A DNA stretch of 64,000 bases from Amphirosellinia nigrospora (taxonomy: Eukaryota; Ascomycota; Sordariomycetes; Xylariales; Xylariaceae). Within the stretch, counting starts at the first letter, position 1. Each line of letters begins with the position of its first letter. The stretch covers positions 2,170,001 to 2,234,000 of the forward strand of contig SCHM01000003.1 in NCBI GenBank assembly GCA_004123355.1, in the 5' to 3' direction. A model generated the notes under the pieces. That model worked only from the letters and a program-made list of their open reading frames with translations, was not told the DNA's origin and did no database searches. Of the stretch, positions 1 to 64,000 are shown in pieces. The translations under genes and the position numbers were made by a program.

Positions 1-512
1 GCCATACTAATTATGTTATACACTGAGTTGATTCTAGTTGCGAAATATTTAAATTATGAGCAGAGCTCAGTTCATTAACCGTGATATTATAGTAGTGGAA
101 AATTTCGTGACATAAACTAAACTACCTAAATCTAGTTTTGTTATTAGGTTCAGTTTTGTTATAGTAGCTAGTACAGCCGTGTAAGTGTGATATATTAAAT
201 ATATATATAGTGGCGTAGTACTCTGTATTTACATCAGCCTAGCCACAGTAATCTATAGCACTCCTCTCAATACCAAACTGTAGAACAGTTTATCGAACGA
301 AAGATTGAGTTGCACAATTCTTTTTTAAAAAAAACTATCAACATCACATTGAATCTGATCCATTACTCAAGTTCTTGGCGCCCATCCCAGCCATTTCAGC
401 CGTCAAAGTACATGCGGCTGGCCCGTTCCGTCTCCCTATCGCTAACTCGGATTGTGACTTTAACTGCCCGGTCCAACCCTTTCCGTAGACAGGATTATAA
501 AATTGATCTCAT
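1..512. other. Window edge, no gene seen
   Basis: This is the region downstream of the helicase-OTU gene, which ends at 513 on the minus strand. It looks AT-rich and has several stop codons in every frame. I see no domain, RNA gene or convincing repeat in it. It may hold the 3' untranslated region of the neighbouring gene. Confidence 0.5.
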
Positions 513-3500
513 TTAAACGTCGTTCTGCCGGCTTACGGCTTCGAAGTGACCATTATCTCCATCAGTCTGAAGTTTTACCCAAACAACTGTTTGTTCCTCA
601 AAGGGCAAATCATCTTCTGCCCTCGCCGGGATCAAATGAGCCACGTTGCGTGGGGTTTGTGAGATGTAACCGATACGAAATTGCCTATTAATGTTTCCTC
701 GTCTGGCCCATTCCCGTAACCCAGCCTGAAGGCCGTCTGCCGAAAAATTGTTGAACTCTTCAAGCTGAACTTCATCCATACCCGATAATATACAGTTAAG
801 TAGTTCTTCATCTTCTGGAACCTCTAAATCTGCCCTGTCGAACTGTCTCCGAATTGAGCCCTGCAAAGCTTTGAGCCCGCACAGGTGATTGAAACCGGAA
901 GTATTGTAGCGCCTGAACCTCCCATTGGGGAAGGCTTGGCGTGCCGCAGCATATGCCTCCGCATCATGATAGCCATCGATTCGCAAGACGGTGCCGTGAT
1001 TGTCTTCGTCATCCCCGTCATCCCCGCCATCCCCGTCACCCCCGTCGTCAGCTTCTTCGTCCGGTTGCCCATTGTCAACCTGGCCAAGAATCAAGTCGGC
1101 TAGTGGGTAACTAGGGCCGCTGTCTTGCCCGACTCCAGCTAGCTGGTCTCGATTCTCATTACGGATTCGGCGGATCTCCTCGAGCAAGTTGTTCCTGTCA
1201 TGCAACTGTATCAAATTAGGTTCCATGACTTGCCCCCTCCTATCCACCCTCCCGAAGGCTTGTTTCTGTATTTCTGAGCTTCTTGGGACTTCCGTTATGA
1301 TGACAGTACTAGCCCTGAATATATTAAAACCATGGCCTATAATGTTCATTGTCGATATAAGTATCTTGACAGGATCACCTTCCTTACAATCCTTTTGTAT
1401 GTAGTCAACATACTCCTGCCTTTCTTTAACACTTACGCCGCTATGCCGTACATGAACACTACATTTCTCTCGGAGTATTTAGGGAAAAGTATCATTAACA
1501 TCAAAAATGCCGAGAGTGGGTAGTCAGCGAATAGAAGAAGATGGCGGATGGTAGTCTCGTCGCTTGGCGGTGGTCCTAAGGTAGCTAGGTCGGGATCATC
1601 TGGATTCTTTTCGGAGATTTCTATGAGGCTATTGATCTGTCTCTCTACTTCTTTTATCTTGGGAGATTGTTCATATAGGATGTCTTTGTGCTTCCACCAA
1701 GTGGATGATTGTATTACACCAAGTGCTTCCGTCTTGGCCCTGTAGTCGAGTTTTTTGGGCACGAGGATTTTGCTGATTCTCGTGGCTATTGGAACAACGC
1801 TGTTGCCAAGTATACCTTCGTAGTTCACGGATTTATTTCCAACTAGTTGTGCGACTGTAGGAAAAGTTGAGGATCGTAGCAATAATTGGTGCGCTCGTGA
1901 CGCCGCCGTTCTCCGAGGGCTGTCGGATATGAATTCAAGCCTCCTTTGCGCAATTTCTCTTTTGATAGGCTTCTCTCCCTTCTTGTTTTCCTTTATCCAG
2001 TTGTTCAATGCTACCCTGTATTCCTCATTGATCAAGGACTGAACCTGGGAAACTAGAGTCACGATGCCCTGCAGGGCGCCGACCGGCGTATCGCATTTAA
2101 TTAGCTGGGTACGTCTCCTCCCTAATATCTCTTTACCCCGAAACGTGTCGCCCCTCTGGCGAGATATCATCATTTGACTAATAAATTGCGGTAAAAATTC
2201 AGACAGGCTTTTCCAGCTGCTGTCTCGTGCCTTCAGCTTGTTTCCCTGTAATGTTGTATCATTGAGAGTGCCAACGAGTTGCCTCCAACAATTTTCATAA
2301 TGATCGAAGTCCTCATATTTTTTAAGGCCATGAAGTTCTACTGCGGGCTCTCGTTCGTTCTCGTGTACTTGACGCTCATAGACATGAAAGTTATGGCGAA
2401 TGAACGGTCGCCAATACGAACAATCAGCTCGTGCAGAGCCAGACAATCCAATAGCAAACGGTGGTAGGTCACTTTCGGAGGCTAAGTATAGCGTTTCCAG
2501 CATTTTGAACGGGATTGTCGTTCTCGTCTTGTCTCCTTTATATTTGTGAAATTCATCGAATAAAACTAATCCAGCTCGAACTCCGCACTTTCCAGCATTG
2601 TCGAGGAAGTGTGACATGAAACTAGTTATACGGCTCGAGCTGATTATCACTATATGTCTGTTGTCGGGCTGATCATTCTCAAACCTAAGTGAATTTATGG
2701 CCTCTGGACCAAAGGATTTCTCTGTATTTAAATAGGAAGGATGGGCTACGTGAACCGTAATAGGTGATGCTGATGAACCAGGGCTCGAATCTATCCATTT
2801 GTCCGCCTCTCCAACAAATGTCGGGACCAGGCCTGGAAGAGTGATTATGAGGGTCGGGTAATTAGGCCAATTCAAGGCTATATCGTCTGTGATTGAGTCT
2901 CCGTGGCAAGGGCATCGTACGAATCCCTTCTTCTGACTTGGACAGATGGCAGTCGGACTACTATTTTCGGGTAAATGTCTCCGCGGAAAGATGCCCGAGA
3001 GAAACATGTCTGCGCGCATAAAATGAATCTGATAGGCTATGATGGCGATACAAAACGCCATGCCTGTTTCCCTAATCCAACATCGTCGCCCAATATAAAG
3101 GAATTGAGGTTGTTTCTCGGCTGTATAAGAGCCCTGTAGATGGCAACGGCTTGATACGGCTCAATACCGACACGTATGCCATCAATCCTAATGATGGTAG
3201 CGTCTCTGTCGCAGCCAAAAAAGAGACAAACCTCGTCCCAAAATTTGTCCGTTACCGTCGCCCAGTCGAAGGAGAGATGTTTCATGATATCGTTATTATT
3301 CCCAGTCTTATCATCATATTCATCGTCTGATTGATCGTCCGGGATATCCTTCGACTCATCATCGAGTTGATCACCAGGACTGTCTGCGGTTTTGATGAGG
3401 TTTTGGTCGGGATTAGGAGGGTTGATGGTCTCCCGGCTGGATCAGGAGTTAGGACCAGTGTAGGCAAGCTTTTATTTCCGGCTAAATTAATGGTAGTTGA

Positions 3501-3818
3501 CCCTTGAACTTGAGTCAAGGCTATAATACAACTGCTTCTGCTGTCGACGCTTACTACTCCAGACTCTTTAGGTGGGTAGAGTGTAGCATCTAGGGGTATT
3601 TGGCCATCTCTAAGCAAGGCCGCACGGAAGTCATCGTAGCGAAACTCGGAAGCAACAGGGATTCGGGACCCCTGTAGCCCAGTTCTTACAAAATCTCGGT
3701 AGAAGTAATCAAGGTTGTTTTCGACCTGAACGGAAATCAGAAGATCCTCGAGACTCCTTATATCTTTCACGCTGCTTCTTGTTGCGTCCCCGTCTATGTT
3801 TCCAGAGGCTGAATCCAT
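513..3818 (-). CDS. SNF2-type helicase fused to an OTU-like protease domain (frame interrupted)
   Basis: The gene reads from 3818 to 513 without visible introns. The first ~140 residues match nothing I know, followed by an acidic linker rich in D, E and S. The helicase ATPase follows: a Walker A-like GDDVGLGK near 3060, the DEAH-box equivalent DEFHKYKG near 2540 and motif III-like GLSGSA near 2440. The C-terminal lobe has an IGHGFNI segment and the motif VI-like QKQAFGRVDRRGQ near 1260, which places it close to the SNF2 superfamily. After an acidic Gly/Asp-rich linker (1000-1070) comes an OTU-like domain with candidate catalytic Cys in NHLCGLKAL and His in NGHFEAV. Three single-base frame changes (near 3410, 3055 and 1440) split it, while both sides remain family-like. 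Genes nearby show the same kind of change, so sequence error is as likely as decay. The role is unknown; ATP-driven remodelling coupled to deubiquitination is an inference. Confidence 0.75.
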
Positions 3819-4461
3819 GGTAAGCCAATCCCAGAACTTGGTACTTGGTTCTCTCCAATAAATATTTCTTGGAATTTTTTTATCTCTTCTTATTGATTTG
3901 GATGGTTTTGCATGTAATATATTTCTGTTGATTCACCATGACATCTAATAGCTTCTACACAGCGATGAAACTTCGATGGGGTGATTATGCTCGCGACTCA
4001 AATGTGCGAAAATCAATGCTTTCGACAATATCTGCAGGACTAAGAATGCTGATTGCAAGGAACGCTTGGCAAAATTGGGGTTATTAGGGTGTATTGGCTG
4101 CTTTTTGTTATTGCTGAAAGAATTATATGTTCCATAAGTCTCTTTATCCATTCAACTTTACATAACGAAACCTTTTCCCCTAGATCGCTTTGTGATTGTC
4201 TCCGATACGATGAAAATCATGTTGGTGAATGCACTTAACCAATAACGAAGCGCATCTTAATCTCCACTCAATTAGTACTGTAGCTTAACGCTAAGTGACC
4301 GTTCTTAGCTTCAAAGCTGAAGATTATCAGGCAAAAACAAAGCAGGAAAACACTAGCGTTAAGTGTGAAAGAAAGAATTATGGAACAAAAGCGTCAATGC
4401 AAGAAGGTGAGCTACCATAAAGCTTTGAAAGACTGATAAAGATGCGATTGCTAGTGCAGTC
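3819..4461. promoter_or_regulatory. Upstream region of the helicase-OTU gene
   Basis: This non-coding stretch is upstream of the minus-strand gene that starts at 3818. Short open frames exist here, but none shows a domain or conserved composition. It ends at a 5-bp target duplication (4457-4461) of the adjacent solo LTR. No clear TATA or binding-site motif could be fixed. Confidence 0.4.
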
Positions 4462-4820
4462 TGTCACACGGACCCTGGTCAGTGCGCAATACAGTGCCGC
4501 ACAGGGTCCCATACGGAGCTCGCGAAATACTACCCTACGAGGCTGAGGCAGTCGTACGAAGTTATCGTGAGTCTCAGAAAGCAGATGCCGAGCTGAACTC
4601 GAACCCGAAACACTCGCCTCACCGGCTACAGAGGTCTTACCTTTCGGTCCCGTGAAGAAGGGAAAGGAAAGGAAAGGAAGGAGAATTCTGAGCATAAAAG
4701 GCGGCGAATCCTCCCCTCAAACGGAGGAAGGAATTAGATCTATATGGCCCCTTTGGCACCATAGTCGTTTATTACTCAAATTGAACCTATTCCAAGCCCT
4801 CAATCAGAGCCCTTGTGACA
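4462..4820 (+). mobile_element. Fossil solo LTR, 359 bp
   Basis: The segment begins TGTCA and ends TGACA, the inverted 5-bp termini typical of LTRs. It is flanked on both sides by the same 5-bp sequence CAGTC (4457-4461 and 4821-4825), a perfect target-site duplication. A TATA-like ATAAAAGG lies near 4694, which suggests the plus orientation. There is no internal coding region or second LTR next to it, so this is a solo LTR left by recombination between two LTRs. Superfamily (Ty3/gypsy or Ty1/copia) cannot be told from an LTR alone. The intact duplication suggests a fairly recent insertion. Confidence 0.8.
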
Positions 4821-5787
4821 CAGTCCCATTCCCAGCGCTACAATGAGTGCAGGTTGTGATGTTTAGTCGGGAGGCAGTCAGCAGCTTCCTTTCTATTTTC
4901 CCTTCACAATGATAGACATGCGGATTTCAAGGATACGTGTCGAGCCGACTTCGCTACCACCGTACTCGTAACTAGAGCTCGCAGGGCTATCAGGGTTTTA
5001 GACGTTCTCGATAATAGTCACCAGCTATTATATGGATAAGCTACGGGAGCCATGAGCTACTGGGCCACTGGCTACTTAGAGTAAGAATCAATCTGTCTTT
5101 AGATTGCTTAAGACATAGAGACAGATGTTCAAGGAGTTCTTGTAAAATGACCTCGTGTAGTATGGACCCCTTTCGAGGAGCCTGGGGCCGGAGGGCCGGC
5201 CCTCCGAGACAAATAGGGTACAGGCGAGGGTATATTTGAGGGAGAAACAGGAAATCAGGAACCTGTTCGATCCTAAATAGATTATTAGTGGAATAAAAAC
5301 CCACGCCGTAAACCTTTAACACAGGCCCTTTCCATATTAGTAGCTAAAGTAGTAGGTCATCTTAGTAATTATGAGTGGTAACTTTCCGTAGATCTCTCTA
5401 TCAACGACGGCTTAATCACAAGCATAACCAAAATCGCAATACGGAAGACTGCTATTGTAACCATAACCTCACCATACGAAGATAGTAGATAAAATTTGCG
5501 CATATCAGATATTTCAAATTGAGGCGGCTTCGCGCCTTGATAACTTAATGATTATCTCTGCCTAAACTTAAACCAAATACATGTACAACCAATCCATAAT
5601 AGCATCTCATATTGATTTATTGACCGGTGCGGACATCCACTAGTGTAATAATTTCAATCGTATATAAGCTATGACTAAACAGTGTTCATTCAACTTGAAC
5701 CACAATCGCCACTATCTTACCACAGAGACCCTTTTGATTAGTGTGTCACGAGCCTGGTGATTTGTGTCTATCAGTCCGTCAGGTGTC
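4821..5787. other. Intergenic, no supported gene
   Basis: The stretch lies between the solo LTR and the 3' end of the DUF1996 gene. It is mostly AT-rich. One minus-strand open frame (5322-5041, 93 codons) has no recognised domain and no homology I can name, so it is not called. A TGTCACGAG at 5744 resembles an LTR start, but no matching end with a target duplication was found. Confidence 0.4.
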
Positions 5788-7549
5788 TTACATGCCCATG
5801 CCGGGAAGATCGGATAGCCCTATAAGATCGAAAGTGTGAGTAAAAACCGGCCAAGCGATAGGAATAGAACTTACACCCGTTGATATTCTCGTCAACTGTC
5901 GGCTTGACAGTACAGGCATTCATCTGTGCGGGCTGCTGCGACTTGAGAGGGTTTCCATTCTCGCAGGCGTTGAACATGCAACTGGAATCCATCGCACGCT
6001 GTAAGGCATCGCCTTTCCACCCGAACATATAGTCTGCATGCGTCCCGTACCCTAGTTCTTTACTTCAAGTCAGTACGCGCTGAATACAAAAGATTCTATG
6101 GGCGGGGGTAGTGGTAGGGTTGGGGTTAAGGTTGTGGGCTGAGCGCATACCATCACCGTAGCTCAGAACAAAGGGTTGTGAGCCGTCCGTGGGCCAAGGC
6201 AAGTTATTGAACTGTGCTGTGTCCCAGAGTGTCTCGTAGGTAACTTGCGGGACGCGGACTATGGCACATAAAATCAGCATCGTTATCTAATAATAATTGA
6301 AAGGACGAGAGATGCAAATCAGAAGTGGGCATACCGGGATGTGATGCTGGGCAAGCTCCGGAGTTGACGAAAGCATCATTCACTGTGTTATACATGTGTG
6401 ATTGATGGTCAGGGCTGTCGAGGTTCTTTCCATCCCAGCATCTGGTACCAATCAGTACACATTAACCGAAATTTATATGGAAGAAGACTAACGCTGGGAA
6501 GTGGTGGACTGTCATGATACCGCCAACACATTTTTGGGTCGGGAACTCGTCGAGCTCGGGGAATCGGGTAGATTTATTTTGTAGACAGACAAATTTCAAT
6601 CCTTTGCTGTACTTGGAAGTGGAAGTGACCTTCCCTGCCGTCATTCTAAAACCCTACACTCGTTAGTATCCTAACTCTAGGAACCACATGGAATAAGAGG
6701 AATAATTACCTGGGGAAATCCTGTGATCTTTTGGTTTCCGTTCGAAAAAAGTCCTGTTGCGTGTAATAGATCGTCATCCCATTAATTCCGAGTGGCAGGG
6801 CATCATTTGCCATTATTGGAACACGTTGGTACGATCCGTTCTGGTGCTTGTACTGCATGACTTGGAGTCAGCTTGATCTAGACACGGTTGTTCATTATGA
6901 AATATCTCTGGAACATAGCTCAAGTGCCATGAAGATTCGTCATCTTGAAGCCATTACTAAGCAGATATGAATAATAACTTACAAACATGACAGCGGTCCA
7001 GTCTATAAGACTCGAAGTTAGTTACCACCATTTTCCATTCTGAGCGTAATGTGAGGGAAATATTAAACGCCTATGGACAGTACCTTCACACGACCAGCGA
7101 AGATATTGTTGTTGAATTAGAAAAATTAACTTAGAGCGTTACTCACAATTAGAAAAGTCTTCGGAAAATGTGCATGTCGTGCAAGTGGCTTTTTCAGCAG
7201 GATCTCCATCCTCAGGTTGCATTGAGGCATTGAAAGCATTTCCGCCAACAATCTGGTGAAGATGGGCTGACGGTACGCTGCCGGGTTCGACGACGGGGTC
7301 GAGTCTTTGAATGCTCAAAGTAGACTATAATCTTAAATAGTTAGTAAGCTTCGCTCTCTCTCTCGATACATTCTTTCCGACAAGTCTAAGAAGAATCCAA
7401 GGCAGAAATTGAGTAGAACAGTAGCTTCGCCCACAAACTAGCAAAAAAGAAGATAGAAAGCAACGGCCGTGGGGGCGTCTTACGCAGCCAAATCGAAGGG
7501 CCGCCTCGGAAAGCCCGGCGAGAGCAACGACGGAGATGATGGACTTCAT
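5788..7549 (-). CDS. Secreted DUF1996-domain protein
   Basis: A multi-exon gene on the minus strand. It starts with MKSIISVVALAGLSEA, a signal peptide, followed by ALRFGC, the usual opening of DUF1996 proteins. Later exons carry HLHQIVGGNAFN (near 7235), CTTCTFSEDFSN, YKHQNGSYQRVP (near 6845), GINGMTIYYTQQ, CWDGKNLDSPDHQSH (near 6435), PQVTYETLWDTAQFN (near 6230), WPTDGSQPFVLSYGD and FGWKGDALQRAMD (near 6020). The last short exon encodes WLSDLPGMGM and the stop at 5788. About seven introns with GT-AG ends are visible. One frame change sits in a run of six A at 6745-6750; one more base there restores the family sequence. DUF1996 proteins are secreted or wall-associated fungal proteins of unknown activity, some with an added WSC domain, which is absent here. 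The family assignment is firm; the function is not. Confidence 0.9.
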
Positions 7550-8844
7550 TGTTGTGAACGACAACGAGAATGTTTGACGATGATAGTTGGGAGAGAGGGG
7601 GAGACGATCATCTATCGTGCTAATCTATGTATATGTATTTCTCTGATTCCAGCCGGCTATTTGCCGGCAAACATGCCAAAAAAAAAACACTTGTTCAGTA
7701 TCATACCTCTCTAGTTATTGCTACTTCCAGTGTCGTCATATGTTCATCTGTCCAATTTAGGCGACTGGGACGGTCGAAGCCGGATACCACCCCTCCGCAT
7801 TCTGTTCATTAAGATTACCGGGGTATTGATCCGGCAGTAGCATAACCGCCTAACAACACATTGTGAGCACATCTCTGATTGGTACATATGTTGATTAATA
7901 TTTACAATCACGTGGAGATATTTCTTGTCGATATTAAATTCAAGGAGCACAGCACAGGGCTATGATAATGTAAATTGAATTAAATTTAGAACAGCTTGTG
8001 AAGAGCACTGTAGCTGCAATGCCGTCCTAACCGTAGGCTTTGGATACCCTCTATGTCGTCATCTTCGGTCTAGTATAAGGTATAAATCAATAGAATACTT
8101 TATTATAGAGCTTCCTGTATTGCTTGTTGATTGATATCTTTCCATTTGATACAGGTGACGAACGACTCTAGTCATTAGTTCTAGAGTCTACTATTATAAT
8201 TATAGTTAAGCGAACCTACATTGTACGGACGACTCAAAAGGATACGCAACAGGAGTACCTCAAGCTTGAAATATAATAATCTATTTCAAAACTTAAACAG
8301 CTTGTCCTAGGACCACATAGAGATGTTTCGTGAGTGGTTCTGCACTAAAAAATGAGGCTCAATAATTGTAACAGTTTGGTATCGAAATAAAGTTCCAACT
8401 ACTGCCGACGAGCTAAGAAAAATCAATTTAATACCGCTCTGGGCATTAGAGAATCCCCGAGGTTGCGCCTTTGCTTTGTGACCTACGCGATTTGCATGGT
8501 GGTCTGTGATGTTATGCCCAGAAGCCAATGTACCCGGCATTTCTAATATGAGATAGGTGGCCTAACTTGCAATACATGGATTCATCTTATCATCGGCGAT
8601 CTCAGGGTTTATGGTGGCGTTGATGACTCACCTGTGACCAAACTATCTGACTAGATTTAGCTGCACGTCGCTAATCTGGTGGTCTACTGTAGCATAAGCC
8701 TGGTCCGTGATAGGGGAAATGTTCGACGTGCACTAATGTCATCTGACTCCGATAGCCAAGCTCTACCAATTTTAACATCGCTGGCTAAAGTTGTTCAATC
8801 CCGCGAACATATTCGTCTTAGATGTGTAAAATGCCATCGCCTAC
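7550..8844. promoter_or_regulatory. Upstream region of the DUF1996 gene
   Basis: The near part (7550-7800) is the probable promoter and 5' leader of the minus-strand DUF1996 gene. The rest is AT-rich and contains only short open frames without recognisable products. It ends at the CCTAC target duplication (8840-8844) of the next solo LTR. Confidence 0.4.
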
Positions 8845-9043
8845 TGTCACAAGGCATCTCCTGATCTCACGATACCTTGTCTGACACGCCAAAACACTCA
8901 CCTTCCTAAGCCTCATATAGACTCCGTAGGAACAAAGGACCTAGATGTATATAGCCAGGGGCTAGCCCCCAGAGACCCTTAGACTCTCTGCGCAACAACA
9001 TATATCAATATACACCCCATACCCTGATAGTGAGGTCCTGACA
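8845..9043 (+). mobile_element. Fossil solo LTR, 199 bp
   Basis: Starts TGTCA and ends TGACA, and is flanked by a perfect 5-bp duplication CCTAC (8840-8844 and 9044-9048). A TGTATATAG box lies near 8947. The tail contains CTCTGCGCAACAACA followed by a TACACCC stretch and GAGGTCCTGACA. The LTR at 38455-38594 has a clearly related tail, so both belong to one family or to sister families. No internal region remains. The target duplication is undamaged, so the insertion is not very old. Confidence 0.85.
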
Positions 9044-9858
9044 CCTACCATATATGTAGCAAGAGCTCATATCGAGAGCTTGTATTAAGATCAATTTAGT
9101 TGGTAATCGTTTATGGACCGACAGGTGCCATAAGTTTCCTGTTTGTCATTTCTAGGCAATATGCTTCCATGTCCTTCATATTGCTATATTCTTATATCGA
9201 TTCCTACAGCCTCATGGAGCTCCGTCGGCTCGTATCTTTGGAATCTGACCGTATTCAACCACTTGCGGGACATCTGTGTCACAGGTTCCCTGTCTCAAAC
9301 AGTTAAAGAGTTAGCTATACAAGAAGAAGCGTAGTAGGCACGGAAATTTTGTTTGATAAATGCACAGACAAAAGCATCTTGGGCAATATATTGAACTCAG
9401 TTGACTCCGTCGTCTACGGGGAAAGATACTAGAGGTCGAGCACTAGGGGATAACCTCATATCGGCGGCGACAAGACAATTGAAACCGTTAAAGCTCTAGG
9501 TCGAAGGAAGCCAGTCAGACAAACATACCCATTCTAATTTAGCTTCTAATTTTAAGGATAATCCAAGTCTATTTCTTTTCATGACTCATCATAGACTAGC
9601 TCTCAGCTATATTTATTTATCGCTGGTGTGCGTGAGTTCTCTCTGCTTCTATGGCGCCTGTTTCTGAGGATTTCCCCAGGAGCGGTACTATCTCCTTGAT
9701 TCCAATCGCTATGATAGTAGATGACTTTATCAACTTTTCATACGATCTATCTAGGGCAAATATCGGTATCCATGCTGGACTCAGTCATCTAGACACTAAT
9801 GGATCAAACCAGTGGTCTGTCTGTCTCTAGATATGGTTTCGAATAATGTGTAAGATCT
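9044..9858. other. Intergenic, 3' side of SUP35
   Basis: This stretch is between the solo LTR and the SUP35 stop codon. It contains only short open frames (for example 9100-9306 +), none with a recognisable product. The 3' untranslated region of SUP35 should lie near 9700-9858. Confidence 0.4.
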
Positions 9859-12800
9859 TTACGCGGCTTCTTCAGTGATGAGTTTGGTGATCTTGCCAAT
9901 GGCAATGGTTTGTCCCTAGAATTCATCAATTAGTGTCTATATCGATGATGTCAGAAGGACGATGGAGTGAGTTTACCTGATCACGGAGGGTGAAGCGACC
10001 AAGTTGAGGTGCGTCGTCAAACGTTTCGACACATACAGAACCGGCTCCACCCGTAACTTCCATACGCGCAATGATGCTATCGCCCCTCTTTGCGTGCGTA
10101 GGAGGGACCTTGCTCTTCCTATTGGTACCTTTTTGAAGCTTATGTAATAGTGCAGAAAATGTGACCTCTTCAATGGCGGCATGTACGTGAAGCACACAGT
10201 TGAAACCCGCGGTGAGGATGGACTTCAACTCTAGAATCCTGATCTGTGCCTCAAAGGCTCTGACATTATGCACAAGCCGCTTGGGGCTGCACAGAACGAA
10301 GCCGCTACGAAATAATAAGTCAGTAACTGCCATATGAGCGATCATACAAGGGCGCAAGAGGGTGTAAACAGCCGTTTTTTGTATCAGTGTGGCAGGAAAT
10401 TTTCATGACACCAGAATGCTTGTCGAATGAGAGGGTTACATACGGTGAAATATCGTCCTCTTCAATACCTCGGAGACGCATTCGAACCTGGTCACCACAC
10501 TGACCAATCGGGATTTCGTCTTCCGTTTCACCATACAGAGCAGCAATCTCAACCTTCTCTTTGTTAGGCATCATTATTACGGTCATGCCCTTTCGACAAA
10601 CGCCGGCCTAGTTAGAATACACCAGTCAGCGATTACGATTCACGATGAACTTTAGAAGGTTTCAGAGTTATGGACCATCTTAGAAACCACAAAGAATGGG
10701 AATCAGAACATGATAGACGACTTGCCTCGATTTTTCCTTCCACCATGGTACCCATATCACGATACTTTCCAGCGACAGCCATCATGAAACTTGAATGCAG
10801 AGCGTCAGAAATATAGATTCAACAATATTATGGTGATAGTTTGAAAAGCCCAGAAACGGCCCGCAAACATATCTTTTAGAACCCCAGGGTGCCAGAAAAG
10901 AATGGATGAGATTACTTACGGTGCCTTAACCTTGCGCTCCAAGGATTGCATGTTATCCAAATATTCAAGCAATGAGGGGCCATCATAGAAAGGGCAACAC
11001 CGACTGGAAGTCTATCCTTGATGTTCATCAACTGCTGAGCAGCGATGGGCATATAAAGATATCATTCTTATTGTACCCCACCTATTCACCATAAAGCGTC
11101 AGTAATTTGATATGAACTGTGACACTACATTCAATATGTTGTGTATAAACCAGCTCGGCTAACTTGACACACTAGAAGGAGCTCTAGAAACGTTGATAAC
11201 ACGTACCCCCTTTAAGAATTGTGCTAGTTTGGTGGTGCATTCTTTATAACGAGCATGCGACCATTCAACTGTTGCGTCGTCCATCTCTGTTCGGGAGTTA
11301 GCAAAAAATGTTTTATCAAACAAATATACCTAGGGGTATAAATATTAAGACTCACTGTTGATAACAACCACAAGTTCTGTGAAAGATCAAGAGTTAGAAA
11401 CTACTTTTCGTAACACAAGAATGACCCATGAATATGATTATTCAGGAGCATGCACAAGGGAAATAGATCTCAGAAATACTAACTATTAACACCTTGGGTC
11501 TTCGCAAGCATAGCATGCTTTGTATAACACAGGAGTTAGTAATTTTCACCTAATAGGAATTTCCAGAGTTTTGGGAGCTTTCAAGAGCCACAAGAGCCAT
11601 ATCCAAACAGGGGGAAAGGGGAAAAGGGGAAGGGTTTTAACAACTCACCTCACGAGTTTGACCGCCTTTCTCAAATCCTGTTTCATATTCACCTTTGCGT
11701 GCGGAAATAACAAGGACGCCGACGTCGGCTTGGGCAGCCCCGCCGATCATGCTCGGGACGTATGTCTTGTGACCTGGTGCATCAAGGATACTATATCGGC
11801 GTTTCTCGGTTTCGAAGAAGCCTCGTCCAACCTCGACAGTCTTGCCCTTTGCTCTCTCCTCCTTTGTGAGATCCAGAGCCCATGACAACCACCATGATTC
11901 TCGGCCTAGTTCCTTTGCTTCTCTCTTGTATTTGTCCACTACCATCAAGAATTAGTAAACTTCTTCCCGAGGGATTCCCGTGGGGATATGCAATGGTCAT
12001 AAAAATTGCTACCGCCTAACTGGGCATTTCTTCCTCTGGAATTGATTGTTCGGAAGAAAACGGCGCTCCATATACTTACTTGTCCTCTCGTCGACCATGC
12101 CAGTAGCGTAAAGAATACTGCCTCCCAAAGTACTCTTCCCGGCATCAACGTGACCCAGGAAAATAACGTTCACGTGCTCCTTGCCGTAAATTTCCTTTAA
12201 TTTCATCATCAACATCGGCAGCCTGCTCATTCACGACGGCGTCGGCATCACGAGTTGGGCCTTTAACCCTCTAAGGGGCTAGATCGACCGGAGGATGGCG
12301 TAGGCGAGGTCTTCCCACTGGCGCCTTTGGTGGGCTTGGTAGTTTCGCCGGCTTTCTCGAGGGCCTTCGCGGCCGTCACCTTTGCACCGCCATCAGCAGC
12401 ATCCTGCTTCTCGGCGGAGACATCTTCTTTCGGTTCTTTTGTTCCTTTTGGCTCGTCCTTGGATTCCTCCTTTTGCGCCGTAGGCACGCCGATGGAGAGT
12501 ACCTTGGCGGCCTTGGGCTTGGAGGAGTCGCCACCTATGCTCAAGACCTTTGCGCCACCCTCCTTTGTGACTGTGGGCCTATTTAGGTCAGAGGCAGGGG
12601 GGTTAGCAGTGACTTGATCGGGGCGCTTCGCGAGAGTGGGAGCACTCTGGGGTGCGTTCTGCTGTTGCTGGTTCTGGCATACTGCTGTTGACCTTGGGGA
12701 AAATTAGCCGAGGGGACAGAGACAGTAGCGGGGTTTGCGCCTCACCGTATCCCTGGTTATTGTAGCCGGCTTGCTGGCCGTAGACGTTGCCGTAACCCTG

Positions 12801-13097
12801 GCCATAGCCCTGGCCGTACTGCTGCTGGTTATACCCACCAGCCTGGCCATACTGAGGGTAGTAGTTCTGGCCGCCATAGTAGCCCTGCTGTGGTTGCTGG
12901 TACTGGTTGTAGCCGCTGTAGGCCGGCTGGCCAGGCTGGAAGCTGTGGGCGGTGGGTTGAAATGAGGCGGCGCCGGGGCGGAACGTTTGCGCCGTGGCCG
13001 GGTTAGGGTTGTTGTTGAGGTTCATCTGCTGTGTCTGGCGCGACAGGTTGTCGTCCTGCGCAGCAGGGTCGTCCTCCCACGAGTTGAGATCAGACAT
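9859..13097 (-). CDS. SUP35: Eukaryotic release factor 3 (eRF3, Sup35)
   Basis: GTPase that acts with eRF1 to end translation at stop codons in the cytosol. Exon 1 (13097-12746) encodes MSDLNSWEDD and a prion-like head rich in Q, N, G and Y (repeats such as QYGQGYGQGYG). An intron follows (12693-12745). The charged Lys/Glu-rich M domain spans 12690-12250. The GTPase domain has G1 GHVDAGKST (near 12145), DERT, G3 DAPGHKTYVPS (near 11780), ARKGEYETGFEKGGQTRE (near 11670) and small exons encoding HAMLAKTQGVN, LVVVIN and MDDATVEW (near 11270). The C-terminal barrels include MVEGKIE, GMTVIMMPNKEKVEI (near 10575), TAGFNCVLHVHA and a final exon ending GKITKLITEEAA. About eight introns. Single-base frame changes occur near 12675, 12200 and 11060-11000, mostly in short homopolymers; since eRF3 is essential, these are probably sequence errors. 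Its promoter region is shared with the divergent gene at 14092. Confidence 0.96.
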
Positions 13098-14091
13098 AGT
13101 GGCGATACGATGTGCTAGCGCTGCAGGTCTATGATTCTAGACAAGGGGTGTGAGAAAAGGCCTCGCTATGGCGGAGAGAGAGGGAGAGGAAAGGGAAAGA
13201 GAGATGTTGTGGTCGATGAAGGATTAGGAGACTGTCTCAGATGCTTGACGAAGCCACTGACTCTGGTGGGATGAGCAAAAGCAGTGGTCGCGACCAGGGC
13301 GAATATATATGTAGAATACAATAAATAAATACCTACCTGGCCTATCTCTAAACCTTTCGATTGCGACACCTCTGGCGGTGGTAGGATTGTTGTCGTCAGT
13401 GACTCAATTGGAAGATTCTGCCTTGCCTGATGCTGGTATCTAGTGGGACCTTGAGATGGATCAAAGGCGGGTTTCCTAGGTGCTTGGAGTGTAGTGTATT
13501 CCGTTCAGTCCTTGAGATTTCAAAGTCAGGCAAAGGTTCTCTCTCAGTTGGTCGATGTGATGTTTCGTGGTGTGGCTTTTTGGTGGGGCCCGTGGCGGGT
13601 AGTTGATCTGGGTCTGAGTGGCCTGCCTAGCGCAGCTCGACCCCACCAATGACGATGTAGGTACCATGTAGCTGGCCAGCTACGCATTAAACCTGGGCTG
13701 AGCATAGGCCATCTTTAATCCCCTATTAGGCACTACCCAAATACAACTTTTAGTACACATACCTAGAAGCCCAATGGTGCAACCTCCATGTATCCGTCCC
13801 TTCGCACCAACCGCTAACGACATATAAGGAGCACAATCAATAACTACCTAGGTAGGTGCCTTACATAAATTAGGTACACATCTCGACGTGTGGTTTTAAG
13901 CCGGGTACTCTATGCATAACAAACAAACCTTGTGTGTCTGCAGGTCACCTTTTCTCCCTTCGCCTTCGCCCTCGCCTTCGCCTTGTCCCTCGTGAAGTGG
14001 ACGTCCACAACATTTCATTTCGATGCATCTACAATATCCCAATCTACAAAGCTTCGTGTGTGGAGCGGAGGCGACTGAGCAACTGCTGTTA
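13098..14091. promoter_or_regulatory. Divergent promoter region between SUP35 and the YRB30-like gene
   Basis: About 1 kb separates two genes transcribed away from each other. It contains a purine-rich stretch just upstream of SUP35 (13165-13205), the palindromic TACCTAGGTAGG at 13846-13857 and a pyrimidine-rich CCTTCGCC repeat at 13958-13985 just before the plus-strand gene. No open frame here has a recognised product. Shared regulation of the two genes is possible but not shown. Confidence 0.5.
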
Positions 14092-16103
14092 TGGACGCAT
14101 TCCTTACCAGGCTGTCTTACCATGCCACCAGTTACGCCGTCCGATCATGTATCGCCCTAACTTCGACCTATGTCATCAGCCAGGGTGCTAAGCTGCTCAA
14201 GGTAATATATGCATACGTGCCCGGAATGCTTTTTAGGCAGACCTAGGATGTGTCAAGAAAGAAGACTCACATCTCGGGCAGACCGTTGAGTACGACCCCC
14301 TGCGGGTTGAGCTCAGTCAGTTACAACGTCGTTTGGGCCAGAAGATTGAGGTGAGTCAGTCATGATCGCCGCAACGCCGTCGGCCCCGAAACGGCAGATC
14401 CTGGTATTGACGCGAATCGAAGTTAGTATCGCCCATCTTGGAATCCATCGAGCTTCGCTACACCAGGGTGATTCTGCTCTCGAAGCGGTGGTGCGGACTG
14501 CTCGAGGGCTACGTGAAGATATCGACGCCCTGGGTGAACGGCTGAGAGATGCTACATCTACGCTAGCACAGTTGCCAAATGGGGCTCGGGGTTCCAAAGC
14601 GGCAGCCGCCCGTCAGCAAGCCGAGCTCATGGAAATCATAGCGGAGATCAAACATTTGATCAATAGCATTGATGATGCCATCCCGCTGATCAACCTATGG
14701 GTATCTGCCATTGGTGGCATCCAGGCACCGCCGTCATCCTTCTCGCCCTCCCGATTGTTGCAAGCGAGCATGCTGGTAAATGTTGGTGACACCCAGTTCA
14801 TCCTCGATCCAAGCCAGCCAATGCAGATAGGGCCAGATTTCACTTTATCACTCTATATGCTGTTTCGGGCCCATGCTTCAGCCCACGAAGCAGAGGAACC
14901 TTACGGTGTTGAGGAAGGACAGAGGAAACCGATGTGGCAGGAGGTCATACACAAAGCGCGAGTGCGGCTTCTTCGGGTCCCTCTGGATGACCTATTGAAT
15001 GATAATGTGAGAAGTGATCCGCGAGTGTGCTACACTTATCGGCTTCAAGTCGTAGAAGACTTGGACGATGGACGGCTACATACTTTCGAGGATAAAGATT
15101 TGAGACCAACCTCATACGACGGCTTATCCCAAGCCGGCATTCGAGAGTTGATTCCCATCCATCAGATCTCCAAGATGTTCTATGCAGATGTCGGGAAAAT
15201 CCTCAACATTAGCAACGATGAGGGCGCCTCAAGCAGCCCGGTGCTTTTGCTCAAGAGAGATGTAAATGCCGTGCCTATCAACACCATACCGGTAGTCCAT
15301 GAATCTGCCGATCCCATATTGTCCATTGACGGCTTAGAAGACAGTATAGTCTCCGAAACAACTCCTTCAGAAGGAAACTCGCAGGATGGTGTCAATTTTC
15401 AACTGCGGCAAGAAATGGGCCTCCTAGAGGAACCAGTTTGTCCCACAATAATATCATCTCAACCCTGTTCGAAGCATGAAGACTGGCGTATACCACAGGA
15501 TCTAGACCCCGAGTGGATAGCTCTAGAAGTCATGGACGTAGAAGAAAGTGACAGGAACTCAAGCTCAGACTCAGAGTCGGACTCGACAGGTGATGAAAAA
15601 GAATCGACGCAGAACGACGAGGATGCCTCAAGTGCACCTAACGGCTGTCGTCCGAGGCATACCGCTCGTCCTGCCGTGGATCGCAATCTCATCACGCAGC
15701 TCAACCGGATGAACATCGCCTCTTCCTCCCGTCCCTCATCCAGCGGCTCGCGCATTCGCCAACCTACAACTCCTAGTCCCCATTCGTCCAACTACAACAA
15801 GAACAATCCCCATCTCAGAATTTCAGGCAAAGGCCCACAGACTTGAGTCCGAATAAACTTATCGAGCGGTCCCCTTTCGGCGCCATCAAAACATCCTTGT
15901 CGCTCCTGGAGATGCTGCTTCGCCTCACAAGCTTGCAGGAGTTCGAGCAGACAACGCACCTCGCCATTCCCGATCACGTCCTCAGGTTCTACCTCGACGA
16001 GTCGGCCTCCTCAAGCGGCCTGCACGGCAAGGACCGCTGGGCCGCGAGCGCCGAGGCAGAGCGAAAAGTTGGGTTTGACCCCTATGCGGACACGTCAACT
16101 TGA
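14092..16103 (+). CDS. RanGTP-binding protein, Yrb30-like
   Basis: Exon 1 (14092-14202) begins MDAFLTRLSYHATSYAVRS and ends before GTAATA. Exon 2 encodes TVEYDPLRVELSQLQRRLG and ends at GTGAGT near 14351. The main exon starts near 14397 and runs to 15846. It has the family blocks SALEAVVRTARGLREDI, INSIDDAIPLINLWVSAIG, SPSRLLQASMLVNVGDTQF, GPDFTLSLYMLFRAHA, WQEVIHKARVRLLRVPLD, VEDLDDGRLHTFED and ISKMFYADVGKILNI. These match the fungal RanGTP-binding family that includes yeast Yrb30, which binds Ran-GTP and acts in nuclear transport. An acidic/serine stretch (near 15550-15620) separates this core from the conserved tail SPFGAIKTSLSLLEMLLRL and FDPYADTST, which is in another frame. One indel near 15835 splits them. 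The gene shares an upstream region with SUP35 and converges on the uS7m gene. Confidence 0.82.
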
Positions 16104-16977
16104 GGATGCGAAGTTTTCTTGTTCTGATTAGGAGCATGTAATTTCTATTTTATGACTTCCGGCGCATAGAGTGAGGGGTGAAATTTTTGTCTCCTTGTTT
16201 TCGTTTCCCCTGCATCATATCTGGCGTTTGGATTGGGAGGGTAGATAAACAAGCAGCTAAGCTAGAATGATGTCTTTCCTAAAATGACAGATGTTGTGTA
16301 TGTATCAGGGCGCAAAAATAGAGAAAGAGAGATACTTCGACTTCGGATTCACGGCTATTAAAAATCTGATAGATAGATATTTAATTAGACTCTTCACTTA
16401 TGAATGCCATTATCTTCCATGACAGTGGTTACGATTTTGTTTTTATAGCATTAGGTACTTGCTCGGAAGACCAATCTACATTTACTCATGATCGCCTTAT
16501 GTGAAGTTGTAGCACTTTCAAGATAGGCATGTTATCATGACGAAAAGTCTTAGACAATGAGAACCCTCACCAAGATCAATGGATAATGCCACTGCAGGAT
16601 CAAAAGTGCTCCGTTCAAGTCCCCCGTTCGGTTGTGAGGTACACAGCAGTAATACAGATTTATACAGTGAGAGTTAGCTATGTAGGGGGTAAGATAGGGT
16701 ATAATAGACCGACCATCACCGTCGGCGTATCCTATCCTATCATACCTCGTAAGTACAGATCATCACGGGGTACTATACTGCGAGTAATCTCCTCCACCTT
16801 AACATCTCCGCATTCAGTTCTATCTTGCAAGGACTAGATAGATGGCAGGCCCATTTTTTATTTCTTCTCTTTTGTTCTCTAGTTTTTTTTGCCGTGACTA
16901 TGCCCGCCATTCAGGCTTTCTTGCTCTGATAGGTTGAGACTGTATAAAGTGGAAGATGCAAGCCAGCTTAGCTTAAT
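16104..16977. other. Convergent intergenic region
   Basis: This region is between the 3' ends of the YRB30-like (+) and uS7m (-) genes. It holds both 3' untranslated regions. AT-rich tracts near 16360-16450 and a T-rich run near 16855-16890 could serve as polyadenylation regions. No gene is supported. A short open frame at 16586-16837 has no recognisable product. Confidence 0.45.
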
Positions 16978-18049
16978 TTAGAATCTCTTTTTAACACCCA
17001 TGACACTGGGATGCGAGAGATTCGCACGAGCAGCGGTGCCCATCTTGTGGACGAGCTGCCGTCTATCCCAAACAGCGGAGCGGCCCTCGACGACGGCGAC
17101 GATCTCCTGGCCGAAACGAGCGGCGAACTGTTTTTTCCCTGAACCCACCGACCGCTTCTTATCGACGATGTCGAGGATCCAGAGGAGGGCTTGACGCCGG
17201 CGCACGCGCGCGTCGATGGGCTCTGGTACTTCAAGCGCGTTGCCACCACCTGCCATGCCCTTTAGACTGCGCACACGTATGATGGGGGCCACCGAGTCGA
17301 TCGCGAGGGTTAGGTATAGGAGCGGGTTTAGAGGCAGCTGGGATGCCGGTGGGGATCCTGGGAGGAGAGGTCGTAGGGGTGAGACTTTGGGTGGCGGACT
17401 TGTGCGGAGGTAATTGAGGATCAGGGCTAGGTGCTGTTTTGAGATTGGGGTCAGCTTGGGCTTGTCTTGTGTGCTTTCACATGGCTAGGAAAGCGTCTGG
17501 TTTGTCGACATTCTATCTGGGGTCTTATGGGCTGGTTCATCTTGGTGAGAGAGTACAATAGAGACGACGGGATATGAAAAGGGCGGGGAAAGTTGTTGGT
17601 GTATGCGCGCACCTTTTGTGCCTTGCTTAGCTTGCCATCGCGCATAAGTATTCTCAGGACCTGGTGGACGAGGGGATGATGGCGGTCCTGTAGTTTATCA
17701 TGCTTGGTCGGTCGCGGGGCATGCCGTACTTGAGGCCCCTGGCGATGAGATCGACCTCGTATTCGCCGGCGGCAGCCTGTTCGAGAGCAGCGATAGCCTG
17801 CTCGTTCAAGAAATTGTCGGCGAACGGCTCAAGTGGCCGGGGTTGGTAAGGCTGTGGTGTTGTTTCCGACATGGACGGTGGAGGGAAATCGCCATTGCCC
17901 GAGGGTTGGTGTGTGGATGTGTCGTCGGCGAGTCCTCTCCTCCCCCAGGGTATAGCGGCTCTCGTATCAGCTGCCGGAACATGGCGGGATGGCCGCGTCC
18001 GGATGGCGAGACTGCGCAGCGACCGCCAGGGATTTATTTTCGAAGCCAT
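16978..18049 (-). CDS. RSM7: Mitochondrial small-subunit ribosomal protein uS7m
   Basis: Component of the small mitoribosomal subunit that binds the head of the small rRNA. The first exon starts MASKINPWRSLRSLAIRTR at 18049, an Arg/Ser-rich presequence expected for import. It continues to LMRDGKLSKAQK (near 17610), a bacterial-S7-like block. An intron runs from about 17605 to 17437. The second exon begins HLALILNYLRTSPPPKVSP and carries APIIRVRSLKGMAGGGNA, RRRQALLWILDIVDKKR, FAARFGQEIVAVVEGRSAVW and QLVHKMGTAARANLSHPS, the hallmarks of S7, ending GVKKRF. One frame change near 17690 lies between the N-terminal part and the RDGKLSKAQK block. Convergent with the YRB30-like gene. Confidence 0.9.
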
Positions 18050-18765
18050 TTTCTCTTTTGGGCGTAGATCGCCTCCGCCCACCAATTCCAATCCCTCAGC
18101 TCAACTGCGTAGTCGGGCGGGACCGATTGGTCGGATGTATCGTCAGCCGTCGTCGTCGAGGTTGAGGTCGTGGTACGAGCGATGGTGCTCTATCTCCAAT
18201 AAAATTTAGGTATATCTAGCAAGGTTGCGTTGAAGTTTTGAAGTTGTCCCGGTGCAGTTACAGGGATGCCTGTGGCTTGCTCACCTGCCTGGGTAAGGTG
18301 CTGGTTGGGGCTGACGATGTGTGGCTAGTCATTCTAAGCCAAAAGAGGGAACGCCTTATCTCCGTTCCAGCTTAAACAGCTGTACCATTAGCCACAACTG
18401 ATAAGCACAACAAGAACAATACTGCACTCCGTAGACTGCCGCCCACCGACTCTCCCACGCCCATCCCACCATCCCACTATCCCACCCCTCTGGTAGGTGG
18501 GTAGCATCCTGTCCAGGTGGGGTAGCACTAGACAAGCTATACATAGTCTAGGCATTTGCTTTTTCCCATTTCCATTACAACCCAAGTCACCAGCCCGCCC
18601 AAGAACGGGCGACTTCTATGATCGGCATCCCCTAAACAGCTAACACGGGACGAGGACATGAGGACGTCCCCGGCATTGCTGTTACTTAAGAGCTGACCCG
18701 GAAGTCCCGGCAGCTGCATGTACGAGACAGCCGACCAGCTGCCGCCGACGCCCACGCCTTTGGTT

Positions 18766-18823
18766 GGGATGGGATGGGATGAGATGGGATGGGAATTTCC
18801 CAAGTTTTCCCAAGTTTTCCCAA
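18766..18823. repeat. GGGAT pentamers followed by a CCCAAGTTTT repeat
   Basis: From 18766 to about 18794 the motif GGGAT is repeated with one variant (GAGAT). It is directly followed by two and a half copies of a 10-bp unit CCCAAGTTTT (18799-18823). A CT-rich TCTGGTCT-like repeat follows near 18860-18898. These are simple repeats of slippage type; no coding role is seen. Confidence 0.8.
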
Positions 18824-19126
18824 CCCTCCTTCGCCCTCCCGTGCCGTGTCTCCGTCTTGTTTTGTCTGGTCTGCTCTGGTCTAGTCTAGTCTTGTCTCTG
18901 ACCAGTCTTATCACATTCACTAGGGATCAATCATGTGATATGGTGGCCAATGTCGTGGGCGTCGACTGCCTGCATCACATCAACTACCCGCATGTGATTC
19001 CTCGGCGCCCCTACATGGTACATACATATATCCATACTTCTAAATACATGGCATATACAGAACACCGACGTTGTATTCTGGGTTGTATTTCTGCGTCTCG
19101 GCTCCACCACCCCGCGTGCTGTAAGC

Positions 19127-19156
19127 AGGTAGGTAGGTAGGTAGGTAGGTAGGTAG
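19127..19156. repeat. (AGGT)n microsatellite
   Basis: About seven and a half uninterrupted copies of AGGT. Shorter copies of TAGGTAGG and its complement recur in other upstream regions of the window (for example near 13850, 19220, 56400-56460 and 63600), so the motif is common in the non-coding DNA of this genome. Confidence 0.9.
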
Positions 19157-22100
19157 TAGGTAAAGTAAAGACTTGGCCGCCGCCATGTAAGGGACCAAAT
19201 ATCTCTTTCCCCGGTTTACTACCTACCTAGTTGCCCGACTAGGTAGTCTGTCGGAATAAGGGACTTCGAGGGCTTCGGACTCGTCTATCTGGTCCTACAA
19301 TGGCTAGTGTGCGCCCGAGACCATGATCGGCAACGTAGTCCGGTGTGAGAGGGAAATCCGTTGCACCATGGCAAGTCCCATGCATTGGGGCTCTGTTCTA
19401 GATTTAGCTCACAGTAGTCTCATCTCTCTGATCTAACTCGATCAATCTCTCTCCATCGTCTTGAGTGGTTGTGTTTTCAAGTTGTCTCGGACTTTGTAGT
19501 GCCACTTGATTCATTACATGAACGGCCCAACTACGTGATGGTGTTCACGCTCTCTGTCTCTCTCTCTCTTCAACAACCCCATGCTATGCAGGCTGTCGCT
19601 TTCCGCCCAATAGTGTGTGCCGGACGTCTTGCTCTGTCATCCAGTCCCAATCCCAATCCCTTGTCTGGTGCCACCAGCGATGTTACGGCGCCACCCAAAA
19701 AAAAATAAAATCCCTATTTCTCGCATTGAAATCTTATTTTCACCCTCCTGTTCCAACCCACCCCAATCACATGGCGTCGGCGGCGCCTGTCACGGGAACT
19801 TATAATGTAATTATGTCAGACCACATCCCATCCCAAGCTAGGGTAGAGCTCGGAACTACATAGCACGTCTTTCCCTCATTTATGTCCGGACATAAACAAG
19901 CAATATTGTGCGTCTAAATCTAAGTGTAATATGTACAGTAATGAATTCCATATAGCACCTGCTGCGTCCTAAGCCCTAGGCGACTCGTCATCTTCAGCCC
20001 CCATGGTGAAGCCCACCAACTGATCTACACACTTACATATCACTAACGAACCTGGTTCCGATCTCTTTCCCCCACTAGGTATGATGTACTGAGTTTGGCG
20101 TATCAGGGAGTAGGTGTGTGCATGCATACTCGACAGATACAGCAGTATATTTAGGACAACTCTATTCTTGCATTCCAATCCGCCTTGCCTCTTAAGTACC
20201 AGATAGTGTGCAAAGCTGGCTCGGTGGGCCAATATGTATAGTAGCTCAACTTGGACGAATGGGCGCAGCGTTGCGACGGTGCCAACGAGTCTGCAGGTCT
20301 TGGCCCCAATCGCATCCCGCGTCGATGGGATTTGAGTACCGTACCCCTATCCCATCCGGTACCGCCACCCTACACCGGGCCTGGTTGATAAGAGGAGGAG
20401 CAGCGCAGACTATCAGAGGCATATCATATCGTATTGCCAATAATCCTGCCTTCATGGAACCCTTAGATGATGGAATATCTGACCCGGTGTGTATGATCGC
20501 GGCATTTCCATCATCGCTGTCGTCCTCTCATTACGTAGTGTCCGTCCGAGAGTGCATGCCTGGCATATTTGTAACCATTTGAGTGCGGCTTTGTAAACGT
20601 AATATTGGATGACCTCACCACCGAAGTCTCATCTCTAGTGCGAAAATGGATAATTATCTCGCAATTCACCCAGAAAAAAAGCAATTATGCATCACTTGAT
20701 AATCTGACAACGTAGACGATGTTCAATCGACAACGTCTAATTTTCGCATTCTATCTTAATCCCGTCGTCGCAATTTTCCCCGAGTTATTTTTCTTTTGCG
20801 CCTCACCTCCTTACCCCTTTTGGCCTTTTTTTGGACTTCATGTCGTTCACTCCACATCCCAGCGCAGCCGGCCAAAAACAAAAAAGTCCGACGGTCGACG
20901 ATCTCCATGTCTATGTCACTTGCCCTTCCTCCATCCCTCCCTACCCTCCTGTCTTCGTCCGCCACCGTTATCAGTTATCGTCCTTCCATAGATCGAGGGT
21001 AAGCCGTATGAGGAGGCGTCGTCTTATGTAGGTGAGAGAGATGACGTCCTAGATGATCCTTGTTTCCTTTGATGAAAAAAAAGACAAGTGGAATAGCAGA
21101 GGAAATGATTGACGAAAAGATAAGAAGAAAGTTGACCTCATCTCCGAACTCCTTTCCAGATGCCCACGTGAAAGCACATTTTCCGATTGAATTGCCCTAA
21201 CCCTTAACCTAATCTGTAAAACACCTCGAGAATGAGCCCAGTGTAACCGCGCCTCGAAGAGCGGTTTCCTCATCATGAGCCCCCAAGTCCCTAGTCTGAG
21301 AAAAAAGAAAGAAGTAGGAGATAGATCAAAACTGTCATTCCTAGCACCCCCCACGAGACGCCAATAGCGCTCATTTCTCTGTGAGCAACATGCACCGGTG
21401 AGAAAGATGCTTGTACTGTAAAAAACCAATAAAAAACATCGTGCGCCGATTGTATGATGAGGTCGTAGCGGAATGCTGGGTATCTTCCCCTTCCCTCGTT
21501 GGCCGTGGGGCCGCTAGATCCTTTCCGAAACTCCAATTGGTATCATACGGGACAGGGAGCACAAATAGTGGAAGATAAAAGCGTAGTCGTGAAACGAGCC
21601 CTATTCCATCACAGCAACAATCATATTTGCTGGCGAACATAAGGACCTGAAGACCAAACACACCCAGTTGAGTAATTAGTTGGTCGATATACTCGGTCGC
21701 CATTCGCTGTTAACCTGAGTTGTTGTTCAGCCAGGTAAGCGCGGCTTCAGCAGCGTCTTCTCTAGCGTTATGGAGGTTGTTCCCATCGTACCAATAACGC
21801 GCTTCAAAGCGTTGGCCGTACACTACACGACGCTAGACCAGGCCGTACGACCACCTAATAAACAGCAAAGCTGGAGTTAATACATGGAATATTTGCTTAT
21901 TTATAGCATGTGGGGCCACCATGGTAATTGAAGAGACTTGCCTCGTCGATCTGACACAAGTTGATAGTCAGGCGGCTGTATTTGATATTCACGACATCGC
22001 TCTAGCCAACAGAGTCAGTTTTATCTTCCAGCATGACAATATGTGGATGCGTGCAACCTTCGAGTCTATCTTGCCACGAAGGAGAGCGGCGGGAACTAGA

Positions 22101-24059
22101 TGGCATAGTGCTCGGATACCAGTTAAGGTAATGATGGGTGGTGTAAGAGCTGTGAATCTGATGAAAGTTGGTGGGCGTTCGAAGTACTTTCAAGCTCAGT
22201 CCAGGCCGTGATGAGTAGATAGAAGACCAAACACTCAGAAAGAAGCGCAAAAGGATAAATGGGTGTCCCCGTACGGTTTATGTGAAGCGCCTGACTTTTC
22301 TGAGCTTTCGATAATGGACACGTATTCAACTAACACGCCGGGACAGGGCGATTATATACGGCGTCGATTTGCAAGGACTTTATCCCTTCCACAGCCGGTC
22401 CACTTCATATGTCTCTCCCGTCAGATAGGAGGTACTTATGATTTCCGGGTAGTACCCAGTGATATCGGACGGGAAATGCGCGAGTAATAGAGATTGATAG
22501 TGATGTGGCAGCTGAGGATTAGCTAGAGGCGCCCTAAAAGACTGTTTGCACAACGGTGATGCAGCACGGATATGGGAAGTAATTATTCGGCCAATTTGAC
22601 GGCATCATGCATCGTGGATGGGTGTATACGGTGGTTGGTGACAGGAGGGGGTAGTCAAAGGGGTGCGAAGAAGCGTATAACAAAGCAAGGTTCAACTCAG
22701 CAAAGCAACACATGTGGGAAAGGAGAAACAATCAAGCGACTGATCGAGAATTAGGAGAGTGAAGTGCCTGGCTTTTTTTATCATGATATCCTAGAGACGA
22801 AGTGAACCACAGAGAGTAGGTCACCTGCCCTGTTTGTCTGCAGTATTGCAGGTCCTGTAGTAAGTCCCGTCCCCCGTATTTGCTTTTTCTCAACGCGCTG
22901 AGACTATGTCCTTTTCAATTCTCCTCTTCGCCTTTTCTGGAACGGTGGGCCCCAAGATCTTCCCAGCATGACTAGATGCGGGAGGGCAAAACAACATAGT
23001 TAGGCCAATACTTCGTTTGTATGTGACATCGAGGTCTCTTTCATTTGTGGTATAGGGTGATATGCAAGAACTGCTAGACGCATGTTGGCCCACTCGCGCC
23101 GAACAATTGGGGCGCAAAAGAAAGAAAGGAATAACAAATATGGTTAGTAAGGGTGGATACGTCTATACATCCACGTCGATAGCCTGACTAGCACAATACG
23201 GAAAAGGAACGAGGGAGATTGTAAACGAAAATGTTGAAAATTGGACTCTATTTTCCACAACCGCAGATAGATGTTGTTGACAACTCTGCCGGTCTCTGCG
23301 GCAGCCTGTAGCTATGTCTCACCTTCTGCCAAACGCATGAGGGCTGTCGTCAAACTGCATGTCTCGTTGGGCATCGTGTCACTCGCCAGGGGGTGCATAT
23401 CGGGGGAGTGTGATGGATTGGGGCATGCAAAAGCTCAATTGTTCCACGGCCAAAACACTCGCTTGATAGCTTCGGATGAGCTGTCCGTCGTATCAAAACG
23501 CGATTTTCCGCTGAGTAGTTACCAAAAAGATACGGCAAGGGGAACCTGATACCTAACCATGCACCGCATCGGTACATCAAAGGACGAGCTCGTGGCACAT
23601 GACTTAGGACTCAGGCGAGAATGCATTGCCATTCATCGAAAACCGTTACGACCCAATGGGACGGAATTGGCTGCACAACGGAACCGTAACACGAAGGTGG
23701 AAGTTGTGAAATCGGAACGAAAAAAATTCCCCGAGGCATCGCATTGTAGCACATAGGAGACCGACAACACCTGACACTGCCGAGTGTTACCAGCTTCGTA
23801 CGAGGGGTGTTAGGAACGAGGAAGAACCATGCGTTAGTTACGGCGTGTGAGGCTCAATCTATCTCCTTTCTTGTTCTTTTATCTAATATCGGATGGCGTG
23901 GCCTAATTTGCATGTTATATGTGCCGAGAATCCTAGAGTTGTTTTCGTAATCCAACGATACTTGCTTTTGCTATAGCTGATCAGGGTGGGGGGTAGGATT
24001 GCATTAGCCGATTAGCAAGGCCCTTGGCTGCCGCAAGTGATGTTCGAGGCCAGGCCTTA

Positions 24060-24593
24060 CTAGGCAAAGCTTATCTCAGTGTACTTGTCCAATAGCGTAG
24101 GAAGCTTCGACGTGTCAAATTTGAGCAGAACTCGACTATCAAGCTCATTTCTGAGCTGAAAACAAACGATGGAACAGGCGGGAAAGTTTTCACCGCCCAA
24201 AGGCGAAGTGAATCTTAGGGCCACGCTGCCGATTCCCGTGTTTCTTGGGTAAGATGCAATAAGACGACGTATATTGTTTGATGTCCCGCCACTAGACACG
24301 GCAGCCGGTGCCGAGATTGCTCTCGCACCATCAAGCCGGAGACCACTAACCCAGAACCAGTTCATGAAGCCATCATTTCATTGATGTGGCAACACATCGA
24401 GGTGGGAGTCACTTACTCGGTGTCCTTTTTCCTGGCCCTTTGTTACTATTTCCAACCTGCCAGCGGCCGACCTAGTGTAGCTGCGACAGAACATATCAAA
24501 TGGCGAGGCAGCTAAGTGGGTCACTAAAAACAGAATGAACAACCAACGACGATCAAGTCTGCCGGCTATGAAGCCTTTGATTGTAGTTTGCAT
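24060..24593 (-). CDS. Possible small secreted protein
   Basis: Weak candidate. An ATG at 24593 opens a frame with a basic start and a hydrophobic segment RRWLFILFLVTHLAAS that could be a signal peptide or anchor. A GTAAGT near 24420 suits a 5' splice site. A second open block (about 24310-24060) reads GLRLDGARAISAPAAVSSGG through SLPTLL-like sequence to a stop at 24060, and contains PACSIVCFQ. Phase across the suggested intron does not fit neatly, so either a different splice or an indel is needed. No domain is recognised. It could also be a chance pair of open frames. Confidence 0.25.
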
Positions 24594-24878
24594 TAAGCAA
24601 CCCTCGCGGAGTGAACCGGCCCGTCTACCTACAAGCTCCCGCGCACAGGAACCCGAACCTTCGAGCTGTGTAAAATGAGAGGCGATCGTAACCTCTAAAT
24701 AGGGCCGGTTTGTTTTTAAGGGTTCTAGTAATGCTGGTTTCCGGTACCTTATAATGAGTGAGTATTAGCCTTCTCACTGTAATCGATGCTCGAATATGAA
24801 ATTGCGTAATATGTAGTATGGGTCGAAGCCACACACTGTCAGAAGCAAGTGCTGGAGTCTAACAAATACTGGTACGGT

Positions 24879-25421
24879 TTAAGTATGGGAGTATAGCACG
24901 GGTTTGCCAGAGGATATTAAATATACAGAGGTACTGGTCCATGCTGCGGCTAGTTCATCAGCTACTAGCCTAGTTGTAATTTTGAAAAACTTATACGGAC
25001 TGTAAAACTGATAATATTCCACTTCGATGGTTAAGTGGGAAACTGATGGTATGCGAGTATCTTCCCCGGGATTGATCGATACCGAGAGTCTGGGTCGGCC
25101 CGCATGCAGCAAAGGATTGGCCGAATCACACAAACCAACGTCATGGGGTTCGTTTGCTTGTAGGTAACTAAACGATGTGAAAGTTGTTGGTAATGATCCG
25201 GAACACGTGCCTAAGAAGTCTAGTTGAGAGTGTGCAGTCTTTCTTGGGACTGATTTGGGGTGTATTTGAAAGATGCTTAGTGTTACTTCGGTAACCTCCG
25301 AATTTCTCGAGGTACAATAATGTACAAAAGGGAGAACTTGATTATGATTTGTCGGCGAACTTGTTTGTGCGGCGGGTTTTCTTTGTCCCAACCAAACAGG
25401 CTTGACTGCACAATAGCCCAT
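24879..25421 (-). CDS. Unsupported open frame of 180 codons
   Basis: This is the longest open frame in the 18-27 kb gap. It starts MGYCAVKPVWLGQRKPA and ends GKPVLYSHT. It has no signal peptide, membrane segment, repeat or motif I recognise, and its composition looks random. It is included only because of its length in a stretch that otherwise holds no gene; I think it is more likely chance than real. Confidence 0.15.
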   Translation of the reverse strand: MGYCAVKPVWLGQRKPAAQTSSPTNHNQVLPFVHYCTSRNSEVTEVTLSIFQIHPKSVPRKTAHSQLDFLGTCSGSLPTTFTSFSYLQANEPHDVGLCDSANPLLHAGRPRLSVSINPGEDTRIPSVSHLTIEVEYYQFYSPYKFFKITTRLVADELAAAWTSTSVYLISSGKPVLYSHT

Positions 25422-27046
25422 GGCTTAGGAAAGGCGCTGCATCGTACTCATGTGCTCGAAAGGACATCATATCTAGGACTAATAAGTAATGTCTTTCCAT
25501 GAGCTATGACAAATAATGGTCTATGTCTAATAATCAGTGAGGGAAATCCGCGAATTTATTGCTGAAGACTGTCACACTTACAATCCCCCAATCTGAGTAG
25601 TTCCTACGAGATAACGATGAGGGAAATGTTAGGTATACTAATCCCTTACAGCGTTGAAATTACTGCCCTCAATCTACTCACCACTACTAGTCGTTGGCAG
25701 CAATGGGCCAGATCTCATTCGGCGCCCTGCAGAATACGGCATCACACAAGCACCATCAAAATGATGTTCGCACAGCTAACCCGGTAGGTAGTATTGTGGT
25801 GGGTCTCTTGTGGAGGGTTGAACTCGGGATCTCATCTTGCAGATACAAATAGATCTAGACTAAGGCTAGCGAAAGCGGAACGATGGCTGGCATCCGTTCG
25901 CCATCAACGGGCTAATGGGAAGGTGCTTCTAACGGCATGCCGCAGCCCGACGGGCCGAACACTGGGCGGCGGTCGCTCGGAGGAGGGCATAGTGATGGAG
26001 CGGTATACGTTTCGGCCGCCTTCGTTTAGGAAGGCTTGCCCCCTCCCTTAGCCGTCATGTTGCCTCAAACGCGTGATGGCCAAGACGAATTGGTGATCCT
26101 TGCTGGTCACAATTGAAGATGCTGTGTTCGTTTTGTCAGACAACGGCATCCGTCATTGTGTTGCAGACAGACCGCCGGGAGTGTGCAGGGCATGTGGAAG
26201 CCTGAGCGGCCTCGTAATGCGTCGCCCGGCAGCACTGCTGCATAGTCTTGCCGGATCTGACCAGTCATGGCTGTTGTGATACTTGCATAGGGGATCGAGA
26301 TGACGGAACCCCCATTCAAAGAATATGTCATGATGGCACTCGAGAGATCGATCGTGATTGCCCTGGCGCTCTCATAGAAAGATGAATTATTATGTGCTGC
26401 CGTGAGACGACACTAGATGATGGCTGTAGTAGCTGTTGTTGCGGAGGGTTGCCAGACACTAAGACTCCTGTATGGAAATGGGTTGGTATATCATTCATGT
26501 CTGAACGCCCTCAACACTTTGGCCTGGTCTAGTCCATGTGTAAGAAGATATAAGGGAATTGGAAAAAGGGAAGTGGGAGTCCAAGGCGCTGGTCCATTGT
26601 TCTCCACCTCAGAGAGAGGAGCGGAGGCCTAGTCGTGCTGGTAAGTGCCATTCAGGCAGCTGTCCCTCCTATAGTAAAGCGAAAGGCAACCTAAGGTAGT
26701 AAACTCAACATATGCTTCACCTGGCAGGTACTACTTTGGGCAAGTTCCCTACCTCAAGGAACGATAATTAGATAATCAGATGGGGACGTGCACGTACCTC
26801 AGGTATGGGTTGATGCCTGCACTTAGCTGGAACCCATTATTAGACACCTTTATTAGCCAATCATGACCAAGAACAGGCTCCAACGCCCAAGCCACATTTA
26901 ATCAGCCTCCAAAAGACATTCATCTTTCCTTAGGTAATTTGTTAAACACCTTCTCCTACAACCAACTTCAGCATCACTTAACATTGACCGTCACATACCA
27001 CTGATCTGCCTGTGTCTGTGTCTGACCCGTATTCCTGTACCAGAGT
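25422..27046. promoter_or_regulatory. Intergenic and upstream region of the ArfGAP gene
   Basis: No supportable gene. The last 300 bases before 27047 include CT-rich and AT-rich stretches expected of a fungal promoter and 5' leader. Open frames at 25794-26051 and 26417-26632 on the plus strand have no recognisable product. Confidence 0.4.
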
Positions 27047-28803
27047 ATGTCTCGGCGGCCACCTAATCCTGCTGCCGAAAGGGCAGCCCAGAACACGCAG
27101 ACGATCAAGAGCCTTTTGAAGCTGGAGCCCAACAAAGTATGCGCCGACTGCAAGCGAAACAAACGTGAGTCGCCTGCCGCTACTCGACCGACACCTGTGT
27201 CTCCATTTACTGACCCTTGTGCTGCGACATCCAGACCCGCGATGGGCTAGTTGGAACCTCGGCATATTCATCTGCATTCGCTGCTCCGGAATCCATCGCG
27301 GCATGGGCACACATATCTCGCGCGTCAAGTCGGTCGATCTGGACTCCTGGACAGACGAGCAGCTGCAAAGCGTGCTCAACTGGGGAAATGCGCGCGCGAA
27401 CAAATACTGGGAGTCTAAATTGGCCGCCGGTCATGTGCCGTCAGAAGCTAAGATTGAGAATTTCATAAGGACCAAATACGAACTCAAGCGGTGGGCCATG
27501 GATGGGCCTATGCCCAACCCCGCTGACCTAGATGTCGAAGGAGACGACGAAGTACCTCTCAGTATCGTCAAGGAAAAACAGACTATTGAGCGGAAAGTGT
27601 CGCTGCGCAAGCCGCCAGTCGCAGAAGCCACAAGCTCCCGGGGGCACCACAAGGAGATCTCATTGGTGGCAGTGATATTCCTCCAAGAGCCAACACGGCC
27701 GGCCCTCCTTCTCACCACCAAGTGCCACCCAAAGCTTCGCCTGCCCCTCCAAAGACCGCAAACCCGAAAGACTCGCTCTTGGGCCTTGATTTCCTGGGCG
27801 AAACACCTGCCGCACCCCCTAGGCCTGCCAGCACGACTGGTACAGGGGGCATGGGAGGCCAGTCCAGGCCAGACCTTAAACAATCCATTCTGTCGTTGTA
27901 CGCGTCTGCGCCACGACCACAACAGCAGACTCAGCAGTTAGGACACACATCTACCGGGTCGTTTGGCGGATTTGGGTCAATGCAATCACCACCCCCTTTG
28001 CAGTCGCCTACCGCAGCACATCAGCACCAAGCCTCTGCCAGCGGGGGTTTAATGATGCCTTCGCAAGCCTAAGCTTCGGACATACGGCCTCGCCGAAGAG
28101 CCCGCCGAGAGATGCTTTTGCCGGGTTGACAAGCATGTCGAGCAACCGGTCTACACCCCAACCTACGAGCTCCGCTTTTTCAAGCCTTAGTGGCGGTGGC
28201 TTCTTTGACAGAAACCCGCCCAACCACAGCGCGGCATCAACAGAACCCATCAGCAACCCAGCAGATAATTTTGGTGCCTTCAGCTCTGCTGGCACGTCTG
28301 CCAAACCTGCCCAGCCTTCGTCCTCCGGCCTAGGGATCTATTTGATTGGTCAAGCCCTACTCAACCGGCCGTGGTGGCACCAGCGGCGTCCAGACCGGCG
28401 CCATCTTCCGCCTCAAACTCGGTTTTCAACCTCTCAGCAACGACGACCAAGCCAACCACGGCACCTTCAGCTGCCATTGGGACATCCGATGCGTGTGGGG
28501 GAATGCGTGGGGCAATTCCGGGCCTACCCCTCCGGCGGTCCAAAGAGCCCGGCGATCCCTAAGCCTCCCGTGGTGAGCGCCAGCGACGACTTCGGCGGCG
28601 GGCAGTAGTACGGGCGGGTCATTCGCCACTCAAAGCATAGTGCCTGGCGCATCTGGTGGATTCGCGCCTGCACCCAAGGTCGCAGCGGACGAGGAATTTG
28701 GCGGCTGGACGAGTAGTACGGCGTGGCTACGAACAACAACGGATCCGCAAAGCCTGCTGGCGGGTTTGGGAATGACGATCTCTTCTCCAATGTCTGGGAG
28801 TAG
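27047..28803 (+). CDS. AGE2: ArfGAP protein, Age2-like
   Basis: GTPase-activating protein for Arf at the Golgi/endosome. Start MSRRPPNPAAERAAQ at 27047. A 70-nt intron (27165-27234) lies inside the zinc finger: CADC before it and CIRC after it give the C-X2-C...C-X2-C zinc site. The catalytic arginine sits in CSGIHRGMG, followed by THISRVKSVDLDSW and WESKLAAGHVPSEAKIENFIRTKY. The rest is a long, low-complexity Ser/Ala/Pro/Gly tail. It keeps family-like segments such as DSLLGLDFLG, DAFAGLTSM, GDLFDWSSP, EEFGGWTSS and the C-terminal DDLFSNVWE before the stop at 28801. The tail is cut by about five single-base frame changes. Three lie in G runs (27640-27644, 28043-28047 and 28333-28335), and one extra base in each restores the expected sequence. 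Age2 is chosen over Gcs1/Glo3 by the tail and finger context. Confidence 0.87.
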
Positions 28804-29506
28804 GATGTCCAAGCAGAGAAACCCAGGTGACGATGGGCTACGATACGGGATGTTACTCGGTCATTACCATGACTGAGGTAGTAAACATCGCGATTGCACC
28901 TCGAATATTCCCATTCGCCTGCAAATGGCGTTGATGATGCTATCGGAGATGACATATGCCAACCACAAGATCAAATGATGAATGACAGAAGCCGCTTAGG
29001 ATGAGATAGAATCGTGCCTTTGATATGGCTACGTCATACCATACCATACCATAACCGTACATATAATTCAAATATTACGACTTGAAAAGAAATAACGCCT
29101 ATGCTATGCTATATTGTTTCAAGCATCCATAACTTTCTTATGCGACTCGACTACTGTGTGCCTTTGTCCTAAAGAACCGTCTACGACTCGAGACTTAAAC
29201 TACCTGCTAGCCCCTATGATACCATGAACCCAGTAGTCGCAAATTCCTAACTCACGAAACGTGAAATCGCCCTTTGCAATTCAAAGTCCAGTCCATTTTG
29301 TCCTTGTCCTCTAACCCAAACACTGGGGTATACCCATGTGTGCATGTCAGTTCGTTCGCCCGACACCATTCATCGTCAAGATCCTGGGCAATGCACTCAT
29401 GATTGCGTGCGCCTCGAGTCTTCTGATAATTCGTTTCCGTGGTGCTTTCCCACGGTTATCGATGGATGAAGAGATTCGTCTGATCTATATGTGTATACGA
29501 TGCGCG
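28804..29506. other. Convergent intergenic region
   Basis: Holds the 3' untranslated regions of the ArfGAP (+) and SFT1 (-) genes. A short ATACC repeat is at 29036-29053. No gene is supported; the open frame at 29336-29578 overlaps the SFT1 3' end on the other strand and is a shadow. Confidence 0.45.
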
Positions 29507-29950
29507 CTAGTACGCTGCTATTTCGTTGTCGTCGTTGTTGGTACATTTTTCCGATTTGCGCTTTCGGGCTCTGTTTAGAATATCCATTTCGCGGTAATAG
29601 AGCACGAGGAACACGCCGATCACGATCCCCGATAGTTTGAAGATGGCGACCTTGTTCCCCGCCGCGGCCATGCGCCTAGGCGCCCCGCGAGCCCTTGAGT
29701 TGTGTCGACATGGAGGAGAATGTGTCGGACTTTTGGGGAGTTTGTTGGTTAGCTCATAACTCGAGGGCATGTCGTTTGTTAAGTGAAGGGTGGAAGGTAT
29801 GAGAGGGAAAATGTACTGTGTTGTCGATTACGTCTTGCGCCGCGCATTGTCGTATATGTCGACCGTCACGCCGCGTAGCGACGATACCTTTGCTGATAAT
29901 TCCTCCAGCCGCGCATTATTCTGGCGCTCGCGCTCGTAAGCCTCGGACAT
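29507..29950 (-). CDS. SFT1: Golgi SNARE, Sft1-like
   Basis: Small tail-anchored SNARE for retrograde and intra-Golgi membrane fusion. Exon 1 starts MSEAYERERQNNARLEELS (29950) and continues SLRGVTVDIYDNARRKT, then VIDNT after a one-base frame adjustment near 29831. An intron ends at 29730. The next exon encodes SDTFSSMSTQLKGSRG, the second half of the SNARE helix. After another frame change near 29680 it reads RRMAAAGNKVAIFKLSGIVIGVFLVLYY, the juxtamembrane region and the C-terminal membrane anchor. The open frame then adds about 30 residues beyond the anchor, longer than usual, so the true stop may be upstream. Bet1 is the alternative name; the ALRGVTVDIYDNAR-type core favours Sft1. It is divergent from LSB3 and convergent with the ArfGAP gene. 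Confidence 0.8.
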
Positions 29951-30894
29951 CTCGGCAGGTTTGGGGTGTTGTGTTGTGTTGTGTTGGTTAATATGGGCTT
30001 GAGGCTATGGCCTTCGCTCTAGTCGAATAGTTGGGTTTGGAAGGCCAGTCGAGGTATCGTGATTTCTATCGCAAACTGGATTCTACAGAAATGAATGTAC
30101 GCGCCAATATGTCTTTCGTGGTGATGTAGTTTCGTGTTATGCACTCGTACGTAGGTGGACTGTTCGTGCTTGTTTCGTCAAAGGGATCTCGTAAGTGACA
30201 GTGGTTGGTTGGCTGGCTAGTTCAGGGCCCGTCGCATCCCCAGAAGAGCAGAAAAGGAGTTGATGGATGTAACTATGTAGATGACGCAGCTGTGTGGCTC
30301 GTGGCGTGAGACCCTGAAACTGCGCCACAGCTCTTGCACCCAACCCCACATTTATGGTGGGGGTGGTAGTAGGTAGCAGCTGCCTGTGGTTAAGACGCAT
30401 AGTTCGTGTCGCTGACGACAACTTTGTCGCCCGATTCACATACTGTTCATGACCCGAAGGAAAACCTATATCTTTTATTTACGACGTTATTTTCCGACAC
30501 TCACTCCCCAATTTGTATATTCATATTTGGCATTTCTTTAGTGCTACTGCCTGCTATCAAAAATAATAGTTAATGCTATAAAATCAAATTCCTCTCAACA
30601 GATTCAAGAAGATAGTACTACATCATTCCAAATCCCGCCTGGCGGCCTCCATAACCCCGTCCCGCAATTCGCCCACCACTGCATCTCGCGATACCACCGC
30701 AAGCTTGGGCGGCTAGTCTAGCTAACTTATAACTGCCTACCGGACCTGACGCACCTGACATAATACCTGCATAATCCCGTCTGCGCTTTAATCACTGCAG
30801 TTTGGTTGCGCTCCTTGTTCCAGTGCCTCCTGTTAATCCCGACGAACCAACGAACCAACGAGCGACCGACCGACTGACCGGATCTATCATTAAC
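29951..30894. promoter_or_regulatory. Divergent promoter region between SFT1 and LSB3
   Basis: About 0.95 kb between two genes read in opposite directions. It includes a GTGTT pentamer run (29968-29985) just upstream of SFT1 and a pentamer-like CGAACCAA/CGACCGAC stretch (30841-30880) just before the LSB3 start. AT-rich DNA lies in the middle (30470-30620). No open frame with a recognisable product. Confidence 0.5.
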
Positions 30895-32298
30895 ATGGGT
30901 ATCAACAACCCTCTTCCGTCGTCACTGGCGTGTAAGTGCTTCCTTCCGTTCTATCCGTCCTGACCGCCGCCTCTGCTCCGTTCTGCTAAGCTATGCGACG
31001 CGCAACACCTCCAAGCTGCTGTTTTAATGCTAATATCGCTGTGCGAGAATAGCGGAATGCAAGAAATGCGGCAAGATCTTGACTTCCTTCGTCGACCCGC
31101 GGCAAGCTTTCAGTCCTGACAAGATCATTCCTCCTCACATTCTCGGCAATGCCAAGGTAAGCCAGCACCGCCGTGACCATGTTTCCTTGTTGCGATTGAG
31201 AAGGCTAACTGAGTACTGTCGCTAGGGCCTTGCGATCCTTACAGTCCTCAAAGCCGGTTTTCTTGGCTCCGCGCGTTTCGGTTCCGGTCTTGTCGTAGCC
31301 CGCCTCCCTGACGGCAGTTGGTCCGCGCCCTCGGCCATTGTCACTGCCGGCGGGTTTGGTGGCCAGATTGGGTTCGAATTGACCGATTTCGTCTTCGTCC
31401 TCAACGATGCCAGCGCCGTTAAAACTTTCTCACAACAAGGCTCCATCACCCTCGGTGGAAACGTCTCCATAGCAGCTGGCCCAGTCGGCCGAAATGCTGA
31501 GGCTGCCGGTGCAGCCTCTCTCAAAAGTGTCGCTGGTATCTTCAGCTACAGTAAGACCAAGGGCTTGTTCGCTGGTGTGTCGCTCGAGGGTTCCGCCATC
31601 GTAGAGCGGAGAGACGCAAATGAGAAACTATACGGTCAACGTTTGACCGCTCAGCAACTCCTCACCGGCGCAGTTAGACCGCCTTCCGCGGCTGCGCCCC
31701 TACTAAACGTACTAAACTCCAGGATCTTCAATGGTACACGGCAAGGCGCTCAGGAGGATGTCATGTACAATGATGTCCCAGTGTATGACGACCGGCACGA
31801 CGACGTGGTATGGAATGGTCAGCGTGGCAACGCATACGGTGAAGGTCAGATGAACTCACCTAAGAGATCAAATACATGGCAAGATGACGTGTACGACCGG
31901 CCGGGTAGCGGTGGAATTGGTCGGTCAAATACTATGGGATCGAGAGGAGCAGACGACGACTATGTCTATCGCGACAGACCATCAGCGGCCCAATCTTCGG
32001 GGCCAACCAGACCTGCGGCCCCGAAGCCGAACTTTGCGAGCAAACAGGCCCTTTTAAAAAAGAACGAGGCTGTTGCACTGTTCACCTTTGAGGCCGATCA
32101 GCCGGGCGACCTAGGTTTTAAGAAAGGTGACATCATCACGGTGCTGAAGAAAACGGAGAGCGATAACGACTGGTGGTAAGTAAACTTGAACTGGAGAACG
32201 ATCGCTTGTATCTGGCATTACTAACAACACATAGGACGGGCATGATTGGCTCGAGACACGGTGTATTCCCAAGTAACTATGTCAAGATGACAGAGTAA
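30895..32298 (+). CDS. LSB3: SYLF and SH3 domain protein Lsb3/Ysc84
   Basis: Actin- and phosphoinositide-binding protein of cortical actin patches, acting in endocytosis. Four exons: 30895-30931, 31053-31156, 31226-32175 and 32235-32298, with clean GT-AG introns. It starts MGINNPLPSSLASECKKCG. The SYLF domain covers about residues 30-220 with FSPDKIIPPHILGNAKG, GFLGSARFGSGLVVARL, GFGGQIGFELTDFVFVLN, KTFSQQGSITLGGNVS, AAGPVGRNAEA and YSKTKGLFAGVSLEG. A Pro/Ser/Asp-rich linker follows. The C-terminal SH3 domain has ALFTFEADQPGDLGFKKGD, the conserved WW pair split by the last intron, and GVFPSNYVKMTE. The reading frame is intact throughout, unlike several neighbours. It faces SFT1 across a shared upstream region. 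Confidence 0.96.
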
Positions 32299-35200
32299 AA
32301 CGACAGCTCGACGGCCGCATTAAAAACCAATCCGGTGATATACAGATATCGGGGCAGTTTGAGGTTAGGAGAAAAAGCCATGATTTAGGGTGACTTGAAC
32401 ACGGAGCGATAATAGCCCGACACTGGCTGGTTTTACGGACACATTCTTGCAAGAGTCGTTGCTGCGTTTAGTTGGAAGCACGACGACCAGTGCACTTGGA
32501 CAGAAACTGTCCTAGGATGGGTATGGTACGGTTAATATGGATTACCTAAGTTTACTAGATAGATGTTCAGTACCCGTCCACGTCTTTTCCATGATACCTG
32601 ATACTTTTTGGTTTTTTTGCTTCAACTGTCTCCGCCAATCTTTGTGCTCTGTTGTCTGGGATATTACGCCGTATATGCACACTTAAGTAATCTTTAGATT
32701 CTAAACTGAAAATGCGTTATGTGCTGAGTCACTCTCATGTTGGGATTTCGCTATGCTGTTGTCGCTACACTTGTGTATATCGTAATAAATTCACGCTCGT
32801 CTCACCGCACGACCGGTACGTATACCCTAGACTCGAAGGTATCGTATACACCGTCATGGCAACATGGGCGCCACGGATGCTACCTATCGGCTGAAATTAA
32901 CCTTGCGCATATTAATTCCCATTACTTGACGTAGACACGTCTCTAGTGCCGGATCGAGGCAGATCGAAGTACCGGGGCTCCGTTCTGAGACACGCTGTTG
33001 GCAGAGATGTCGGTGCTTTGCTGGCCTTACGCGGGGAGGCTATTATATTGTGTGGCTGAGCCACTTTAGTTGCAACTCTTTCAATCGATGTGCCTGCTCA
33101 AAAACAAGCTTTCCCGCTTAGGCGGCCGGGGATGATGGGCATGATGATAGTACCACACGGCAGTTTGAAGTTAGCATATACCGTAAATAGCCTCAGTCCT
33201 CATAGACTGCTCGTAATTCCCAAGACACTCTATGAAGTAGCAGGTACCATAGTCCTTAACTATTGCGCGATGTGGTCATGGTTCTACCCACGCGTTGACA
33301 GCTAACCTCATGATTCTTTTCAATGGGAAATGTTGATTGGGCGTAAGGCCATTCGTTGGGTATCAACTTCTCTGGGTTGCAATGAGGCAGCCACTCCTGA
33401 AGAGACTATGTCAGGTGATTAATAACTGGCTACACTACGGAGTGGCAATAGCAGTGGCAACGTATATAATGGGGTGCTGGGACCCCCTCGTATTCGAGGG
33501 AGTTGAGTAATCAACTCGTCTATCTATTGAGTCTTGATCACCTGGCTATATCACGCCTACCCCGTTTGCGGTATATTCCTACGACCAGTCCGTGCAGCGG
33601 CTATTCGTACTCCTTCGTACTGCAGCCACAGCCTTCATCTACCCTCCTCTGCGTGAGCCTAGCACTACTTGTTTACTCCGCGAGGAGGCCGTCTGGCTCT
33701 CCTCTCATTTACCGTCCAGCTCGGCGGCGAGGACGAACGCCTCCTATCCACAGATTAAGGTCCGCTTGCTAGTGTCTCGGCAAGAGTTTCCGAGTCCAAA
33801 CAAGTGACTTGAAGGCACACGGCTCTGAGCTACGCCCACAAGTCGTCACAGCAGCATTCGGCAATTATTAGTAAAAAATCTATCAATGGAAAATTACTAA
33901 ATGTACATGCCGGCGGTGTGCGCGTCCATACATTCCTTCTCAACCCAAGAACCACACGACCGATTGTGTGTTCGGATTTTTATGAAACAACTGTTGTCTA
34001 TCTTTATCCCACTCCCAGTAGGCATCACTCTGGCTCTCATTCTCAGTTACCGGGTCGCCATAGGTGCGTCTATAACTCTTCGAACAGGTGTCGCGAATCT
34101 TCGGGCGGCGAGTAGTTCGCTTGGTACTCGGTAACGGGGTCAAGAGACGTGATTGTGCCAGTGGCTGCTCGTTGTCTTTGTACAACTCCAGCGCATCATC
34201 ACAACCTCATCACCACCTTCGAACTCGGGTTTGATTCCTACACTCGAAGATACCTCACCACTAGGCAAGCTTCTGCGTCTTGGGTAACTGAGACATGGGC
34301 TTCAGCTTTGTCGTCGGCATCATAGTTTATGGGCAAGATATCACGATTAAACGAGCACGGGGCAACTCTTCCGTGATTACGATCTGACGGTGCACTTAAA
34401 GCAGTTGATGATGAGCTTTGCTCACGCGAGGCAAAAGTTTCTCCACTGATTCTGGTGTAGACGCCGTCGAGCCGGCAATAGGTGCATCTATGTTCTTCAC
34501 ATCTCTGATTTCGGGCCGCAATGGTGTGATTCGTATAGCAAAAGAGCATTCTGGTCGTTTGGCTATGTAGCCGTTGTGATGGTGGCAAGAGGTCGCCGCT
34601 GAAGTGAAAAAGGGCCACCTGCTCGGACTCAAGTATCCCGACGATATATGGAGATCTTCTGGTGCTTTAGGGGCCGGATCATCATCAGCGGGTCTGCTTC
34701 GAATTGGTGTTGGGTGATATGAAGTGGGAGTGGTATTGTTTCTGTCCCGAGCATTGACTTGAAAAGACCGAGGGGGTTGACGGGGTGTGACGGCCGCTTT
34801 CTCGGAATCGGTCGCAGAAGACATAATCTCGTTCCTAAACAATCATACCGTTAGTCCGGCTCTCCTCTAGTTCCTTGAGAAATTCCTGTTGGCTTTAGAG
34901 AAATAAGGTTTCAGATAGAGGCGTCAATTACTTGAAAGAGATGGCATGCTCGTGGCAACAGACAGCGGGGTTGAACATCGGGTACAACGTTCTGGCTCTA
35001 GAGAAAACTCATTGAGGGGTAAGGTGTATGTGAAGTGGCGACTTTCTCCGGCAATTAAATTCGAGATAAATGGACGATACTTTCAACTCTTTTAAATGAT
35101 CATGTTGGGCGAAAAGCTAGAATACAGAAAACCTATCTCCAGCCGGGCACGTCGCAAGACCATGCCACTGCATAGAATACGACCTCTTTCGACCATCACG

Positions 35201-35375
35201 GTCACCATTATCTAAGTGGCTCGAAGCCTTCTCCATGGTCATGGGATAATATTACTTTCGGGCGAAACATGAAAAATTGGGGGTTGGCATATCGCGGCAG
35301 GCTGAGCCAATAATGGCGATCCCATGATCCTTCGCAAGCCTCATATGCAGCACATGCAGAACCCATTGCGCAAGC
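32299..35375. other. Long intergenic stretch
   Basis: It begins with the LSB3 3' untranslated region. The rest has many short open frames but no recognisable product. A stretch from about 33409 (TGTCAGGTGATT, then GTATATAATGG and a GGGACCCCC motif) has an LTR-like look but no paired end with a target duplication. The only longer open frames are those on the minus strand at 34238-34842, listed separately. Confidence 0.4.
34238..34842 (-). CDS. Hypothetical protein, weak
   Basis: Two overlapping minus-strand frames cover this interval. The first starts at about 34822 with MSSATDSEKAAVTPRQPPRS and has a Pro/Ser/Asp-rich, low-complexity head (RSRPADDDPAPKAPEDLH). The other runs on with ARNQRCEEHRCTYCRL and stops at 34238. 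A splice or a single-base change near 34620 could join them. I recognise no domain. The biased composition of the head is more gene-like than the surrounding frames, but this remains speculative. Confidence 0.25.
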
Positions 35376-35435
35376 AATTTCCATTGGCAATTGCCAAACA
35401 ATTGCCAATGGAAATTCCACTCATTGTGGAATTTC
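35376..35435. repeat. Two mutually exclusive perfect hairpins
   Basis: An 18-bp perfect inverted repeat (35376-35393 with 35399-35416) surrounds a 5-base loop CCAAA. The last 6 bases of its right arm also begin the left arm of a second perfect inverted repeat: GAAATTCCAC (35411-35420) and GTGGAATTTC (35426-35435) around TCATT. The two hairpins overlap by 6 bases, so both cannot be fully formed at once. No gene is called here; a decayed inverted-repeat element or a regulatory RNA structure are both possible. Confidence 0.8.
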
Positions 35436-36460
35436 TGTTTCTCCGTCTTATTGCTAGCGAATGCCAATAAAGGATTTGGCGCGGAAAAGTCGGGCACAAC
35501 ACAAGCGGGCTAATGTGAGCTCTCGGCCTTCATTGATGCGACCTGAGCTGAATCAGGACTATTGCATGCAGGAGTGAAACATGACCGACGGATTGAGGAA
35601 AGTAGATGCGAATGCAATATAAATAACACCGAATATTCTTGCTTGTTTTTGGAAATTCCCAAGGAGCAGATTGAGCCTCAAATACATTAACATGGGCTCC
35701 CGACAGCTTTTTCCGTTGTTAGCCCATCTGAGAAATCAAACCTGCGATTGACATGTGGGCGACGACAATACGATTGCTAGTACGGGGAATTCCCACAGTG
35801 ACTCTTATGAGCCCTCCTAGTTGCCTGGTGAGGCGAACAGTCTTTGGAAGAGTGTATCTACGAAAAGCCCAGCACTCGCTACTGCTAGTCTGGATGCCCT
35901 TCGGCGCCAACTGTAAATTCCAGTAGTAGCATACATACATATCAAGCCATATCAAGTCGTCTTAACTATTAGCTTATCCTGGCGAGATTCTGTCCTTATT
36001 GTCTCCCCTTGCCCCCAACCCTCACCGAAGGAGAGAGCCTCGTCTAACCCTACCCTTTCCCTCTTCCTCTTCATTATCTTCTGGGTCTTAACTCTCCTTA
36101 CTAAGTGATTTCCATCTTTTATTTGTACCCCTCCCTAACTCAAGGACTGAGCCTTGTTAAGGTAACATGCCTTAGTGGCTTGCTATTGCCTATGGTCAGG
36201 TGCCTCTAAACCTTGTCGTCATTATCAATTTCACTTCATCAACCTTTGACTTCTGGGTTTCAACAGTACCAAAGTCCTCGTTAATTGTCGATTCTCGATC
36301 GCTCTTTGCTTCCTGAGGGTTAGGGCTCAATATGCGAGGACTTCTATCGTCGAAGTTGCCACTCGTCCACCTACCTACGCCTAGGGCATTAATCTATTAG
36401 ATTCAGGGTATCTCCTGTAAAGTGAGCGCGGTATCAGAATGACTTTGCATCCTAACTTAG
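35436..36460. promoter_or_regulatory. Upstream region of the hypothetical gene at 36461
   Basis: No supportable gene. From about 36000 the sequence becomes pyrimidine-rich (CTCTTCC-like runs at 36050-36120 and 36220-36310), as is common in fungal promoters and long 5' leaders. An upstream exon of the next gene may be hidden here, since its first long exon begins at an acceptor-like CTTAG at 36456-36460. Confidence 0.4.
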
Positions 36461-37551
36461 CACGAAGTCTTCGTGGCAGAAGAAACATCATACTTTCGAA
36501 CAACCGGCCTCGAGAGTGTGAGTCACCTAGTTGATAGCCGTGACAGTCTTCGGGCGAAACTGATGTTTAGGACAGTACCTACCAATCAGTCTCGAACCGG
36601 CCGCGTACACCATTCACCAAATAATCCAGGTGATAATCAGTCTCTGACTGAGAATACACCAGTCACGCCTCTTCGACAGATTTCGAACGCGGCCACCGGC
36701 GTCTCAAGCCATCAGACACGAGATCCCATCACACCCGGCTCGTCATCTATCGGACTCCAGCCCGTTTATCAGTCCTTGCCTGCGCAGGCTGGGCATACGG
36801 ATTCTAGTAACCCCCTCCCTCGTCTTGAGCTACCTCGAGGTGTTGGCACCTATGCACCTATTATCGGCCAAGGTCCAGTGACCGTAGGGACTGATGGAAG
36901 TAGTGCGCTCCAAATGACATATTCTTCGGCGCCTCCAAGTAATGGGTTTGAATACCATGATCAACAACAAGCCCTCCTTCCCGGCCCATCGTCGTCACAG
37001 TCCGGCAGAGGACAGCTGTCCCCTTTCACGATAGAAGCTCTTAGTCAGTATTCGTTCGGCGCCAGTCAACAGAGGAACACCACCCAGAACCAGCTTATAC
37101 CTAAAGTCGAGTATCTTCACTTGCCAAAGTGGAATGTCCGAGTGTTAGCAAGGCTAGATAAGAGTCCATACCCACATCACTCCTGGATATACAGGGACGT
37201 TCTCCCACGGTTTCTCAGGGGGCGGATTGGGAGAACTCGCTCCACCCGTTGCCCCCGAGGCATATAACACTTACGGCAGCGGGCTATAACCCCAAAGGAG
37301 GCGAATTTATTGAGTTGGCACTCCAAAACGGAGACAATCAAGTAGTGCAGCTTGCACTAGTGGTTGTTGATCGTGAAGACACGCACGGAACAGAGGAAAG
37401 GGCTGTTGATTTGGTATTGTGCCAAAATTATTTCTCCGCACTTGCTACCCAACAGAATGTGGCAATGAGTATCGAGCCGCAGATGGGAGGCGTAGGATAT
37501 CCCAATACAGGCCATCAAGAACCCTTCCATGGTATGTGGAACTACATCTGA
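36461..37551 (+). CDS. Hypothetical protein, Ser/Pro/Gln-rich
   Basis: An open exon of about 270 codons follows an acceptor-like AG at 36460, and reads HEVFVAEETSYFRTTG onward. It is rich in Ser, Pro, Thr, Gln and Asn (for example QNQLIPKVEYLHLPKW near 37110). Near 37190 the sensible frame changes: the other frame reads QGRSPTVSQGADWENS and then AGYNPKGGEFIELALQNG, ALVVVDREDTHG and VLCQNYFSALATQQNV. It ends in front of GTATGT near 37532, a probable 5' splice site. More exons may follow near 37710-37870. No known domain is recognised. The low-complexity head with a compact C-terminal half resembles regulatory proteins, but this is only composition. The initiation codon is not visible. Confidence 0.45.
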
Positions 37552-38454
37552 GGACGAGTGATGTACACTGACCTCAAGGTGTTGAAGGCCAATCGCAAAT
37601 TTTGATCAATTCCACGGGAAACCTGGATTATAGTTACAACGCACCTGTATGGCGCAGCGAGATGGAAGGTGTTCAAATGGACCCCGTCGCCTAATCCCAT
37701 CGTTCCGTAGGTTTCACAGCTCCAAGTAACACTTGTAGGAGACTGACTTCGCATATAGAATATACCGTGTCTTCAGTTGGCCACGGTAGCTCGGCGGCTC
37801 CCATATCTTCTGCTACAACCCCCGATATGCATTGTCATACGGGGGGAGTTATGCCATACATTCAGGTACTACATTCTATACCCCCAGGAAGAATGGCCTA
37901 GCTAACGTCCCAAAGCCACCAGATACCAACATGCCATGGCAACAGCATGACAATAAACCGGATGCTTAGTCTAGCAATAACAGAAGAGGGGCAATATTTG
38001 GCCTCGGAACGAAAGTGATATTCGGGCCACACGTTTTATAGATTTTAGCTAAACGTCTGAAATAAACAGATCCCAAGCAGCTAAGCTGCTTCATGTTACA
38101 CTGTCACAGATTGAACAACAGTTTAAAGAACCATACAGGTCGTATACAATTACGTTATTCTTTTCTTATATCTCCTAGGTTATCAGGTTAGGCGGATGTT
38201 ATCAAGTTCTGATTATTGTTATTGAGTTTATGAATCAAGGGAACCGCTGGACAAAGCATGAGGATTATCACGAGCTAACGACAACACGGAAACTAGGGTT
38301 TAAATTATGAATACACGCTCATTAAATTTATGAATGAAATTTCCCCTTGTTCCCCGTGTCTTCACTCACATTTGGCGTTGTCTTGTTCAGTCCAGTGCAA
38401 ATCGTTTGCGATAGCATAGCCATAAAAACAAAACATACCCCTTCAGTCTATAGT
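37552..38454. other. Intergenic, possible 3' exon of the previous gene
   Basis: A TTTCACAG near 37715 followed by an open stretch rich in Ser and Ala up to about 37900 could be another exon of the hypothetical gene at 36461. Beyond that the DNA is AT-rich with no supportable gene. It ends at the ATAGT target duplication (38450-38454) of the next solo LTR. Confidence 0.35.
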
Positions 38455-38594
38455 TGCCAGGAAACAGGGATCTGAGCACAAAGAGACTCTCTGTATATAG
38501 TCAAGTAGTCACATAGAGCCCACGGAGATGACTTCACTGGTCCTCTGTGCAACAACAGATGTTTACACCCTACCCCCTTGCGAGGTTCGTGACA
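38455..38594 (+). mobile_element. Fossil solo LTR, 140 bp
   Basis: Begins TGCCA, ends TGACA, and is flanked by a perfect 5-bp duplication ATAGT (38450-38454 and 38595-38599). A TGTATATAG box at about 38492 and the tail CTCTGTGCAACAACA, TTTACACCC and GAGGTTCGTGACA correspond in order to those of the 199-bp LTR at 8845-9043. It is shorter than that relative in its 5' part. No internal region is present. Confidence 0.8.
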
Positions 38595-39461
38595 ATAGTA
38601 GTATTAGATAGGTTCAAGATGTGCGTCGTAATGTGGAAGAGAACATATCAACTCATTTACAATACTCTGTTTCACCACTATGAGAATCACAACCCCCCGT
38701 TATCGACGTGACAAAGCTCCTGGCCAGGTCATTCTACGGTTATCGTTGTATCATAGAGGAGTGTCGAATGACTTGAATTTTAGAGGTACCAAGTAGAGGA
38801 AGGTTTATAGCGAAGAGAAGCAAGATGACAGATAGAGAGACATTTGCAAAGACCAGGGCTAGAAAATTAGCCAACGATGGCATTTGTAATTTTTGCCGTG
38901 ATTTCGAGCATCAGTGAGCAAAGATGCATGTTAGACCAGTCGCCAATTTGAAGTGGCTCAATGAACTTTCAAAGACCTTGTTATTGTCCGACCCAAATAA
39001 AAACTATTCACAACACCATGTTCATATCTCACTCTAAATGAGGTTACTTACTATAGCTTCGTCTAGACGTGCAAGGCAAAAACGTACAAGGTATGTTGGC
39101 TGCAAGACAAATCACCAGTTATATACAAGGTGATCTCCCTATTACACCACCAAAATTCAATATCATCCTGCACTAGATTCGTAACGAAGCGCTAGTTCTA
39201 ATTTATAATCATTGCCAAATATTGACACCTTTTTAGTCGTGATCTCTCAAGACCTGTTATCGAGCTGCAGCTTCGAGCATAATAAATCAATAGATTGTTT
39301 CTAAAGAAAGGTAGAGCAAATCGCAATAACCTAGCATTCTAATAACACGCCATTGAGGGTAGAACCCCACCTCCCTGACAGCGCCATTGGCCATAACCAG
39401 CTAATAATATCTTCGGACTATAGGGGTCTCGTGGCGCTTCTGATAGCATCTCCCTCCTCTT
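38595..39461. other. Intergenic, AT-rich
   Basis: Between the solo LTR and the 3' end of the hypothetical gene on the minus strand. Visibly AT-rich with stops in all frames. I see no gene or clear repeat. Confidence 0.45.
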
Positions 39462-40798
39462 CTACAGATTTTGAGGTACTCGGACGAGGTTGATTTGAAG
39501 CAGAGGAGAATACCCTTCCCTCTTGTAATACTCGAGAGCTTGATCTCGTTGCGGAGATCGATACCTGCGGACATTGGACTGTGTAGTACGCCGGGCGAAG
39601 TCTGGGCGGTTATACGCACAACATCTCGGACATCTGTTTAGTACTTCAATGATCCCGATATCTTTACTCTGACACCATTGCAGTACTTCTTTAACTTCGT
39701 TGCTGTATGTGTCCCGACTCGGTTTCTCTCTGGGAGGTAGCGGTGGTTGGGGTTCGTCACGACCCGGTTCCGGCCAAGAAGTTTGCCGACTACCGGTCAT
39801 TGGCGATACATTTGCTAGCGAGGCTTGGTCTTCGAACACGAGAAGTCCTTCTATGCGTTTGAGAGATTCCATGGTAGCAGTGTGTGGGTTAGTTCCTGGT
39901 TTGCCGAAGGCCGCCCTGTGAAAGATCGGGAGTTAGAAGTTGACGTTTCTCAGTAAATAATGACTAGTGAATGGGGTATTTCAGGATAATGCGTGAGCCT
40001 ATGGCATATGGGGGCAGGGTGTTTGATAAATTGGGGGGGAGATAACTCGGAAACACTAACAAGAGATTGTAGGCTGGATAGAGAACGCAGACATTCTTGA
40101 CATTTGGTACGTGGTGAACAGCCTGTTCAAACCGGTCCAGAACCAGTGATTCCTCTGGCAAATGAATGTTGCGCACACGGGACCACGGAAATGATGATGT
40201 TGGCTCTGGCATAGGGAGGCTGGACAAATGATCAAGGTTGTCGGTTCTGAAGACATCGTGCTCGAGATGGACCCAATAGCCCTGGGAAGAGGACATGTTG
40301 CTAGTCTCGCTTTGAAAAGGCTTGAGAAACACATAGTGCTGCTTGATCACCTCCTCGGCGGCAGGGCAGTCGCGAATCATATCATCGATCAATCTTCCTC
40401 GAACAGTCTGATATACTTTATACTGCTCGGCGAGTATTTCGCTATACCGCTTGGCGGAGATTTCAAACTCGAATTGGCAGCCATAATGTAGCAGAGGGGT
40501 TGCCCGAGGCTCTTGCTCTCCGTCGTTTCCGCAGATATACCACTACAGCATTCGAAGTTAGTGATCCCTATTCTATATGGTCTCCTTTTTCTTGCACGGC
40601 GCAAATAGATGAAAGGCAATCATAATGATAAATATCATGTTGTCCTGTAACTGGAGTGAAAGAGAAAGAATGCAGGAAATTTACTCACAAAAAGCCGATT
40701 TTCTTGGGTAGGGTTGACGAGCGCTCTGACCACTGTGTTTCGGCAATGTTGGAAGGCTCCTGAGGCCCTGCTTGTGAAATTTCGCTCGCATTAGACAT
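39462..40798 (-). CDS. Hypothetical protein, multi-exon
   Basis: The likely start is MSNASEISQAGPQEPSNIA at 40798, ending before a GTGAGT near 40687. A long open exon follows from about 40545: WYICGNDGEQEPRATP, FEFEISAKRYSEILAEQYK, GRLIDDMIRDCPAAEEVIK, YWVHLEHDVFRTDNLDHL and NVKNVCVLYPAYNLLLVF. The last exon (from about 39925) reads AAFGKPGTNPHTATMESLKR and GLLVFEDQASLANV, then a Pro/Arg-rich part, and ends LVRVPQNL at 39462. Phase at the first intron does not fit without an unseen exon or a base change in the T run at the exon end. No known domain is recognised. An LTR-like segment in the same orientation lies just upstream (40925-41360), so the gene may be transcribed from it. Confidence 0.5.
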
Positions 40799-40924
40799 TG
40801 TGTTGTTGTAGTCTCGGTATTTTCGAGAGAAAAGGTATGTTGTAAGGTTGTAAGGTTGTGTAAGAACTGAGAGTTATCGATCCCTTGATGGCCTCTCCTT
40901 AAAGTAGGTATATGATAATGATAG

Positions 40925-41360
40925 TGTTCACAGAAAGCCTGATAGAAATGGAGGTGAAGAAAAAAGAAAATGAGATAGTTTATTGGTTCTCAACACCGAG
41001 TTATATAGGCAGGAGATCCGTGATTGTTATTTAAGTCCGGCCCCGAGTCCTTCAGACTCGGATCTATCCTTCTTTATACAATCTATCTATTGCTATACTA
41101 TATTATAGGTCTTCATTATCTAATACGTACACTCCTAGGCATACAGCAGGGGGATGGCAACCAGGGAGGCAACCAGGGGAGGCAATCAAGGGAGGCAATC
41201 AAGGGAGGCGGTCCAGGGAGTAAGCAAGGGAGATCATCAAGGGAGCAGCAAATCCTGCTTATGATGGGTCTGTACCACATATGGTGCTGGCACATGTGTG
41301 TTGTTTACAGGAAATGAAGATAGGGTTCGCCCATTATCGCCGACCTCCTTTAGCCGTGAC
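40925..41360 (-). mobile_element. LTR-like segment with internal tandem repeat
   Basis: Read on the minus strand it begins TGTCACGGCTAAAGG at 41360, like many fungal Ty3/gypsy LTRs. It has a CTATATAA box at about 41011-41004 and an AATAAA signal at 40984-40979 in the expected order, and ends with CTTTCTGTGAACA near 40925. A 13-bp tandem repeat sits inside (41153-41253). No clear 5-bp target duplication was found, so the ends, mainly the 40925 side, are uncertain. It is a fossil without visible internal coding region. It lies in the same orientation directly upstream of the hypothetical gene that starts at 40798. Confidence 0.5.
41153..41253. repeat. Degenerate 12-13 bp tandem repeat
   Basis: About eight units of the pattern GGAGGCAATCAAG follow one another, from GATGGCAACCAG at the left, through two identical GGAGGCAATCAAG copies, to GGAGATCATCAAG at the right. 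Units vary mainly in their last half. The array lies inside the LTR-like segment. Confidence 0.85.
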
Positions 41361-43031
41361 AATCAGTAATACCTTCATCAAGCTGAATAATTATCTCTTC
41401 TCCGTAAATATATCTAAAGTGGTCTAATTGATGTTCCATAATCACCACTTAGTCAATGTTTGATCATCAACTTTTCATGGAACTGGACTGACAACCTATA
41501 TTGCCAACTAAAACTGACAGCATATAAGACAGCCATACAAACATAAAAACCTAGCAACAGAACTGTGTCATAGTCTTTAAGCTACTGTCTACCAAGCCTT
41601 CTTAAAGCGGCAAGGAAAGATGAGTTCAACTCCCAGTTTCCTAGCTCTGGTATCTATGAGCTCACAGGCATGCATGACACCTGACCCTTTTACAGCTCAC
41701 AACTTCTAATCTCGGCGAAGTGCAGTTAATTAAGAAAAAAGAGAAGCAGATCGAGTTGCGAAACTATAAACCACAAATAGATGTAGATCAGCGATGGCTA
41801 GCCACGAACCGCCCACTAAAAGATTGACACATCATATTAGATGCTCAGCATACTGCAAACATTTTCAAAGAATAAGCTGAAAAGTGTGGTGACACAATGG
41901 GCTTTGAAAACTTCATCCTACGATGGTGTGTGATTAGACTGGGAAAAGGCGTTCCTCAGTGACTTGTCTATTCCTTTGTATAGGCAAACTTGTTATGTCT
42001 CAACTTTCCGACCAATAAAGATTCATATGCTCATCTAGGCGGTCTCTGTGTAACACTCTGATATTATTCTACGCCACCTTGTGCGAGTTGCCCGGTCGTC
42101 ATGTACCTTCTTCGCCTCGCTTGTCATTAGGACTGGTCATCTACTCTACTTTTGGAGCGAAACTGAGGCCCTATTCCTCCTATTCCTTGAATTTCTCTAG
42201 TGACCCCATGTTTGAGTAAGACGAGCTCTTTAATTGCAGCATTTAATAAACTGAGACGACGGCCGTGTGTTAGCCGCCGTGGCGGCGGCTGTGCCGTAGC
42301 CTTGAAGCCAGGGGTAGTGAGGGGGATTATGCAATACCGTGACTTTAGTATTTTCAGGTGGTAGGAGCTCAACTAAAAAAAAAATCGCGGTTCATTGTGC
42401 GCTGCTCCTACGCTTGGCTCGGGGGAAATCCGCTTCCTAATCTCATCAGAGCTCATTTTTGATACTACTTAGGGGCATGACGACAGTGGAAATAGTTTCT
42501 GGGAAGAGAGGAGAGCATTACTGTCCATATCATGTCATTTAGAGGGATATAGATTTGTTCAATCACAAGAATTTGTCTATCCCAGTAGACTTTAATCTTG
42601 GTATTCTAACAATCGCCTGTATACCTACTCTTAATGGCAATTCTTATGTCTGTAGTCTCATTTATACTTAAACCGTTATTGCAAACCACATAACCACACA
42701 GCCACAACGATCCTACACGAGTGCCACGCTCTCGACTTAATTAAAACATTTATCCTCCATATTATCATGCAGGGTTTTATTACTCTCCTGCTATGTGTCC
42801 ATCCGGCTGGTATCCGGCGTGCGGCAATTTTGGAAGCCAAAGCATCCCAGAGATCCGCGCGACGTGTCGCCCATCGTAACTCGAGTCTCTCGACTTGATT
42901 GATTATCTTATGCGTACGTATGTTAACCGGCGCTTTACTGATGGTATTTATCGGCGGATATAGGTCAACACTTGCATCTCATACGCCTAGTCTACCATCT
43001 ATGTGACTGTTCCGAATGATGTGAAACAAAC

Positions 43032-43394
43032 ATGATGTCGAGTGGTCTAGCTTCAACCTATTATCGATGCCGGAGCAATCAATGTGCGATGCAGCTAATA
43101 GACTTTATTACCCCCTTCTTCGACTTCTGCGCTCTCGCCATCCCCTTCCTCGTCGCCCATAAAGCCGCCCGTGGCCTCGAATCTTCGGAGCCACAGGAGC
43201 AAGGAATATTAACGAGTGCTAAGATAGGCATAGGCGTGGCGATTGGCGAACGAGCCTTGATAATCCTCGTTGCAAGCGCGCTTTATTTCTTGCTTGTGAG
43301 ACGGAAGAGACACGGAGTCACTGGAATGTTAAGCGATATGCATAATGGAAACAATCTAAGCTTGATGAAACTTAGAATGTTAGCGCAAGCGTAG
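43032..43394 (+). CDS. Possible remnant of a single-pass membrane protein
   Basis: A 120-codon open frame starting MMSSGLASTYYRC. Near residues 65-90 it reads TSAKIGIGVAIGERALIILV and then ASALYFLLVRRKR. This resembles the Gly-rich segment, single membrane helix and basic stop-transfer of many fungal surface proteins. The N-terminal half has no recognisable domain and there is no signal peptide, so this may be the 3' part of a decayed gene or have unseen upstream exons. No function can be given. Confidence 0.35.
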   Translation: MMSSGLASTYYRCRSNQCAMQLIDFITPFFDFCALAIPFLVAHKAARGLESSEPQEQGILTSAKIGIGVAIGERALIILVASALYFLLVRRKRHGVTGMLSDMHNGNNLSLMKLRMLAQA

Positions 43395-46320
43395 ACACCA
43401 TACTAAGGGGAATTGTAGATCCGCGGAGAATGCCCATGAGATGAGCACAGCGTCGAATATTCACGGGATTAACACCTCAACACCCGCTGTATACCCCTCC
43501 CATAACTCACCTTGGCGTTCTGTACAGACTTTTAGAGACTGGGCGCGCCAAATGAGCTCCTGGCGGATTGGTATGAGGGCGTCTATTAAAGCCAACCAAC
43601 TCATTGAGGCAATTGTATGATTATGTAACAATAAATGTGCCTGCGTATTAGCGTCTCAGCAGTACGCCCTGTAACTATCTAAGGATCGACCGAGTGTAAG
43701 AAACCCTACCTGAAATTTAACTGGAGGAATCATACCAGCCCTCAGAATGTGGGTGATTGAAGGCTTGCTTACAATATTGTGAACAATCCCATGATACATA
43801 TCAACACTGACAGCTCACCACTTTAGTCTATACTTCAATCCTCGGACACTTCATCATTGAATTGTTGATATGGCCTGGCCTGGCCGATGACGACTAAAAT
43901 GATGGTGTAGGGTGTTCACTCAACTATGCTAAACTTATGATCTTCTAAGAGCTCACTTTATCATTAAAAATTTGTCAAACCAGGCCGATTTGGGCATAGC
44001 AGAACGATAACGCCAACATGGCTTGAGCGAAAGGACGTCGGCGAGCTCAGGCAGCGAGATTCAAGACTGCAGAGGCTACGAAGTACTTCACTACTGTACG
44101 TGTTCGCAGACAGATTCGCCAGCAGTACTGGACATTGCCGAAAAAAGAGCGGCTGAAATCATCTAGCTCGCTTGTTCGAGGGCACATTATATCGCCATCT
44201 GACACGATACTTGAGACTGACATGAATGCCGACCGAGGCCAAATGGAGGGCTGATATGCATGTGAAGTTGGCGCGAGACTAATGTTCGAGCTGGTAGTGT
44301 GTCAAGGTTTCTTGTTCGCTTCACGAGCGGGAAAGGAAAAAAAAAGCTTGTGTGAATTCGCTTATTGGCCTAACCCCAGTGTCGTGCTCAAAAATGAGGA
44401 AAGTAATCAAGAGAGGATAAATGAGTCACTCACTATGTTCAATTTACATCCCTGCTGCTAGCGTCTGAGTGTAGGCATGCCTGTATCAAAATACTGGGCC
44501 TTTTTTGCGAGCATCCGAGGAATGGAATGGCCTACTCTCTTAGCAAGAAAATCCAGCGGACCCTGATATTAAAGCATTTCGTACTCCGAAAAATCATTTT
44601 CCATTATCACGCGCCTTTTGCACCGACCATAAATGGATTTGAAGGTATATTATCATGTGTGGTGAATGAAATATTGAGGCCTCTATGCCTACCTAATTGA
44701 AGTCGTGACCACATGGTCTCTATAAAGCCCAGCAATGGCAAGGATTCCAATGTCTAGACCGAAGTACATAGTATACATAAAATAGTAAATTTAGAACAGG
44801 ATTAAAAGCTCGTGGTGTCCCATATCTAAATACTTGTGCCCTGTCAAAACTTGAAAATCAGGGTCGAGTTACATTTAAGGTTTCCACCGACTAGGTCTAG
44901 ACATACAGGCTTGGCACGCGGTCCGATGCTAGTGCAATTACGTACACAATTCGCAATGAGCCGAGCTGTGCAAAAATGGAATTGTTGTGCAAATTGGCGT
45001 GCTTTTTAAGGTTATTTACCTCAAACAAGTTGCCCCTTTCCAGCTCTTCAGCAATACCTAGAATCATGAAAATCGTTCGACGCTCCGGCCATTATATTTG
45101 AACAGCTTTCTATTGGCTTCCCCTCTGCATGCAAAACAACCCGAAACCTGTCGCAACAGAGGGGCGTGCCCTCTTTGATTTGCCGAATCGTAGCCCGACG
45201 GGTACTTAGTGTAATCTGACTGCAGGGCGATGCCGGTGTCAGGTCCCACGAGAGAATGACTGCATGCCGAACGCCGACGGTCGCCATTCTCAGCAATGTG
45301 CCATGCAGAACCAGCTGCAACGTCCATCGTGGAAGTTGGAAGTGGTGGCATACCTAGATAGTAGAAGCCGGGAGAACATGATTGGACAGCATGTGAAGAC
45401 GGCCGCTGAACGGTTGCTGACCACATAGTAGTCTCTTATTGGCTTGTCTGGCTGGTAGGATGAGCATCAAGATATCAAAGTAGGCAATTGGTTATACTTG
45501 TCAGGTGATGCTCTCCAACGCAGCTATAATTAAGCCACTACGCTGCCTAGTATAACATGCCACACGTGTGTCCGGGCGCACATCAGAAAACAACACAGCG
45601 CCACTCGATGCAGTAGACCAGGGGAGAAGCATGTGAAAATGACGGATCAGGGGATTTCACGACTTCACGATTTCACTTGTGGCACCTGTCTACCTATCTT
45701 TTGCCTTTCCCTACGACGACACTGGTCTTTACTTAGGGCAAATAGTAGGTACAATCCAACAAGAGAAAAAGAGTTAATCTCTTCCTCGCCGTTTACTACC
45801 TACTCAAGTACTTAGATGTATTGCCCGTCTCTCGGCAGCACCCGCAGCACTGTATTACGCCCAAGTGGGACGGGAGCCCGCCAATGTCATCGGATGCGCG
45901 CTGCTTGGCTTAGCGACATCGGATTCTCCGCCCAGGTCATTTCTCTGGCTGTCGTGGACCACGAACCACGGTAAACGCCACGAGACTCCACCAGCCCGGC
46001 GCTTTACATACAGTAGTACTAGCACTTACACGACATAGCCTGGTCCTCCTCTCCTGCATGAACATTCATGCAAGGGCCGGGTCAAGACAGACCAACGAGA
46101 TAGCTCAAAGGATGAGGAGGGGAATCACCATATATACGTATAAGAAACTGCACGACGGCGACGCGTCTCTGTGATTCTCGTAATCCATGTGACCTCGTGG
46201 TCTCTTTCCAGCTCCAACCTGTTTGCGCTCGCTCTCGGTGATATTCATTGCCATGTCTGGACAAGTCGGCCGATTCCCGTGACGAGATCGAGCCGGCTTG
46301 ATCTTTCCGCCTCCCGCTTC

Positions 46321-46362
46321 GACCATCGACCATCGGCCATCGACCATCTGCCATCTGCCATC
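46321..46362. repeat. Heptamer tandem repeat
   Basis: Six consecutive 7-bp units of the form GACCATC, GGCCATC or TGCCATC. The array lies about 0.85 kb upstream of the conserved gene at 47215, in a GC-rich patch. No coding role is seen on either strand. Confidence 0.85.
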
Positions 46363-47214
46363 TACCCGCCCGCCAACCTGTGCTTGTGCTGTGTGTCATC
46401 AAGCTGCGCGCGGGCGAGCGAGCTAAGGGTTCAGAGGGCTTAGGGGCTAGAGCTATTGTGGATATCGGCGGGGTCACGATACCCAACATTTGTGCATTTG
46501 GCCCTCTTCGATGTTCGAGAATACCCTGACCGCCTATTCACTCAAATTTCTGCAAATAAAACCGACCCGGCCCTTCCAAGACTACCTAGTACGCTACAAT
46601 ACAGTACAATCCGCAATACCCCTTGTTTAGGGTTTATTAAACCATTCTCCCTGGACGGCGAGAGAACAACACCGAGTCCCTTATTCCGCACCCTATCGAC
46701 TGCCATGGTTTGAGCGTGCATTCACCGCAGACTATGTTCAAATTGGGTGGTGATAGATCAGTTTATTTCTCGTGGCGCGCCCACCTTTCACCTTGAGTGG
46801 TCAACCACCAATCGACCATCTTCCAGCCTAGCCTCCTTATCCTTCACTCTATACAGTAGACGAATTTCTGCCCCAATATAGTGTGCATCGGAAGTTAGGT
46901 CTAGCGTCTACACTATCCACTTGGACCGCTTGGTTATTCCTCCAGTTCAACCACATCGTCATTTCTTGACCCAAGGCGCGCACCACAGACCGCAACTTTG
47001 TCGCTTGTCGTAATTAACCCTCTTATTTCTTAATTCCCACATAGCAACCCCCCCCTGGTGAACATCGTCCAACGACTCTACTTCATAAATACACACAGGA
47101 CCGCCGTTGCTTATTCAGATTTATCACCTTCGTCCAATAACCTAAATACCACTTCGCTTTTTAAGCTTGAGACGTCTGTTCCTATGCACCAACGAAGTAA
47201 TATTATTGCCCATT

Positions 47215-47958
47215 ATGTCTTACCTCCATCCATACTCGACCGACATCCACCGGTCCCAGTCTCCCGTGAGTGTCGCGGCATCTGATACTACATACCACAG
47301 CTTCTATGATGTCGAGCTGTTTGAACCTGGCTCACCTGTCGCAACACTTCGGATTCCGCCGCAGAAGGCCGAACAATTCGACCCAAAAACTCAACCTATA
47401 ACTCGCCACGACTCGGGCTATGAATCCACACATTCGGCATCTTGCCATAGCCATAACCCTAAAGTATCAAATCGCAACACTTTGCGGACTCAACGTCAAA
47501 AACGGCCGTGCATTCAACGTGCGGCCAGGTCCTCACCCGCATCTTACCCGAGACGACTTAGTGGGCAGTCTCTCCGTACACCAATGCCACAACAACACCA
47601 GCAGCCAAGTTCATATTATTACTTTCCCTCGCCAGATGAAATCACCAGCCATGATGGCGCCGAAGAGGAAATGGAACAGATGTATCATCCGCCCCCACCG
47701 CAGACAACTCATTACTGGACAAGCGACCATACTCGCCGCCTGGAGTATGCGGCTATCGATGCTGCCAGTCGTGGAATCAAGGGCTGGGTGATGAAGTATA
47801 TGGTTCCCGAGTGCTTTGTGCCCAAGGATAATCGGCGGCTCGCCTTCGACGACGACACGGGTAGCGTGAGACGCTACCGTCTAGAGCTCGAGTGCGATGA
47901 TTCAGGCATCAAGGAGAAGAAACGCAGCAAGAAATTGAGATGGCTGTTTGGACGATGA
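47215..47958 (+). CDS. Conserved fungal protein of unknown function
   Basis: A single intact exon of 247 codons starting MSYLHPYSTDIHRSQSPVS. An ATG 48 bases upstream is in frame but gives an unlikely extension. The first 160 residues are disordered and rich in Ser, Pro, His and Gln, with RHDSGYESTHSASCHSHN. The C-terminal part is compact and looks conserved among filamentous ascomycetes: TRRLEYAAIDAASRGIKGW, VMKYMVPECFVPKDNRRLAF, DDDTGSVRRYRLELECDD and a basic end KRSKKLRWLFGR. I recall similar sequences only as hypothetical proteins. No membrane segment is seen; the basic tail could favour nuclear or membrane-surface location, which is inference. Confidence 0.75.
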   Translation: MSYLHPYSTDIHRSQSPVSVAASDTTYHSFYDVELFEPGSPVATLRIPPQKAEQFDPKTQPITRHDSGYESTHSASCHSHNPKVSNRNTLRTQRQKRPCIQRAARSSPASYPRRLSGQSLRTPMPQQHQQPSSYYYFPSPDEITSHDGAEEEMEQMYHPPPPQTTHYWTSDHTRRLEYAAIDAASRGIKGWVMKYMVPECFVPKDNRRLAFDDDTGSVRRYRLELECDDSGIKEKKRSKKLRWLFGR

Positions 47959-49190
47959 ATGAGTGATGTGAGATGAGTGAGACGAACGAGACCCGCGATG
48001 CTCTAGCGATATCCTTACAGTTTTTTTCATATTCGCATATTCCCGGCGTTGTATACCCACATGTACATGGACTTGATTTAATCTGGCATTGACCTGAGAG
48101 CCATGTTTGGCATAGCATATCAATTTGACGACCTGGAGAGGCATTTTGTCATAATCACCTTAGATTAGAACACTACAATAATGAATTTAACTAGAATTTA
48201 CTTCTACTATACATGATAACCCTAGGCATCTGATTGCAAGCGCATCACACACTAAGCACATAGGGCTATAATATTAAAGCTTATATGGGTTTGAAAAGCC
48301 CTAGTTCGAACGTCGGGAGCATGTGACTATTGCGGGAGGCAGCTCTTAAGTGGCGGCTGGATCCTAGTTCATGGTAGCGCTAATATTGGACCCTGAGCGG
48401 CACAGTCAACTGGGATATAGCCGCGGCAAACAGTCTACACGCCGTGCAGCGCCCAATAGCATGTGGGTGGGTGTCTATAAAAGACTTGTAAAATGAGGGA
48501 GATGTCTAGAGTTTGTGAGGCTGTATGAAGGGATAATCAATTCAGCGTCGTCACTGACTTCTGGTACGATCCATAAATACCTAGTCAACCCACATCACAT
48601 ATTTTGTACTTCCGTCGCTGTTGTTTACTTGTGATTGTTGCTGAATACTGGCGCAATGAAAATATTGGCGTAATGAAATTGGGTTGAGTATATCTGTAAG
48701 CGGGGTGTTGGCGCAATGCTTCTCGCAGTAATGAGCTCACAACAGTTCCCTCCAACCGACCATAGGTAGTGCAACGATAATATTATGGCGAACAGACATT
48801 AACCGTTCCTCAAAACGACGGACAACGTTGAACGATGTTTAGCTAGTAAATCTGCGTTGTACGAGTTGCGGGCGCACACATAAAGTACCTATCAATACCG
48901 ACTCGGGAGAAAACGAGGAGTAGCGATACACGGCGACAATAAACTGGGTGCCACTCCCGACGCCATAATGAAGCCAGTGTGCGAGCAGAACGCCAGAGTT
49001 GACTCGCCGGACGGCGCCTTCGTGCCGCCGCACACTGCCCGGCGAACGCGCGCGAGGTTGAAACGATGCCAAGCGAGTTGACGGAATTCAACCCACGTTT
49101 CCTTATTTCGTTTCTCGGGATAGGATAAACGGCCTCGAGAATGAAAATCCATGCTAACGCATGTGCAGAGCAGAAGATCGATGATATTGT
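47959..49190. other. Intergenic, no supported gene
   Basis: Starts with the 3' untranslated region of the 47215 gene. AT-rich DNA follows (48150-48850). Open frames on the minus strand at 48839-49271 overlap each other and have no recognisable product. A weak TGGCGCAATG-like repeat appears at 48649, 48667 and 48707. Confidence 0.4.
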
Positions 49191-49577
49191 GGATTGCTGG
49201 GGGCTGAATATGTCCCTAAACAAGCGCCCCCTATCGGTGCCGGGAAAACGGAAGTTGATGAAGGATCTCACCCAGAATATTCTGGGCCAGACTTGCTGCT
49301 GTACCTACATAATCTCTTCGCTGGCGTTTGGTCCTGCGCGGGGTTTTGGCGTTCCATGTACAACAAGGCCGACGCGACTCCAAAAAACTTACATTTATTT
49401 TTTGGAACATTGTTTGGAGTTATTATTGTGGAATCAACCCACGTTATTTATGTTGCATGGGTGTTGATAGGATCGATACTGCTCTTCTCACATGAACAAC
49501 AATTTTCAGATAAGGAATGGGGATATCTTAAACAACACGGTATCCCAAATATCGGTTGGCAGCACATGTCGACGTGA
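49191..49577 (+). CDS. Possible exon of a hydrophobic protein, weak
   Basis: An open frame of about 128 codons with no clear ATG at its start. It reads GAEYVPKQAPPIGAGKTEV, HNLFAGVWSCAGFWRSMYN and a hydrophobic part LFFGTLFGVIIVES and VIYVAWVLIGSILLF, ending GWQHMST. One or two membrane segments are possible. The GAGKT resembles a Walker A loop by chance only. It may be the last exon of a gene whose upstream exons are not recognisable, or a remnant. Confidence 0.25.
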   Translation, partial: GLLGAEYVPKQAPPIGAGKTEVDEGSHPEYSGPDLLLYLHNLFAGVWSCAGFWRSMYNKADATPKNLHLFFGTLFGVIIVESTHVIYVAWVLIGSILLFSHEQQFSDKEWGYLKQHGIPNIGWQHMST

Positions 49578-49795
49578 TACACGTTTTATTCGGTCAATAA
49601 CTGTCATAATATAATGGACATCTCATTCGCTACGCGGTTTTGACACCCTAACGCCAGGTATCCAATATCCCAACGCCAGCATGACCTCCATGTCCGAAAT
49701 CAAATTAGCCTAACAGGTCATAGATGCATCCAAAACTAACCGATCGCATAGCACTAAATCAACCATGAATATTCATTTTTTCCCCTTCGCCATTC
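49578..49795. other. 3' untranslated region of the mannosyltransferase gene
   Basis: Short spacer that should hold the polyadenylation region of the minus-strand gene ending at 49796. Nothing else is seen. Confidence 0.4.
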
Positions 49796-51997
49796 CTAAT
49801 TCATAAACCCGACCGAGGACGCGCGGTCCCTCATCATCTTCAGGATGTCCAGGTCCTCGTCGTTGATATCGAACTTGGAATCCGCGTCCGACGTAAGACA
49901 GCACAGGTTGTCCTCGGCGAGCTTCCAGAAGTCGTCGTCGTCGATGGCCTTGTTCCGCGGCTCGCTGAGGTAAGACTTCATGGGGGCGAAGCGCCGCTTC
50001 GAGCGGTCCGAGTACTTGTTCAGGAGCAGCCACCCGTTGAACCACAGGGGCGTGCCGTCCACGTCGAGGTGGAGGAGCTGGGGACTACATATCGTGTATG
50101 TCTCTGGCGCGGAGCTCGCGCTTCGTAGCTCCAGCTGATTCTCTGGTTTTTCTGTTGCACCTGGTATGGAGGAGTCTAGCTCTGTTGCTGTTGCTGTTGC
50201 CGTTGCCGTTTTTATTTTGCTCGGGGGTTCGACTACTCCTATGGATCCCACCAAGCCCTTGTGGAATGCGAAGGATGGGTCTCCCGCGAGCAGAAAGCCG
50301 ATCCAGAATGTTTCCTTGTCGCCTAGTTTTGGGTCAGTTTGAGAGGAATGGGCAAACGGGGGCTTCCGGGTCCCGTTTTACTTACCATGCATCATCTCAT
50401 ACACACCCATCTTGCCATCTCTTGCGTCTCTGTCGCTTCCGTTAAAGCGGCAGACAAGCAGCATTGACATAAAATGCTTCCATTTATCCACCTGAGAGAA
50501 GTATATCAGCTCACCATTCACTACCAAGAGATGTGTGCGAGTTACTCACCACCACCACACCGCTCTCCTGGTGATGTCCTGACGAACCCGTCCACCAGCT
50601 GGACTCTTTCGCCAGCTTGTGTATCGGCCTCGGCAGAATCTGCAACAGCCATCTTCTCTTAGATTCAGGCATGATCGTCCTGTCGCGGAAAAACAACGCG
50701 CCCGTCTTCTTATAGTCCGGGTCTTCGAACAGCTTGGCCGGGTTGCGGAAAAAGAATGAATCAGCATCGATGAATATGACCTCGCGGAAGCTCGACATGA
50801 GCATTGCGAAAGGTTTAATGGCCCAGCCGGCCAACGTCCATCCCTCGTCGTCGACCATTAGGGATATGTCACGTGTCGTGACGCCTGGTAGAGTCTGGGG
50901 AGATGTCATTAGTACACGGGATCAAGTTAAGCGCAAGCGGCCAATAGACTCACCTCCAGTTCAGAACGGTGATCTTCGCCTAGATCCGCATCTCCAAGAT
51001 ACATAACCTCAATTGGGAGGTCACACCCGAGTTGTCGGAACGTATATATCGTGGTCATCAAGTACTTCGCCTGGTCATCGCCGCCCGTGAGAACGATACC
51101 TCTTCCCCCATTCTTGAAGCCAGCGTGCAGCGTCATGTGGTCGGCGAAATACGGGTTCGTGAAGGGGAACAGGATGTGGGCGAATTTGGCAAGGAAACCC
51201 CGGAATGTCTCGTAGTTGTGGATTGTGTTAGTAAGAGACGAGCCGGAGCCCGTTTTCTCGCCGTCCTCTATGCCGCGCAGGTACTGGATTATGTCGTCTC
51301 GGACGTACGTCTCGCCAGATTCCTTGTCTTCCACCAGGTGCAGCTTCTCCCATGCGCTCAGGAATTTCTTATATGCCCGTGTCCTCAGCCCCAGCTCCCG
51401 CATCCGCTCTGCGCCGCCGTTGTCGATGGGCCGTAGGAACTCGCGCATGTTCATCTCGTCGGGGAGCATGGCGAAAACAGTCTCCAGGTCATCTTTGAGA
51501 TTAGGTCTTTCGGACCAGTGATTCGGGCGCAGTTTCGTTTTTTCGGGTACCGGATTAGATGTATGATATTGTACTTTCTGCTTATTGGTGCTCTCCTTCG
51601 TGGGTTCTTTATTTTGAGCCTCCTTCACATTCTCTTTATATGTCTTCTCGTCTACTATCGGTTTTTGGGGTTCAGATGCTCGAACGTTCTTTTGTGAATC
51701 GACCGGCAATTGTTGGTCTTGTCGCTTATATGTATCCGGTGGTAAAATCGGCGTTTCTGGGCGTGGAGCTGTCTTGACATCGGGGTAAAACGCCTCGCCA
51801 TTGTCTAAGTTCTGTATTATGTGTATGTGAAAATAGACTGAGAAGCCGAGGAATACCAGTATGACGACCATGAAAATAATGGGATTCTTGTAACGGCTGC
51901 TGAAACGACGCCTACGTTCCGTCGAGAGCGATGGGAAGAGTGATCCTGGGGGCGGCAACCGACCCTCCTTTGGGCCGCGTGCTGGCTTGAACATCAT
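49796..51997 (-). CDS. Alpha-1,3-mannosyltransferase, MNN1 family (GT71-like)
   Basis: A type II Golgi membrane enzyme that adds mannose from GDP-mannose to protein-linked glycans. The intact gene has four exons: 51997-50954, 50894-50550, 50491-50386 and 50322-49796. After a short basic cytosolic tail comes a membrane anchor (NPIIFMVVILVFLGFSVYF, residues ~38-57) and a charged stem. The catalytic part begins near GFKNGGRGIVLTGGDDQAKY and TFRQLGCDLPIEVMYLGDAD. The metal-binding DXD-type site is in FREVIFIDADSFFFRNP (exon 2), followed by GALFFRDRT and QESGVVVV. Later exons read WKHFMSMLLVCRFN and GDKETFWIGFLLAGDPSFAF. An Ala-Thr repeat coded by a GTTGCT-type microsatellite (50185-50213) lies in a variable loop. 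It resembles yeast Mnn1/Mnt family members; which glycan it acts on cannot be told. Confidence 0.9.
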
Positions 51998-53767
51998 CGT
52001 GAACTGATTTGCGCCCGCATTAAAGTAAGAATCCGTCGGTCCTAAGTGGAAGTCATGGGGAGCGGCTAACTTTTATACTCCACCAACGGACACGTATTGC
52101 TCGCAGGGAAGGTTTTCCCTAGTGCTTGAGTTTGCGCATATATAAGACCTTGGCCATCCCTACCTAACTTACAATTGTCTGAGTGGATATGATATGCGCG
52201 CCATCGCGAGTTTACGTTCAGATCGCTGTTGGAAATCGTACCTTACACTAGATAGAGCGGCTGAGCCTATTCTTAAATAACACGCGATCGCAAAGCAAAA
52301 CCGTGGCCACTCGGCAGCTCGAGAACTCGTGGTTTGGGATAATCTAGCAATCCTAGCTCCCATTTTGGGCAGGTCCTTCTAAGCAGCGACTATGCCGCGG
52401 CCCGCAAAGCCTGGAACTATGCTGGAGACGCATAACGGATGCTTGATGGCCGGCTGGCAAGATCAAAATCTTGCACCTACTCGGTTAGGTGACCTGGTGA
52501 CTACATGGCTGGCGTGCTTGGCACAATCCATTGTCTGCGTAGTCTGTCATATTGGTGGAATTCTGGGGGGAAGCTGGGTAATGAGGCGTCGCTAATCCAA
52601 AGCCTAGATCTCCAAAATAGGCCAAGAGGAGTAAAATCCTCCCCCAATCCGGGATCGCCGGATGACTTAGCGTATCTTGGCAATGATTATGGCGGCACAT
52701 ATAGCCTTCGATCTTGCTGTCGAGGTTTCAGCTGTGGTCGGGGCAGTTGGGGATGCCCTGCAATCAAGGAGAACCTTACATGACTATATAAAATATTGGA
52801 TATTGAGTTTTAACACCTGCTCAACTACAAGGTATCTTGCAAACTACAAGGCATGCATAGTATATAACAAACTAGTGGCCTTGAAAAAAGTTTGGGGTTT
52901 CATCCAAAACTGATCCTTTTCCCTAGGTGAGCACAAAAGGTGAAACATAGTATTCAATAATTGGCTTACACCTTACGCGATGGCAGGGGGGGCATACACT
53001 CAGATTTTACGCAAATCTTACTGTTCTCGCTCTTGTGCCACGAACAGCCACAGTGACCTGTGGCCGCGATAGGACAAGCGGCTTGTCCCCTACAAAAATC
53101 TAGATTGTTGAGTCTTTTTTTTGAGTTGTGCGCGTGATGCCGAAGAGGGTATTGCAGGGATTGATCGATAGCTTCGTATGTTGGATGCCAAGGAATCCTG
53201 GCCTTGATATATGGTTCTGATAGAAATTCCAAGCTCTGCGCTCGGGATGGTGATCGATTAGAAGTTATCCATTGCCCATAAGACAGCAATATTGCCTATA
53301 GCCCCTTATCGGTACTTTTCTTGGATGATGAACTCACTAGCGCTTATTGTGCTTGAAAATCCCTGAAATATTTCAACACATGGCTAATGTACTTAATTAG
53401 CCCTCCCGCAACTAGCCGTGATGCAGGCTTGGCTGTGTGTTTCTGCAGCGTTTCTAGAAGTATACCAGAAATGATCCAGAAGACCCCATTATTTACTTCT
53501 CCTGCATTGGACCACTCACAGCTTGACAAAAACCAGCCAGACGATTACATAAAGCACATATAGCCTTTTCTTCGAGTTGGTCTCCTTTCGTTCTTCCGGG
53601 TCTGTTGTAGATAAACTGGACGGTGGTCGTAGTCTCGGCATGCCGTTATCGGTAATGGGCGGGGTTTATATGGTGGGGGAGAGGAGCGACGTAGTATGCC
53701 GGACGGGATACAGTTGACGGCGACCACCACCTATCAACCGAATTATCAGTTCAAGAAATTTCTCAAA
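51998..53767. promoter_or_regulatory. Divergent region between the mannosyltransferase and amidohydrolase genes
   Basis: About 1.8 kb upstream of both genes. Parts near 52380-52780 contain short overlapping open frames on both strands without recognisable products. A GC-rich patch and a GGGGGAGAGG run lie just before the amidohydrolase start. A conserved function cannot be named for any stretch. Confidence 0.4.
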
Positions 53768-55660
53768 ATGACTACTATCTTCCATAATGGGAGATTCTTC
53801 CAGTCAGGGACCCAGGGAGAGAACCAGTCGTTCGCAGAGTGCCTGTTAGCTGATGGAGCTGGTAAAATCGCCCACGTGGGCTCGTTAGCAGACGAGCAAA
53901 TACGGCAAGCCGAAGCAGACGGCGTCACGAAGAAGGACCTTGGTGGTCATATTGTGCTCCCAGGCTTCCTTGATGGGCATATGCACTTGTTGATGTTTGG
54001 GCAGTCACTCCAGAAGGCTGGACTGGAAGCATGCAAGAATCTCGATGACATCAGGAAGACACTCAAGGACTTCGCGTGAGTAATACCAGAGGCGTTTACT
54101 TACTCTTTTTGGTTCTAATTATGGGAGCAAAATCTATTGTTTGCGCAGCTGCAGTGATACGCGGCACGGGAGGGATGTAGTATGCAGGCTCCCGTGGCCC
54201 AGATAGATCTCACCTAAATGGGAAATTACTAACTCAAGCTCCCATGTTGAAGTACCGCGCATCCGTCCGCTCCACGTATAATGGCCAAAGGATGGATGCA
54301 TTCTATGACGGACGGCAAAGCATTAGCAAGCATGATTGACGATATTGACCCCCGGCCCATTTTCATCGACTCCAAAGACCTTCACTCTACTTGGTGTAAT
54401 ACTGCCGCTTTGGAGGAAATAGGGGTACAGAACATGCCCAACCCCGAAGGAGGAGAAATACACCGTGATGAAAATGGGAAGGCCTCAGGCCTACTATCCG
54501 AATCTGCAGCAGTAACGATTGTATGGCCTCATGTCGCCAAAGTTGCACCCATGGAGGAGAAACTGGCGGCAATAAGGCGCGCAATAGAGGCATACAATGC
54601 GGCTGGTTATACGGGACTGATAGAGATGGCAATGGACGAAAATGGATGGGAAGCTTTACAGACATTTCGCCAGCAAGAAGCCTCACCTATGCGGTTCGCG
54701 GTGCACTGGCTCATCACACCCCGCAAAACGGCAGCAGAAAACCTTGCGCAGGTCGATCGTGCAATCGAGCTTAACCAACAGTTCAACACGAACACAACTC
54801 CGGATTGCCGAGTAGTGGGTATCAAGGTCATTGGCGATGGAATAATCGACGGTTGCACTGCTGGGTTAACAGAGCCTTATTCGTCGAATGGAGTCTCGTG
54901 CGAACCGATATGGTCACTTGGGGAGCTTGGTCCAGTCGTCAAGAAGGCGGATGCGGCCGGGTTACAATGCGCCCTTCACGCAATAGGCGACAAGACAATC
55001 AGGACAGCAATTGACGCACTAGAACAGAATGCGACGTCCGGACGCAGGCATCGGATCGAGCATTTAGAGCTGGCCTCTCCGGAAGACGCTGCACGGCTGG
55101 GCAGGTTGGGCATCACTGCATCGATTCAACCAGTGCACGCGGATCCCGCCATCCTTCGCGCGTGGCCGACTCTGCTGGGGCCGTCGCGCTGCGAACGAGC
55201 CTTTGCCTACACCGACTTCGCCCGAGGTGGTGCGGTGCTCGCCCTGGGCTCAGACGCGCCAACGGCACCGCATGCACCGCTGACCAACCTTTACACGGCG
55301 ACGACGCGGCGGTCGGCACGGGAGCCCGCACTAGAAGACCGGATGAACCCTCACTTTGCGCTAGAGCTGGCGGTGGCCATTGCGGCGGGTACGGCGGGCT
55401 CGGCGCACAGCTGTTTCGCCGAGGGGTGGGCGGGCAAGCTGGAAGTTGGCCTCTCGGCAGATTTCGCAGTTGTGGACATGGAGTGGAGTCACGATAAGCT
55501 GTTGACGCAGGCGAGAATTGTGCAGACGTGGTTTTCGGGACGAAAGGTGTTCGACGCCGACTCGGCCGCGTCATCTCAGGTCTTGTCGAGCGAACGGGAG
55601 CACGCAACGTGGGGGAGGACAGTAACCAAGAAGCACACAGACCCCGACATCCCTGAATAA
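53768..55660 (+). CDS. Amidohydrolase, YtcJ-like (amidohydrolase family 3)
   Basis: A metal-dependent hydrolase of unknown substrate. Two exons, 53768-54075 and 54253-55660. The intron has a GTGAGT donor, and the joined frame reads KDFATAHPSAPRIMAKGWM. The start MTTIFHNGRFFQSG was chosen because it opens the small beta-sandwich typical of the family; another in-frame ATG lies 72 bases upstream (53696). Metal-site elements are visible: DGHMH (HxH), GIKVIGDGIIDG, LHAIGD, RRHRIEHLE and LALGSDAPTAPHAP. The C-terminal stretch LEVGLSADFAVVDM is the usual return of the beta-sandwich. Length (about 570 residues) is normal. The frame is intact. Relatives include bacterial YtcJ and the N-substituted formamide deformylase group, but an exact substrate cannot be claimed. 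Confidence 0.9.
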
Positions 55661-57164
55661 CTTGCTTGCTTAGTGTACTATGTATATTAGGTAGATGAGT
55701 TAGATACCCTCTCTAGATGGCACAAAGCTACTCACGCTTCCCTTTCGTCCCATCTTCCCCGTACGCATGTTGCCATGTGAATAGACGCATCCCTACATAC
55801 ATCGACGCAAGGTGTATGTCAGGTCAGCTGGGAAGCGAAGGTCACCGCTGTTTCACCTCGTCCCGTTCCGTTGGCGTGGGGTGAATGCCTCGCACACCCA
55901 CAAGGCGTGGCGGGGAGATGCAACCTATGCGCCGAGACGCTGTGATGGTATCAGAACGACACCTATTCGGTGCAGGGGCGAATCTTTCTATATCGGTGAC
56001 AGCAGTCCCACCACGAGACTCCACTGCCGAGCTGCCGAGCCGAACTATTGGTACAGCCATGCCAATGGGTTGGAAATAGCAAGAACAGCGTGTAAGTCGT
56101 GACGCGCTGCTTACTGGCTTCAAAAATGCTCGTGATATACGAGTGTTTCGTGATTGTACGAGAACAGACTTAGATGGGCTTGCGTCCAAATGTCCAATTA
56201 AGATGACAGGTCGGTTAGTAATATGCGTCCTCCCCGTTCTCGGCGCCGGCAAGGGAGTCTTCGGTGGACGGTGGAGCAACCAACTCCGATAGGTTGCGGG
56301 ATACTGAATCTGATCAGCTCGCTGCTCTGCAGGTGCCTGAGTAACGTGGAACAGCGAACAGCGTGCCTTCCCATGGAATGCACACGCCTACCCGATCACC
56401 GCCGACCTACCTACACAGGTAGCCCCAGGTACCTACCTAGGTACTTTAGGTAGGTTAGGTAACTAACCGCCTACCTGGACCAACCCCTATTGTAACCTGT
56501 CATCATTTCAAGACAACATAACTCGTAGGTCTACTACCCAAATACTATCTCGATGGTATGCGTTCGCCTGTTGCCCTCGATATCATGGCTCTATAAAGCG
56601 AACTTATCATGTTATACGGGGTAGTATGTGACCCTCGACCACTCATAGCGTGCCGGATCTAGACTAAGCTTATTCCGTGCCATCGTCATCCTACCCTCAT
56701 ATGCTCCGTCGCCTCCGGTTCTCTCGTATAAGGGGCGTATATTCATTCCCTTTACAGTATACAGTACCGGGTTAAGACGTCGTCAACGTCGGGTTCCTTG
56801 GCACGGAATTGGTACACGTCCCATGACAGCCGAATGATAGGATGGAAATGCATCACCTCGTGGGTTCTGCGCGGGGTTGTACCACTAGATCGTGCAGTCG
56901 ACCTCACCGGGGGGCATGGCTGCATGCAGTCCATATGCATGTTGTCGTGGGACGACGCGCCCGAGAGGTCAAGGGAGAGATAACCGACAGGATATGATGT
57001 GGATATGTGCGGACAGTATATCTTGAGCCTCCCACTATGTCCCTTGTCTTCCGCTTTTCCTCTTTCTACTCACTCTCTTTCTCTCTTTCTTCCCTTCCTT
57101 CACTTGCCCCTAACTCTTTAGTGACTTCATCGGCACACTTACCGCCTGGATTGTACGTACTTGA
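55661..57164. promoter_or_regulatory. Upstream region of the ENA ATPase gene
   Basis: 1.5 kb without a supported gene. It holds a cluster of TAGGTA-type motifs at 56405-56465, including ACCTACCTAGGTAC and the 16-mer listed separately. A strong pyrimidine tract of about 70 bases (57046-57118) lies just before the ATG at 57165, as is common in strongly expressed fungal genes. Open frames at 55812-56280 on both strands have no recognisable product. Confidence 0.5.
56448..56463. promoter_or_regulatory. AGGTAGGTTAGGTAAC motif, copy 1
   Basis: A 16-base sequence found identically at 63609-63624. Here it lies 0.7 kb upstream of the ENA ATPase gene in a cluster of related TAGGTA half-sites and palindromes. 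A role as a binding site is a guess based on recurrence and position. Confidence 0.4.
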
Positions 57165-60100
57165 ATGGGGACAGAAGATCAACTCATCGTCGAGGAGTCG
57201 GCCGAACCTCCTATATGTGGCCTAACTCGCTCTTTCGATGCCACAACTTCAGCAGCCAAGCTGAGACCTGACAACGCGGATCATATCCGTGCACCTCACA
57301 CCTTACCTATCAACCAGTTAGAGCAACTACTCGAGACAGACTCGAGCTATGGCCTCTCTCATCTCGAGGCGGCTCGTCGCCTGGCGGAGGGTGGCCCGAA
57401 CAAGGTTAAGGCAGCTGAAGGGCTTTCCGCCTGGAAGATTCTCTTGAGGCAGGTCTCCAATAGCTTGACTGTTGTTCTCATTCTCGTCATGGCTCTTTCT
57501 TTTGCCATCCATGACTTTGCCGAGGGTGGTGTTATTACTGCCGTCATCATACTTAACATTGTAGTTGGGTAAGTACACTTTTCCGATTTCAAATATCTAA
57601 ACAATCACGCGGATTGCTGGATGGCTGATACTTAGTTTTATGTCTTCCCCATAGACTAGTTCAGGATTATCGGGCCGAAAAGACCATTGAAGGTCTTCAG
57701 GCTCTGTCTGCTCCCAGTTGCAAGGTTATTAGGTCCCAAGTGGCCATGACCACGAAAGCCGAGCAGCTTGTCAGGGGCGATCTTGTCATACTCAATGTAG
57801 GCGATATTATCCCCGCCGATCTTCGTTTGGTCTCTGGGCTTAACCTGTCCACTGATGAAGCGCTCCTCACTGGCGAATCTGTACCCATTAGTAAGGACTC
57901 GGATATTGTCCTAAATGATGCGGACATGCCCCTCGGTGACCGCGTGAACATGGTCTACTCCGCTAGTACCATCACCCGTGGCCGCGGCACGGGAATTGTA
58001 ACAGCTACCGGCATGGAAACAGAAGTTGGCCGAATCGCCGAGCTTCTCAGAGCAAACTCGTCGCCGACAGGTGAAGACGTATCTTGGTTTGCATCATATT
58101 GGCTACGCGTGAAGATGGGAACCCGAAATATACTAGGCCTGGATGGTACCCCTTTACAAGTGAAACTAAGCAAGTTTGCTTTGATTCTCTTCGCACTCGC
58201 TATACTTCTTGCTATCATTGTCTTCTCGGCGAATCGCTTCGATATCGATGGCGATGTACTTATCTATGGTATCTGCGTTGGTGTTGCCGTCATTCCCGAG
58301 TCTCTGATTGCCGTTCTCACGATAAGCATGGCAGTCGGCACGAAGGCGATGGCTAAGGGGAATGTGATTGTGAGGAAGCTATCAGTGCTAGAGGCGGTTG
58401 GTGGAGTGACCAATATATGTTCCGACAAGACTGGAACGTTAACACAGGGCAAAATGATCACGAAGAAGGTCTGGCTTCGAGATGGCTCTGTTGCTTCAGT
58501 TGAGGCTTGTACGCACCCTTTCGATCCAACTAGTGGGCAAGTCATCTGGAAGGATGAAGCGTCCCCCTCTCCTCAGGTCCTCCTTCCTTGATATCGAGGC
58601 TCCCTCTGAGCGCGAGGAAGTTTGTAGAGTGTCTCTCTCTTTGCAATAACGCAACTGTGTCTGATAGCAAGGTAGTCGTAGGAGACGACACAGTCGAGAC
58701 ATCGACCACTTCCACCACCATTGTCTCAGAGTGGACGGCTGTAGGAGAGCCGACAGAGATCGCCCTCCAAGTGTTTGCAATGAGATTCGACTTTAGTAAG
58801 GCCACCATCTCACAAGCGAACAATTCAACTCTCGTTACGGAACACCCCTTTGATTCTTCCTGTAAGCGTATGACGGTTGTTTACGCTAGGCCGTCCGGTG
58901 AGGTCGACGTCTACACCAAAGGCGCCCTGGAAGCGATCATGCCACTCCTAGACGCACCCGATGATATTAAAGCCGAGTTCACATCCAACGCCGAATCCCT
59001 TGCCGCCGAAGGCCTCCGTGTGCTATGTATTGCACATAAAACCATTCCGAAAGGCGATGCTCCCATGACCGACCGTGCGGCTGCGGAGAGTGGGTTGACA
59101 CCACTCGGCCTGGCCGGCTTGTATGACCCTCCCCGCCAGAAACCGCCGGCGCTGTCGAAAAGTGTAAGATTGCGGGCATCTCAGTTCATATGCTAACGGG
59201 CGATCACATCAAAACGGCAACGGCTATTGCGCACGAGGTTGGCATTCTAGATCCCAATCTTACCGCCGCCGAGGCTGCCACCGCAACCATGCCCGCATCT
59301 ATATTTGATGCCCTCAGCAATGTGGAGATCGACGCTTTGAATAAGCTTCCACTAGTTCTTGCTCGCTGCAGCCCATCCACGAAAGTGCGAATGGTCGAGG
59401 CGATGCACCGTCGGGGAGCATACTGTGTGATGACCGGAGACGGCGTCAATGACTCTCCCGCCCTTAAGAAGGCCGATGTTGGTATTGCCATGGGTCTCAA
59501 ATGGTAGCGATGTGGCCAAGGAGGCTGCAGATATGGTACTAACCGATGATAACTTTGCCTCTATCGTCACCGCAGTTGAGGAGGACGCAGGCTTTTCGAC
59601 AACATCCAGAAGGTAAGCCGCACATACCAACTCACCACGATACTTGTACCACAGAAGCTCATGTATGCTAATGACGACACCAGTTCATCCTTCACCTGCT
59701 CATATCTAATATTGCCCAAGTCTTACTCCTCCTCATCGGCCTGGCTTACAAGGATAAGGAAGACCAATCCGTCTTCCCGCTCTCTCCCGATCGAGATCCT
59801 CTGGGCCAACCTTATCACGTCATCATTCCTAGCCCTTGGCTTGGACTCGAAGAAGCGCAGCCCGACATCATGCTTCGACCCCCGCACAACCTCCGCGTAG
59901 GTGTGTTTACAAAGGAGATTATAATCGACAAGTTCGCGTACGGGTTCTTCATGGGGTCTCTCTGCATCTTCTCTTTTGCCTTCGTATCCTACGGACCGAA
60001 ACAGTGGGCTGTGTCGCTGATGAGTTCGACGGAATGTAACCAGGGGTATGCTTCAATGTGCGACCCGGTGTACCGCGCACGTGCGACGACTTTCGCAACC

Positions 60101-60456
60101 CTCAGCTTCCTGCTTCTATTCACGGCTTGGGAGGTCAAGCACTTCACCCGCTCATTGTTCAACATGTACCCGGAGGAGTTCAGCGGGCCATTCTCGGTCG
60201 TGCGCACCGTGCTACGTAACCGCTCCTATTCTGGGCTGTTGTTGCAGGCTTCGTCATCACGTTCCCCGTCATTTACATTCCTGTCGTCAACCGGGTCGTT
60301 TTCAAGCACACCGCCATTGATTGGGAGTGGGGCGTTGTCGCTGCCGCTGTCATCGCGTACATTGCTCTCGTCGAGGCCTGGAAGCTGGCAAGAGGCGGTT
60401 GTTTTATAACAAAACGCGGCTTTCATCTTCGCCATCTGCCGTGTGAGAGCAATTGA
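57165..60456 (+). CDS. ENA1: P-type cation-exporting ATPase, ENA type (P2D)
   Basis: Plasma-membrane pump that exports Na+ (and K+ or Li+) in fungi. Start [16 protein letters not shown] at 57165. Introns are at 57569-57654 and 59613-59683. Visible motifs: [20 protein letters not shown] (N-terminal cation-ATPase domain), [11 protein letters not shown] (actuator TGES), [34 protein letters not shown] (membrane helix 4), [13 protein letters not shown] (phosphorylated Asp), [48 protein letters not shown] and [20 protein letters not shown]. The last helices end at [23 protein letters not shown]. About eight single-base frame changes interrupt it, for example at 58563-58567 (C run), 59499-59501 (A run), near 59135, 59585, 59790, 59840 and 60230. 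The protein between them is fully conserved. Sequence error is likelier than decay. The stop chosen is in the frame of the last helix; another frame stops at 60409. Confidence 0.9.
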
Positions 60457-61467
60457 GCAGCTTCGTTGCTCTGAAGTGTGAACTTGTCTAGGTGAGATGA
60501 CGATTCTTATACCATCCACTCGTTTTAGGTCAAACTTTGTATGTTATTTTAAGCTACCAGATAGCTCAGAATGGAAACTTGAGTGTGCTTTATATCGTTG
60601 TCTGAGAATGCCGTGCCGTAAGAGCTCTTGCTGCGTGTTGTTTAGTAGCAATAATTATTCAATCTGATTAAAACGTGATAGGTATATGAGAATATTAATA
60701 GGCTCGACAAAGTCCCCTCCACTTCAAATGTCCAAGCTGCGGCATATTAACATCCCCAACCTATCCGGAGACCCGGTTCAGTGTGGGCCGCGTACCTCGC
60801 AGGTATCTGGTCTACTTTACAGGAAAGGAAAATCCCTCATAGCTAAAGGAGTTAATGCCGCTTTAAGCTGAGATAAAGATATATAGTTGGAAACGATAGT
60901 GTTTTGGTGATTACTTAACAAGTCATGCCGCTGATAGAGGATTAGAGAATCTGTGTAAGGGAACGGATTCCAGCTCCTATCGTAAAGTAGGTAACTCGAG
61001 TAAATAATCTATAATTCATTCCGTTAGGAGGATAACACATTCCACTATCATAGACACGTTTACCTACTCCCCTCACAGCACCGTTTATTCTCATAAGCGG
61101 CCGGGTTAGTAATACCTAGGGTAACACATACTTGGTCCTATTTCAAGCATTCTGACCGCATAAGTAAGTATTGTGGGCTAACTGAATCCATTGGTCTAAG
61201 GAACACGCCGGTATCTTGATCACAGACCTGATATACATGCCACAGAGCCTTCCCCCCTTTGGTCTCATAGGCCATATTGGTCTCTACCTACACACGCAAC
61301 CCCAAGATTTTCTCCGTCATGTTATGATGCAATTTTGTACCAGGTGCCCGAACCAACATAGTTACTTCCTTATAATCACATGACTAGCCTCCAGTTGTGT
61401 ACTCTTACAACCAGAGTGTGACAACTTGCCTACCCGGCAATTTGATTGGAATATTGACATCGGTGCA
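60457..61467. other. Convergent intergenic region
   Basis: Between the 3' ends of the ENA ATPase (+) and the BTB-domain gene (-). AT-rich, with short open frames only (for example 60686-60871), none recognisable. It should hold both polyadenylation regions. Confidence 0.45.
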
Positions 61468-63081
61468 TCAAAATTCACCTTCCGCGTTCTCTTGCTGCTC
61501 GCCTTCCGTGCTAACGTCTTCGGTGCTAGCATCGGTACGTTCCTCTCGGTCTTGCTTTTCCAAGTGGCGTACGAGATGAGGTTTGGCAAAATTTTCAGAT
61601 GGAGACTCCTTAGATCTCTGACGCCACTCCTCTAACTCTTTGGTAGGGTCGATGCCGCATGTGTCGGCTTGGTTAGACATCCAACTCACTGGTTTGAAAA
61701 TAGTCAGCCGGCAATATATAACTCTGTGTCACTTAAATATTGAAGTTGATACTTCCATCCCCTTCAGACCACTTTGATCGATAGGCAAAGCAATATAGAC
61801 AGTGTGGATAATTACTTACTGATGCCGGCACTCAGCGGTACCATCATACCCTTGAGGCAGGTCATAACGGACTCGCGGAAGCCAAGATTGCAGTTCTCGT
61901 GCGACATGTGGGGCATCCATTCTTTTCCGATATACGGGACTGTCTTAACTTCGTCAAGTTTGTTCTTCAAGCTTTCAATACTGCCTGTAAAGTTTCTAGG
62001 CTCCGGACAGGAAAGAGCCCTGCTTTAGCGAGTGCAGGAATAACTGAACCTAGCATCATGGCCTCACAATGGCGGCTATCTTTGCCAACTTTGCAATATG
62101 AGTTGCGTTGGTCTGTTTCTCCAGACAAGAAGAGGACCTCGATAGGCTCCTTGACAGCATCGGATCTGTGCTATCGTAGAGGCACGCGTCTTAGTAATTA
62201 CGTCTGATATTTGAAGTTAGTTTATATTGCGATGAGTATGATTCATATAGGTCTTACCGAGTAGATCATGAGGCATTAGCATATCTTCGAGCGGGTGCCC
62301 AGAGATATTCACAATCTTGCCGTCGCCGTCGATCTTGGCGCTCACGATAAGGGCATCGACGTTTCTCTATATAACCGCAGTTCACCAAAGGTCCAAGCAA
62401 TGCTGCGGAGATTCTAGAGTTAGCAGGTTTACAGCCTATGAAGGGACAAAGTTATAAAGCCCCATAAACGCGACGTGCCTGAGCTCCATACAGAAGGGGA
62501 TGTGGAAAGATAGGAATACTCACTGGAGAGCTTTGTGACATTCGAATAGCAATCGACCTCAGCAACAAAGTTGGTCAGGTTTGAAGACCATTTTGCAGCC
62601 CAAGGATACAAGATATGGGTGCACTTGTACTGACAAGCGACCTTTCCTAGCTCAAAGAGCTGATTGAGTGATGGCTCCTTTGGAACATGCTTGAAATCGT
62701 AATGAATGATACGGAAGACTAGGTTGATCGCCTCTGGATCACCGGTCAGTTTCATTGTCTGGATCTCGCTCTTCTTCGCGTCATCGTTAACACCACGGGC
62801 GGTCGCCGCATCGCCGTACAACGTAGTACGCCAGATAGAAGATGCACAAGCTAGAGCAGACGCGCAAACCATATAGATGGCAGGCTCGTCACCCGGCACC
62901 TCGATGATGACCTCTAGATCAGCATCTGCGTGAAAGTAAATGGCCGGGCTCTCAGATGTAGCGTCAGTCTCTGGAATGGGGGTCAGGGCACGGGGATTGC
63001 GGGTGTTAGATCTGTGGTCTCCTTGGCCTCCTCGACATCCGTAGGCTCAACGGGAGATACTCGTTCCTCAACAGACGCCAT
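61468..63081 (-). CDS. BTB/POZ-domain protein, fungal type
   Basis: Start MASVEERVSPVEPTDVEEA at 63081. Exon 1 runs to 62524 and contains the BTB fold: HADADLEVIIEVPGDEPAIY (near 62930), CASSIWRTTLYGD, MKLTGDPEAINLVFRIIHYD and FELGKVACQYKCTHILYPW. Later exons (about 62413-62258, 62205-61820 and 61688-61468) read NVDALIVSAKIDGDGKIVNI, LFLSGETDQRNSYCKVGKD, KTVPYIGKEWMPHMSHENCN and a polar tail CGIDPTKELEEWRQRS ending ENAEGEF. Frame changes appear near 62990 (C run), 62160 and 61990. Fungal proteins of this layout (a variable head, a BTB core beginning LEVIIEV, and a C-terminal part) are common and of unknown role. BTB domains mediate dimerisation and cullin binding in other proteins. No kelch, MATH or zinc-finger partner is seen. 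Confidence 0.8.
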
Positions 63082-64000
63082 GGCTAAGGAACAATGGTAA
63101 TGCCGAAGGGTAAGGGACGCTTCTTTATCAGAATACAACGTGGGCAGCGATGATTCACAGTCTGGCTGGGGTAAGGTGCAGGATTGGCGGTGTGATATTG
63201 GAAACTGGGCAGGTTCTGTTTTTTTTGGATGTGGAACTGTTGACTAGAATCTGAAGGTTGACAGGGCAGGGCAGACAACAGGTAAAGCAGGCAACAAAGG
63301 CACCTCCTGTCAGTACTGCAATAGCCAGAATATGGGCTGGCTCCTTCCTGATGTGTAAGGTATACACCAAGTGAGCACCCAGAATGTACCTAGCTCGAAC
63401 ATAGGTTCCTGCCTAAATTTGCTACCTCCCTGTACCATTTACTCATAGAAGGCACCGTACGCCAGGTAGCTCTAACATTAGGTAACCTTAGGTTGCTCCT
63501 GCCTATGGCAGACCGGTTTCCATTAGGTGCCCAGTGTGATGCCATCCTCTATCTTAGACCAAGCTCGCAACCAAAGCACAGATACCTAACGACAACTTCC
63601 TACCTATCAGGTAGGTTAGGTAACGAGCAAGTAGTGTGGATGCATCTGCCCAGGCCCGTCTTCACCCCTAGTCACGTTCAACATATAATAATAAAGTCAA
63701 GTCGACGCTGTCAAACACATATCGACGGTCCACCAAACCACTTTTACCTCAAATATACACGCTGCTGTAGGTCTGCTGTCGTTAAACATTTAGTATGTAG
63801 GCAACCATGATTGTCGAAGAGCTGTATATATCTCAAGGCCCTTTCATCTGTTTGCTCAGGATTTAGTTGCCTACGCTTATAGCTCACAACACAAGAGCAT
63901 TGCCCCTCTCTCGCATTTTTCAAAGGCCTTAACTCTCACAACAATTTGTCCATGCTTTCTATCCGGAATCCCCCCTTGTACACTTTCCATCCTTTCCCCT
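63082..64000. promoter_or_regulatory. Upstream region of the BTB-domain gene
   Basis: Contains several GGTA-type motifs at 63385-63625, including the inverted pair CCTACCTATCAGGTAGG (63599-63615) and the 16-mer shared with the ENA upstream region. Short open frames have no recognisable products. Another gene may start beyond the window edge. Confidence 0.45.
63609..63624. promoter_or_regulatory. AGGTAGGTTAGGTAAC motif, copy 2
   Basis: Identical 16-base copy of the sequence at 56448-56463. It lies about 0.5 kb upstream of the BTB-domain gene start at 63081, next to an inverted partner CCTACCT (63599-63605). Function unknown. Confidence 0.4.

Follow-up and report, generated by a model that had tools for sequence, protein, structure and literature searches.

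Organization of the locus

The window, the whole stretch of 64,000 nucleotides that was analysed (G000:C5:2170001-2234000), belongs to a genome of 48.1 Mb in 11 contigs. At 513-3818 on its minus strand lies a gene which is split into four open pieces, overlapping and spread over three frames, instead of forming a single open frame (Table 1). When the pieces are read from 3818 towards 513, the SNF2 motifs, which we take to be Walker A, Walker B, motif III and motif VI, follow one another in the correct order. All six sequence motifs listed in the initial annotation (GDDVGLGK, DEFHKYKG, GLSGSA, QKQAFGRVDRRGQ, NHLCGLKAL and NGHFEAV) were found on this strand.

Table 1. Pieces and landmarks of the gene (window positions) and its relatives in the genome (contig positions).
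Feature	Position	Strand	Basis or remark
N-terminal piece from first ATG, 178 codons open	3285..3818	minus	similarity to paralogue L009 to about 3389
Piece with acidic stretch and Walker A GDDVGLGK (3067-3090)	3040..3441	minus	family profile A1 against INO80
Piece with Walker B DEFHKYKG (2534-2557) and motif III GLSGSA (2432-2449)	1436..3067	minus	alignment with L009
Helicase_C lobe with motif VI QKQAFGRVDRRGQ (1230-1268)	1062..1478	minus	Pfam PF00271 and family profile A2
Acidic Gly/Asp-rich linker, in the frame of Helicase_C	999..1061	minus	open frame
C-terminal tail, candidate papain-like (OTU- or Josephin-type) domain	516..998	minus	same open frame as Helicase_C
Cys codon of NHLCGLKAL	879-881	minus	tail landmark
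His codon of NGHFEAV	546-548	minus	tail landmark
Stop codon	513-515	minus	tail landmark
L009	C5:2151358-2154827	opposite to the gene	about 16 kb away
L023	C9 near 599 kb
L022	C9 near 787 kb
L024	C9 near 909 kb
L021	C9 near 938 kb
L025	C11 near 66 kb
L026	C11 near 171 kb

The gene encodes a diverged SNF2-family ATPase

SNF2-family motors use ATP hydrolysis to move along DNA or to displace DNA-bound protein. The SNF2-like ATPase core proposed for this gene in the initial annotation was borne out by profile searches. Pfam Helicase_C (PF00271) matched the last piece with an E-value of 1.3e-7 (32.3 bits, cut-off 23.5). Profile A2, made of seven Helicase_C stretches of this genome with the window copy included, was compared with PDB chains and matched a RAD54-like chain (8.2e-13), FUN30 (1.1e-12) and also SNF2. 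Profile A1, made of six Walker A stretches of this genome, matched INO80 (7e-6) and other SNF2 proteins too. The middle piece gave nothing relevant when searched alone and no SNF2 match as a two-sequence profile; it aligns with the paralogue L009 over 352 positions at 27% identity (E 3e-29). The N-terminal piece matched no Pfam family and aligns with the same paralogue (G000:C5:2151358) over 134 positions at 31% identity (E 6e-6). Pfam SNF2-rel_dom (PF00176) gave no match with an E-value of 1 or less in the four pieces, a test that is limited by the break in frame within this domain, nor did a search of the genome with this family give a match at the window; L009 itself barely reaches the cut-off (24.9 bits). 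At the level of sequence, the identity of the gene as a diverged SNF2-family ATPase is confirmed, well above chance. RAD54, FUN30, SNF2 and INO80 are alike to it in the Helicase_C lobe and the Walker A region in these searches, whereas the gene differs from all four in its low identity, its Walker B sequence DEFH, a middle piece that is unmatched alone and the extra tail.

Weak local matches around Walker A and motif VI were also seen to the bacterial proteins DrmD (of DISARM) and DpdE, with values of 0.0022 for NCBIfam DrmD and of 1.8e-4 to 0.024 for PADLOC DpdE and DrmD. Membership in DISARM or Dpd systems was rejected, since short helicase stretches alone match and the host is eukaryotic. 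A plasmid search with the whole last piece returned two weak Streptomyces matches, both confined to the helicase part. No relatives of the middle piece were found in viral contigs, and none of the tail in viral contigs and phages.

The helicase lobe and the tail share one open frame

The fusion of the C-lobe and the tail is directly visible in the sequence, as the tail shares an unbroken frame with Helicase_C and no ATG occurs between motif VI and the Cys codon. This frame is open for 321 codons on the minus strand (516-1478) and holds motif VI, the acidic linker and the Cys/His tail; the longest of 860 open runs in the neighbouring 8 kb (4001-12000, a stretch that takes in part of the Sup35-like gene described below) is 158 codons. 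The methionines of the last piece are at 1349, 1226 and 779, so that a tail encoded on its own would have to begin at a different start codon or draw on an exon further upstream.

The codon-usage score of the tail frame was 0.053, the best of its six frames, with a reverse frame at 0.022. Background pieces taken from the neighbouring 8 kb (300, one frame each) had a mean of -0.157 and a maximum of 0.041, and the nine training ORFs, scored in sample, ranged from 0.022 to 0.189. The Walker A piece scored 0.133. For the N-terminal, middle and Helicase_C pieces the values were -0.041, -0.044 and -0.054; in each the gene's own frame was the best, yet below all nine training ORFs. The earlier description of helicase and tail as one gene holds for the C-lobe and the tail, while the full 513-3818 is spread over three frames with three breaks which that description had missed.

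Origin of the frame breaks

The first of the three breaks lies between 3282 and 3441, the second at about 3061-3069 and the third between 1433 and 1478. The second falls inside the ATP-binding motif and, if real, would kill the ATPase. This motif is read through in one frame in all five relatives of alignment A1 (L026 was omitted for a stop within its stretch, and no corresponding part was found for L024); the second break is therefore not an intron. At the site of the third break L021, L022 and L025 are in one frame, and L009 and L023 also change frame there. The alignments leave little room for an intron at this site: that of L021 with the middle piece runs to about 1451, and that of L022 with the last piece starts at about 1421. 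The first break may have an intron as its cause.

To place these numbers, the whole genome was scanned for the SNF2 domain family, which gave 58 matches covering 27.3 kb. Matches on the same contig and strand and less than 1.5 kb apart were joined into 36 clusters, which are not curated genes and some of which may be pseudogenes. A break was counted when neighbouring matches differed in frame and were separated by under 35 bp, a gap too short for an intron. Frame changes were seen in 10 of the 36 clusters, with 12 breaks in the 27.3 kb, as many as would fit an assembly with frequent small insertion or deletion errors. Over the length of the gene 1.5 breaks are expected against the three seen, and the Poisson chance of at least three is 0.18.

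The same breaks could mark a decaying pseudogene, an old SNF2 copy in which they are real and from which no fused protein is made. Three breaks, one of them in the ATP-binding motif, amount to about twice the mean rate of the genome's SNF2 matches; the paralogue L009 is split as well, and codon bias is weak in three of the pieces. The gene is otherwise open over about 1,100 codons, however, with motifs I, II, III and VI recognisable, and breaks of this kind are common among the SNF2 matches of the genome (chance of at least three here 0.18). Decay is considered unlikely. Assembly error appears the likelier, though unproven, source of the three breaks, because similar ones occur in 10 of the 36 SNF2 match clusters, and the gene would then be intact.

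A gene on the minus strand at 10323-13136, which we take to be Sup35-like, has a Q/N-rich N-terminus and a GTP_EFTU domain over several frames. Its split is a further sign of assembly indels or of introns, and it was not used as a control for the frame breaks, introns being possible there.

The tail is not detected in the related genes

SNF2 relatives were found at seven other places, which makes a family of eight in this genome; one of them, L024, was recovered in a single genome search (E 1.3e-4) and not at E <1 in the locus comparison. The tail was not detected at E <1 in eight loci (L009, L010 and L021 to L026), and a genome search with the tail alone returned the window itself and C1:1255552 (E 0.054) and nothing else. 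The latter was taken as a chance match, and its adjoining frames read as a FAD-binding oxidoreductase. The tail has thus either been gained by this copy alone or been lost from the others. L009 aligns with the gene up to the start of the linker, where its own frame ends, a pattern that would fit the addition of a tail to a pre-existing helicase, with the reservation that the end of this frame could itself be an assembly error. A SAM-like N-terminus considered for the relatives on C9 and C11 was unsupported by Pfam (four N-terminal pieces, E up to 0.1).

Sequence and structure of the tail

The initial annotation had assigned the tail to the OTU proteases, an identity that Pfam, phmmer against PDB and hhalign leave unsupported. 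No Pfam family matched the tail, and phmmer against PDB gave chance matches only. The genome search with the OTU family (PF02338) was silent at the window and found two places on C1. An OTU profile was made of these two places and two OTU1 structures; it recognised OTUD5 (97%, E 5e-11), an easy control since OTUD5 had matched the profile already. Compared by hhalign, the tail reached an E-value of 0.84 over 12 columns with the OTU1 profile and of 0.38 over 4 columns with a two-sequence Josephin profile. A search of the genome with PF02099 gave no match, though the control genomes gave none either.

The Cys/His motif pair was also looked for with a regular expression in the open frames of at least 100 codons of the window and eight loci. 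The only match in 42,437 residues was the gene itself, and three matches were seen in 100,000 shuffles of the tail. The expression was written after the sequence had been seen, so this rarity is post hoc and at most suggestive.

Single-sequence AlphaFold models of the tail were made for 187 and 138 residues (pLDDT 42.6 and 47.3). In both of these low-confidence models helices come first, four strands follow and the His is placed on the final one; the Cys comes eighth in its helix (residue 66 in helix 59-81 and residue 17 in helix 10-32). In papain-like enzymes the catalytic Cys is at the start of a helix, and in OTU and Josephin domains helices precede the strands, as in the tail models. The helical position of the Cys and that of the His on the final strand can be read as weak hints of the fold. 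Foldseek returned nothing under E 0.001 for either model, and no OTU protein was present among the best 50 of 70 matches for one and the best 50 of 181 for the other. SENP7, which appeared three times in the Foldseek results of the first model (E 3.6 to 5.2), was treated as noise. The lack of a significant match to OTU or papain-like folds had been named beforehand in the initial annotation as the outcome that speaks against its proposal; this is what the searches gave, the models being too weak to serve as a test of the fold.

The likeness to OTU and Josephin deubiquitinases thus lies in the models, of low confidence, which place the Cys in a helix, the His on a late strand and the helices before the strands; the differences are the lack of a sequence-profile match and a Cys that is not at the start of the predicted helix. 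We judge the chance of a papain-like fold for the tail to be somewhat short of even. A credible, if tentative, alternative is an ordinary diverged SNF2 ATPase with a lineage-specific, non-enzymatic extension as its tail, for example a protein-binding module, with the Cys and His there by coincidence. Such an extension would account for the absence of any family or structure match, for the finding of no second credible tail in the genome and for a Cys away from the helix start; it sits less well with the scarcity of the motif pair among shuffled tails, for all that the expression was post hoc, and with an element order in the low-confidence models which is that of papain-like domains.

Proposed activity and comparison with known systems

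The reading that is tentatively preferred is that of a SNF2-family ATPase carrying, as an added tail, a papain-like peptidase-type domain that trims ubiquitin or ubiquitin-like tags, with the frame breaks as assembly errors. A C-terminal domain of about 140-160 residues would have been added behind the acidic linker to a diverged SNF2 ATPase. By analogy with other members of the family, the ATPase would move on, or remodel, DNA-bound protein complexes. The tail, to judge from the Cys/His pair and the predicted helix-then-strand order, may be of the papain-like cysteine-peptidase type, and it could remove ubiquitin, or a tag that resembles it, from whatever the motor engages. That it is an active deubiquitinase is a doubtful prediction. 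Rather unlikely, too, is the bolder form of this proposal, in which a chromatin motor and a deubiquitinase of a new papain-like family, so distant from OTU and Josephin that present profiles miss it, form a single chain that would strip ubiquitin or SUMO from DNA-bound proteins while moving. The architecture is unusual and the function of the fusion is unproven; it might act in silencing, in repair or in the defence of the genome, as put forward in the initial annotation.

SNF2 proteins coupled to ubiquitin include RAD5, HLTF and SHPRH, which carry a RING ligase, and SMARCAD1/FUN30 with CUE. These likewise join a SNF2 motor and a module of the ubiquitin pathway on one chain. The known proteins of this kind attach or bind ubiquitin, whereas the candidate tail, if a peptidase, would remove it; a single-chain motor and deubiquitinase, if true, would be the reverse of the RAD5/HLTF arrangement. 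Should the tail be a deubiquitinase, ATP-driven movement on DNA and the removal of ubiquitin-type marks would be united in one polypeptide, with a substrate that is directly testable. Should it not be an enzyme, the gene is one more diverged SNF2 paralogue. A description of a SNF2-OTU fusion was not found in the open full-text literature, which leaves out most subscription journals. Fusions of SNF2_N and Helicase_C are discussed in a study that screened 1,237 genomes for fungal host-transposon fusions, and a search for OTU in its main text gave no result (PMC10799480).

Genomic surroundings

The location of the relatives raises the further question of a mobile-element gene, either Starship cargo or part of a DNA transposon that bears a helicase and an OTU domain. 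Of the seven relatives, six are on C9 and C11, small contigs (1.3 and 0.25 Mb) that may be accessory and that also bear matches to the DUF3435 recombinase. OTU proteases occur in Helitrons, but the Helitron helicase is of the Pif1 type and that of the gene is SNF2-type. Among the 36 DUF3435 matches listed, which fall on C1, C4, C6, C9, C10 and C11, there is none on C5, so that linkage of the gene to a Starship through this tyrosine recombinase was not found there. Moreover, no near-identical copy of the protein pieces is present in the genome, the best other match having 50% identity, and a mobile-element origin is considered very unlikely. Most of the matches listed for this Starship-type recombinase are on C9, C10 and C6.

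About 640 bp upstream of the gene start, at 4462-4820, lies a copy of a dispersed repeat of about 360 bp, possibly a SINE or MITE. Of 348 candidate copies at first look 40 were scored. At least 40 near-full-length copies, with 91-99% identity, are among the 46 non-self matches listed. No tRNA and no Rfam family at gathering score were found in the window.

Two of the related loci have neighbours of their own. On the 253-kb contig C11, at L025:3600-7233 (about 64.6-68.2 kb), an AMP-binding domain is followed by the SNF2 relative. At L024:1707-5505 (G000:C9, about 905.7-909.5 kb) a LINE-like element, with a match to RNase H and a reverse transcriptase recognised by eye, stands shortly before the remnant of the SNF2 relative and may have truncated it.
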